Source: Ascidia mentula
Lineage: Eukaryota > Chordata > Ascidiacea > Phlebobranchia > Ascidiidae
Length of the DNA stretch: 64,000 bases
Assembly: GCA_947561715.1 (NCBI GenBank)
Contig: OX387200.1
Span: forward strand, 20,834,501-20,898,500
Reading direction: 5' to 3'
A program made the position numbers and the translations under genes. Below, piece after piece: positions 1 through 64,000 of the stretch (its first letter is position 1; every line of letters starts with the position of its first letter). Below the pieces are notes generated by a model. The model was given only the letters and a program-made list of their open reading frames with translations. It made no database searches and had not been told where the DNA came from.

Positions 1-206
1 GTAAACCTTTGAACAGCTTTGCACGCCCGTATTGACAATTTGTAAGATTCACAAATGCGTTCTTTAACAATCTCCCCTCACTACTGGTTAAAAACTATTT
101 TTTTCTGTGTTACTTTAATTTCAAACAAGTATGTTGTTTTTGGTAATTATCTGTTTAATATCCCTCTCACTACTGTATAGCTAAAATGTGAAAGACACCA
201 TAAATT

Positions 207-729
207 CTACACAATTATTTCGGTGCATGGATATGCAACATCGTCGTGTAAGTATCCAAATGCAAATTCAAAATAGGTCAATTCGGCCAACAGTTTATCA
301 GCGGCGTTATTATGTGAATTGCACAGAACCTCATCACCATGCTTTTTAGAAAAAATGCTTGCTTCTCCATTTGTCACTAGTTCCCATGTTAAATTATAAC
401 TGCACTCTGCAAAACTGAAAACTTTTAGAATTTTGTGTTCTTTTTCAACGTGTTACGTCAACTTATTTCGTTTAATATGCAAACATGTGTACGGTATTAT
501 TGGAAAACAAAATACTTTGTTCAGTGCCTCTATAGAATAAAATTTCGGCATTATCAATTAGCTTTTTATGTTTGCCCGTAATTTTTATGTCTTTTAGAAA
601 CACAGGATATTTATTAGAAATAATCTTAATATATCGCCGTTTTGAGCGCTTTAATTCATTGTCATGCCCTTGCATTGCTTTTGCTTTTTTGTAGCTATAA
701 AAAATTGGTCGCATTGACCACGTAGTTGT
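207..729 (-). CDS. Small unidentified protein, two exons, 5' end unresolved
   Basis: Two minus-strand exons fit together. The upstream one is about 729..516, after a pyrimidine-rich AG acceptor, and ends in phase 1. The downstream one is 406..207, entered in phase 1 after TTTTGCAG, and stops at TAG 209..207. Lengths 214 and 200 nt agree exactly with these phases. The product is basic in its first half (KRSKRRYIKIISNKYP) and acidic/aromatic towards the end (ELTYFEFAFGYLHDD). No family was recognised. The first in-frame ATG in the upstream exon encodes MRPIFYSYKK; a further 5' exon may exist. It lies divergently from the MIIP gene. No signal peptide or membrane segment is visible. The coding claim rests on phase agreement only. 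Confidence 0.4.
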
Positions 730-756
730 CTGCACTAAAACTGAAAAAGTTTCCAA

Positions 757-1204
757 AACAGTTGCAATGTGAAAGCCTTTTGTGTTTTCTGGTGTGTTTG
801 ACGTTTAAGGGAGTTTTGTCCGTTTGTGACGCAGAGATAAATAAATTTGGAGATTTTACCAGTACGGAGTGAAATTGAGGTTATTACATGAAGCAAGTGG
901 TTGTGAAGCGTTGACGTAGAAGATTGCGGATTGACGTAAGAAAACAGCTTATTTAATTAGTATCGAAGTGCTTGTGCGCAGTAAATCCATCAAGAAAGCT
1001 GCTAACAAGTTTCTGCTGAATAAAATAGCAAAATTACGACATTTCTGTCGGTATGTGCACGAAATAAATATATAATTTAAAAAACAACTTTTTAATAAAA
1101 ATCCATCTGCATATGATTTCTATGTAACTTCGTTGTGCGGTTATTTTAAAGTTGTTTATTGTTCTGCTCGACAATTTGCTGGAATCATTTTATTAATCGT
1201 TGCA
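757..1204. promoter_or_regulatory. Gene-free spacer, putative divergent promoter region
   Basis: About 450 bp separate the small minus-strand gene from the MIIP start codon. The stretch is AT-rich and has no convincing open frame. By position it probably holds the promoters of both genes, but I saw no clear TATA box or other defined element. Confidence 0.3.
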
Positions 1205-4200
1205 ATGCCTGCCGATGGAGAACTTCGAAACGCAAACAAAAAGTTATTGCAAAGACTTAAGCAGTCACAGGTATAACTTTTATATATACATATTGTTAAT
1301 TAGTAATTGAACGTCACGAGCTACAGACATTTCCCAGTAACATGTTAAGAAAGATGTCATGTTTGCAAAGCACTGCTACTATATTTTGTATTTCTGCCAT
1401 GTTATTCTTTTCATTTCAGGCGGAGATAGCAAGGTTGATCGTGGCATCAAAGCATTCTGACCCACGACTACTGACTGGTGTCCCCCTAACATCAACAGTA
1501 GTTCATAGAAATAATGATGATGTTTTGCGAAGGTCTGGGAGGTTGATCAGTCAAGCAAGAAGTGTGCTCACAAAGTCACCAGGTACCCTAAATTGGTTCC
1601 TGTTAACTGTATAACACTGTAAAACTTTTTCGTTTCTGTTCATCCCTCTCACACTGAATGCTGCTTTCCATTCACCCAAAGGCAAAAACCGCTATGACCG
1701 TAACTTTACATAATATTGTTATTATGGTTTTTGTGTATTGTACAAGATGTACAGTTTAATATTTTTTATGCTAAGTTTACTGAGTTACTGCAGTTAACCT
1801 ATTTGTCTGACATGTTTGTTGGAATTATATTGGATAGGTGCAAATCTAGTAGTGCGTACAAACAGAAATATAAAATAGAAATCATTTACCCCTTCCTGTA
1901 GGTTCACCCTTGCGCAAATTCTATTTACCCTGGGTGGCCATTCACTAGTTTTTACCCAAGTCTCTGTTATCAATAGATTGTTTTCTTAATAAAATGTCTG
2001 ATTCTTTAAAATTTGTTTGGCAGGAATATTGAAAAAAAAGAACAAAACACCCAAAAGAGTTCAGTAAGTAAAAACAAATTGCAACAACATCTAATATTTG
2101 GATAAATTATAATTGAAGTGGTTTGTAACCAATTATACCACCGTAATACATTGGAAAAAGCAAAATGCTTGTTGATAGCCACAACGTTTATTGCTTTACC
2201 AATGATGATTTATACAGTTTGCCAACACCGATAATTAGAAGTCCATCGAGAGCTTCTTCAGCATCTCCAAAGTATGAAATCATCTCAAATTTTCTCAAGA
2301 GTCAAACAGATAAAGGGAAGAATCTCACATTTAGTGAAACACCAGCAGAACAACCAATGCTGACAGACCCTGGAAACACAAGGTATTTATATTTAAATTT
2401 TCACCCTCTGAAATTTCACCCAAACCTACACTGAATGATGGTTTTGTTTCTTGTGTCTGATTTGATTTATTATTTTTGGGCTGTGTTTGACATTTTTGTT
2501 GCTGTTTAGAAAAAGGGGCTTTGTTTGTGTCATGCAGGTGACAGTGAACTAACTATTTCAAGAAATGTGTGTTTCCATGCATCTGTGTTGAAAATTTTTG
2601 TTGTTGAAATACTTGAAAAATCATCACTCTTTACTATTTTCCAGGCCATATAAAGCTATGGATCAAACTACAGGACCCAAATCAATTTTAGTAAAAACAG
2701 GAGAAGAGAAAACAGTGAGCATGGATGCAAATCATAGAAGTGTAACAAAAACACCTCAGCGTCAAGTTATCAGGTCTGTTTCAATAAATCAAACAATGTT
2801 ACTAAATATAAAAAACAAATTTATGTGAAATAAGTATTTAAGCATATTTTTTGTTTTGAATATGCACAACAATGTTGTAAACCACGCTCCAAAACCCTAA
2901 AATTAAGGATTTTGCTATTGTGTGTAAAGTGTTGAGCCTCCGCTTCTGGGCTATGACTGGATTGCCGGAGTGATTGAAAATGAAGATCCAGAAGTTGATC
3001 ACTCTGATTCATTCCTGGATGAAATTAAGGAATTTCGAAAGTTAAATCGTTCAGACTGCCAGAGTAAGCGGACTTGGAATGAAATGATCAAAACACCAAA
3101 AACTCCTCTGCAAGAACTTTCACCACAAATAAAGCTACATGTAAGCAATGAAGTTGCAAATTTTGCTTGTGACATACAATTTCATGCTTTCTTAATGCTA
3201 ACAATGCAAAAACCATCTTTTGTCATGTTTTTCTGTTATTTACCGTAGAGGGTGTCGGCAAGGAGTCCAGACCCAAGCGATACAAGAGATCCCCGTATTG
3301 TTAACTACACAATCAATAAACGCCTCTTTCCTGTTCCTGTGGACTCGAGTGATTGTGGAAAGCCAGGCTGTGTCGCATCACCAAGATACATACGAGTCTC
3401 AATTCCAAAGGCTTCACTTATTTCCCCATACAGGTGCCTGCAGCTTGTTTTATCTTGAATCTTAGCAATACATTTGTAATATGATAAAATCTGTTCATGT
3501 TCTGCAAACTCCTTTCTTAAATAGTTTTTCATCCATGGACCTCTGGCCAATTTGTTTTAATTCCCCTGTGGACATTTTGTAGACCGATTGAAACAGCACC
3601 ATTTTCTGTTTTTTTTCTTTGTAAGTTGTAATAAAACTAATTGGGCATTGCTGCATCTGCTACACAGATAAATGTTTTTTGTCACAACATCAAAACATAA
3701 ATAATAATGACAAATGTTTGCTGTCACTGTGTGAATATAAATGATGAAAAGACCCAGCAATTAGCAACTAAGCTCAACCTCTTTGTGCTCGTACAGATAT
3801 CGACCCAAACATGGATTGAAACCACACGATGGTGCAGATTCGCTTTCACTTCCCGATCATTGCGCATTAGGATGGCACAATACAGTTCCAAAGAGAGTGC
3901 CCAAGTCGGAGGTGAGTCATTTTTATTTCACAAGAACAGTTTTACCTTTTTAACTGCTTTCAAAACTTCTTCACATTAGGTGGGGTGACATGCAGTACAT
4001 CAAGTTTTTTGATTTATTTTCTCACTATGTGCATTTGAACAATTAACAAATAATGATCTACGGGAGGTTTTGTACTACCTGGTGCAACATGTTTTATTTA
4101 TCACTAAAAATATACAAAAAAAATGTTAATTAAATAATATCATTCGAGACTGATAGATTGGAATACACCGCTGAATTTGTTGTGACATATCGTAATAACA

Positions 4201-4442
4201 CTCACCCACTTGTGTCCAATACAACAATTATACTGCTTTGAACTTGCTGCTGTATGCAGGATGATGCCTGTCTTGACCTTCGCTCTTCCATCCGACCCAA
4301 GGAAAACTTAACAAGCTTGCAGCTGAAATCAGGGCAAGTTAACTTGCGCGGTGGGGTGGCGCCTTCACCGGTTTCAGAAAGTTTTCTTGATCGGTCATAT
4401 GCAATACAGTACAAGCTACGAAAGTTAAAAAGTGGACTTTGA
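1205..4442 (+). CDS. MIIP: Migration and invasion-inhibitory protein homologue (MIIP), nine exons
   Basis: Exons: 1205..1270, 1420..1582, 2024..2063, 2218..2382, 2645..2773, 2930..3140, 3249..3433, 3797..3911, 4260..4442. All junctions are GT-AG with matching phases, and the total is 1257 nt (418 aa). Three blocks match vertebrate MIIP as I remember it: LLGYDWIAG followed by an acidic stretch and EFRKLN (human YLGYDWIAG..QEFRETN); INKRLFPVPVD and IRVSIP (human VNRRLFPVPVD, VRVSIP); and SLPDHCALGW (human ALPRHCLLGW). A TGPKSILVK segment resembles human PRSILAQ. MIIP binds IGFBP2 in vertebrates and restrains cell migration; that role here is inference. The N-terminus is a short basic helix and the middle is Ser/Thr/Pro-rich and probably disordered. 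The next gene is convergent. Confidence 0.88.
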
Positions 4443-5024
4443 GTGTCTACGCTATGATTTTAACTGTAACAGTATTTTTTATTACATTTTCTCTTGCATT
4501 TGCTTTTCTCAAAAATGAAACATTTGAAATCGCAAAATATGCAGGAGTCATGGAATGCACTGTTATAAATTTGTGTGTTGAGGTAATTTATGGCGCAATA
4601 TTAAATGTCATTAGTACAAAAAGTTGTGTTCATTTGTTGCCTGACCATACTGAAAGAGAACGTGTATGTTATGTATGTGCATGATTTTTAAAAGAAGAAA
4701 TTAAATTTTTCCCATTTCATTTATGAAGTTGCCTTAAATGATGTCACACTGACGGTTAATAGGGCGATGATGTCAATTTTACAGGCGTGTGGACTGTGGC
4801 ACACAACAAAGAAAAAAGGACAGTTTAAAATAGTGCTTTGACGCAATAAGAATAAAGAACATTTCAAATAATTTCACGCAATAATAAACAGCGCCATCAT
4901 TGTTACATGGGATTCAAAATTGTCTTTATGTTCATCTTGGCCATACAGAAATATGCAACATCAATTTCAGAAGACTTGACGACCACTAATCAATTTGTTG
5001 TTACCGGAGTCACAGAAAAAAAAA
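4443..5024. other. Intergenic spacer between two convergent 3' ends
   Basis: AT-rich stretch between the stop of MIIP (plus) and the stop of ECH1 copy A (minus). It contains AAT/AAA-rich candidate poly(A) contexts for both genes, such as AATAAAG near 4851 and AATAAAC near 4882. I saw no gene. Confidence 0.4.
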
Positions 5025-7415
5025 CTATAACTTTGAAAATGTTACATCAGCTGGGGTTTTCTTGGTCATCAAGGCTTGTGCAGATTTCATGATATCTTCA
5101 GTTTGGAGCATTGACATGTTCCATGATTTCTACAAAAACACCAAGGAATAACAGAAGCTATTTGTCAAGAAAAATATCACAAATCATTTCTCAAACTCCA
5201 TACAATGTCAAAGTTCCACAAAAAAACATGGTTATGCTCAGAACATTCCTGCTGAGCATAACCATGCAGAAAAAACTATTCTTAAGCTATGTCATGACAT
5301 ACTATATATTCCAAGCCTTCGTTGATGGAATGATCCCTGGCATAGTTCAGGTTGACTTTTGTGCTTTGAACAGCAACTGGACTTTTTGTGGCAATAAAGG
5401 CAGCTAGATTAATTGCTTCTTTCATTAGCTTGTCTTTGTCACAAAGGACTTTGCTGCAATAAGTAGATATTATGAAGATGATGCAAATCCCATGCTTGTG
5501 ATAAAGGGGAATCATTTATTAAAAGGACAATGGGCGCAAAAGTATTTTGGCGCCACAAATGTTCCGATGTGTTATCACAGAAACTAATTCACTTTCACCA
5601 ACTTACATTTGTCATAAACAATTCTCCAACGTGTTAATCGTATCATTTTCTTATGTAATTAACTGGACTTGGTTATCCTATAGTGGTGTAATCGGCACAC
5701 GTTGTTAACAGAGTTTCCAATCTACATTTCCTGAGGCTAACATAACTTTGCTATAACACTATTCTAAGGCGATGGAGATGTTTTTTCTATCTTTTGTAGT
5801 CAGGTGCGTCTCAAAAGCAGATATGTTGTACGGTGCAAGTGGTGGCGATTTGGGATGCACGATCCCTATGCAAGAAACTGGATTATGCGATTAACCGATT
5901 TTGTCTGTATATGATTGAATTAATTTCAATCCTAGTTTGTTTATTAGTTTTATCCCTACATTATCCACCTTACTAATCCACAATCTTTTGCTTCTGCTGA
6001 TCCCATCTTTCTTGCTGTGTAAGCCAGTTCACGTACCAGCCCTTCATTACCGATAATCTTGGGCATGCGATGCAGAGTTCCCATATCGGCAGCAAAACCA
6101 ACATCAATTTCCTTTAGCAAAACCAACAACTTTAGTAACCGAACTAGTATGAATTTAAACTATACAAACTTTCTTGTGCATTTGATTACAGTAACTACAG
6201 TTTGTGATCAGACAAGTGAAACAATATTTCACCTTTATTGAGAATACAGCATCTTCTGTGCACATACGGATGTCACAAGCTGTTATTACGTCTATTCCCC
6301 CACCAATACATGGGCCATGGACCGCAACCACAACTGGTTTTGGGCACTGTAAAAAAGAGAAAAAAATTATTACCTGTATAGCTGAGGACAGAAAGTCACT
6401 TAGATTAATCAATACAAGACAGAATTTAAAGTGGCCCAGTGCAATGAAAAAAGTGAATTTATTTGCAGTAATCACATGGACTTAATCCACTGCATTCCTT
6501 ATGTGTGACACACCTTTTCAATGACATTACAGCTCTCATGGGCGATTTCAAGAAACTGTTTTAATTCGAAAGCCTTCCTGGCAACATCTTTATCACTGGC
6601 AGGTCGTAATGTAGAGGCTGCTTCCATGAGGTCAAGGCCTGTCAAAAACAGAATTGTTGTACAAGTGGATAAGTTGTAAAGTTTATCTGTTGGGCAACAC
6701 ATTCAAATATCCAGATCGAGTAATTTTCTTTTAAACCAGAATGTTCTGTTTTGAATTAATTTAGTGCGAACTGACTGATTGCTCTATTGGCTAAATTATA
6801 GCAATGCAAAAAGCATATGATGTGTAGTTAATATACTGTTTAACATTCTTAACAACTGCCAGATATTGTGACAAAACAGCTTTTTGAAATTGTACATTTT
6901 TTTCAAGTTTTAAATTCACATTGTTACCTGCAGTGAACATTCTTCCTCTGCCAGACAAGATAATGGATCTCACATTTTCATCATATGAAGCTTGGTTGAA
7001 ACAAGAAATCATCTCTTTCCACATAGAAGTGTTCATTGCGTTCAACTGCTTTTCTCTAAACATTTGTTATACTGTGGTTATAAATCCAGTTGGTTGCACT
7101 TGTAAAAGCATGGTACAAGTCTGTATGTGCACATTACACACATACAGATTAATCTGGCTAAAATGAACCCAAATATACATGCGAAATCACTGCCATTCCT
7201 CATACACCAACACCATGGAATATGTGATCTTTTCCAAATAGCACACAGAGGCATGTCAGCTATACAATACACATAACACACAAAATATAAGAAAATCTTG
7301 TGCACAAACCTATTAAACTCGATATGCAGTACATATTCTTGTGGAAAAGAAATGGCCAATGTCTCAAATTTGTATTCAATCTTGTCTGGTGACATTCTTG
7401 CAATGGAGACATTTA
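5025..7415 (-). CDS. ECH1: Delta(3,5)-Delta(2,4)-dienoyl-CoA isomerase, tandem copy A
   Basis: Crotonase-family enzyme that moves double bonds during oxidation of unsaturated fatty acids. Seven exons seen: 7415..7310, 7055..6928, 6638..6514, 6346..6233, 6111..5969, 5453..5303, 5129..5025. Each matches copy B in length. Oxyanion-hole and active-site regions are present: VHGPCIGGGIDVITACDIR, then EIDVGFAADMGT, so the Asp and Glu/Asp of the ECH1 active site are kept. The C-terminus is FSKL, a PTS1 peroxisomal signal. I could not find the short first exon that copy B has. An ATG at 7395..7393 inside the second exon (MSPDKIEYKF) would give 283 aa without a mitochondrial presequence. Changes from copy B include GLAAD to GFAAD and TLQR to TLHR. 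Reading frames and splice sites look intact, so this is probably functional. Confidence 0.88.
5227..5266. repeat. Perfect 15-bp stem hairpin in the last intron of ECH1 copy A
   Basis: CATGGTTATGCTCAG at 5227-5241 is followed after a 10-nt loop by its exact reverse complement at 5252-5266. It lies in the intron between the last two exons of copy A and has no counterpart in copy B. Confidence 0.8.
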
Positions 7416-9082
7416 CTGAAAAATCCTATTCAAAGAAATCTATGGCATTAAACCTACTATATTATGCCAAAACCAACATGAAATGCACATTTTTAACAAC
7501 AGCTGCAGAGGTAGTTGTGAAAGTATGATAATTGCACAGTTTCACTCAGTCTGTGACTAACTAATTTTTTTGCAATCATGTTAACATTTGGTGATGGTTT
7601 TGCAATGGGGTTCTTAACCAGTCTGCAGAGTTTGGCAGCTGCACGCGCAAGTTTTTCTGTTCTTGTTTGCACGCCAAATTTTTCTTACTGCACACGAAAA
7701 TTTTTCGCTCCATGAATGTCTAAACATAAAACAATTAACAGAAAGACGTTTTCGTTGCATGCGGGTTAAGGGGTCGAGCACGTGCGCACGCGAAAAGATT
7801 TAGTCTTACACACCCGAGATCTCTTCGGGAACTTCCATACAGCACATAGCAATGTGTTATATGTCCTAGAGGGCCAGGAGACACTGGATAACCATTAATG
7901 ACTGACACCTTTTTTTATATACTGCACCTTTGTCCAAAGTCTTGTTGTTTCAGTTTGCAAACTTATCTTTTGTTCTTTTACTTTATGGCATTTTTGTTCC
8001 CAGATTAGTTTTAGAAACTGAAAACCTGAATTCATTTATCGTTAAATAACTCAAGGTTTTACACAGTCTAAGTACGTGCTGTAAATCAAACTCGGAACAA
8101 CTTACACAACCACCTAAAGATTTACCTGTTGAACGACATGCACCCGATGTCACGAAGATCTTTTAATCCTTAATGTGGCAGGAAGGCTTGCTGGTCAAAA
8201 TCGAGTCACATGTTATACAGCGTCTCCTTTCCCTTCCTATTTTGACCGTATGTGGAGAAAAACATGACTCCACTGTAACTATCCTAAAGAAACTCTTACA
8301 AAGAAATACAGCAACAATGTTTTCTCGTTCATGGAAATCCCTGAAATTCGCAACAGCAACTACTCGCGTATCTGTGACAGTTCAAAATAATTACCAATCT
8401 TTAAAACATTCCGTGAATAATCCGTTTCAAAGCTTGTCATAAACCGGCCTGCTGTTCACAACGAAAGTACGATAAGGGTATTTCCCGTTGAAGAAACTGT
8501 CTTCAATCAAAAACACTATCGCGGTTGGCAAAACCAAGGCAGAAAAAGTGGCAAAGCTATCAGAAACCAGGACAGCACAACATTTAAACACATCGAATAT
8601 GTTGCTACAAACAACTGTCTTTTTGTTTAAAAGTAGAAACATTTCTTACAAGAACGACTAAGCCTACTTTTTTGAAATCAATTTACACATTTTTTGTTTT
8701 ATTTTCCTTGTATTTGTCATTCTGGAGATTGAAATGTATAAATTACTAAAAGTGAAGCCAAAATTGATAGCAGTGCCAAAATTGTGTTGCAGACATTTTA
8801 CGCAATTTTCAACAGCAACATTTGGTATAACAAGGCAAACAAAATCATCTTTTTTCAAGGCTTGGTCATGCAGAATGAGAATATGCAATACGGACATAAG
8901 GATAGTATTGCAGCACCAGAATATTTCTACGGCAGACATTGCTAATTCTGCACTGTTTTAATTGTAATGGTATAAATTTCAACATGAAATTGGCAATTAC
9001 AATAAGTTTCTTGTTTCAAACAAAATTGCATCACACATACAAAATAAAATGTAGCTTTATCAACAATAATTTAAACCATGAA
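7416..9082. other. Spacer between tandem ECH1 copies
   Basis: About 1.7 kb separating copy A from the 3' end of copy B. It should contain the promoter and missing first exon of copy A. A low-complexity, partly palindromic patch with GCACGCG-type motifs lies around 7640-7800. Open frames of 70-90 codons occur at 8173-8961 on both strands but look like chance. I saw no recognisable gene. Confidence 0.35.
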
Positions 9083-11448
9083 CTATAACTTTGAAAATGT
9101 TACATCAGCTGGGGTTTTCTTGGTCATCAAGGCTTGTGCAGATTTCATGATATCTTCAGTTTGGAGCATTGACATGTTCCATGATTTCTACAAAAACATC
9201 GAGGGTTAACATTACTTTTAAATGTGCACATTCATGTGTTTAACAAGGGTTGAATAATTCAATTTATTTTATTTTCACCATTAGCAAAATACACAATTGC
9301 AAAACAAAATGATATAGACAGTGGCAAAGAATTGGTTAAAACCATACTTGGCTATACAAAGCCAGCCCTAGGATGGGAATGTTGCACAATATCGTTAATT
9401 AAAAGGTTTTTGTTTCATAGATTGAAAATGTAAGGTCACAACACTTTCTTGATAAAACTACATAATTATGCAACACAACTCTCATCATGTCACATCATGA
9501 CTTACCATGTATTCCAATCCTTCGCTGATGGAATGATCTCTGGCATAGTTGAGGTTAACCTTGGTGCTTTGAACAGCAACTGGACTTTTCGTGGCAATAG
9601 TAGTAGCAAGTTGAATGGCTTCTTCCATTAGCCTGTCTTTGTCACTTAGGACTTTGCTGTGGCAAAAAAAACATTAAAAAGATGAAAGAAACAAAGCACA
9701 CCCATTGAAAAGTAGATTATTTTGTGGAAGCACAATCAGTGCAAAAATATTTGGTTCACAAAAGAACCCATGCAATGCGTTTTACATTTTAATTGAAATA
9801 AATGGCAATAAAAAAGTAATTGTCTTTGATTTTTGGGGAACTGTATTTTACTTACTTTACTAATCCACAATCTTTTGCTTCTGCTGATCCCATCTTTCTT
9901 GCTGTATAAGCCAACTCACGTACCAGCCCTTCATTTCCGATAATCTTGGGCATGCGCTGCAGAGTTCCCATATCGGCTGCCAGACCAACATCAATTTCCT
10001 TCAAATAGCAAGTTACATAACCAGATGTGAAAAAATACTTTCCACTGAATTTAGAGTGTATAATCAGTTCATATGAGTACAAAAATAGTCAGACAATATG
10101 AGTAGTTTTAATCACTATATAAAAATATTTCACCTTTATTGAGAATACAGCATCTTCTGTGCACATACGGATGTCACAAGCTGTTATTACATCCATTCCC
10201 CCACCAATACATGGACCATGGACCGCAACCACAACTGGTTTTGGGCACTGAAGTAAAGGGAAAAAAATTTATTACACGCTAATCTGTGAGACAGATACAA
10301 AATAATATTAATTATTAAAATGAATTTGACAGAAGTTAAAATGATTCAGTACAATGGAAGGAGTGAATTTTTTTGCAGTAATCACATGGGCTTAACCCAC
10401 TGCATTCCATATTTCTGACACACCTTCTCAATGACATTACAGCTCTCTTGGGCGATTTCAATAAACCGTTTTAGTTCAAAAGCCTTTCGGGCAACATCTT
10501 TATCACCAGCAGGTTGTAATGTAGAGGCTGCTTCCATGAGGTCAAGGCCTGTCAAAAACAGAATTGTTGTACAAGTGGTTGGGTTGACAGGTTTATCTTT
10601 TGGCCAACACATTTAAATATCCAGACAGGGAGACAGAGTAAATTTATCTTAAACCAGAATGTTATGCTTTGAATTAATTTAGTGTGAACTGACTGATTGG
10701 TCTATTGGCTTACAGGTTCATAATAGCAATTTGCGAAAAGCATTAAATATGTAAAAAATCTGTATTATTTTTTGAACAATTGTCATATATAGTAATGTTT
10801 TATGCAAATGGCTGTGCAACTTAAGAAAAAAGTTGCTAATCCAGCTAACTGCAATGCCTGGGCTACAAAGCCTGCAAACCTAATGAATGGTATATGTCGT
10901 AACAAAACAACAATCTTACCTGCAGTGAACATTCTTCCTCTGCCAGACAAGATAATGGATCTCACATTTTCATCATATGAAGCCTGGTTGAAACAAGAAA
11001 TCATCTCTTTCCACATGGAAGCGTTCATCGAGTTCAACTGCTTCTCTCTAAAACATTTTTGGTTAGCAGTTTAAAGCCACAAATTGTGCAAGGGCAAACT
11101 ATGACATTGTACCAATGGCACAAAGGGGCAAATGTGAAAAAACTAAAAAAGATGTTTGATCAGATGAACTCTTTGTTTCAACACTGATTAAAAATTGTGG
11201 TAATATTGAAAGACAAACCTATTAAATTCAATATGCAGAACATATTCCTTGGGAGATGAAACAGCCAATGTATCGAATTTGTATTCACTCTTGTCTGATG
11301 ACATTCTTGCAGCGGACACATTTACTGAAGAAACTAATTAAAAAAGCAGACGAACGCAATTAACCCTTGCACATTTGTCAAAATTTAAAAATGCATGTAC
11401 ATTGAACAACTTACTCTTGGTCAGAGTTCTTGCAGCACAACGCAACAT
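9083..11448 (-). CDS. ECH1: Delta(3,5)-Delta(2,4)-dienoyl-CoA isomerase, tandem copy B, complete
   Basis: Eight exons: 11448..11415, 11324..11219, 11047..10920, 10548..10424, 10247..10134, 9998..9856, 9656..9506, 9187..9083. They give 906 nt (301 aa). It begins MLRCAARTLTK, a basic N-terminus like a mitochondrial presequence, and ends FSKL, a PTS1 peroxisomal signal. This dual addressing is known for vertebrate ECH1. Conserved crotonase blocks are FTAGLDLMEAAS, VHGPCIGGGMDVITACDIR, EIDVGLAADMGTLQRMPK and KSPVAVQSTKVNLNYARDHS, close to human ECH1 along the whole length. Catalytic acidic residues in GGMDV, KEIDVG and AADMG are present. This copy is the more conventional of the pair. Confidence 0.93.
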
Positions 11449-12865
11449 TTTTCCAAGTTATCTGTAACACGTTGCCCCACTAATAATAATCCTTCTCGAT
11501 TGTGATGCTGTCCAAACTATTACCATCAGTAAGAAGGTAAATGCTTGTTTGGTTTCGCGTGTTTACAAAACTCTCTGGAAATATGCCGGAAGCAAAGGTC
11601 ATCCTGATACGCATGACGGGGCAAGTTTTTTTTTTATTGAAAATGCGAAAAACAACAACACAGATTTACAAACGAATTTAAGCTAAAGCCAGAAAAACTT
11701 TGTTTTTTATTACGAAACAGTTGCGAATGAATTTTTCCATGACGATTTTTCAAGTTTGTAAGCAATGCGTTCAAATAATAAAAATTGTGCAAATTCAAGC
11801 AATTTCTTTTCAGTTTTCAACTTTGGATTTTAAAGGCACCATACCAAGCACGAAGTTTGCATTTCTCTTCATTGATATTTTAACACATGTTTTCCACAGA
11901 CATAGTTTTCGACATATACAAGGTTTCCAAAACTGGATGCATTACAAAACATAAACAGTGTTCTTTTTGGGACAACTGGGTCCAGATTTTTTTTCATTTC
12001 TATTAAACGCACCAGGTGCCTTGGAAGTTTCGGTAATTTTTTTACCAGTTTTCGCACACTTTACATGAACTTTAGAACAACCACCAAAACACCACACAGA
12101 AATAACACAGGGGGGAAATGCTCTTGTTGTAGTCTGTTTTTTGCCAGCAAGGTCGACTATTAGTCCCCTTAATCCCAACCCAACCCTTTTACCCCTTCCA
12201 TGCATATTCACATGTATTCAGTCATTGGTAAACAACCAACATTCCTTTCCATAAACTGAGCCAATTATAATGGTCTCAGTGATTTTCACTTCTGTGCATT
12301 GAGCCCGATGAAACATGTTCATTTTCAGGACTCTTATTGCCATATTTGGGCGTTGTACTTTTGTACATTGGATATCGTGCATGGATATTTGAAAACAACC
12401 CAAGAAATTTCCTAGAAATCTAAATACGTGGGACCCCGAAGGCACAAAACTGACCACAGCAAGTAGTACATGTCAAAAAAAATAACAAACGCAATCATAG
12501 AACAATTGGGTAGAGTAAAAAAATGAGGGTTTTACCTTGATCAAGTGTTTTTGCCAGAACGTGCATTTCCCCCCTCCAACAGACAGCAATAAAATCACTA
12601 AAACTGAGATTTTTACACAAATAAAAAAGTCGAAAGCACATGCAAAGAATGAACATGTTGTGTCTGGAATTTGGTATTTAACAAGGACACTGCACAGAAC
12701 TGTGCCAACATGGTCATACTTTGCACACAAATTAAACAATGCAAACAGGAATCCCTGCCAAATACACAGACAGTAAAAGTCCATTTTCCTCCATCTTCTT
12801 TTCTTCAACCAGAAAATCCAAAGTTTTATTTTTGGTAAGAGTTTTATGCAGTGTCTTGTTGGGAG
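11449..12865. other. Spacer upstream of ECH1 copy B and downstream of NXF1
   Basis: About 1.4 kb. The right end carries the NXF1 poly(A) region. Open frames on the minus strand (for example 11942..12211) are Cys/Lys-rich but have no recognisable homology or splice support. I see no gene. Confidence 0.35.
12825..12830 (-). terminator. Probable poly(A) signal of NXF1
   Basis: AATAAA on the minus strand 36 nt after the NXF1 stop codon at 12868..12866. Confidence 0.55.
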
Positions 12866-15800
12866 TTAGTGGGTGAAAGCTTCTGCAGGTATCTTGCCTC
12901 CCTCCTTTAAATGAACCATGTTACATTCATGCTTACTATTAACCAACAATGGTTCGTGGTTTATACCCAAGAATATACAAACAAACGCCGAAACAATTTC
13001 ATATGATTAAAGGATAACCAATTAATTAATATGTCACAAAATTATTCTTGCTATTTTCCCAACAATCAATTTCGTGTGATTTAGGATATGCAACTAACTA
13101 TTATGCCACATAATTTTTCTGCCCATTTCCAGACAATCTGATAAAAAAACATATACACGAAGCCCAGAATTGAGTTTTAAGAAAACAACAGGGAGAAAAA
13201 TGAATTTACAATATTTGAAAAACGTTTGCTTCAAAATGCAAATTATTTTCATGTTTGGGTGTTTCACAAAAAGCATCTTTAGTTCTGATGTCTTCTGACA
13301 TAAGATTTTCTAATTCTTAAATTCGTATCAATTTCTCAATCTGTCGTTATTTAATTAAAGAAAACTTTAGGTTCAGAGAGGAAGAAATACCTTGAGTTGA
13401 ATGAAGGTCTGACCAGCCTTGGTGTAATCCCAGTTATTCTCAGCTAAACACTGCTCTGAATAAACCAAGTTCATTCCAGAATCTTTGGCAAACCTGGCCA
13501 CTATTTCCACATGGTTAGCAGGCTTGCTGGACGTAGATGGTACCTATACACCACAAACAGAAATGAAACCAAGTTTAGCAATCACATAACACTGTAATCA
13601 AATTTCTCATGAAGGTTTTGTATGTCGTCTGTTAATTTACATCATATTCTTATTATGTTTTTATTTTATTTTTATTTTTTAACTGCAAGAAAAATTGAAC
13701 CAAGGATCTGATTTAATTCTGCTACGTTGTCGAAAATAAATACTCACAGATTGGGCTGCTGGGGTTGCAGGTTTGGGCTTTTTGGCTGCAGCCAACTCAC
13801 TTTGCACAGGATTTCTAATTGAAAACTGCTCGTTGATGATTTTTATGCTGGAATTAAAACAATTAGGGTTTTTAATGATTCAAAATTTTTTTGTCACAGA
13901 ATTTATGACAAATTTCAGAAATGCCTGCAAAAGTTTTAGACATTTTATTATTTTTTTTAACATTTACCACCTTTTTTTTTCTAAAAAATGGTATAACTTC
14001 TGATTAACAAACATGGAAGAAAATAAGCTATCAAAATACTTTTAAAGAAGAAATCAAATTTGTTCAGGTGTGTAATGAATACAAAGGGAATATTATCTCT
14101 GCCCGCCAAAACTTTATACCTGTTGGCTGATGCCTGGCAGACAAAACTTCTTGAGAATGCTCGGATGTTTCCATACTTTCCACCTATTGAAAAAAAGTTA
14201 TAGTATCTTAGAAATGGATGAAACTTGCCCTTAATTATACTCCATACATTTTCTCTTTCTTATAAAGTGCTTGCCTTGTCCTTATACTTATTAAACTTAT
14301 CAACTACATTTTAAATCTCTTTAAACGTGCTATCTTTAAACGACTTTAAATAACACAAAAGTGTTTTCATAATAAAGCAGAAATTTTAAAGAGCAGTTTT
14401 AGTATTACCTTCTTTAAATGTTTCTCTTAAGATGAAACTATTACATTGATTTTAACCATTTTACATTGTGCAGAAACTTTAAATAGTTTAAAAAGATGAA
14501 TTTGCAAGGCCTAGAAATTTCATATTAGCTGTAAAAGCTGTACCTTCTTTAAATGTTCCTCTAATGATGAAATTAACAATTGAAGAGGTGACCAACGGGA
14601 CGTCGATAGAGAACAAGTGGAAGTGATGGGTAGACGAGGGCAGTTTCTCAAGTTTTGAGATAATTTTACTCCGAGTGGAAACAACTGTTGCCATTTTCTG
14701 ACCTAACAAAAAATATGTTAAAATTTTGGAAATTTCAACAGTGAATTGTATTTATTGAAAATTTGTGCATTTGTCTGTTACGCAAAACAACAATTCACCA
14801 CACATTTAACGACAACTATAAAAAAAATTCTATCCAAATCACAGAAATGATGCTTACTGCTTTTCTTGATAAGTTTAAGATTTCTTGAAAACTCGAAGTA
14901 GTTGCGGAGTGGAGGGCCTCTTGGGGAGGTGGGCACAGTTAGAGTAAATAATGCATCTTCGTGGTAAGCTTCTGCAAGGTCTGATCGGGTACCATCGAAA
15001 CATTTGAAATATCTAAAATTCGGCACATTTTAAATTATTTCGTACTACTATTGATGCCAGGCCTATTACAATTTAAAATAGACTGCTTTTCCGGCATAAA
15101 AATAACAAATGTCGGAAGAATACAGTACATTAATTTTATGCGAGAAGACCAGTCTATTTTAAATAATTTCCAACACAAAACCACATGAATACTGTTCAAA
15201 TATTTTTAATATGGCATTTTTTAAGGGTTTTGAAGCCCTAAAATTCAGTTTTTTGGTTAAGTAACTTCTAAAAACGTTACTTACGTTTCAACAAAACTCG
15301 TTATTATTTCTTGACCATGATTGGGCAGAAAGTTTTGTACGGACTTGGGGAGGGCTTCATGGTCAACAGCAAATTTGACTGGTGGGGGGAGAGATTGTCC
15401 GTCCTAAAAGACAATAACTTATCACAAAAGCAGTTGATTATATTATTGAAGTAACACAAGACCATCATGTTACTGTTTTATACAGTTGACTGGACTTTAA
15501 GCTGCAGATGATTAATTTCCCCATCTGCCTCATTTACATACAAGTCGCAATGCTTTGGCAAATCCTTTGCAAAATTATGCAACCAAAATATAGTGTTGCC
15601 TTGCATTAAATGCGTCACAAGGCATCACCAACTTCCTGGTTGCAACTAAAACTGCATTATAACCAATATTTATGCTAGTGGAATAACTCAAACTCAATTA
15701 TTGGTTTCAATTAATCTGTTCTTCCAGCACAATTAAACGAATTATTTTATTCCGTGACTTTCGCCTGCTATAAACCAATTATTTGTTTAGTTGAAATACT

Positions 15801-18800
15801 TACAAGTTTCAAAACATTGGGGAAGTATTCTCGAATGTCACTGAAACAGAACAAAATACAGGTTAATTTTCCCCCCAAAAAAAGTTGGTATATCTTAAAG
15901 CTGCTTTTGTCAACTAGCTAGTTATCGGCTTAGTTTAGACTTTAAACAAAAAAATTCTGACAAAAAACAAGAACAACTTGGATTTATGTGATATTTGGAG
16001 AAGTGTGACTTACTCTGTAAAATGAGATAAGTTTGCACACAAGTCAGCATTTTTTGCTGTGTAATTATTACATTATGTACCTGATATATGAAGATTGAGA
16101 TTCATACTGGGCACACATTGGGTTTTGGTCAAGAGTCAGTTCCACAATATCACAGTGTTTCAACGACTTGAACTCATCCAAACGCTTGATCTGGGGAAGG
16201 AAAGATCAGCTTATATATGGAGTGGACAATGGGTGGCAATATTTACAACTAAATATACCTGGTTTTTTGACAGATTTAGTTTCTTCAGGTTGGGGGTTTG
16301 TTTAGTGAGGTAACTGAGGCCTTGCAGTCGTACAAGCCTGTTGTCCGATACATCCAAGGAAACCAGCTGTGGGCAAAACAATTTATAATAGTTTACATTT
16401 GTCATGCTACAGTGTTTTTGTGTAAAGCTGAAAAATTGATCAGACAAGTTTATTATCCCTACACAGTAGAGTATTACAAGTTCATCATTGGTAACATTAG
16501 GTTTTCAAGAAAAAATTACTGAGCTTCATTTATAACCATACAAACTTTGTCATCGCTTTTACAGTAAAACAAAATTTTGAGGACGAAAATGGTGTATTGA
16601 TCAGTTAAAACATAACAAAGGTTCTTACAGATGAGATGTGCTGTGCAATAATTTGTGCCACTGTGTAGATATGTGCAGGGTCGCCTAACTTTACAAAAAT
16701 TCCATTTGGTTTGAGGTCAGGATCAAGAAAGAGAGCAGAGCAATCGAGGTGTTGTCCAGTGGAGTTGTATCTCTTGCTTAAAACTTCCTGCAAGAGTGAG
16801 TAGATAATGTATCAAGCATTTTTAAGATTTTTACTATTATTAAAAAGTTTACTGGGCTTCTGAAATCAAACTGGTAGGCTTAAGTTTAAATTGGTCATGC
16901 AATAAAACACAATATGTTACAAATCAACACATACTGCAGGTAAGTCGTAACACTACAAAGAAAAACAACAGAAACATTTTGGAATTGTACACGTAAATAA
17001 ACAATATGTGTGGGTGGGTGCAACCACTAGACAATTTTAACAATAGCTTAGGATGGCATAATAAGTGGATGCACACAAAAGAACTGGTTAACAACATTGC
17101 ATACAGGCTCGCACAAAAGAAACTTTTGTGGCTGTTCGGTAATAAATCCCAATTTGTTAAAAAGTAACCGTTCAGTGTCACTACTTTACCCCACAGTGTC
17201 ACTACTTTAGCCCTCATCATTGTTGTTGGTAAAATAGGACCGATGTCGCACATATAATAAAATTGTTTTTTGGTAATATTTGTAGGTTCACACACAATAC
17301 TGACCTTTAACTTAGAAACTTGTGTTTCCAACAAAGGTGCATGTTGACATGATCTCATTAAAATTGTTATCTGAAAAACATACAAGAACAACAATATGAC
17401 TCACCTTAAATTATTTAATAAAACGTCAAACATTTCAAGAAATTAAAAGTAGATGACAAAGGAAACCCTGCCATTTAATACAAAACTTTGAAAACAGATT
17501 TTTACCCAAACCTTCCACCACATTCTTGATTTAGTTATTCTGGATACATCCAGATTTGTTCAACTAAACTCATGCGACAAAACTAAGTATTTTTTAACAC
17601 AGGCGCCTATATATGTTTATGATTGATGAGGCCTTAACTGTATTTTGTTTCACAATTTAAACAACACACTTATATGTTACTGACTTAAACCAATTTGTAG
17701 GCTACAAAATACAGATACACATTCATTTCATTTGATCTTGGACCTATTCCGAAAGTTACCAACAGTATTGTTCATCAGAAAGAAAAAAATGCATCAACTT
17801 ACGTTATCTCCATTCGGTGAATGAAGTTTTTTCGAGCAACTTCTTATTGATTCAGCTGCTGATCGATCATTGAGGAAGAATGAAGAGTTCTTGTCATCAA
17901 TGTGGTACTAAATTAAGCAATAACAAAACAATATTCACAATTTTTAAACAATTACTGTTGTACAGGGATGTGTGTTTTTAGTTGGTAAACTCATATATAC
18001 ATGTTTTTGTTTTTATTTTACCAGAAACAAAACTACAAAGTGGTTGAAAAAAGAATATGGATCCTATTAACTTTAACAATCCAACAAACAAAAACACTGA
18101 ATCAAAATAAATAACGTTCACACACACATAATTAACTTAATACTAATAATTGTATAGCATTCCACAACACACTACCTGAACAGGTTGGTACTGAATGGAA
18201 TTAACAGTTTGTAGTTCTTGGTGCAACCAGGCTTCGTCAATATATTCCCCATCCAGAATCTGAGATGGTTGGAATGGTGAGACCCAGTCCAGATCCATGT
18301 TAACCATAAAAATAATGTGCTACTGACCGTAACTTGATACCAGTTATCCCTTGGTTGACGTTGGTATGGCTGTTTTCTGTTGTTGCCACGGGAACTAGAC
18401 GGCCGAGCATAAGGGTTGCTGGAAACAATAGACTCAGTAAGATTTGTAAATATTTAAAATGTGACCATAATTTTGATGTTAAAGCGACATGGTAGTCCAT
18501 GCCTACCAAACAAAAATGTAATTTCTCCTACCACTACTGACAAAGGTGAACCCGGTAAAAAACAAAAAACAACAGAGCACTTTATTTAAGCACACTATCC
18601 AAAAATGCACAATAAATCTGATTTAATTAAAAGTTTGTGCATTTTCGACACAACCACATTAAAATAAAGCTTACAATCTGCTTGGTTTGGCATCTCCTTC
18701 CATGTTAACATCCCCATCTTCGTCTTCTTGGTTGTCATTATTATCACGGTTGTATGGAGTGGAATAGGAGCCTCTTCCTCGACTGCAGAAGTAAATTTCA

Positions 18801-19315
18801 ACTCCATAGGGAGCTGCTATGGGCATATTTGGGCTGGTCTAACTTTATTCTTCTCATTGTTTTATGTAATTGCAGCTATTTTGTGTGCTCAGTCATGAAT
18901 AGATTTGGTATTGATGTTTGCCAATTTATTAATGTGGATTTTGGTGCTGTGAACTTCTTTTTTATTTTAAAACACACTCCCCAATGTTTCGAAGATGAAT
19001 ATTTTTAATTCCTATGCACAGTCTTGCATGAAATTGTTTCAAAGAAATAGGCCATTTACTTTTTGACGAAATACAGGCAAGGCTTATTAGTTGAAGTGGC
19101 TACTTACCCTCGTGCACCCCTGTCATTATTATACCTTCCACCACGACCTCCCCGATAACCAGAGCGACTGTTGTTACCACGGTAACTGCCACCACTGTGA
19201 TTACGCCCTCCTCCTCTGTACGACCTTCCGCGCCCCCCACGGCCCCGTTTCATAGGCCCAGTGCGGTCATCGTGTTGGGAATAACCGCTTCCGTTGTCGT
19301 CGTAGTAGTCATTTT
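12866..19315 (-). CDS. NXF1: Nuclear RNA export factor 1 (NXF1/TAP), first exon not located
   Basis: Main mRNA export receptor, acting with NXT1 at nuclear pores. Exons: 19315..19108, 18782..18675, 18418..18328, 18259..18176, 17907..17803, 17370..17305, 16787..16629, 16366..16259, 16190..16081, 15840..15804, 15403..15285, 15012..14858, 14697..14544, 14183..14120, 13847..13748, 13543..13391, 12904..12866 (about 619 codons). Parts in order: YSQHDD and an RGG-rich RNA-binding tail; acidic DEDGDVNM; RRM-like segment starting NWYQVTILDGEYIDEAWL; leucine-rich repeats (SLDVSDNRLVRLQ, LKKLNLSKNQ, LTLDQNPMC); NTF2-like domain (AYHEDALFTLTVP, RAFSRSFVC, KIINEQFSIRN); and UBA/TAP-C (CLAENNWDYTKA), which binds FG nucleoporins. 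The last exon (GKIPAEAF, stop) mirrors human GEIPEVAF. The ATG must lie in a short exon upstream of 19320; the ATG at 19314..19312 is in the wrong frame. Confidence 0.93.
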
Positions 19316-20144
19316 CTGTTTTATTAAATGGTTTAAGTCACAAACTTAAAGAGAGTCACAGAAATTCAACAGTTTATACAATAAAAACAAAGCTTTTGCA
19401 CCCTTTAGTAATGCCCCCTTTATTCAATAGGTTTGACAACCAACAGCCAACTTAGTACTACAACTACCACATAAATATGTCAGTATGGATGGGATTAGAA
19501 TCATTTTGACCATCCAGTTTTACTACGACATTTGCAAACCTTCTACTCATAGTGTGTGTTGGACACCTCTGTACCACAAACAGTAAAAATGTACAATAAT
19601 TAGATTTACACGTAACAAATAATTTGCTAAAATAGGTACAAAAGTTGTTACAGGAAACTTTTTATTGACTAATTATACTCAACGAATTGTATATTTTCCT
19701 CTAAATTTTCCCCGGTTTGACATATTTCCACTGATATAACAACACAACCAGTTTTTGTGTCTATACCTATAGGAGAAAACATGATACACATAAATAGTTA
19801 TTACATGTAAAATAAATGTAAGTGAACCACAAATTGCTGAAGATGAAAATGATGATACAAGAACTTTATTAAAACAGAAGCAAATGGTTTTGTCAAAGTT
19901 TTAAGCAAGAATAACAATTGATAATGTTCACAAAAGCAGTAAATGGAAAAGCAGGAAGATACACACAACAGATTTTTTGCACATATTAGAAAATGAGTAT
20001 ATATGTGGTGTTAGCTTCATTCATTATGACAAAAGCTGTAATATAATTTTAAAGCGCCATTTCAACATCACTAAAGTCCTACTTTGCATGAACTAGATTT
20101 AATTTTTGATATATATGTCTTCGTTGAATCAGTGTGCACAGTAT
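19316..20144. other. Spacer holding the unplaced NXF1 first exon and promoter
   Basis: About 830 bp between the second NXF1 exon and the NPC2 stop codon, AT-rich. The first coding exon of NXF1 should lie here. No other gene was seen. Part of it serves as the NPC2 3' flank. Confidence 0.35.
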
Positions 20145-20609
20145 TTATGAGACAATTGCAACTGGCATTTCAAAACAGATAATATCTTGGTGATTCATTT
20201 GCAATTCCCATTTTACGATTAGTTTGATATCAGGATAGAGAGCTTTGATTGGTAGGGTTGCAGAATAAGTACTGGTTGCACCCGCAGCTATGGGACAGTC
20301 AAGTCCACTGACTCCACCTTTGCAGGCATCTGTAACTGTTAGTGGAAATGGAACAGCGATATTATGAATTATTCCATGAACCACTGCAGTCGCACTGGTA
20401 ATTTCTTCTGAGTTAATAAAGGTGGCATTGATGGTGTAACTCTTGCCTTTTGTCAGTTTGCAAGCTGATCCATCTTGACAGGGAAAGACTTCAATTTTCT
20501 TCAATTTAGCAAACTTTGAGCCGCAGTCTTTGTATTTCACAGAAGTACATTCAGAAAGGGCAAAGCAGGCAAACAACAATATTGTAAGTCGGAGAAGCAT
20601 GACTATCAC
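20145..20609 (-). CDS. NPC2: NPC2-like lysosomal cholesterol-binding protein, intronless
   Basis: Single open frame of 154 aa from ATG 20609 to stop 20145. A signal peptide is evident (MIVMLLRLTILLFACFALSE). The mature part follows the MD-2-related lipid-recognition fold of NPC2: VKYKDCGS, EVFPC, GKSYTINATF, AVVHGI, VPFPL, DCPI, LPIKALYPDIKLIVKWEL, and C-terminal CFEMPVAIVS. The six cysteines for three disulfides are present. N-glycosylation sites include NATF. NPC2 passes cholesterol to NPC1 in the lysosome. Human NPC2 has several introns; absence of introns here points to intron loss or an old retrocopy. The frame is intact and there is no poly(A) tract, so I treat it as functional. Confidence 0.92.
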   Translation of the reverse strand: MIVMLLRLTILLFACFALSECTSVKYKDCGSKFAKLKKIEVFPCQDGSACKLTKGKSYTINATFINSEEITSATAVVHGIIHNIAVPFPLTVTDACKGGVSGLDCPIAAGATSTYSATLPIKALYPDIKLIVKWELQMNHQDIICFEMPVAIVS

Positions 20610-21827
20610 AAGAATAATGTATGCTAAACAAATTTACCCAAATAATATCTGACAAAAAAACAACCATTGTACGATCTTTAACCAACGTTAACGTTAAATT
20701 TTGTGAACAAAAGCATTACTATTTAACATCTGCACAACTATCAAGCTAAAATGTTATTATATCCCGGGTAGACCGTCTGCTTGAACTATTAAAACTTACT
20801 GGAAAACAATACAATTCGTTGGCGACCATTTCTTATAATTTTCCTTTGTGAAACAAAGTTCATGTACTTCTGTCATGTGCCTGTTTGACAATTAAAATTT
20901 AGCTTAATTGCTTGATAAAGCGAGAACTTCCTCCTTTCTAGGGCTTGGTTTTAATACGCTCGCCGAGTCTCTGTTGTTGTGTAACAAAACGAACCAATAA
21001 TCAAATGGAATTTTTTGTTTCGGAGCAAAGGTCGCGTTTCTCCCTTTCTCCTGGCGTGGTCATCATCACGCCACTTCTGTTCAGGGTTGCCATTTGGCCG
21101 TGTTCACGGCCAAATTTTTGGCCGTTTGAAAATCGGCCTGGCCGCGAAAAAATCGTTTGGCCGTAAGGCAGATATTTGGCCGAATTTCACTTGGTACTAT
21201 ATGAATGCACAAAAGGCATTGCTGGTTTCAGGTTATCAATAGATTTGTGGACGATTGTGTTGTCATAAATATGTCTCCGAAAAATTGTTACGTCATAAAC
21301 TAATCTTGACTGAGTTGGTAAAGAATTATGTTGCAATCGTAATGTTTTAGCAACATAACCGGTTTTGAAACCACTGATAAGCATATAGATAACAGTGTTT
21401 TAAACATACAATTTACGAATTTATTTCCGGCTATATAGTCGTTTCTGTAGAAATCATCAAACTTATAACGTGATTTGGCCGAATTTTGGCCGTAAGAGAA
21501 AAAAAAATTGGCCGTCAAGTGTTTTGACCATCTGGCAGCCTTGCTTCTGTTGTGCCGGCGTGACGAAATGTTTTAAAACTTTGAACTTCAAAGCGACAGG
21601 AGGCTTTTGCACGACCAAGGATTCCACAAGAACAAGAATAACAATTAAAAACAATTATTTACCCATAAAAAAAATTGTGACAAGAAATAATAATTTATGT
21701 TGAGGTTTTAAACTTTTTCATTTATTCGCTACACACATAAATAACAACACATTGTTTTTCAAGTGGTGTTCTTTTTGTTTGTGTTGTTCCTATTTTACTT
21801 GCCGTGAATAAAGTTAATAACTTGGAA
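20610..21827. other. Divergent spacer NPC2/PSPH, mostly repeat
   Basis: About 1.2 kb between the NPC2 start (minus) and the PSPH start (plus). It should hold both promoters. The centre is filled by a foldback repeat (21080-21545). No gene seen. Confidence 0.5.
21080..21545. repeat. Foldback/MITE-like element rich in TTGGCCGT motifs
   Basis: The left end GGTTGCCATTTGGCCGT and several further TTGGCC / GGCCAAA units (21090-21185) are mirrored on the right by TTGGCCGAATTTTGGCCGTAA and CATCTGGCAGCC (21474-21541). The ends are imperfect inverted repeats. The AT-rich interior shows no coding capacity. Likely a non-autonomous DNA element; family not determined. Confidence 0.55.
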
Positions 21828-24799
21828 ATGGATAAACTGGACATAAAAGATATTTTAAGGCAGGCTGATGCAGTATGTCTAGATGTGGATAGCACTGTCT
21901 GCAAGGATGAAGGAATTGATTCCCTTGCTGATTATTGTGGCGTTGGAAAACAAGTAAAGGATTGGTAAGTTCCTTCCAAAATATAACTAAAATATTTCTG
22001 AATTGTTGTTTCAGCACTTATAACAACATTTGTTCAAAGGACCAATCAAGCAATGGGAGGCAGTGTTACATTTCAGGAATCATTTAACGCTCGATTGCAG
22101 ATAATCAATCCGAGTAGAGAAACAATAACAAAATTTCTTGAAGGTCATCCACCCTTGCTGACCCCTGGGGTAAAGTATGTCTTCTTCTTTTTTTGGTGCA
22201 TGTCTTGCATAGTTAATTTTACTTGCGACATCTTTTGTTAAAGTGTGTATTCAATATCAGGAGTAAATTTATCACTGTTATACCTTGTTTAGCCAAACAT
22301 CCAGAATCCAATACTCCTTTAAAGACAGATTTTTTTTACCCCATTCACAAAACCAAGTGGTCCAGATTTATCATGTATTTATGTGCAGAGAATTTGTGGC
22401 CCTTTTGAAAAGCAAACATTGTGCAGTATTTCTTGTGTCTGGTGGAATATTGGAATTAATTGAGCCAGTTGCTGCCTTGCTTGATATTCCAAAGAAAAAT
22501 ATATTTGCCAACCGTCTAAAGTATTTCTATTCTGGTACATCTCTAAAATATATATTATTTGTATTAAGTTTTTTGCTTTCAAATGTGTTTCGTTGTTTAA
22601 ATGGAATGCAGATAAATTTTGCAAATAAGTGAATAAATTTTCAGGTGAGTTTGCTGACTTCGATAAAAGTTGTCCCACTTCAAGATCGGGGGGAAAGCCT
22701 ATTGTGGTGGAAAATTTAAAAAAACAGTTCAATTATAAGAGGTTTGAAAGATCAACTTTTTTGGGAAATTATCCATTTGAATAAATTACAATATCTTGAA
22801 ATGTCAATTGAAATTTGTTGTTGAACAATTTATTTTGCTTTGTTGAAGTGAAAGCAAAAAGTTGATAAATTGTAAACAGTGTTAAACAATTCCATTAGAT
22901 TGGTGATGATTGGAGATGGTGCAACAGATATGGAAGCCTGCCCTCCAGCGGTATGTTGAAGTTTTTTCATTTGTAGTAAAAGCTGTGTACAACATTGTTC
23001 ATAGAGACAAAGAACCCATCTCTATTCCCAATTAAAATAGGTTACTTTTACCATTGTTCCTGCCAATGTGCAATTGATGGTATAAAAACTAAAACAACGG
23101 GTAATATTAAAATAGATGTGCAGTATCAAGCATAGGCGTCGATTTAGGGGTGACATGTCACACCCCTCACAAACAAACAGGGGTGAAAACGTATGTATTG
23201 TAACCCCTGGTTTCATTTAAATTAGTTGTCAGAAAAAACACATACATGCGTTAAGCTAGTTTCAAACGACCTGTATTATCACCTTCACTATCAGGACAAA
23301 CACAAGTGTCTCGTCGATTATTGTTACGTAGCGCAAAAGTTGCGGCATACTGGTAAGAATCGGCATTGTTGCGTAATAGATTTGTTTGTCACTTCATAAT
23401 TACTAAATCTACAATAGACCGAGTGAAACAAAAATGTCCCGCTTTCAGTGAGGGGTTCGGAATTAAAGTGTTTAAAACCTAGTGATATGATATTGTAACA
23501 TACGTCACAGAAAACAGTGCTTGTATTGCGTAACGTTTTGCGTGTGTAACATACGTCTCCTATGCTTATGCCACGTGATATCTTGAGGCGCTTGAAGTAA
23601 TATAACAAAGAACATAGGTGTGATGTGACATAAGCATAGGAGAACATTTTGTGTGGTAAACAGGATGTTAAATGAATCACTTTACTCGAGAACATTCGAT
23701 GAATTTATCATATGGGCGCAGTATGGGATTGTGCAGTGCATGTGCAAAGCGCTGGCCTCTGTGACGTATGTTACACACGCAAAACGTTACGCAATGCAAG
23801 CACTGTTTTCTGTGACGTATGTTACAATATCATATGGTTCAGTGCAAAAACAAAGTGACGGGAAACGGAATTTGCGTCGTTTACCTATGTTTAGGGCGAT
23901 ACGACTGACGGATGTTTTTTGCGTGTTTCCAAAACCTGGAAAGGTCACCCTTAATATTTTACAAAAAGTTAAAAAATCGACACCTATGGTATCAAAGGAA
24001 ATATACATACATGGGGCGAGATGCCAGTAGCATCCATACAATGTGGTTTGGAGAGTCATAAGCCTAGAACACTACAATATTGAGGGGGTTCTGAACCCGT
24101 CTGTTCATGCTAAATTATTCTGGCATATTGACTTGTAGTTTTACAAACCCCAAAATAAATAAGTTGTTCAATAACTAATCATTTACAATGGTAACAACTA
24201 TGACATCCTACATCAGTTGGTAAAATTGAAGGCCATGCTCGCCGATTAAACGCTTGCGTTGTATTGCGCCGGTTAAAGTTTCTCGTGTCGGCTACGTCGG
24301 TGCCTCTAAAAACCTATTGTGGGCATGGTAAACACTGAATGCATAATCACGTGATACCTACGATGTCTGCATGGGTTTTAGAGGCACCCCTGCTGGTTGC
24401 TCAACCCTTGCTTAATACCCTGATATTTGGGGGAAATTACTTACCCGAGCATGTTTTTAAACGAACACTAGCGGGATTTTGCAATCATTACGTAACAACT
24501 TATCTTATTAAGAGTCCTAAGTTGGACGTTAGGATATTCGGAATTATTACGTGCGTTAGATATTTTATACTTGTTTTGAATAAAATACGAAAAATACGAT
24601 TGTTATGTTAGGTTGTAGTCGCTTAACTTTTTCCAAATCTTTCGAAATACATTTAAAATTGATCATTTTAATGGAACTATTGCTTTTTCAGGATGCGTTC
24701 ATTGGATTTGGTGCAAATGTTCAAAGGCAAAAGGTGAAGGAGAATGCAAAGTGGTTTGCCCTTTCTTTCCAGGAAATTATTGACGTTTATGTGGAATAA
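21828..24799 (+). CDS. PSPH: Phosphoserine phosphatase
   Basis: Last step of serine synthesis: O-phosphoserine to serine, Mg-dependent HAD-superfamily enzyme, cytosolic. Exons: 21828..21964, 22040..22174, 22389..22534, 22645..22741, 22899..22950, 24692..24799, total 675 nt (224 aa; human enzyme 225 aa). HAD motif I is LDVDSTVC with both catalytic aspartates; motif II is FLVSGG; motif IV is MIGDGATDMEACPPADAFIGFG. The flanking NIFANRLK and the SGEFADFD loop match the human protein closely. The last intron is much longer than the others (1.7 kb) and carries a foldback repeat. The start ATG is followed directly by MDKLDIKDILRQADAVCLD, aligning with the human start. Confidence 0.95.
23128..23990. 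repeat. Nested foldback (MITE-like) in the last PSPH intron
   Basis: Outer ends are inverted: CATAGGCGTCGAT near 23131 and ATCGACACCTATG near 23977. Inside, a long inverted repeat of about 75 bp (23485-23560 against 23762-23838, containing GTAACATACGTCACAG and its complement) flanks a smaller hairpin (TCCTATGCTTATG near 23567, mirrored near 23630). No coding capacity. The element sits wholly within the intron. Confidence 0.7.
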
Positions 24800-25487
24800 C
24801 ACTGGGGATGCTGTATTACGAATTTCTGTAGTTTAATTTAGACATTTTGCTTAATATCTATGCTAAAGCGGTTTTAGGTAATGCTGTTTGAAGGGTGTTT
24901 TATTTTTACGCGATTCGCCTTATTCACATGTTCATATATTGTGTTCCAAAAGAATTATAATGTAATTGTAAACGTGCTGCCAACGAAAAACCTGGGTTCT
25001 TCTGCCATGATCAGATGCACTCGCAAACGCAAAACTTTAGGTGTATTCTTCGGTTGAAAAGTGTTTCGTGAAATGTTCTTGAAATGGAAAGTACAACTCG
25101 AACCAAGTTTTGAAAAAATTTCCTCACACAGAAAATTCAGTGGGCTACTTGATCCACTAAAAGATGAGTTGTTTTCTGTTGTATCGTATGAAAGTAAGCA
25201 CTTACAACTTTTATGAAGAACTTGTCACAGTGTGATAATGAAATATTCACAAAGGCGTCACAGTAATAAACAACAAGTAACTCGGGCACAAGCAAAACAC
25301 AACCTATGTTTAGGCTCAACAACTTGACACAATCGCATTTCGCAAAACGTCGAAACAAAAAAGGCTACAACGATTTTCACAGAAATCAACAACGTGCCTT
25401 TAAGTTGGTTACACTCCGTTAAACCTTGAAAACGCCGCGCGGTTACGATGTCATGGAAAGTATACTTCGAATAAGTTGGCAACAAAA
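24800..25487. other. Convergent spacer between PSPH and the Link/GH18-like gene
   Basis: About 690 bp with no convincing open frame. No perfect AATAAA was noticed close to either stop codon. Confidence 0.35.
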
Positions 25488-28400
25488 TTACGCAGAAGCG
25501 AAACCGAGCAACGAATTCATGAAAAAATCTTCCGTCCACTGGATGGCGCCCCAGTGACCAGGGTAAATGTGCAAATGTTCGATTCCGACCTTTTCCATGT
25601 GTCCAAAGAATTCGTTCAGCTCATCAGGTTCCCAGCCGAAGTCTGGTCGAACTTTTACTTCTTCATCGTCGTGCATGGAACCAATTCCTATCTGGAGTCT
25701 GTAGAAAAGTAATAACAGTAAGAGGTAATGCTAAAATCAAGCCGGAACTGTCCGATAAGAATTCAACGGCCGGTGTGTCCCAAATTGTTGCTTAAATTTA
25801 TTCACCATTCCGGTAACAATTCTTTTACTTTTGCCACTAGTTAAAGGCATCTACGTTCAATGCAAAGTAGGAATCTGCTTATAATCAGAAAAAGGCGGTC
25901 GAACGCAAAAAGCAGTTAGAGCAGATTTTTCAGGTTCCAGGCGCAGATGGCTAAGGGGCCTTTGTATTATGTACTGTATTTAAATTAAAACAGATGAGCA
26001 TCGTTATTTCACTTACAAGCCGACGCACTACGGTTTCTAAGAAACTGTAAAAACAATATGCTATAATGCAGCTTGTAATCAGAACAACCAAAGACAAGAA
26101 AACCGCTAAATATTTCTTTAAATTTTGTTGTTTCCAGCTATGCGTCAACGGTGACTCAATCCAGGGTATAAATCCTATAGGCTTCGGGGTATAGGTTTCT
26201 TATTTTAACAACGGCAATATTGACAAAACAAAATTACCGCTGGGTGGCGATGTGGAGTAGCATTTCGTCTACGTTCTTTATGTTCCTCTGGACATCTTCA
26301 CCCGAATATGTGCTCGCCATTGAACCGACCATACGACAGTTCACAGTGCTGTATACGTCGTAAAACTATAAAAAAGTGAACGTGCTGCTGAACGTCTAGG
26401 TTACATCTCCCAATAGTTTGCAGCTTTGCTGGTTATTTTAGAGTTACCTTTACTTCGGTTTTTGTTAATATTTACATGCTATTGAGTTGACCACAAATGT
26501 GCATTATAGCAAGATTGGGAAATTTGGACGACTTTGCAATTACAGCAGAATGTTTTTTAAAAAAATTGCCAAATCCAGCACTGACAAGACCTTATAGGTC
26601 GAAACAGTACTCATCTGCCTGCAACTGAATGAATATTATAGCTAATGCTTCTAACAATTGCAGGCGAGCTTGAAACATTACTGCGTTCTCTTTAGCTATT
26701 ACAGTATATATTGTTGAAAGTATTTACAAGATGTGAATTGTCAACTCTCATTTTTATATTCATCTGCAACAGTTTTTAAACAAAATAATTCAACTACCTT
26801 CAGAATCCCCCACCCAGATATCATCATCCCCACTTCCATGTTCTCCTCTCTCATCTTCTTGGTGAGTTCATTCACAAAATCTCTGCGCAACCGAATATAA
26901 GTTGAATGTTTCATGCAATTGCCTGACAAGGCAGGATCGCCCCACTGCACAGGTCCTTACTTGGCGATCACAGCCATCGTATCGAGATCATTAGGTTTGC
27001 AGGCTTCATACAGTCCAGGCATTAGCTAAGCGAACGTGAGCTAAATATTCACTCAGAAGTAGAGCTTTTTTATCCCATCGTAATTTGCATTTCATCGTTA
27101 ATGAATTTCCTGGTTTAGTTCAAATATGTTTTGGCACGGCTACGTTTGATGACGTTTCGTTTTAACAAACCAATCATACCAGGTACATACCTGTACACAA
27201 TCGCATGTTCGCGTGTGTATTCTGTTGCCGGTTCGTAATCCATAATCAGGCCGTCTACCCCGGCCGCTGCTGCCTTTTCCACCAAGTCTCCTATGATTTC
27301 TGTCCTATGTTGGAAGAAAATGAAATAGTTGTTGTACGCTTCCATCATAAGTCACGCCCAAAAGTTACAAAAGAAAGACGAATTGAGCATTATATGGCTA
27401 TACCCCCGCTTCGCGACCAAAATTTTCATTTTGCGTCACGTTGAGTTTCGGATAGTAACCGCTTTGCCGAAGAATGGCATTTAAACTTGTTCTTTCTCTA
27501 CCTATCCTTAGACATAAGCGAATAATCAGCCTGTTTGCTAGGTGGTAACGGCGGATCTCTCCTATCTTGTTAGTTATCGCACTGACGCTGATAGCGTATC
27601 ACTGTTTGTGAGTTATTTTGGATACCCTTGGGTGTTTATTACAAGCGAACTTAACATACTGACATTTATTACCTGTTGGTTGTGGCGGCCCCGTGCAACA
27701 TCATGGCTTCATATGACGCGTAGACGTGAGGCAGAACACTTAAGTTTGTAAACTGTCGTCGATATTCATCCGCCAGATATTTCATGTTCGCCATTGAGCT
27801 GACCAAAAAGTTGTGGTTTGGACTTGTTACAAACTTTACTTATCTTATGATTGTTACAAAGTGTTTCGGTTTTTTACTTAATTTTCACATTGTGGTGAAA
27901 GTACCAGATGCTGTGTACAGATTTTATTAAGAGGAAAAAAACTTATATTTGTTTAAATGAAATTTTACATGTAAGTTATATTAATTGTAAAATACGGTTT
28001 CAAATAACATATCCGTCAACGTATCGGCCACCAGTTAAAATATTTTTGCATTCGTCCAAACCTGAGTTTCCCAAACCTTTTTGGCTGCGAACCCCAATTT
28101 GTAAAAATGTTTTTACATTAGATTCCCTGTCTTATGTCACATATTTCCTTCCATCGTCATGGACCCCGGTCAGGGAAACCATGCTTCAACCAGACATCAC
28201 GTGACATATAGCTAGCTCACCTTTTCAAACGAACAAAAGTCCGGTTCTCCTTTCCATCGTTCACCCACGAGATGTTGAGGAAGTTGCAACATGGATAAAC
28301 CGCGCGCAGTGAACCGAGAAGGTTGCTGGGCGACGCAGCGTCGTCGCTAGGGGGCTTCTTAGTAACCGGGGTTTGCCACGAGAAGGACAGCATGTTCTTT

Positions 28401-31400
28401 AGGTTGTAAATATCGACGGGGTCGATTCTGACCCACCAGTTGACGGATTTTTGCGTTTGTCGGATGATCGGAGGGTTATCGTCCGATTTTTCTGCATAAA
28501 TGTAAAGTTTGCTTTTGAGATTTTTTTATTTTTAAGTTTGTCAGGATGTTGCCACTGAGTTATTTTGTTTTGAATGTAATTATTCTGTTCGATTCTTTTC
28601 CACGTATGTGTCTTGTCAAACCCTGTAAGAGCTGCGCTCATTATCCAACAATTATAAAATTTTTAATTAGTTTTTGTCACCTAGTTTAATTTGCCATAAC
28701 GTTTATTTATTTTCCAATACAGTTTCCACTCAGAAAACGGTTTAAACTTCAAGTCCACACGGTTCTGTTTACCTGGAGAAGTCTTGCAGTAAACTCCTTG
28801 TCTGACCGAGTTGATGTTTAAAGGAGAATGGGAATAAATTACTCCAGTTCTTCCTCTTCCACATCTGGGGTTGCTTCTCTGCATCACAAAACCTTCGTGG
28901 GTGTCGCCGAGCCAACCGTAAGCACACCTGGAGGAGCAAAACTGTAACTTCTAAAACAAATCATTTGGTAAAGATTGAAGGGTAGAAAAGACAACGAAGT
29001 CATGACACTTTGGCACACGAAGTAAATTTTAATGACATGCTGTGATCTATGAGTTCATTTTCCAATACTTCGCCATGCGTCGGGCAAACACTGTGAAATT
29101 CTTACAATGGAAGGCCCCGAAGTAGTCTCTGTGTGCGCATATAGGTTTGCACGCAAGGTCAATAAAGTTTTGACATAATTTTTACACTGGCACGCGTAAC
29201 AAAAGTTTGCCGACCCTTCTCCTAGGTTAACATTACTGTTATTATGTGTCCCAGGCGCCATACTGTTTATTTCTAAACCCAAGTCTCCTAAATCGTGGCT
29301 CGTTTTCTACTTGTGGAGATAGTTGGGCGTAGATTTTATTCAATCGCGTTTAACATCGAACCAAACCTTTCGTATCCGGCTTCATAAGCTTTCTGAAGAT
29401 CTTCCTTGAAAGCAAGCTGAGTCCCCATCTTCTCGCATCTTTCCATTGCTTCTTGAAACGTCATTCGCTCTCTTACGTACTTTACAGGGACTGGAAATAA
29501 AAACCGGCGTGAGTTGGTGATTTTCAAAACAACATGGCAACCCAAGTTTAAATTCGCCCTTGAAAGGTCACAAGTATGATTTCTATATTCTTTTTCTATA
29601 TATTTTTCTGACGTTTAGCCGGAAGGAAACAACAGGGCTTTCTCAAGAAGAATAAAACATTAGAAACAGACGCTGTCAGGTATGGTACGTATTTGTCACC
29701 ACCCGACCCGCCCACCTGTCTGATGCGTGGTGGCGATTTCGGATTTCTCGGTCGTCGTCGTGGTGTGCGTCGATGTTTTATCAGCTGGAACGCTCTCAGT
29801 GGTGGTGACGTCACTCACGCCCGTCACGCTGGATGACGTTCCTGTTATATTCGGGAATGTTTATGAGGTTTCTGTGTCACCTTATAAGTATAAAATACAC
29901 TAAAAAATACAGACAGCGAAATACGTTAAACAGTGAAACAATACGTTGTGGAAAATATCTACGGGGTCAGATTTCAACTTTGTGGTGCCATTCGGCAAAT
30001 TGTCGATCAGTTGGGTACCCTTTACTGAGTACCAAACAACAGAGACGAACCACATGGAGCGCACTTTGGCCAAACGACTGCTTGGTATTCGATGGTGCTA
30101 CCTGCTCAACTTTCACCCAAATCATATTATAAGTGCAAAAGTCTGCACCTCTCAATGATTTTTATGGCTCTTTTTGCGAATATAGATGTTGTGGTAAGTT
30201 TTGCCTGCCCAAACGACAAGGCTTCTTCGGAGTATAAACCAGACCATGTTTGGTATTTGTCACAACCCAACCCGCCCACCTGTCTGATGCGTGGTGGCGA
30301 TTTCTGATTTCTCGGTCGTAATCCTGGTGTGCGTCGATGTTTTTTCAGCTGGAACGCTCTCTGTGGTGGTGACGTTATTCACACCCGTCACGCTGGATGA
30401 CGTTCCTGTTATATTCGGTAATGTTTATGAGGTTTTTGTGTCACCTTTTAAGAATAAAATACACTAAAAAATACAGACAGCGAAATACGTTGAACAATAA
30501 TACAAAGCGTTGCGGCAAATATCTACGGGGTCAGGTATGAATTGCAAGATATCTCTTATTACTGTTCTCCTCAACACACGTGACTTGTTACGGTCTGGTA
30601 GACACATATGTCGTGTCGTGCGCAGTCATCCGTTTCGCATTTACCGCTAATTGTACGTAGGTGTCTACAGGTGTTTCGCTAACATTCCATACATGGGTGT
30701 CAGTCATGCGCAGAATTTCCGGGTAAACTGAGGTTACACCTTTTTTCCCAACTGTCTGGTGATTAATCCCGCAGATTAGTGGAGTCACGCTCAAAGCACA
30801 CAACCCTATATGTGCGTTAGACGCTGTTGTTTGAAATAATCCGCGGCCGACATTTGCATACTTTCCCGCGAATCAGCCCCAGCAGGTCTACGTTAATCAG
30901 TTTCAGTTCTTTTTTTTTCACTCATACCTTCCGTTGTTGTGGTGCTATCGGTTTCGTATCTATTGGTCGAATCCGGGGTGAGGTTGGGCCGTGTCGATTC
31001 GGTAACTTCATGTTGGAGTGATGTTGTTGTGGTCAAATTTGTAGGCTGAGTGCCTAAATTGCGGTGATGAAAAAGTAAACATGTTGGTTGAATGTTTAAA
31101 AATTTATTGGATTTTTCTTTTTAATCCACAACAGACACGATGATTCCATTAATTTCATTTCTTGAGGATTAAAACTGAAAAATTCATAATTTTTGTCTCA
31201 CCTGACTCTGTGGACCCGGATTGATTGTTTGTGGTGGTATAGTGGGTAATTGCGAAGTAGAGAATGATGCTGACTGCGACCAACAGGGTCAGAACCGAGA
31301 GAGCAGCGACAATTTGAATCTTCGTCTTTTGACGGCGCAGGTTTTGAGTCCTAGTTTTGGGATTTCCCCTGCTTTCGTGTATCTTGATGAGGCTCAGCGA

Positions 31401-31740
31401 CTTTGCCGGGCGGAGCTCCAGAAAGGCCTGGTTTAAGTAAATTCTTTAAGGTTAAAAGTGAACCTTTTGTTTAAGTAAATTCAATGTTAGGTTTTCCAAA
31501 TTTTGTGAAATGTTCAGAATCCCAATCGCGCACCTCATTGTCAGATAGCGGAGACTCGTCGTCACCTGACGCAGAAATTGACGTCAGTTCGGTTTTCATC
31601 CGGGATATTACACTCCGCTCCTCCGATGAAGCGAGATGTATGCCTGGCTCTTGTCTGCACTTGAACTTGCGCACAAAAGGTTTGGCGCCACCGCAGAAAG
31701 CACTTAGCCTTGAGTCAGAATCAACTCCGCGCTAATAGAA
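25488..31740 (-). CDS. Membrane-anchored Link-domain protein with GH18-like TIM barrel, 5' end unresolved
   Basis: Exons supported: 31427..31202, 31053..30928, 30405..30280, 29841..29716, 29490..29367, 28927..28773, 28491..28221, 27798..27673, 27304..27191, 26882..26798, 26365..26238, 25698..25488 (stop), phases consistent throughout. An upstream exon around 31730-31490 is likely; the first ATG was not fixed. Order: basic cytosolic tail; one membrane helix (IVAALSVLTLLVAVSIILYF) with positive residues before it, so type II; Thr/Ser-rich stalk, including a duplicated 42-codon exon; Link domain with four cysteines (AMERCEKMGTQLA, YERCAYGWLGD, SNPRCGRG, GVYCKTS), typical of hyaluronan binding; then about 330 aa with barrel-like strands. 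GVDGLIMDYEP resembles the GH18 DxxDxDxE signature but has Ile at one Asp position. FLNISWVND, VGMMISGWG, LQIGIGSM and HLHIYPGHW fit later strands. Hydrolase activity is inference. Confidence 0.75.
26574..26637 (+). repeat. Decayed hammerhead-ribozyme-like repeat
   Basis: Aligns without gaps to the ribozyme at 39384-39436: stem II (GACC / GGTC), GAAAC and the short stem III region are shared. The core CTGATGA is CTGACAA and the cleavage-site triplet is altered (GCC for GTC). Probably inactive. It lies in an intron of the Link/GH18-like gene, in antisense orientation. Confidence 0.7.
26930..27035 (-). repeat. Short interspersed repeat, copy in intron
   Basis: On the minus strand it reads through GCCTGCAAACCTAATGATC, GATACGATGGCTGTGATCGC and GTGGGGCGATCCTGCC. 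Related copies are at 52140-52245 (plus), about 34475-34515 (partial) and 10830-10895 (partial). SINE-like by size and scatter; the class is uncertain. Confidence 0.6.
28050..28180. repeat. Possible MITE fragment in intron
   Basis: GAGTTTCCCAAACC near the left and GGTCAGGGAAACC near the right are weakly inverted. No clear target-site duplication was seen, so the call is tentative. Confidence 0.25.
29683..30535. repeat. Direct duplication of a stalk exon with flanking intron
   Basis: About 280 bp (29691-29972) recur at about 30252-30535 with roughly 90% identity by eye. Each unit contains one 126-nt phase 1-1 exon (29841..29716 and 30405..30280) plus intron flank ending in TATCTACGGGGTCAG. 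Both exon copies are open and in frame. Confidence 0.85.
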
Positions 31741-33595
31741 AGAGTAAACACGTTTCCCTGAATGCTGGAAGGAAAGAAAATTAAGCAACGCCCGAAATAT
31801 ATCTAGGTTTTGGCATTTCAAGCTTGATGCTGCATGAAGGCAAACTTTTTCGTTATCACGCCACTCAACTGATTTTTTCATTACACAAACACCTTTCTTC
31901 GGCCATTGCCAACATTACTCTGCGCTTGCTTGAAACTATGAGTTTGTACTAACCTAATCCTGAAAATATGACCTTGCGAAACGACCTTGCGCAACACATT
32001 ATAGTTCCTCATTCCGCAAGACTTGGCGCTTTATGTAATACCGATATTAATAATTCATTGTGTGCCAGTCGCCAGAAACGAACCCTTATATATTGTGTGG
32101 CGACTATCGGTGTTTTCTCCAAACCTCAAGGCAAAGTGCGAACTCCGCGGTTATGATTTCATCAAAAGTCCACACGTAAATGTCTGGGTTACCGTGTGTT
32201 TTGCGTTCAAATTTTTCTGTTTTACCGATTTATCGGCATTGTTTTCAGTATAAGGAGAACGGCGGTAAATTGCGATTTTCGCTCTAAATCAGTTGCTCCC
32301 AAACTATTTTTATATGCACAGACTCCTATTATACAATTTTCAAATTTGCGCACTCAATAAAAAGTGCAAGTTGTTTATTTCTTTGAATGAACGAATCGGT
32401 GTGAGGTATATCAGACAGGAACGATTAGAAATCAAACTTTAACCGGGAATTCAACGGCAACGTGAAACACACACATAAAGTGTAAAATTTAATGCGCAGA
32501 CACCCTGAAACCACCCCACGAAACGCGTACTGGTCCGAGAAACCCTGGAAACCTCACTGCTCATTGATCGGCAAAGAAGCTAAGACAAGATGAATGATAA
32601 TCTTAGATCATTTTGTTATTTGACTGCTCTTTCTGATGTAATGGCACTCGTGGCGAAATACTGGTTTACGAGATTATATTGCGCCATTAGTTTGTTCAGC
32701 TCGCTAGATTGTAATGCCGACGTAGTTTTCCAAATTCGACGTAGTTTTCCGTGTTATTGCTGCGCCTCGGAAAACACCTTGAAATTGTTGCAACCTTAAA
32801 ATCATTTTATAGTTTTCCGAATATTTAAATTCGTCTGTTAACCATAGAAACGCAGGCGCAGAAGAATTTGCTTTGTAACATTTTACCGCTAATCGACCTG
32901 CGGCGGTTTTGTGAAACGGACATAAGGGGTTCCAGTAGTTCTGATATACATAGCTCTAAACCTCACCGAGTTAAAACCCATCAAGTATTACCCTGGACCC
33001 AACCAGTCCTGTTTGCGCTAATATGTTCTTACCACCTCATTTCGAAGCTGACTCGGTTGTAACTTAACCCGGTGGCAACAGATCGCGATCAAAGACCGGC
33101 TTCGGGCTAACTATTCCTATCAAAAGCAACGTAATACCCTTCTGATTGCGGTGTCCGATTCACAAGCGGCCAGACTTTATCGGAAGTCGCCAACACGACT
33201 GGACAGCAATTGGATGGGTTCCCATTTTAACGTTTAAGGTCTCCATCTACGGCGTTTAACGGGAATCTTATTCAGTATTGAATATACGTTGATTGTTCGA
33301 CGGTTACGTTTACGCCTCATATTAGGGCAAGGTAGTGAATGCTTTGCACCTTTAACAGCTAACGGTTGTCCTGTTGTACTGTAGTTTGGTCTCGTCTTTT
33401 CCTCTACTCTCATCCATATCAAGTGTTTCCACTGACATTATTTCCACTTTTTCTATACTTTCTAACGAACCTTTTTGCTTCCTCACGTTAAAACAACAGG
33501 AAAACCACGTGCACTTAAAGTCATTCTACAGCAGGGCCCAATAATATAATTTGTGCTCGCGCGCGTTTCTGCCAAAACTGAACCTTGAACTGCAG
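31740..33595. other. Gene-poor stretch
   Basis: About 1.85 kb with many short open frames on both strands but no recognisable domain or phase-linked exon pair. It should include the promoter of the Link/GH18-like gene at its left side. Confidence 0.35.
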
Positions 33596-36500
33596 CTTGG
33601 CAATGTACTGGTTCCGCACTCACTCCGACGCTTATACCAAATACACGGGACCGTTGTTTACCGTTGGCAAATCTTTATTTAACGTCAAATATCTCCATGA
33701 CAAATCAACCCGGCAGGCCGTTGAATTCGCACTGGACACATGCAGTTTGACGTATTGTGCGGGCCCTAACACGCCAGACATAAATTTATGGCGTATTGGA
33801 TTGTTTTCGCCCGTTTGTTTCTTTCGGGTTTCGCGTCTCAGGAGAATCAAATTTAAAGACAGAATATTTATGGAGATTTCGAAGAAACCGAGGACTGTAA
33901 AAACAAACGGAGTGAAAAAGGTTTAGAATCGCTGTCTTTTATTACTGTGATATGCAATTACCACAATGCCAAACTCTAACATTAAACTATAGTTTACGAG
34001 TATAGGTAAGGGTTTGTATTAGTTACGACCTGATAAACTATTCATAGCTTTTTCAGAGTCTTGAATAAAATTCAAATCATCACAAGGGTAAGTTACGCCA
34101 CCAAGCCACCATTTATGTTGATTCGTGTTGTTTATGGTTGCAACTTTGCCATTGAAAGGGTATCTTTTTACAAAACGCCACCTTAGTGCCACCGACTTCT
34201 ATCGCCTACAAAACGCCAATGACAACCTTGCAGTGGTTAATTGCGAGCTCATCCGAGTGGGATTGGCAGACCGAGTGGTTTTGAACAGGTACTTCATCTA
34301 CAGGGCAGACCGACACAAAGTTGTCTGTTGAAGCATTGCGCCATGCAACAATATACGATGTGTTATCGGTTGTGTGGTTTTGTACACTGTGTGTACAGTT
34401 CCACCGAAATCAGAACGGTTGGAATCAAATTTATCACCAGTAACAAGTTAGAACTAATGCCATGCTTACGCATAGCAAGGCGGGATCGCCCCACTGCGCA
34501 GGCCCAGTAACAAGTTGTGTAGCCACTATATACCGCCTTGCCATTTATGAAGTAAATCAATAATCATATTTTCCAATCCTATTCTTATCGTTTGACCTTT
34601 TGACCTTGCTGTGCAAAACTATGAAGAAACAAAAAGTTTCCTCAAAATAATTTTTATACAAAATCCATCACAGAATACTCACATATCATTGAAAGCTTGC
34701 CTTCAAGCCCATCGCACCTTTTGCTTGCCTTATAATCCAAATAAATCATCTGATTCTGTTGTTTTAGACATTTTCCTACCTTTTAACTGAAGTTCTTGAG
34801 ATAGTAATTAGTTAATTCAACTGTACCGTATTAGTTTCGTTACCTATAGCTCTTTATAGATTAAGATGATTAAACTTTTAAAAATGCTGAACATCAAGCC
34901 TTCTCTGGTACGATTTTGAAAATGATGAGGTCATAACAGCATGTCGCTAACTTTGTTCCTAATGTTCCTCGAACATAATCGTTTCAATGATTGAAAACAC
35001 TTTGTAAATGTGACGATTTCTAAAACCGCAATATAGTGTCGGGTAATAAAACCTGCCTTTGCCTTACAACATATCGGGTATATACACGCTACCATGCATG
35101 CGAAGAAAGATAAAGAAACCGCATCCATAAAAAGGTAATCTGCGCATACCTTCGACGCATATTCGATCTATCCGAATCAACATTTGACCGAAACTAATGG
35201 AGCTTTTCAAACGGGAGAACGGGTTTTGGAAACAATTTAGCGTGACTTTATTCGGGAACTTGAGGGTCACGTGCCGACCTTTTCGACGTCGAGTGAACGC
35301 CCAGAAGATGACTGTAGAGGAAACAAAGTATTTAGGGATTGTTTTTAGAGAGAAACTCTTTGATCCCGCCTTCGTTGAATCCGTGGTCACGTAATGTAAA
35401 TAACCGGGTGTCACGCTTCAATGCAACTAATGATCCTAGTGTTGGTCACGTATGGTTGTCGAACGTCTTCTGAGCAATTAAGACGAGTTGTTAGCAGGAC
35501 TGAATTTTGTTCCCAATGGACCACGATTGTTCTATAAATTCTAAAAATACACGGGGGGAATTATATTAACTCTATTTATGCAAACCTTTTCGCTAAATGT
35601 ATATTTTCAGTGAAAATAGTGAACACTAACACTTTTTTTCGGTATACAGGGTCAGTGTAAATTTGTATCAATCAAATCGTTGGACCATTTTCCGCATTCA
35701 AAAAGCGGAGGACTAATCGTTATGAAAACAATATTAGTGTTTTTATAACCGCGTGAAAAGCTTTCAATCCACCAGTTGCCCTGAAAAGTGGTTGTGAAAT
35801 TACAGGTTATGGCGTCAAAATTGCTCCCTGATAAATTCGAGTCCCTCCTTTCTGAATATGCAGAGTTCCGTAACAGAATCTAAAGCAGTGTTTTCCAACC
35901 TGTGGTACGCGACGGAAGTCCAGGTTGTACGCGAGCACATTTCAGTATTTTGCGGAAATAGTTCGAATTTAAAAAACCGTAAGTGATATCAAAATCTTCG
36001 TTACTTCATCCACTAGGTTACTTTGTAACGCTCAACTAGGTGCTACGCGTCCAAATTGTTTTTCCTTCAAGTGGTACGCCCAAGTGGAATCACTGATCTA
36101 AAGGGTTCCGTTTCCTGTCCAGTTTTAGGCAAAAAGTGCGATGTACATTCGCAACTTCTGACAGTTGTAAACTACAATGACAGCAGTAACCTTTTCCATT
36201 GTTGCTGATGATTGTCGTGACAAACCATTAACAATGTCCTTTAAAAGTTGAAAAAAAAACATGTTTACCTGACAGTTTTGTTGTATAGGGGGGACTTCGT
36301 CTTAAACGGGAATTATGGGGTTTTGCTAAGGTGATGTCGGTACGTTTTCTACCTCTTGCAAACCAAGAGTTATGTTTTTTTGACGAACGAAACGCACGCT
36401 TTGTGAGTTTCCTTGGTTCCAACCGCGAATACTTTGTTCCTAAACGACAACTCGCGGATGCGCATTTGTTGCCATCCGGCCGCTTGTGCGGCGATAGAGA

Positions 36501-38333
36501 CGTCAGAGCGCAATATGCATGATTTTAGGCTGGCGAGCGGGTGATTGGCAACATCAGTCAAGCGCCCGACGTTCGTCAAATAAACCATGAATTCGAGGTT
36601 TTGATGAGTTTTTGTAATATTGCGCAATTAACTGCAATGATTCCACCTGCTGTATCTCGCAAAACAGTTTAGTTGGGAAAGGCTGATGAAGAAAGAAAGT
36701 TCATTAATTTAATTTCAACGACTTTTAAATATTAAGGAAATGACGATTGGAAATTTTGTATTACGTCACGAGCCGTAAACGTGTGTATAAAGAAACCAAA
36801 CGAATAAGCAACATTTAAATAGGCGGCTTTTGTGACAAACCAGTGAAAATAGCAAATCACAAATTGTTGTTGTAATTTCGGAATGCATCGGGATGTTTTT
36901 GGGGTAAAGCATGATACAGGCCTTGGTTTATCGCAAACCTTTACGGCCGTGCAAATCATTTTACGGCCCCTAATTTTGCGGCCATCCTTAACAAAAAGAA
37001 TTTAATGACTTTGCAGAGTAAACGTTGACTGCCTGGCTGGCATTTGGAATGTTGCGCGTGTTCTCTACGTACCGAGCGCTATCGGCGGTTGCCGGGATCT
37101 GTTGACAAAAAGAACAGAATTTCAAACCTTCTCAGGGCGAAGCTTAACATATGTAAGCCTCGAAGAGTCACCGATATTAACCTTGTGGTATCAGGTGGGA
37201 ATTTCTCAGACTTATTCGTATGCAATTACCTTTGTGGCAAGTTAGTCAGTTGATATGTGTTTGACCAAACTGAAGCGTCTGCTACCAAACACGTAAGTTT
37301 GAATTAGTTAAAAGGTCGTAAACTTGTTTGAATGTTTTTTCAAAAAGTAAAGTCGGTTTGCCGAAATTTTTCTTAAAAATTTCTCCTTGTCTGGAGACTT
37401 GAACTTTGCCAAGTTCATTTTGTCTGTTTCATTTTGCTCATACAGAAGCAAAACCGACTTATTTTGTACGAATTTCTTAGAGCGTGGTTACTTTTTTTGA
37501 ATAGTTATAGGGAGATTGAATCAAGTTGTAATTACTGCGGAATAATAAACGATACGAAGATAGCAGAACAATCGCCATATAGATGTCATAATGGTCAACA
37601 ATACAATAGTAATTGTCAGAATATGCGCTGCCTGTGTCACAAATAGGTTATTGCAGTGCTTCCCAACCTTTTGCAGTTCGCGACCCACTTTTAATGCAAG
37701 TTTTATTGTGCGACCCACAATGAGATATGACCAAACGAATGTTACGTAATGATAATGCAATAATTTCGTGATCTAATAGAAAACTGTAACATCAGAAATG
37801 CTTCGCGATCCACCAATAGATCGCGACCCACTGGTTGGGATGAAGCACTGGGTTATTGCTTTCACTTATTGTTGTATCGTTGGGGTCGTTGCTGGGAACC
37901 CAGAGGCCCCCAAATACTTCTAGGTTAGTGAACAGTTTCACAGAGTGTAACGGTTGGCATAAGCGTCCTTACTTGGCTGAAAAACTAAAAGGTAAGCCTG
38001 AAAATTCCATTTACAAATGACTGTTAAACATTTTCGTGAAACACCATGTGTTTAGCTTAAAATTGTATGAAAACAAACAATCAATGGCATTTGCTTGCAT
38101 ATGGTCATTGTTTACATTCATAGCGAAACTTGTCCAAACCTAAAGGTATCGATCGACCAAATAGCTTCGACAAATTTTCGGTCGTATGGCAGGATGGCAA
38201 AAGCTTTCAGCTTAACATTCAAAAGTTTGCAGTCATCCTTCAGCCCATTGCTGACCAAACAAAAGCAAGGGTCACGTGGAACTTCGGGCGACGCGATGAC
38301 GCTATGACATCACTTTTCCATGTGACAACATAA
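33596..38333 (+). CDS. Candidate unidentified multi-exon gene
   Basis: Five exon-like segments chain in phase: 33596..33751 ends phase 2; 34187..34288 enters and leaves phase 2; 35241..35390 the same; 36289..36330 the same; 37017..37194 enters phase 2 and leaves phase 0. Each is bounded by AG and GT and is open in the chained frame. Protein pieces look natural (NDNLAVVNCELIRVGLADRV, EETKYLGIVFREKLFDPAF, GDFVLNGNYGVLLR, CLAGIWNVARVLYVP). A terminal segment 38147..38333 is open in two frames, so the exit frame is uncertain and an extra exon may be missing. AATAAA occurs near 38574. No family was recognised and the start is unknown. A hAT-type MITE lies in each of two introns. Confidence 0.4.
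34475..34515 (-). repeat. Partial copy of the GTGGGGCGATCC interspersed repeat
   Basis: Minus-strand GCGCAGTGGGGCGATCCCGCC matches the end of the copies at 26930-27035 and 52140-52245. Confidence 0.5.
35886..36095. mobile_element. hAT-type MITE with 8-bp target-site duplication
   Basis: Starts CAGTGTTTTCCAACCTGTGG and ends with the imperfect inverse (..GTACGCCCAAGTGGAATCACTG). Both sides are flanked by ATCTAAAG (35878-35885 and 36096-36103). Length 210 bp, no coding capacity. CAGTG ends plus an 8-bp duplication are typical of hAT elements. Confidence 0.85.
37654..37850. mobile_element. hAT-type MITE with 8-bp target-site duplication
   Basis: Starts CAGTGCTTCCCAACC and ends GGTTGGGATGAAGCACTG. 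Flanked by exact GGTTATTG duplications (37646-37653 and 37851-37858). Length 197 bp. Interior repeats of GCGACCCAC resemble other animal hAT MITEs. No coding capacity. Confidence 0.9.
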
Positions 38334-40034
38334 CTTTTACATGCGCTGGTTACTTTGTCGCTCAGTTCTTATCTCGATGTGAATGTAAGGACTGCTGGGG
38401 AGGCACAGTCTAACGTTGTCCTCGTTGTCTGCTTGTTCTGTCACCAGGCAAAGATTTCTGAGCAGAAGGAGGTTGGATTGAATGCAATTGCCGAAAGTGT
38501 ATTTGTTTTTTTACTTAAACTACCAGCAAATGTCAAATGTCAAAGACTTTGAGTCAGGTTCAAAACTAACAGGAATAAAAGGTTCATTTGTGGTCATTGT
38601 TTGAGGCATTTCTGCAACACGTCGTGGAAATAAATGCTTTTATTTAAAATTTCATGCGATGTATGCTTTTACTGTTATCAAGTTTACAAAGCTCTAATAT
38701 GTGTACTGTTTTTTTTTCTGGTCATACTTTCCCATCTAAACATGTCTGGCACTGTACAATATCACTAATAATCCGCATTTGATGAAAAAACAACCACGTT
38801 AGTCCACAATAAGCACTTTTCTTGGAAATAATCACAGCATGGCAACCCCATATATTTACCAGTGGTTAATCTTAGGTTATTAAGCGGTACTATAGAGTGT
38901 AAATGCTGTGCTGAACAACGGGAAAGATCAAACAAAAATGAAAGGTAGTAACAGCATAAATCAAGTCATGATGGTCAACAGTATCCTTTCCGTGGTTGTC
39001 AAGATACGTTGCCAACCTTATGTGCGTTTACTATAAGTCGTTTAGTTTTTCCCCTTCGCAATATTTGCTCGTTGCTGAGGATCTTCTAGTTGTTGTGCGC
39101 TGTGCGCTATGCGCTTTAGGTTCCTTTGGCAAAAAAATAAAAATTTACATATTTGTTCTAACCAACGTTTTGGGTCATTTTTTAAAGTTATGAGTTTTTA
39201 AATCACTCACTGCCTGACGGCACTATTGGTTGAGCTTGCTTGGCCATAGTGTTTCCACTTTGTTTTCTCCGTTTTGGTTGCACCTAGTTTGGTGCCCAAC
39301 GGTTGACGGTGATTGTATAGTCACCACAAAGTGGAAGTCTTTGCTTGGCCGTTTGGTCAGCAAAGACGTCTTATAGTCACACCAGCTGCACTGATGAGAC
39401 CTTTTCGGTCGAAACAGTGGCCATCTGTCTGCAGCTTATACACAATTCATATTATTGGCTCCACTTTGCTTATCAATCTTATATAGTTTGCCATGTAGAA
39501 AAAATGAAAACAAAGTGTTTTTCGCCTTCTTAATCTTGTTTGTCCACCAAAGTGGGGATTTTCCAGTTAACCATTAATAACTCGACGGTTTGAAACTTAG
39601 CGCCGAGATTGGAACCTTTCCAAAACATAGTGAATGTAGTCTTCCCTCAGTAAATACTTCTTACCTTACAATGACTATCGATCTTTTTGGCCCGAAAAAC
39701 GTGTCCAAAAGAAGCTTTTTAAATTCCTAATTTGTTTTACTCAGCGTAAAGTGATGTCCATAACGTTTTTATGTGACACATTATGGTTGCAACTCTTCGA
39801 AAAATGTTAAAATAACTGTTATCATACCTTAAAGTGTTTGTTGTGCGTTTATTGTATGCACTAAATTAAAACTGTAATACTGCAATGCTAAGCAGCAATA
39901 AAAAATTTTGTGTCGTAAAGGTTTTTTTATTCGTATTTCCACTTGCCTGAAAACCTGAAACGAAGATTTGCAAGAGATTTTTTTCGAAATTTACGAAATA
40001 CTAACTTTATTGTTGTTTTCACTTCAGAAAAACG
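38334..40034. other. Repeat-bearing intergenic stretch
   Basis: About 1.7 kb between the candidate gene and the fucosyltransferase start, AT-rich. The only defined element is the hammerhead ribozyme repeat. The right end should hold the fucosyltransferase promoter. Confidence 0.4.
39384..39436 (+). ncRNA. Type I hammerhead ribozyme, complete core
   Basis: Stem I AGCTGCA (39384-39390) pairs with TGCAGCT (39430-39436), 7 bp. Core CTGATGA is at 39391-39397. Stem II GACC (39398-39401) pairs with GGTC (39407-39410) around a TTTTC loop. GAA (39411-39413) follows. Stem III ACAG (39414-39417) pairs with CTGT (39425-39428) around a 7-nt loop. C17 is at 39429, giving a GTC cleavage triplet; predicted self-cleavage is between 39429 and 39430. 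All invariant hammerhead residues are present. Open at stem I with a very short stem III, as in ribozymes carried by animal retroelements and satellites. The carrier element was not identified. Activity is inferred from structure only. Confidence 0.85.
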
Positions 40035-43000
40035 ATGTGCTTAAAAAGGCACCAACGCAATCAGTTTCTTCTTCTGATGCTGATATGTTATATTGTGGTG
40101 TATTACTACTGCGATGCATACCTGTTCGAATCTGCCCACTTAGTACGCACGTGGTTCATGACCCAGAAGGTTGTGAATTCTGACGTATCGGCTAAATCCA
40201 TGTTTACCTTCGACAAACACCTCCTGACAAGGTAGGTGCAAGTTACCAAATACATTCTACTTGTTGCATTGTGTGTCGCCAGTTATTTTGAATACAAGAT
40301 AACTGGCATGGCATGGCGGACAATTAGGTAATCGACCAAGGCGTCCGACCCAAACACCAAGTACCTGACCGGGATTCTTGTCCATGATAATCTGGGTTCA
40401 AATCCCAGTCCAGCTTAAACTTTGTTGTTAAAAATAAAAAAAATTAATAAAAGATGACTTACAAAGTCCTCATACGATTTCTATCCCTTTCGGTATAATT
40501 GGTTTCAAACCAAGACTCATGAGTTGCTATGGTAACAGTCAAGCCAGAATCTCGACCAGAAACGCCAACCACCTCAAGTGAGCTCCTATAGCCCATACAG
40601 AGGGCAGAGTAATGGCCCGGGGTGCCTTGTGTCGCTATTTTAAATTAAACTGGGTTTTTGCATCTTGCTTCGTCACGAAACGTGATTTGCATCCAGTCTA
40701 GTCGTTTTATTTTGCGACTTGAATCGGTGAAAGAAATTCCTTTCTACAGGAACGCAAGCGCATGCTCTGCAGAGAGGAAACCCCTGATTCTTATGTGGAA
40801 GCCATCGTTCGGCGCCGTTGTCCCCGATCCGAACGCCTGCCCTGGTTGTTTGCTTACCTACGACCAGAAGGCCGCCCCCCACGCCGACGCCATCATATTC
40901 CACTGCACCGAGACGCGCAATGACGTCAACTGGTTGCCGTGGAAACACAGGAACCCTGACCAAAGGTAAGGGGGGAAGAGGGACTCTCCACGGTTTGGGT
41001 GAAACTGTTCTCTTGTGAATGAGAGTTTCGTCTGCTTCGGTAAATATTCGCAGTCGCTCCGAGAAGTTGGAAATGATGCCATGTATTTCGGTGGGTTCAG
41101 TTTGGTGAAAAGTTTTGCCTGATAATAGACAATTGTCAAATTTTGTACGGTCTGACCAAAGGCCAAGTAGCGATATGCTGATTTAAGTTTGTATCACACA
41201 AGTAAATCACTCAAATATTTGCCTTTCGATATAGAATTAAATATTCTCTCAAAATACACTCAAATATTCGCTGTCATTCTCAAAATGATTGTGGTTACAA
41301 TGGAAACATTTGAAAGATGAATTTCTTAGCGGTTACATGGACTTTACTGTTTGTTTTGAAGTTACTGTAAAAAAGTGTATTATTGTTATAGATGGGTGTG
41401 GTTGTGTATGGAACCTCCATGGAACGTACGCCATGTGTTCGGCAAAACTCTTTCCGGGTTCAGAAATGTGTTTAATTGGACGATGACGTATAGAGTCGAT
41501 TCTGATGTATTCGCTTCGTACGGGGAGATGCCGTTGGTCAAAAGGTTGGAAATATTTTGTTTTTAGTTCCGATTTTTTGAGTTGGTCGATTTATTTTATT
41601 AAATGCTGGAAATAAGCTCCGATTTGTCTCCCAAAAATACGGATTCAACAAGTGTCGGATTAACCATAGGCAAACTCGGGCCACCTAAATAACTTTGTGT
41701 AGTAAGTTTGAGATTTAAGAGGTCAAACGGACAACAACGCCTTCTCTGCATTGAAAGTAAATTCCTCCACAAGCTTGACTTCGAAAATTGATTGACGGAT
41801 TTCCTCTTTAGTACTTTTACCCTTGACCCTGAGCGCAAAAAATACACGTGTACTTTCACGCCGCGTTGCATAACTTGCCTTAGGGCCACTAGAGCCAAAA
41901 TCCAGCATTGGATTCAACTGTAGCTGCGCTTTCGGTTTCACAGCTCCTGTAAATCGCACAAATATACGCAAGATATAGTGGCGTTGCGTTAAATTTCCTT
42001 CAATGTTTACAGGCCATTAGAAGAGATTAAATCCCACAAGGAACCTTCCTTGATGGCTGCCTGGGTCGTCTCCAATTGTCACTCACCTCCGAGAGAACGT
42101 TTTGTGAAGGAAATTAAGCGATTCATAGCAGTGGATGTGTATGGGAAATGCTCTGATAAACCTCTGTGCAAGGGAAGATGTTTATATGACGCACTGGCAA
42201 GGTAGACGAGAAAGTTGTTTCGGTGAATTTAAGATGCTGTTTCAAAAACACATTGAAATGAGTAATAAAATGTTTTTACTTCATGAAATCTACCTAACCA
42301 GCAGCACTTCTTTCACGTGACACAAGTTAACCATCAATTCAATTTTAAATGTTACTAGAACAACTTTGTGTCCACGCTTCTGGTTTTAGAAAACATGTTT
42401 CGCTTTTTATTAAAGCATCTTCAGTTCTTATTTAAAGTTGTCATTCTATTTGAATAAGAACTGAAGATGTTTTGTTGCTAACGCTGCCAGGCATACTATT
42501 TGTAGTATAACAACCGAAACGTCGAACAAACAAGTTTTTCTTTTGCCAGAAGAGCTTTTAATTACAAAAAGAACTGAATATGCTTTAATAAAAAGCGAAA
42601 CATGTTTTCTAAAACCAGAAGCGTGGACACAAAGTTGTTCTAGTAACATTTAAAATCACATTGAAATGACCTTTACGCTAAATACTTTATGCAGATTAAT
42701 GTTTGTCAAAGTAACCTTGCATTAAAATTATTAAATACAATCCTGTTTTTTTCAGTGAATACAGCTCCCGAAATTTATGCAGGGAAGATTGCGAATATAA
42801 GACTTTGTCAAAGTAAGTAAAGCTTAAGAAACCAACAGCTTTACCTTAAATTGCTACTGACAAGATGTGGGAGAAGTTTTCTAAATATGTTGGATAATTA
42901 ACAGCCACAAAGAATGCCATGTTATGGAATTGAAAACTATGACATCACACAATCATTGCACAACAAAATAAATGAAATATAAGCAAATGAGTCATATATG

Positions 43001-43917
43001 ATTATTGAGCTGCAAACAGTCCACATGGTATATATCTATATCAGGTTTCTTCAGTGCAGCTGGTGACTGAGCATGCTCTTGCCGGTTAGCTGTCAGCCAT
43101 AGGCAAAGACTTTTCCATTTTGTGGAAAATTAAAACAAAAATATATACACTTATTTTTTCTCGCATACAACTGACTACAAAGCTATTGTAAATTTTTTTA
43201 ACTAAAATGTTCATAATGCTTTACATCAATGAAAATAATTGCAGCTTTTTATTTACCCACAGTTAGTCTCTTAAAACTTCCTTAACAATTTTCCTGCCTC
43301 CCAGATACAAATTCTACTTCTCCTTGGAAAATTCTCAGTGTCGGGATTACATCACCGAAAAGTTCTGGATCATGGGGCTCGGAAGTGGGGCTATTCCCGT
43401 GGTCATGGGACCTTCCCGGGGTGATTACGAGCTGGTGGCTCCCCCACACTCCTTCATACACGTCAACGATTTTCCGACTGTTCGAGAACTCGCGGATTAT
43501 CTTCAACTCGTGAGTCGCGATGACCAACTTTACGAGAATTATTTCCGCTGGATGAACGATACGGAATGGTACAAAAATCCGCCAGGAGGCGCTAAAGACC
43601 GCCATGTCACCGCATTGGCGGAAAGCCGTCGTTTTGGCAACGCCAACGGCTTGTGTGCGCTCTGTCAGAAGCTCAGAAACACTCCAAAGGCGCAAAAAGA
43701 CGTCGTGCCAGAACTTGACCAGTGGTGGTTCGGCAACGGGTATTCACCGAAAGGGGATTCCATACCGATATGTCAATCCGGGGCCACAGAGAGCGGTTAC
43801 CCCTTGAGGTGGGCGGTAACTCTGGGATACACAGCCGGGTTTGTATTCGTTGCCTTAATCGTGGTGTGGGTTTCCCAGATTCGAATTAACAGACAGGAAG
43901 CATTCAACGGAGTTTGA
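40035..43917 (+). CDS. Alpha-1,3-fucosyltransferase (GT10) with extra C-terminal membrane segment
   Basis: Golgi enzyme moving fucose from GDP-fucose to glycans. Exons: 40035..40231, 40750..40965, 41392..41544, 42013..42201, 42756..42812, 43305..43917; 1425 nt, 474 aa, phases consistent. Residues 1-30: short basic tail and signal anchor (FLLLMLICYIVVYYY), so type II. The middle matches the GT10 acceptor half (ADAIIFHCTE, WVWLCMEPPWN, TMTYRVDSDVFASYG). The GT10 signature is clear: KFYFSLENSQCRDYITEKFW, VVMGPSRGDYELVAPPHSFI, DFPTVRELADYLQ. After the usual C-terminus there is a hydrophobic helix (LGYTAGFVFVALIVVWV) and a short basic tail, not normal for GT10. The orthologue among FUT3-11 types was not resolved. 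Confidence 0.9.
40278..40420 (+). repeat. tRNA-like short repeat in fucosyltransferase intron
   Basis: Ends in a T-arm-like CTGGGTTCAAATCCCAG (about 40391-40407) after a stretch with no good D or anticodon arm. A 9-bp hairpin (GCCAGTTAT / ATAACTGGC) lies at its left. Probably a tRNA-derived SINE relic rather than a tRNA gene. Confidence 0.4.
42339..42656. mobile_element. Foldback element with about 80-bp terminal inverted repeats
   Basis: The left arm (from ATTTTAAATGTTACTAGAAC, 42339-42420) and right arm (42575-42656) are near-perfect inverse copies over about 80 bp. Shorter inverted patches lie inside (CTTCAGTTCTTATT / AATAAGAACTGAAG at about 42418-42470). No coding capacity. Located in an intron of the fucosyltransferase gene. 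Target-site duplication not clear. Confidence 0.8.
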
Positions 43918-43942
43918 CAAGGAGAGTCACTGCACTGAGCAA

Positions 43943-43948
43943 AATAAA
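43943..43948 (+). terminator. Probable poly(A) signal of the fucosyltransferase gene
   Basis: AATAAA 25 nt after the TGA stop. Confidence 0.55.
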
Positions 43949-44778
43949 ACATAAACCCTTCCTTTTTTATATGAAATACCTCTTGGTACCGCTTTCTTCG
44001 GCAATCATGAGGCTAAGCATCAAATTTAATCATAACGCGTCCCCAATCATTATACCTCGAACCCGAACCCTCAAAGATGTTTATCCTTCTAATTTCTACC
44101 TTTACTATACCAGCAGGCTAATAGTTTATTGATGAAAAATGCAGCATTACAAGCACATTCTCCTTCGTTTTACTTCTTCTATTTTATGGCTGTTAGTAAT
44201 TTTCAGTGACATCATTACTCACCTATAAATATGAAGTTGAAAATTGCTGCTCTTCATTTTTCCATTCAAGTTGATATTTTTTAAATTGTATTTGATGTTG
44301 TATTTTCCACGAAAAAATACAGCAGTATATACTGACTGTAGTTACGCACGGGCCGAACTTAATCCTCATTTTCCCTAAAGTGTGACTGTTGGTTAGAGCA
44401 GAATGTTTCAAATCGCATGCCGTGTACAAAACAACGCAACAATCTTCACTGTGTAAAGCGCTGCTACCCTTGTCACAAATTATGCGTAAGATTCACAACC
44501 ACCACAGCTGTTTCTGTAGAAAACGCTTGATGGCTGCGAATGATTTGTGACTGGAAAAATGTTCCGCAATCATGTTAGCTGTGGTAAGCTTTGCAGTGCT
44601 ACGTTGATGTGTGCCAATGCTATTTGTTCAACGGGCAATAAGTCATGCTTTTTCCAATATAAAATTACCACTGGGTCTCACCAGGATTCCGGGCATTCTA
44701 AATGTTTCCAAGCATAGAAATCATAGCATAAATTTTATCACCACACGCCACCATGTGGCCCATGCACTCGTCGAAACT

Positions 44779-45010
44779 CAATGACGTCACGTAAATACAA
44801 CTCGCTACAACTAAAAATGTCGCTTACATCATCGTCGCTGAGGCACAAACGAAATAGCACATACGTCATAAAGATCGCCGCCATATTGTAGAACACACGC
44901 AAAAGTAACGATTTTGCTATTTCTGAAGGTTTCCGTCGTTTTGAATTCGTACAGCAGGCTGGTGATGCTGATAGTGTGATTGTTACGTCACTGTCCTTCA
45001 TTGTTACGTC
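44779..45010 (-). promoter_or_regulatory. Promoter-like island with CRE and YY1 motifs
   Basis: A full CRE palindrome TGACGTCA lies near 44780. ACGTCA-type half sites lie near 44863 and 44986, and TTACGTCC near 45003. On the minus strand CAATATGGCGGC (44888..44877) matches the YY1 consensus and contains an ATG (44884..44882) opening MAAIFMTYVLFRLCLSDDD, directly followed by GTAAGC. No downstream exon was found. Confidence 0.35.
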
Positions 45011-45376
45011 CGGAACTGTACTCTTGCTCCTGATTGAGAATAACATTTTTTTATTTAAAACATTAACCTCCCTAAGCAAAACGTTCTGGTATTTTTTTTA
45101 ACATGAAAAAAGGTATTTTACTTATGGAAGCCATAGAGATAATAATGAAATGTTAACTCCAGACAGTGCCACTGTTTCCACATCATACAGGTGCCATCAG
45201 TGTTGTGGGACTGTACGTTACTGATAATACGCAGTAAGCATTTTTTACAATGAAAAACATTGACTCACGTGACCAATGTAGTTTGGCATGAGGTGCGATG
45301 GTTTGATGAATTTTCCTGAAACGAAACAAAAAAAAACCTCCTCATAATCCACAGGAAAACTTATGGACATAGAATA

Positions 45377-48300
45377 TTAAAGTACCTTTGCGTGCTTTGG
45401 CGCCGAGGTTCGTGTTTCAAAATGCAATCGAGTCGGTTCGTATTTGAATTTTCTCATAATGTTCGGTAACACCTCAGCACAGTCATAGAAATCACACTTT
45501 TCCGGCGCTCCCTCATCCGCTTTTGCAACGTCCGAATCTTCCACGAGAAGAATTCTTGATTTTTTGCCACACAGTTCCTTCAACAAGTCTTCGCTGGCAG
45601 CGTTCACCAATCGACGAACCGTGAAGTCGATTTGTTCGCTGATTGGTTGCTCGGGTATCACCTGTTTTTTCCTTCTTGATTCAAATTTGACAATCAGTTT
45701 ATTCATGTGGGGGGAGCGGCGTTCAGCTGCATTGGATTGCGTTTTGAAATATTTTGATAATTTGTCGCCTGGCTCTTGTTTTAGTGTGGAAGGTGAAATT
45801 TCGAGGTTGTTTAAATTTTTAACCGTTTCATTGTTTTCGTTATCTTGGTGTCTTCCGGTTGCCATGGCAATTTCGGAATTTTCAATGGTCTTCGTGCTGA
45901 GCTCACTTTCAAGCAATTTAGTTTGCAAAGTTTCTTGTTTAATTTCGTTTCTCCCAGTTTTGTTGATTGGCGAAGGAGCAGTGTCAGATAATTCTGACCC
46001 TATAGTATCCGCACCGTCCTTCATCAGATTGATCACATCGCGTTCCACATCATCCGCTGGTTGTTCTTCCTTTGTTCCAATCGACGATTTCATCAAATGT
46101 GAAGTGTTTTCCTCTACATGGAGAAACCCATCTGTGTTGCCATCCATGCAATCATCCAACTCTTTCGATTGGGAACTATCACACTTTTCGGCGTGCCCAG
46201 ATGGTGCGGATCTTCGTCGCGGCGAATTTATCTCGACCTTCTGAGACGCGTTAACTTTCTCACTTTTGATCAGGTTGGGGGCATCCCCGTGACTTCGGTC
46301 AGTTTCCTGTGATACCTTGGGTTGTAGAAGGGTATTTCCCTTGACTTCGAGATATTTTTCGTCGGGTTTTCTCGGTTTGAAGGAGACGACTTTCGGGGAA
46401 CTGACAAGTTGTCTGGTTGGAGTATTAGTGACCGGTGCGTTATGACGCCTTCTCTTGTCTGACGGCAGAACCACATCGGTCAAAGCAGACAATTTCTCGG
46501 CGTCTTTCAAAGTTGTAACATTGGCGCTACCTTGTGGAAAATAGTTTTCTCTCGACTTGCCGCCAGATGGCAGGGATTGAACAGAATTAAAATTTTGCTT
46601 TTCTTCTGTCAACCCTAAACACACCAGAGGTTCTTTAATCTGAAACTTGCTTGAAAGCTTTTTCCTTGGTGCTGGAAGTTTGCTTGGTGAACGCGGAAGA
46701 GGTCGGGGTTTGTTGGAGATGATCTCCAATCCACTTGGTGGCAGCACTGGTTCTTTTGCCTCGGAATCTTTACCTGCGGAGCCGCGTCTGAGTTTTCTTC
46801 GCTCACGTGCAGGTTTGTGCGAAGAGGTGACCTGACCGTCAGACACTTTGTGGCTTGAAGAGGAGTTTGTGGATAATGTATCAGGTTTGTTGTGTGCTTC
46901 TGGCTTTCTGTAAGGCGAATGCAGTGTTTGGTTCGACCCTGCAGTGCGAGGGGTGTTGGTAGGCGTGATGTCATCGTCCGACTCGCCCTTGCACACTTTG
47001 TAGTCTTTTGTTTCAGCGTCTGGAGGGCGCTCGCGAGCTGGCGGCGGACGTGATCTGCGATTCCGAGGATGTTTTGGGTTGTCGGGAAGCACGCCACCTG
47101 GCGACTGTCGGGCGTCCATGAAACGGTCACGTGACTTTTGTCTTCTGTTTTTGTCTCTTTTCGCGCCGAGTGGTAAACCTGTGCACAGTATGGGGGAGAA
47201 GTTGATATTTTATAACTTCATGTTTACTTTAATATTATTATTAGTTTTTCTGTGTGCTGTTTTTAGTGAAAACATGTTTACCAGCTCTCATATAACTTTC
47301 CTATCAGGTATATATTGGAATTCATACACGGATTACCGCGATCAGACAGCTTCGAGTCATTTGCACTCAGATCGTCCACAGAGCGCCCACGTGTGTCTTT
47401 TATGCTGGTTTTTAACTTTCCGTCAGGTGATGCTGCGTTTGTGTCGCTCAACGATTTGTCGTCGTTCCTTCCCCAGTATATTTTTCGCGCCGGAATAGAA
47501 CTTGAAAGTATTTCTTTTGTGCCACAAACTTCTCCAGCTCCCTTGGCATCCCCAAGTGGGCGCCCGAGAGACAGCGCTCTACGATGCATCAGCAGTGAAC
47601 GAGTTTCTTTGGTTTGATCTTGCAGCGGTGATTCTGTGTGGGGTACGGGTTTATCATTCCTTAAAAACAAAATGTGGGCTTAATTTACTCACGAGTTCGT
47701 TGCATTTATTTTTGAAATAAAACAAACCGCCTTTAAAAAAGTTTATCATTGGTGAAGACGAACTCACGTTTTATAGAATTACGAACTATGGAAACAAAAT
47801 TGTGTTGACAACGAGGTATGCTATCTTGTGTACAACCTGTATCATTATATTTTTCACCCAAAAAACACTGGACTATGATAAGAAATATTGAAAAAAAATA
47901 CAGGTGTTATTGGCAATAAGCACACAAAGCATAAGGTTCAACAACAGGATTAGCCTGTTTTTTTTTTAATTTGCCAGTCAATCATGAAAGCCAGTTTCGG
48001 AGATCACCATGAAAAAAACAGACTGGTCCTGTTTTTAAAGCGAATGCTTTGTGTTCATATTGCCATTACGGGAGGTACAGGTCAGCATCTGCAATCCATG
48101 GTTAAGATCCCAATTTTTCAATATTTGAAGTCATAGGTGTTATTGAACTGGTAATATATTGTGTAATATATCACTGCATCAATTTATGGTTCTGTTAGTA
48201 CTTCATTTATTCCAAACATGGATAGCTGAGCTCACGTTGGTCACGTGACTTTTGTTTGCCATCGCTTTTACAATTCCCACATTCCATTTGCACTCGGCTA

Positions 48301-48735
48301 CTAATGGCATGCTGTTTAGTATTAACGTCATAAAATGGTTTCGCAAAGCAAGGTTTTAAACCGCCCGTACAAATAGAATACGTACCGTACTACGCTTTGT
48401 AATTTAAAAGTTGCAATGAGCGCTATCAAGACCTGCAACCAAGGGAAAGGACTTAGCTTACATTATATGTTGAACGCCTCCAGCCGATTTGCTTCTTATG
48501 CGGTTCTGCGAATGAGACGCGATCGAAGATTTCTTCATTTTCTTTTTAATTGAGGTCAAGTCGATTCCAACTCTGTCTAGCATCATGTGTACTTTCTGCG
48601 AGTGAAAGTTACCTTGTAATTTAGTTAACTGTGTTAAAATTAGGCCTATATGCTTGTGACATTTACCTTTATGCTGCTGACAGCCTCGCTGAACTTTTGT
48701 CGCCCTGGATCTTCGGTTGCCATATCGCCCGACAT
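45377..48735 (-). CDS. Long, mostly disordered protein of unknown function
   Basis: Exons: 48735..48667, 48628..48462, 47659..47337, 47178..45377 (stop), in-phase GT-AG junctions; 2361 nt, 786 aa. The first 60-70 residues look helical (KLQGNFHSQKVHMMLDRVGI, then DLTSIKKKMKK) and may form a coiled coil. The rest is Ser/Pro/Lys/Glu-rich with basic patches (RDKNRRQKSRDR, DKRRRHN, ESRRKKQ) and a more ordered C-terminal end (IDFTVRRLVNAASEDLLKEL, DFYDCAEVLPNIMRKFKYEP). No known domain was recognised. A weak donor at 45386 could lead to an additional exon near 45310-45255 (KFIKPSHLMPNYIGH in one frame), so the C-terminus is not certain. It is head-to-head with SLC9C1. Confidence 0.7.
47912..48064. 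repeat. Small foldback element in an intron
   Basis: GGCAATAAGCACACAAAGCAT (47912-47932) is mirrored with two mismatches at 48044-48064. Non-coding. Lies in the second intron of the disordered-protein gene. Confidence 0.6.
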
Positions 48736-49089
48736 TGTAAAAAAATCGCAGCAACTGTGAAACCGTACTCCACTCTTGTTGTTTACCTTCTCATTACCCT
48801 TTATTACGTCACAGAGCGACTATAAATGTAATTGTGACAAAACATAAAGCAAAAGCAAGACAGACTTTGAACCAGCTGTGAAAAGTAATACTTCAAGGGT
48901 AGACCAGATTTTACCTAAATTTCAGGACAGTTTCTTTAGTTAGACCTTTCTGGGACTGTCTTTGTATATAAAAAGCTAACGCACTGGATTTTGAAGCAAA
49001 AGTCAGATAATGTCAAGATTTTGAAGCAAAACGTCGCCCAGCTGGTAACTTCTGGGTCGTGCAAGATACCAGCGAAGATTTTATAAAAC
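48736..49089. promoter_or_regulatory. Divergent promoter shared by the unknown gene and SLC9C1
   Basis: 354 bp separate the two ATGs. It contains TTACGTCA (48804-48811), a CRE-type site. CRE elements drive many sperm genes in vertebrates; a shared germ-line promoter is inference. No TATA box was evident. Confidence 0.45.
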
Positions 49090-52000
49090 ATGTCCGTTAC
49101 CGAACTACCGCCGTATTTTAACACAACCGCTGTCGTTAATGGCAGCAACGTAACTGGTGCAACACCCTCGGGGAGCCACGGGCAGCACCACGAGCCACCG
49201 TACCATATCCTATTTATATTTGGAAGTTGTGGCGTTGGCGGTAAGTGCATTTATCATTTTGATTTAACTTGGTTTTGATGGAAAAATATTTACAAAAATT
49301 ACATGTATGTTGGCAGCGGTTCTCAGAATACTTCTACGTAAGTGGGCGGAGTTTGTAAGCCGATGGAAATGGGGGAGCCTGATGAAACTGCCTTACACCG
49401 TTTTCCTGCTTATCATTGGTATGATCGTCGCTGCAATTGGCCTCCAATATCCAGCGGTAACAATCTATTGTAACGTTTCTGTACTACTGTTACCCTCAAC
49501 TTAAAACTTTTAGGACGTCCAACCGTACCTCCTCAGCCGAATGGACCCCGAACTTTTTCTTCACGTTTTTCTGCCCGTTGTCATTTTCGAATCTGCTTAC
49601 GTCATCGACATTCACGTCTTTTGGAGGTGATTTTACCTCAAGCAAATTGCGCTGAAGGTGTTTTTTTTCTGCCAATGCGCAATTTTGATCATTGGCTGTT
49701 GCTTGCTGGTGTAGTTGGCTGGTTAATTCTGCTTCTTGTTTGCAAGCTTCACAATGCGATAAACACGTGAAAAAATCGGTTTGGGTCAAAGTTTTGGCGT
49801 AAGCGTTGACCTAAAGGTAGAACTAGAACTAGAACTAGAACTACTTGTCTGATATGACAATGTCCATACAAGTAATGCTACAACAAAGTAAATAGTTTTG
49901 ATAGTGAGCACGAAAAAAAGAGTGGAAGTCTATCTTGTCAGGTGTCATGCTTTTCATTTTGATTTGTTGATTAGTTGCAACTGCCGCTGTCCAATAGCAG
50001 TGGTTCTCAGACAGTTTTGAGTGCAAAGCATTTGGAAAGGTTCATCGCACTTGCGGCGCACCAATTATAAATCCACCAGGACAATTCTTTGTATGTTTAA
50101 AATTTTCAGTCGCAGATGGCTAACTTTGTTGTTTACGTCTATTTTTCCAAACATAACTCATTTTTTTGTTAACACTGTTACACGAGTCCTAAACCACCGC
50201 TTTATAGAGAAATGTCCTGCACCAAAATATTACAATCTTTATTTTCAGGTCCATTGGTCACGTAAGCATGCTTGCTGTACCGGGACTTTTGCTTTCAACA
50301 ATGTTAACAGCAGCGTTATCCCTCGTAATACCTGAAATCGGAGGCATCGTTAACTGGGAAGCTAAAATATACATTGCTCTCATATTCGGAGCTATTATCA
50401 GTGCAACAGATCCAGTCGCCGTGGTGGCTTTACTGAAAGAGCTAGGTGCTGAATTATAGAACCCACCTTCCTTGTCAAGCATAAATTATTGGTGTTAAAT
50501 CTTGTAAAAGATTAATTTACAGATCTGATGAAAACTGTGGTAAATCCATTGGTATTGAATTTACTGATATATTTATCAACCGAAGAAAATCGTTTTTTCT
50601 TGCTTCCACAGGCAACCAGAAGTACTTGGGTACAATTATCGAGGGCGAGGCTTTGTTAAATGACGGAGCTGCGATAGTCGTGTTTAAAATCTTTCTGGAA
50701 CTTTTGAAATCCATGACCCCGTATTTTGAAAGCCAGACAGGTTTGCAAGAATTTATCGTTGGAAATAAAATTTGCAAAGATTTAAAAATAATAAAACAAT
50801 ATATTTCTTTTTTTTGATGACCAGCCTTTTTCAAAAAAGCCAATATACCAGAAAAGGGAAATGAGGAATTTTGTACTGTTTATTTGACGTTTTCTATTGC
50901 GCAATAAGTAATGCCAAGAAAATCTGCTGTCAGTTAATAATCCTCTTTCTTCCACAGCGCTTACCACCTTCCAGCTGGTGATGCAGCAATCGTTGCTCGG
51001 TCCAGTGATAGGTTGGCTTCTTGCCCGCATCGGCAGTTTCATCCTACTGCAGATTTACAACGACGCCCTCGCCGAAATCACCGTCACCCTCAGTTTCACC
51101 TACATGACCTTCTACATTGGTGAAGTTGTAAGTTGGTTCGGTAGCAAATATATAAGTTTAGAATGACGTCTCTGTACAGTTTTATTCAAAATGAGTGGTT
51201 TTTAAATGAAAAAAACAACTGTTATTTTGCAACCCATAAATATTGAAAAACATACCGTTAATGGTACAGGATCATTGGTCATTGTCTTAACCTGCAACAA
51301 AAAGCTTTGTGATTTTCTGACACATTAACCGATTTTGTTTATAAGGTGACAATACCAAAATTTACTGAGAAACCACATTTCGATCAGCTTCACATTCTAC
51401 TGCATGGCATAATAATTTTAGTTTCCTCATTTATGTGTTTGTGAACATTTATGAGACCTCATCGTATCCCATTTCCAACGTTGACATCTTTCCATTCATA
51501 CAGTGCGAAACATCAGGTGTTCTGGCTGTTGTTACGTTTGGATTAGCTCTCGACCGAGCCTCCATCACTCCACAAGTTGACCACTTTCTACACAGGTAGG
51601 AAAGCGCTGATTGTATTTTGTTGTCTGTTTTCTCAAAAAAAATGCAGTTCATCTGTTAAACGGAGAAGCTTTAGTAGCAAACAAAAACAATTTACAAATA
51701 AAAAATATCCACCAAAATGCATGAAATGGCGTTAAATAAATAATATAATGGTCACTTGGGTTTGGGTTAAATAATATAAAATGGTCTATTGGGCATAAAT
51801 CTGTCGATCCCACAGAATACAAATAATAAGTAGAATAAAATTAATAACCAGGTATATTGAAGATTATAAGACACCCCACCCTTTAACCAAGGTTAATTTT
51901 GCCACAGATTTTGGGAGATGCTCGCTTACCTCGCCAACACGCTCATCTTCGTGATCGTCGGTATCACGATCACGAATCACATGGAACAGATCACGACGTA

Positions 52001-55000
52001 TGACGTCGGCTACCTACTCATCATTTATATCGGAATCACGTTTATTAGGTAGAACAAATGTCTACACATGTGCGCACGTGTTTTTTATATATCAAGTTTT
52101 AAGATTAAACCCACAAAAATAGTAAACCGCTGCAATAAGTGGGCGATCCAGTTAGGCTGCATTGCCTGGGCTGCCAAGCCTAAAAACCTCATGATCGCGA
52201 TACGATAGCTGTGATCGCAGTGGGGCGATCCTGCCTATCATGCCATTGTATGTAATATTACTGCGTTATCCGCTACAATAAGTTTATTTCGACAAATAGA
52301 CGTCGAAAGTTTATTTCGATGTTTATTTTAACTTCAGGGTGTTCGGGCAGCGTTGCCACTTTTACTATTTGTCGATATTCGATGCGAGACAATGCACTAA
52401 AAAATATCAACAACAGGGTGGATTTTCCGAAGCTCGGATCTTCATTTTGCCTGGAAATTAAAAAACTTTCTAGATTGCTTCATCTTCGGGCAATACCGCA
52501 AGATTTTATCGAAATCCAAAGAACGAACTTTAACATTCGTGATACATGTTCCAATGCTCACGTGTGTTCCATTCATGTTTAATGTTGGAATTTACTATGA
52601 CAGAGGTCTGAGCATCTTCTGCTTCTTCCCGGCGATGAAACAACTCGGGATCGAACTTTCCTGGCGTCACGTGCTTGTCATGACGTGGGGAGGGCTGAGG
52701 GGGGCTGTCGGACTCGCTCTAGCGATTTACCTCAATAGCTACGTCAGGTATAGGACAATGTTTATAAAGTTTCTGTATATATTAAGCTAGTTTGATTGTT
52801 TATGCAAATCATGGTAATATTTAGGTTATATGATGCAAGCTGGTACAGTGGTTTTTGACCATTTTGGGTCACGACACACTTGGATGCTTTAGTTTCGTTT
52901 GCGACGCATCAAACTTTTAAATCTGTTCAATTTTTGTAATGAACAATTCTACACAAAACATGCTGAAGTTAAACTGATCATATTATAAACACACCCACAA
53001 GTGCGGTTTATTGCCCATACATTTCGTCCTTACCCGTGCATTTATAACTTTCCACCAGTATTCTTACTCCCGACTTAACTACTGACCACGCCGGTGCTGG
53101 CGATCACGTGACCCTCGAGCCACCAACCACAACAGCCCTTGACGTCAACTCGACCATGTTCAACCCCATGGCAGGTTGGTACTTAAACCATAACTTGAAA
53201 CGAGCGAATTGGTTGAAAGCAAATATATATGGGTCTTACCCACGAGAAAAAAACACTTTTTCGAATCACTTTTGTTCAAGTTGAACTTTCTTAAAAACTA
53301 CTTAAATTTTATTTATAAATGCCTGAGGGCTTTCCACACGAGAAAAAAAAGCTGTTTCAAAATATTTCTTTTTAGGTTAAATCTTTTTAACTTTGAAACT
53401 TTTTTTTTAATTTTGAAGATTTATCATAGCTACAGACTCTGTGGTCATATGAGCGCGTTTAACGACCAGTTTATTTTGAGCTTTGTTTGTTTTTACAGAT
53501 ATGGATTTTGAGAAAATATTTCAGAAGGTCAGTACAATTTCATGCCATTATTTTCAACTAGTGACATTAGTAACCTTGACTTGCACTTCCAGATTCTCAT
53601 CCACACTGGTGGAATCGTCGTTCTTACGCTGATCATAAACGCCAGCACCATTGAAGCAGCGCTCAAGAAACTGGGTATAAGATTATCTGTTACATATCGT
53701 AGATGTTGACTATAGTCATGAAATCTTTTAGGAGTTGCCTATCACCACCAGGCTTTGGTACAAAACGCTTCTTTCATATCAAAAAGGCACGAGCACAAAC
53801 CAATACGTACTTATCAAACTATTTGTATGTGCCTCAAGGTATGCTGGACATCACCAATGCACAGCAGATGACAATGAAAAACGCCGTAAACCGCATCCAG
53901 AGCGACCTCAAGCGGTCGTTGGGCGTGCTCAAGTACGATCGGTTTTTGGCGGATGCGAAATGGAGTATGGTGGAAGACATGACAGTGGTCGATTACCCGT
54001 ACAAAGATAACGAAAAGGTGACAAGCTTACGTCACATGAACTAGGGTTGTGATTAAACTTGAAGAAGTTCGAGGTGAAATGTTCCTCAAACAATTTGCAA
54101 TATATACAACAATTCTTGCAACAATTTCTTTGAATATACGCACTGCTTTCTGATTCATATTTGTTGGAATGTATAAAGTCCATAGAAAAAAGTTTTCTTA
54201 CACGAACCGTTGACTTTTAGTTGGGATCCGATAACATAGATGGCGAAGAATCAAAACACCTCACAACGATTCAGGTAAGATGTTATTGCGAGACAACATG
54301 ACTGAATTGAAATGATTTTTTCGAATTAAGCTCCAATATAAAATGCTACTAATATCGTCATTAATGCTTTTGAAACTCAACAGTTTTATGTTATCGCAAG
54401 CCAAGAGGGCACCTCCCTTTATTCTTTGCCGTTTCAACTATCATCAGGGCATCATTAGATTAATGCTCATATAACTAGTTTATTTTGTTTCAATCAGATT
54501 TACAACTCTAAAGACGACACGTTCAAGGACCTGTTTGAAGAAGCAAGACTGCGTATGATCAAAGCACTCAAGGTAAGACTGTACTGACCAAATGGCAAGC
54601 CACACTTTTTCATGCAAAAAAATTCACTTGACTTAGGGAGTGCGGGTCTTCAGGTTTTATTCCTTGCCATAATAATTCCTAATATCGGACTTAAAACTGA
54701 ATTGTTGGAACGTTACAAAAGATCCAAATTTGAAAGAACTAAAGTTGGCGACAGTTGTTATGGAAACAAGTTTTTTTGTGCAGATGTCGTACGGTAAACA
54801 ATACAGCAACGGAATGTTGACTGACCAAGAAGCCCGAGTCCTCATATCGGCCGCTGACACCGCCGCAGATAAACCTGGAGCGTAAGCTTGTTTTTTACTT
54901 GTTTAAGTTTTTTATCTTGCGAATTTTTTATAATGTCTGGGATGCTGTTGTCTGTCATTGGAAAATAAAGTAGAGTACAAGTTTTGTAATAAAATTGATG

Positions 55001-58000
55001 TTTTATTGCAAAAGCGACAAAACCATGCCTTTCAGTTCCTAAAATACCCAAACAAATGCGGTTTAATTTTATAATTATTAACATCGAATTTTTCCTGTTC
55101 CAGGTTTGTGAACGTGGATACGATCAGTAAGAACTGGAAAGTTACAGGCTTTCTACCCTACGCAAAAGGCAAGCTTGAAGACTGGATGTACAGTAAAAGA
55201 AGCAACGACTTAAAACCACCGAGGTAAGCGTATATATATGATAAAATGTTAGTAGGAAATCATTTTGCTAAGCAAGCTGTTTACTCCCCTTGAAACCTGC
55301 TTAGACCTCATACATTTTGCACAAAATTCTCCGCTTATAAAGGTATGCATTTGTTGCATAGGAACCGGCAATTGAGGAAGATCTACCGTCTTGTGATCAG
55401 CAACAAGTTCGAGATAATCATGCAGTGCATCGTCATCCTGAACATCATCCCCATCGTGCTCGATTTCTCCGTTGACGAAACGTGGACGAACGTTGAGACT
55501 TGGTGGTTGTCCCTGCAGGTGATAAACAACTCATGGAATTATAACATGGGGCGAAGTCATGCGCTTAAATGTGGCCGGACGATATTTATGATATCCAAAT
55601 CGTCGAACGATTTCACTGCCAGAGCGTTTCGACTTTTCAACTGAGCAAGATACGAGACATCGTATAATGAAACTGTTGTCTCCGATTCCGTCACAATACG
55701 CGGTCGTTTTCCAGATAAAGTACGAAGCATGCACACCCATGCAGAGTAATTTGTTCTCTAAAACCTGTTTATTAGTAAACACGTTGTATAGGATGAAACC
55801 ACAGGAGCAGCAGCTTACGTAACGGCGGCTATCGTATAGAAGAAATATGTAACTTAACGTCAATGTTATTTTGCAGATAGTCAACATGGTGTTCATCGCT
55901 ATTTACTGCGTGGAAGTCGTCTTGAAGGTAAAACGTTGACGTATGTAAGGTTAATTAATTTTTCTACTTTACTACTTTACTACTTTGGATTATACGTTTT
56001 ATACTACTTTATAACTCTGTTTAAATACAACATACAAATATGGAAGACCGCAATCCGTTATAGCAGGGTCCCTGCAAATAAAATAAAAAAATATTTATAA
56101 ACCAATTCGATTAGAAGTAATGAAACTGAGACTTACGGCTGTGCGCCTTTGCGGAAGACAGAACTGCGCTATTCGTTCGTGGGTGAAAATTTTTATAAAT
56201 TCCGGAATCGATTCGAATCAATGCTGGTGTTATTTTGTTTTTGCCATTCGTCACCAGACCAGAGCATGATGAACGAGCATTGTAACGTTACTGTTAATGT
56301 TCACCGGTCATCCGTCAACGCGACTGGACAAGCTGGTTTGGCGACGATTTAAGCGAACGTTGGCTCGACACCGACTTGATACGTTTTTAACGATTCCGCA
56401 ACTGATCGATTTTTTGCAGGTCCTGGGTTTGGGGAAGAAGCAATACATCCGAAGTCGTTGGAACCAATTCGATCTTCTCATCCTCGCCTTCTGCTTCATA
56501 GAAATCATAATCGACTTTACTTTAGTTGACAGCGCCCCTGGGTCTGGAAGCATCGTTAAAACTGTCAGGTGAATATAACACCCAAGTACCCTGGCAATTA
56601 CTAATTTTAGTGACAACCGCAGAATTGTTGCAAGCGAAAGTTAACAAAACTTCCAAGACAGTAATTTAGCCCGTATAACTAGTCTTGAAAATTTATAAAC
56701 CGTGATTTATGTTCCCAACAAAATTTTATGTGATGAAAAAAATTTCCTTTTTAAGGTAATATTTGCGTTAAAGACGATAGTGGTTTGGACGCAAAACCAA
56801 GGACTTTCTTTTTACACCCAACAATATTAAATTAGTTAAAGTCGCGATATCAGACCTCAGAAATAAACGTTCCTTCACTTATCGTCCATATTATATTCTA
56901 TATCAGAACAACCAAGGTTATCAAGTTCGGTCGAGCCACGAAGGCAATCCGGACACTGAGGGCCACGAGGTTGCTGCGTTTGTCCAAAACGATCATGCCC
57001 AGAATGGTTGACTTCATAAACAAACTTATCAACAAGAGGTAGATACCGGGTTTCAAGGTCTAATTTTCTCACTGTGGATGCAGATAGGTGGAATGTTTGT
57101 GTTCCAAAACACACCCTGCGCTCATGTGGTTTAGGTTGTAGAGAAATTCTTTTTTACCGTGAACTAAAATTTTCTGTTTGGATAGTTTACGTCACTATTC
57201 CTGGAACCACAACAGAAATACGGGATTTGCAAAAAATAAACCCAATTACCTGCTGGCAATTACTTCATTCCCACCTTCACTGGTCAGCTCTGTTTCTGTA
57301 TCCACGCAAAACATAAACCCTCGTTGTCATCCACATTCACACACAAACAACTTAAACCACTTCCTATCTGATCCCCAGGTTGAGTTTCGGTTACAACGTG
57401 GGAAAGGGTTTTGTGACGGGAGAAGAGGAGGTGAACAAGTTGATCGCCAGCATCAGTGAGAACAGAAGAGTTCAATCCAAACTTATCGAGGCTTCAGATA
57501 GGAACAGACTGCTTGTAACGAGGGAGATGGGTCAGTTGTTACCCATTTTCTTCTGTTTTGTTAAATGACGCGTTGAGAAAGTGGGTAACGCGATTGTGCG
57601 CCGAGTAGCGCGGGTTCGAGTCCCGGTCCAGTACACATCTTATCAAAAACCTTTGTTAACTGTAATGTTATGATCAGCGTATAATTTTTCTGCTAAACTG
57701 CAGTTGCGCAACAGGTTGCATTTTAACACCACAAATTTCGGCTTAGTATTGAGTTTCTATGTAGAAACACATGTCATTATTTTTTTTTCAGGTTTGCTTC
57801 AGCGTGACCACCCTGGAATTGCCATCAGCGTTAAAACCAGGAACGCTGTTCGAACCATTCTCAACCATTCCCGAGACACCATCCACCAGTTGTGTGCTGG
57901 TAAGTTGGATCAGAGATTTTTTATTTTCCAAAATTAATTTTTACAGTGACAGTTTTTATTCTGTTCACATATTCTTGCAGTTGTTAAAATAGTCTTTTAA

Positions 58001-61000
58001 AAGTCTTGGTACGTTTAAATATACAATTAAATGATATGTCTTGACTACAGATGACAAACCTTCAGCAATTTACAATTAATTCTGCACTTGGTGCAGACGA
58101 GAGCAACTTTCCAACTTTTACGTATACTTCTTTATAGGAGGAGTTTTGGATGAAACAGAAGCTCAGCTCCTGGAGCGCGGAGTCGAGATCCGTCAGAAGA
58201 GACTCTCCACCTTCCCGTCCACCGTTGCTCCCTTGCCTCCGGAAGATTTGCTCGAGAATATCTTCTGGATAAGAGGTAAGAGAACAATCCGTAGAGCACG
58301 GATGCCCTTTATTTTGAGAATTCCCGACAATCTCCTTTCTCCTCAACTTTGACTATTAATATTGTTTTGCGGTCTCTGTTTAAATATTAGCATTTATCCG
58401 TTACGGTTTTTCGTCCAATTGTCGTGGCGTGGGTATTGTTTTTTTTCTAATATATTGCGGCTATATGTTCATTATTGGTAAAGCATTATTTCCTAACAAA
58501 ACAGTAGACCCCGTGAAAAAACGCGAAATTCCGAAACTGTTCTACTTGTTAACACGCAGTGTATGTTAAAATAAACAATAGTTGCTATAGCTACGGTGCG
58601 TGTTAAAAAACTAAACGACCGGTGAATCGGTTCCGCAGGTTGTCGACCAGTATACTGGTTTGAACTATCCATAATCTGCTTCACCCCTGGTTTCGGTTCA
58701 TCGGGCAAGTAGTTGATGGTCGTGTCCAGTACACACTTTCCCCCCCCGCTTTATTCGCAACCCGAGTTGTGTTTACGAGTAAACGACTGCTAATTATTTG
58801 CAGTACATGTTATGCTTATCTTTGTGTTAAGACAACATGGACTTATTGGAATTCGTGAAAGAGCATGCCACGTGTATGGATTACGATTATGGAGACACCA
58901 TTATGGAAGAGGACGACGTGTCTGACGGAGTTCACATCATCGTGTACGGAATGATCAAGGTTAGTGTCGAGTGTGTTTACACTTGATGGTATTTGTTCGC
59001 TTCTATATTGAAATAATGAACATTTGTAACAATGCTATGTGCATGTTTACCAAGCGATAAATCGTATTCTCTAGTAATATCCTAAATTAATGTGGAGCTA
59101 ATCAAACAGTGTACTTATTCATTTACATGGAAACATACTCTAATTTTGTTGACTAACCCACCCTAAGTACCAATCCTATCTACAAAACGCAGCGATAAAT
59201 TATACTTTCATATCCAGTTGTTCGGTTCTCTCCACGGTCACATCCAGCATTTAAATCTCACCAGTGCTTTCAGCACTCGAACAAGCAAGAAGGAAGACAC
59301 AGACGAAACGTAAGTTTTCTCCAACTCTGCTAAAGCTCTGCGAGAAATAGAAATAACATTCCAATAATGAACACTTACTTGCACCTGATCAAACGAGAGG
59401 GGATCTCGCGAAAGCTCGTGTTTTTTAAAAAAACAAAAATTAGTCGTTTTAAACAGTGCATCCCAATAATACTCGCATCATGTTAGAAATATCATGCGTT
59501 TACGAAAACGTGAAAATCTTAGAGACAGTTTGGGTCGTTCGTTTAATCCCACGACTTGGGATATCCGTAGCCACGTCTCTCAAATCAAACAAAGCATAGC
59601 CGAGCAAAACGAGATAGTGAGGCATGCAGCTTTTGTCAAAATAAACGTGTGCCACATACTTGAAGGAAGAAAGGTTGAGACACCCTGTACGTACAACCTT
59701 AACCTTGTTTAACATTTTAGCGATGAATCTGAATTGGAACCGGAACAAGAAGATTTCTTGGGATCCGGAAACATTATCGGGGAAATCGGTTTCCTCACCA
59801 ACAGTAACCGAACTTGCACAGTCACATGCGAAACCGCCGTACAGGTAAACACTGTTGAAAGGTTCTTCCCGTAGATGAAATTTCCGTAAAACCTTGTGAG
59901 GCTGTCTAAACGCGCCTTAAAAAAACTTACATTGAACTGATATGAATTAAACGCTGGTGATAAATAGTAAATTTGCTCAAATCAGGGCGGTTGTTATGTG
60001 CAGAATGACATGGGTTCGAATCCCAGTGCGGTCAAAACAATCGCTGGTATAACTTTTTCAGACGTATTTTCTCTCCCGGGAAGACCTGGTCGGGGCATTC
60101 GCAAAGTTTCCGGACCTGAAGAAGAAGATGTGGAAGGTTGTGGCGGTCCGGATTAGTGTGCCTCTCTACCTCGAACATCTCGAATACCAGGTTTGATGGA
60201 CTTCATTCTGTAACAATATACAATATCATGTGGTTTGTTCGAAAATGCAAAGTTTTTCTTGTTTATTGTGCTTTGTCACGTATGTACGAGGGGAATATCC
60301 AAGAAGAACGCAGTGTATTCGATATCGCACTGTTTGAAACGAAAATGTCTTTCTTTTATTGTTGGTGAATACAGGGCCGGTACACGACTATTTTTCACCC
60401 TAGGCAAGCATCGAATGCTTTGCTGCAATGCCCCACAATTCACTTGAATAAGTTATAGTCAATTTAATGTTAAAAGCATTCTGGTATCTGCAAAGTAAGT
60501 TCTACGCCCGCTTAAGGTAAAGCGCTCTGCTGGGCGGCCACCTTGTTCGCCTAATCATAATATGCACTCTGGCCCTGGGTGTTTACAAAGCTAACAAACC
60601 AACTGCTTATTTCCCGTGCTTTCCTAATAACTCAATTTCTTCAATACGCTGTGTCGGTGTCAGGTCTATAACTTTAGTAATTTCTGGTGTACTGTTTTAG
60701 ACAGAATGATTAAAAAAACATTTATTCGCTCGAGCTTCCGCGAGCTTAACTTCGCTTCATCTATGGTGCTGCAAATAGCTTGGCAAATATAATGCGGTAA
60801 CGGCGCTAAAAACACGAACAAAAAACGCACGAAGAGGTGATCAGAAAACACCTCATAACTGCGTAAGCCATCGGACGTACAGATTACATCGTATAAACAT
60901 CACACAATTCAAACTTCCTCCCTCGTTTACAGGCGTTCGGAGTGGAAGAAATCCACCTCCATCTCGCCAAGGGTTACATCGTCGAACTCAACCAAGATCA

Positions 61001-62360
61001 CCAAACATTCTTCTTCACCGACGCCATTTTGGAAGTTTCGGTGATCCATGGCTCAGTGGTGACCCCGACACCGAGAAGTTGCGTCATCACCGCTCCCCAA
61101 TTGATGCTCCCAGAGTATGAAGAGGTGACAGCGTCGTTAAGTCCTGGTTGGCTAACGTACTTTTCTCAGCCATTTGTAATATTGCGAGAAAAAAATGATC
61201 TACGTTTTAAACTTGACATAGAAAATATTGCAGTCTGTCCGGTATCTTCCTGTGTTAATAGATATGTTTAATGCAGTATAGCAATATTCAAAACCAGAGT
61301 GAAACTTTCATCATGAAATCGTTGTTTATTTGCGAAATGCCACTTTATAGCACGCCTAAACAAGCCGCTTTTTTTTACCATGACCGAAGAAGTTGTTGTC
61401 AATCGATGCTGGAAATTATTCCCCATTATATTAAATTTTTGTAGTACTCCGTATTGGTCTCTGATCTATAACATCTATAGTTTCTGGTGCACTATTTTTT
61501 AAAGTCAGAAAACTTATTAGCACACTCTTTGCTTCATCAGGGGCAAAAAAATCACCCCCTATACTGTAATTATCGTGGCGATTTCCACCTCGTATACTTT
61601 ATACCACAAGAATGGAAACGTTAATTTTCAGTAGGTTAAAATTTGTCTGCTTTCTTATTTAAGACAAATAGATTTCGCTTTGAAAATCATCGCCGGTGTA
61701 TTATTCAAACAGAATAATGGAAAGCGTCCATAAAATTTCAATCTTTCCGCCCCCGTAGAAACTGTGAAGGAATTTTAGGGAGCGACGCAGTAAACGTAAT
61801 TGTTGTTTATTTTTGCAGCTGAAACTGCACGAATGCGAGTTCGCCATTCTCCTCGTGATACGACGTGAAACGGTGACGCTGGACACGGTTCCGAGCACCT
61901 TAGGGATTCACCACCGTGTGTAGAAGATGTTGTAAGAGTTATGTCCGTACGTTCATTTTAACACGTATTAAAATACAGGTCCCTCCCGGTTCCAGTCATT
62001 TTCACGCCACACGTCGAGCATCGTTCCACGCAAAACCTCGCAAATCTACCCCATCGAAGAAGAAGATGAAGAAATTTAGGCAGGTTTGGGAGTAAAAAAG
62101 ATAAAGTTTTGTAATGCAAAAATACCTTTGATGACTTTTATGTAATATAGAATTTTTCCGGACGCGCTTCATTGCAATAATTTCTTTCATACCAACTACA
62201 AAGTTTTTTCGACAAACAAATATTATTAGTAACATTTTACAAGAAAGTTAAACAACCTGATTTTCTGTTTCAGATTTCTTCTTTGGACGGTGTTTTGGAG
62301 CTGCGTGTAAACTTTTTTCAACCCAACCGTGCAATAATCACAACGCCCATGCGCACTTAA
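49090..62360 (+). CDS. SLC9C1: Sperm-type Na+/H+ exchanger with voltage sensor and cyclic-nucleotide domain (SLC9C1/sNHE)
   Basis: 32 exons chain in phase: 49090..49240, 49317..49456, 49514..49626, 50249..50445, 50612..50740, 50958..51127, 51504..51595, 51908..52048, 52604..52747, 53059..53174, 53499..53527, 53593..53674, 53839..54017, 54221..54274, 54498..54572, 54784..54881, 55104..55223, 55362..55518, 55877..55927, 56420..56568, 56907..57038, 57379..57530, 57792..57899, 58138..58275, 58832..58959, 59218..59309, 59721..59844, 60062..60190, 60933..61124, 61819..61917, 61979..62083, 62274..62360; 3873 nt, 1290 aa. Exchanger core: ATDPVAVVALLKEL, EGEALLNDGAA, TWGGLRGAVGLALA. Voltage sensor: S4 GRATKAIRTLRATRLLRLSK with Arg/Lys every third residue. 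CNBD phosphate cassette: IGEIGFLTNSNRTCTV, keeping the Glu and Arg that hold cAMP. In sea urchin this protein raises sperm pH on hyperpolarisation. The exon-30 donor (CGT|GTGTAG) is weak; if unused, the protein stops at 61923. Confidence 0.95.
49818..49842 (+). repeat. Microsatellite (AGAACT)4
   Basis: Four tandem AGAACT units in the third SLC9C1 intron. Confidence 0.9.
52140..52245 (+). repeat. Short interspersed repeat, GTGGGGCGATCC family
   Basis: Contains TGCATTGCCTGGGCTGCCAA, CTCATGATCGCGATACGATA and GTGGGGCGATCCTGCC, shared with the copy at 26930-27035. In an SLC9C1 intron. Confidence 0.65.
57566..57640 (+). repeat. tRNA-like short repeat in SLC9C1 intron
   Basis: GCGGGTTCGAGTCCCGGTCC is a good T-arm, but the upstream part does not fold into a full cloverleaf. 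Similar T-arm ends occur at 40391-40407 and about 60009-60027. Likely tRNA-derived SINE relics. Confidence 0.4.
59985..60035 (+). repeat. tRNA-like short repeat in SLC9C1 intron
   Basis: ATGGGTTCGAATCCCAGTG resembles a T-arm; no complete tRNA was seen around it. Confidence 0.35.
60640..60785 (-). repeat. Interspersed repeat related to 61450-61545
   Basis: AGGTCTATAACTTTAGTAAT and TTTCTGGTGTACTGTTTT, followed by an Arg-rich-looking hairpin (GCTCGAGCTTCCGCGAGC) and CGCTTCATC, parallel the second copy downstream. Non-coding, intronic. Confidence 0.5.
61450..61545 (-). repeat. Interspersed repeat related to 60640-60785
   Basis: TGATCTATAACATCTATAGT, TTTCTGGTGCACTATTTTTT and TTGCTTCATCAGGGG match the upstream copy in order and spacing. 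Intronic in SLC9C1. Confidence 0.5.
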
Positions 62361-62620
62361 TTTGCATTGTGAGTTTCTGAAAACGACCGCAGCAATACAA
62401 CGATACAGCCTGAATGCACGGGTATTTAATTCAAGTCATTTCGGTAGGAGCAAGTGCAGAATGCACGATATATTGCTGTTAAAGAATCTTCTGTAGGGTT
62501 TCTAAAATATAAGTAATATTGAGTTAAGGGACAACTTTTCTGGTACGAACAACCTTATAAAACATAAGATGTCATGGCACTTCTGATATTGTGCAACAAA
62601 TGAAGTTTATTTAACCGTGT
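62361..62620. other. SLC9C1 3' flank
   Basis: AT-rich, no coding signal. No AATAAA was noticed close to the stop codon. Confidence 0.3.
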
Positions 62621-62880
62621 AGTGCATAAACGAATCGTGAGCGAAAGTTATGATGGAATCTAACGTACAGCTTGTGTGTACGGATTGTTCCTTTAGGATA
62701 AAAATGTTATCGCATTCCATCAGAATTCGGGCGCGACACACACGGTATCGCGTTGCATGAATGTGCTTAAACGCCCAGCGGTAAACAGTTGCCTGCTCCA
62801 ACCCCTGAAGGCAACGCTCCTCCTGTTTCGTTAACCGTTCAAGTTCGTGGGCGAGACCAAACCCCGCGGGGTTGATTGTT
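62621..62880 (-). CDS. Possible terminal exon of an unidentified minus-strand gene
   Basis: Open frame of about 85 codons containing HELERLTKQEERCLQGLEQ and YRWAFKHIHATRYRVCRARI and ending FMHYTVK, stop at about 62621. AATAAA overlaps the stop region on the minus strand. Composition looks coding and the first part could be helical. No clear acceptor was found and no family was recognised. Confidence 0.3.
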
Positions 62881-63755
62881 TGCCGTCACGCCATCATACC
62901 GACCGAAATATCAAAACAAACCTACTTCGTTCGGTATGTAAATTGATCGATTTGCTTGCGAGTCGATGCCCTGCAAGACCCTCCCTTCTTAACATTGACC
63001 TACATATGATTGCATTGGTAAGTTTTTGCAAGAAATTCCCTATTTATTTGCCGTTCTATATTTGTGGTTGAGAGAGTTGCTCAGCACTTTAAAGAAACAC
63101 GCATAACTCGACAAACAAGTCGTTAAACATTTTCAGAAAATGCCACATCAATGACATTTATATTCCAAGCCTTTTAAAACGATCTAATAGCTTTGCATTA
63201 ATCAGCCTCCCAACTAGGTTTACGCGCCCGGAGCTACACTTTTTAGCAGGTATCACCTTCACAACAGGACAGTTGACCTCGTGTGCAAAGTTGAACTTTG
63301 CATATAGCGTAAACCGCGCTGCTGGAAACACCGTGTTGTTGAATTGTTTCGCCGCAAACATTTTGCAGCGCTACGCCGTCCAAACCACACCGGCCTTCGG
63401 GCGCTATTTGTGTGAAACACAGCTTCGACAAAAGCCTGAATTTTGTTCACTGAAAAAAGCTGCACAAATATCGTCATATTTTTTGGCGTGAGGGTGGGTG
63501 TTAAATTATAAATTTCATTTACCAAAGACGAGCGGTGTTCTGTGTAATTACTGAACAAGAAGGTTCGCAAAAATAAATTGTTTATTATCCCATCATATGC
63601 TTTTCACAAATCCATGTATAATCTTTCAAAATCATGTTGTGATAAAAGATTACCTGGGCGAATTTGTTTTGTTTTCTTGCCAATCATTCGCCCATCTGCT
63701 CCTAAACGAAACAAACAGTACGTGGTCTCATGCAAGAGTGGCAGCTGTTTACCTG
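62881..63755. other. Gene-free stretch
   Basis: Several overlapping open frames of 60-100 codons between 63158 and 63570 on both strands, without homology or splice support. Nothing firm seen. Confidence 0.3.
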
Positions 63756-63764
63756 TGGCTTCTC

Positions 63765-64000
63765 CAAAGCCAATTTTGGGATTTCACTCTCACGACTTTC
63801 CTGTAATAAACTCACCACACCCGACTCTTTGCGAACGGTCCGCCCACAAGCTGCAATTTCGTGACCGAAATCTGCAAATTTCCAGGGTGGTTGAGATCGA
63901 ATCTCGCCTCATTCAAGTTCAGTTGGATAGCGAGGGAAGCAATGCAAATGTGCAGAGTTTGTTGGTGCCATTACACGCCCTCAACACGCCCCCAGGGCAA
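63765..64000 (+). CDS. Possible partial exon running off the window
   Basis: One frame stays open to the end of the window and encodes CERSAHKLQFRDRNLQISRV followed by VEIESRLIQVQLDSEGS, which has heptad spacing typical of a coiled coil. An in-frame CAG-type acceptor may lie near 63890. No family recognised; cut by the window edge. Confidence 0.35.

What the first reader, a model, noticed from the sequence alone, without database searches (positions are those of the whole stretch)
39384..39436. Textbook type I hammerhead ribozyme in a tunicate intergenic repeat
Every conserved core position (CTGATGA, GAA, A15.1/U16.1, GTC cleavage triplet) and all three helices are present in 53 nt: stem I 7 bp, stem II 4 bp, stem III 4 bp with a 7-nt loop. 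The chance of this arising at random is very small. Known relatives occur in Penelope-like and SINE-like elements and satellites, usually as tandem or dimeric copies. Here a lone copy stands 600 bp upstream of a gene.
Basis: partly seen in the sequence, partly recalled or inferred. Interest (0 to 1): 0.88.

Follow-up and report, generated by a model that had tools for sequence, protein, structure and literature searches.

The report
Ribozyme repeat spread by Penelope elements
The hammerhead ribozyme is real and belongs to an abundant small repeat whose copies carry the same unusual insertion scars as Penelope-type jumping genes in the same animal, which points to the long-suspected machinery that spreads such ribozyme RNAs.

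Summary
The type I hammerhead at 39384-39436 is there as described (cut after 39429) and is not chance (one descriptor hit in the window, 0 in 400 Markov windows). It is not a lone copy: the core pattern occurs 1,474 times in this 196-Mb genome, in 284- and 293-bp repeats of a known kind, animal non-LTR retrozymes. New is how copies are inserted: two head-to-head (5'-5') arms, one ending 6-21 nt and the other 35-52 nt past the ribozyme cut, flanked by a target duplication most often of exactly 12 bp (12-16 bp in 28 of 40 scored insertions; null 0 of 992). Penelope-like elements (PLEs) in the same genome show the same head-to-head arms, paired ends 34-42 bp apart, and 12-13-bp duplications (12 of 13 examined, one of them uninformative). 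Two adjacent internal RT start sites are a published PLE peculiarity. Best reading: PLE enzymes copy the ribozyme RNA, probably circles, from two fixed sites, one per cut target strand. In the papers I saw, PLE mobilisation of retrozymes was only suggested. Circle and enzyme remain inferred. The window copy itself is a one-armed relic without a recognisable duplication.

The parts
39384..39436 (+). Type I hammerhead ribozyme; cleavage after 39429
   Evidence: sequence; descriptor and Markov control; 1,474 matches of the core pattern genome-wide
39212..39475 (+). Retrozyme family A copy, one arm, 264 bp of a 284-bp unit (the 20-bp link between units is absent); 94% identical to the ruler unit
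39442..39448 (+). Approximate place of arm end A (inferred RT start site A), about 13-19 nt past the cut in family A
   Evidence: arm ends of other insertions mapped to this unit
39469..39475 (+). Approximate place of arm end B (inferred RT start site B); the window copy ends here
29968..30184 (.). Decayed family B retrozyme copy, head-to-head (minus 29968-30141, plus 30141-30184); right end near site B
   Evidence: 81 and 89% identity; sequence; only a 7-bp shared flank word
26578..26626 (+). Remnant around a retrozyme ribozyme with a mutated core (CTGACAA)
   Evidence: (84%)

Best explanation
The ribozyme belongs to a non-autonomous animal retrozyme that spreads with the enzymes of endonuclease-bearing Penelope-like elements. 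Repeat transcripts are cut by the hammerhead and re-closed into small circles (inferred; shown by others in coral, mussel and axolotl). A PLE enzyme cuts the two target strands 12 bp apart leaving 3' overhangs (inferred from the 12-bp duplications). Each 3' end primes reverse transcription at one of two fixed internal sites about 13-19 and 40-50 nt past the ribozyme cut (arm ends shown; start sites inferred by analogy with published PLE biochemistry). Each cDNA runs towards the RNA 5' side, often more than once round the unit, and the two cDNAs are joined head to head at a variable point. Shown here: motif, repeat families, head-to-head arms, paired arm ends, 12-bp duplications, and the same three insertion features in resident PLEs. 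Inferred: circular template, enzyme identity, order of steps.
For: Core pattern 1,474 times, backward control 0. 23 of 25 distinct family A loci are minus-arm, pivot, plus-arm; the exceptions are the window copy and the complex L018. Of 40 scored two-arm insertions, 28 have a shared flank word of 12-16 bp, 16 of them exactly 12; cross-paired flanks of the 32 filtered insertions reach 11 in 1 of 992 and 12 in 0; all 32 join one A end (6-21) to one B end (35-52). Opposite-strand ribozyme neighbours within 1.5 kb: 11 minus-plus, 0 plus-minus, in the first 100 listed of 1,474. PLEs in the same genome: RT plus GIY-YIG domains in one frame; hammerhead-like cores in 27 of 30 loci, loose test, overlapping loci included, no shuffled control; 12-13-bp duplications in 12 of 13 insertions, one of those uninformative, and A+B arms in 12 of 13 (cross-pairs at most 10 bp in 156). 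Published: a PLE protein cuts and extends both strands and starts RT at two adjacent internal sites (PMC11167929); rotifer PLEs have head-to-head pLTRs, a 31-bp tail, 8-10-bp duplications, and a case of mobilisation in trans (PMC3846280, passages). 30 of 80 arms exceed one unit, up to 3.47.
Against: No single PLE partner identified and no sequence likeness seen between retrozyme and PLE start sites. Four PLE sequence types were not resolved: of 11 end pairs printed, 5 gave only 5-10 bp. 12 of 40 scored retrozyme insertions lack a word of 12 bp or more; 27 of 72 clusters match on one strand only. L081 looks A+A and L010 has an atypical end. No LINE or SINE control for duplication length was run. 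For the published lizard PLE, unprocessed RNA was the dominant substrate in vitro, ribozyme mutants inserted as well, and no strand difference in start site was seen, which speaks against a need for circles and for strict pairing. Within-insertion homogeneity holds in family A only. Rfam scores are below every cut-off.
Confidence: 0.85

Rival explanations
1. The repeat is moved by a LINE-type element; inverted arms come from ordinary twin priming, and PLEs merely coexist.
For: Twin priming by LINEs gives inverted copies with target duplications (recalled). PMC7229834 names LINEs as well as PLEs as candidates.
Against: Both ends are fixed and internal, paired A+B in 32 of 32 filtered insertions, with a modal duplication of exactly 12 bp, and resident PLEs share all of this.
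Confidence: 0.08
2. Copies arise by DNA-level processes (satellite amplification, rolling-circle DNA, inverted duplication) without reverse transcription.
For: Tandem units within arms; the window copy has no recognisable duplication.
Against: Dispersed insertions on many contigs with fixed outer ends, variable inner ends and 12-bp duplications.
Confidence: 0.04
3. PLE machinery is the mover, but the template is a long uncut multimeric transcript and not a circle.
For: In vitro the lizard PLE uses unprocessed RNA. Units inside some insertions differ (L012 48/829 within arms) and L024 has unlike arms (26/456).
Against: L028 (0/1541 within arms, 0/2144 between arms) and L011 (0/170, 0/496) are uniform; animal retrozyme circles are abundant in other species (PMC7229834). 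A uniform source array would explain this too.
Confidence: 0.35
4. The motif is a chance or non-functional hammerhead look-alike.
For: Rfam scores below every gathering threshold.
Against: 0 of 400 Markov windows and 47/53 conservation between families; 1,474 exact cores; 87 of 114 seed matches keep core and stems.
Confidence: 0.02

Closest known systems
Metazoan non-LTR retrozymes (Cervera and de la Pena 2020, PMC7229834)
   Same: Type I hammerhead in 150-450-bp tandem units of low GC, no long frame, target duplications longer than 4 bp.
   Different: Described there as tandem repeats; 'inverted', 'head-to-head' and 'tunicate' do not occur in the main text. Here: head-to-head arms, two fixed paired ends, 12-bp duplications. 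Expression as circles not tested here.
Penelope-like elements with GIY-YIG endonuclease (PMC11167929, PMC3846280)
   Same: Head-to-head arms, two arm ends about 30-40 bp apart 3' of a type I hammerhead, short target duplications (12 bp in both within this genome).
   Different: No RT or endonuclease frame (longest ATG frame 59 aa); a canonical hammerhead with stem III instead of the minimal PLE one; arm ends closer to the cut (6-52 nt against 52-117 nt).
Plant LTR retrozymes
   Same: Non-autonomous, hammerhead-processed RNA.
   Different: Type III hammerhead, LTRs, PBS and PPT, 4-bp duplications, Gypsy partner (as summarised in PMC7229834).

Membership tests
Type I hammerhead ribozyme | Conserved core, three stems, stem I open | tested here: met
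Type I hammerhead ribozyme | Rfam gathering score | tested here: not met
   other copies of the family also fall below, so this is taken as a limit of the models
Type I hammerhead ribozyme | Self-cleavage | not testable with these tools
   no experiment; loop-loop contacts not assessed
Metazoan non-LTR retrozyme | 150-450-bp tandem units carrying a type I hammerhead | tested here: met
   units 284 and 293 bp, arms up to 3.47 units
Metazoan non-LTR retrozyme | GC below 50%, no long reading frame | tested here: met
   GC 47.5 and 47.8%, longest ATG frame 59 and 45 aa
Metazoan non-LTR retrozyme | No LTR, PBS or PPT | not tested
   no search for PBS or PPT was made
Metazoan non-LTR retrozyme | Expressed as circular and linear RNA | not testable with these tools
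   no RNA data
Penelope-like element | RT and GIY-YIG reading frame | tested here: not met
   longest ATG frame 59 aa: it inserts like a PLE but is not one
Penelope-like element | Head-to-head arms with a tail between two end points, and short target duplication | tested here: met

The most novel reading that the evidence does not exclude
A single ribozyme-made RNA circle is copied by two PLE reverse transcriptases at once, each primed by one of two target ends cut 12 bp apart and each using its own start site, so that rolling copies radiate head to head. Fitting this: strict A-plus-B pairing (32 of 32 filtered), insertions whose units are identical (L028, L011), and B arms that stop at site A (5 of 36 within 3 nt, four at the same base; post hoc p 0.0017, p 0.011 at 5 nt), as if the second enzyme met the first cDNA on the same circle. 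Not fitting: A arms do not pile up at site B (1 of 36), L024 has unlike arms, and family B shows no within-insertion homogeneity.
Probability: 0.4. Interest if true: 0.82.

Novelty: new variant of a known kind. Interest (0 to 1): 0.62.

Why it matters
Which enzymes move animal retrozymes has been open; the papers I saw name PLEs as likely or possible candidates from shared hammerheads, tandem copies and co-occurrence (PMC7229834; PMC7761336; PMC11722881). Paired fixed ends and a shared 12-bp stagger are a specific, checkable link, and the same test can be run on other animal genomes that hold retrozymes. The pattern also bears on how PLEs insert: one arm from each strand, each with its own end point.

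Tried and rejected
Rfam at gathering and E-value thresholds and RF00163 genome-wide: no gathering-level hammerhead. MFE folding: not informative. A helix enclosing end site A, shared by retrozymes and PLEs, looked real by eye, but duplex energies were not below shuffles (P 0.10-0.51 for six elements): rejected. Sequence kinship between retrozyme units and PLE ends: the strong BLAST matches in PLE loci are retrozyme copies lying near the PLEs. A hidden inverted arm or degenerate duplication beside the window copy: none convincing. Organism by protein search: 3 hits, unnamed. A family B unit taken from L067 failed because that stretch spans a pivot; L093 was used. No LINE or SINE control for duplication length was run.

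Literature behind the novelty statement: searches, in the open-licence PMC library only. Two papers asked for by id (PMC8557442, PMC4209133) were not held. Supplements were not read. What I saw: PMC7229834 parts 1-4 of 6 and a term search; PMC11167929 parts 1-3 of 4; passages of PMC3846280, PMC7761336, PMC11722881, PMC8490949, PMC8704543; others as listings.

Full report
OBSERVATION. The 53 nt at 39384-39436 form the hammerhead as described: all core residues, stem I 7 bp, stem II 4 bp, stem III 4 bp with a 7-nt loop, cut after 39429. A strict descriptor hits only here on both strands of the 64-kb window and in none of 400 first-order Markov windows. No Rfam family reaches its gathering score in the window; the best local hammerhead scores are 21.1 and 18.8 bits.

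FAMILY. A search with the repeat gave 133 matching stretches with 40 of 2,355 candidates scored. The core pattern GCACTGATGAGACCTNNNNGGTCGAAACAG occurs 1,474 times in the 195.8-Mb genome (727 + 747) and 0 times backwards. Two sequence families were set up: A (window type, unit 284 bp) and B (unit 293 bp). Between one unit of each the ribozyme is 47/53 identical, with the 6 differences in loops II and III, against 154/231 for the rest. Of 114 seed matches in the fetched loci (11 overlapping loci left out; at least one match, in L049, is unrelated) 87 keep core and stems. Units have GC 47.5 and 47.8% and no ATG frame above 59 aa. This is what has been called a metazoan non-LTR retrozyme (PMC7229834).

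INSERTION STRUCTURE. The 30 loci are 25 distinct ones; 23 consist of a minus arm, a pivot and a plus arm, the exceptions being the window copy and the complex L018. Counting from the first base after the cut, one arm ends near base 16 and the other near base 46 in family A, whichever side they lie on; inner ends vary. Adding families A and B gave 72 clusters. 32 were set aside (27 matching on one strand only, 1 in another order, 3 below 85% identity, 1 duplicate region) and 40 scored. Longest shared flank word: 12 bp in 16, 13 in 6, 14 in 3, 15 in 2, 16 in 1, 11 in 1, and 5-9 in 11. Pairing flanks of different insertions among the 32 filtered gave >=11 in 1 of 992 and >=12 in 0. All 32 with a word of 8 bp or more at the ends pair one A end (6-21) with one B end (35-52). 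The 8 that failed this filter are L005, L010, L064, L072, L076, L081, L086 and L087; among them L081 looks A+A and L010 has an atypical end. Three of the copies that match on one strand only carry a short inverted stub just outside the match (L085, L090, L092; read by eye). A check free of arm selection: in the first 100 listed of the 1,474 core matches, opposite-strand neighbours within 1.5 kb are minus-then-plus 11 times and plus-then-minus 0 times.

PENELOPE ELEMENTS IN THE SAME GENOME. GIY-YIG matches number 150 (150 of 382 candidates scored; not all need be PLEs). The stretch L046:1-1851 holds RT and GIY-YIG domains. A loose hammerhead-core test is positive in 27 of 30 loci, overlapping loci included, without a shuffled control. 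Of 14 end pairs given to, 11 were printed: 6 with 12- or 13-bp words and 5 with 5, 5, 6, 8 and 10 (in L032 and L039 the arm reaches or nearly reaches the end of the fetched stretch). Then 13 insertions with both ends in hand, chosen from those that had worked and from pairs seen in the table, gave 12 bp in 10, 13 in 2 and 7 in 1; 12 of 13 join an A arm to a B arm, arm class read from the match ends. The A+A one has flanks that mirror each other and an AT-repeat word, so its 12 bp is uninformative. Cross-pairing gives at most 10 bp in 156 trials. Three PLE sequence types are covered; at least four others were not resolved, so the PLE sample is selected. Distances from the presumed ribozyme cut to the two ends are 52-75 and 86-117 nt in four types, ends 34-42 bp apart; in one of these (L052) the outer end rests on an 8-bp word only.

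MECHANISM. In vitro, a lizard PLE protein cuts and extends both target strands and starts reverse transcription at two adjacent internal sites, which correspond to the genomic 'tail' (PMC11167929). Rotifer PLEs show head-to-head pLTRs, a 31-bp tail, 8-10-bp duplications in some copies, and mobilisation in trans of a gene flanked by pLTRs (PMC3846280, passages). The retrozyme shows the first two features with the local 12-bp stagger, so PLE machinery is the simplest mover. Both ends lie 3' of the ribozyme cut and most arms run through the cut position, so the template was not a linear monomer cut there: it was uncut, or cut and rejoined. 30 of 80 arms exceed one unit, up to 3.47 units. In family A differences are 83/5583 within arms, 107/7055 between the arms of one insertion and 39052/968700 between insertions; L028 is 0/1541 and 0/2144. 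L012 (48/829 within arms) and L024 (26/456 between arms) go the other way, and family B shows no such contrast (53/1721, 23/1064, 4280/166470). Circles fit but long uncut transcripts of uniform units are not excluded, and the lizard PLE used unprocessed RNA in vitro, with no strand difference in start site. Five of 36 classed B arms stop within 3 nt of site A, four at the same base (post hoc p 0.0017; 0.011 at 5 nt), against 1 of 36 A arms at site B and 1 and 2 in the two control counts; L010, L076 and L081 were unclassed and L064 was left out. This would fit two enzymes on one circle.

WINDOW COPY. 39212-39475 is a single arm ending at site B, 94% identical to the ruler unit, without inverted arm or recognisable duplication, and with one stem II pair lost relative to most copies. 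It is probably a relic. Two more remnants lie in the window.

NOVELTY. Animal retrozymes and PLE tails are both known. In the papers found by nine searches of the open PMC library and read in the parts named, the link between them rests on shared hammerheads, tandem copies and co-occurrence; I saw no description of PLE-type two-armed insertions for retrozymes. Papers outside that library, and supplements, were not seen.

ORGANISM. Two GH6-domain matches over the Pfam cut-off fit a tunicate but do not prove it.

Noticed in passing
L054:769-962: A head-to-head retrozyme insertion gives high sub-threshold Rfam microRNA scores (MIR6140 79.4 bits, mir-34 42.3), because its palindromic arms resemble a precursor hairpin; a possible source of false microRNA calls.
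   Followed up: no
L054:707-996, L050:499-729, L052:1094-1189: Retrozyme copies lie close to PLE ends in several PLE loci; whether this exceeds chance was not tested.
   Followed up: no
G000:C67:6425556-6429574 (L106, L107): A PLE insertion whose two flanks are inverted copies of each other: an inverted duplication or an assembly fold.
   Followed up: no
L003, L008, L013, L014: Four B arms stop at the same base, the A end site, after one or two full turns.
   Followed up: partly
window 43351-43917 (+) and 20148-20633 (-): Exons of a GT10 fucosyltransferase and of an ML-domain protein.
   Followed up: no
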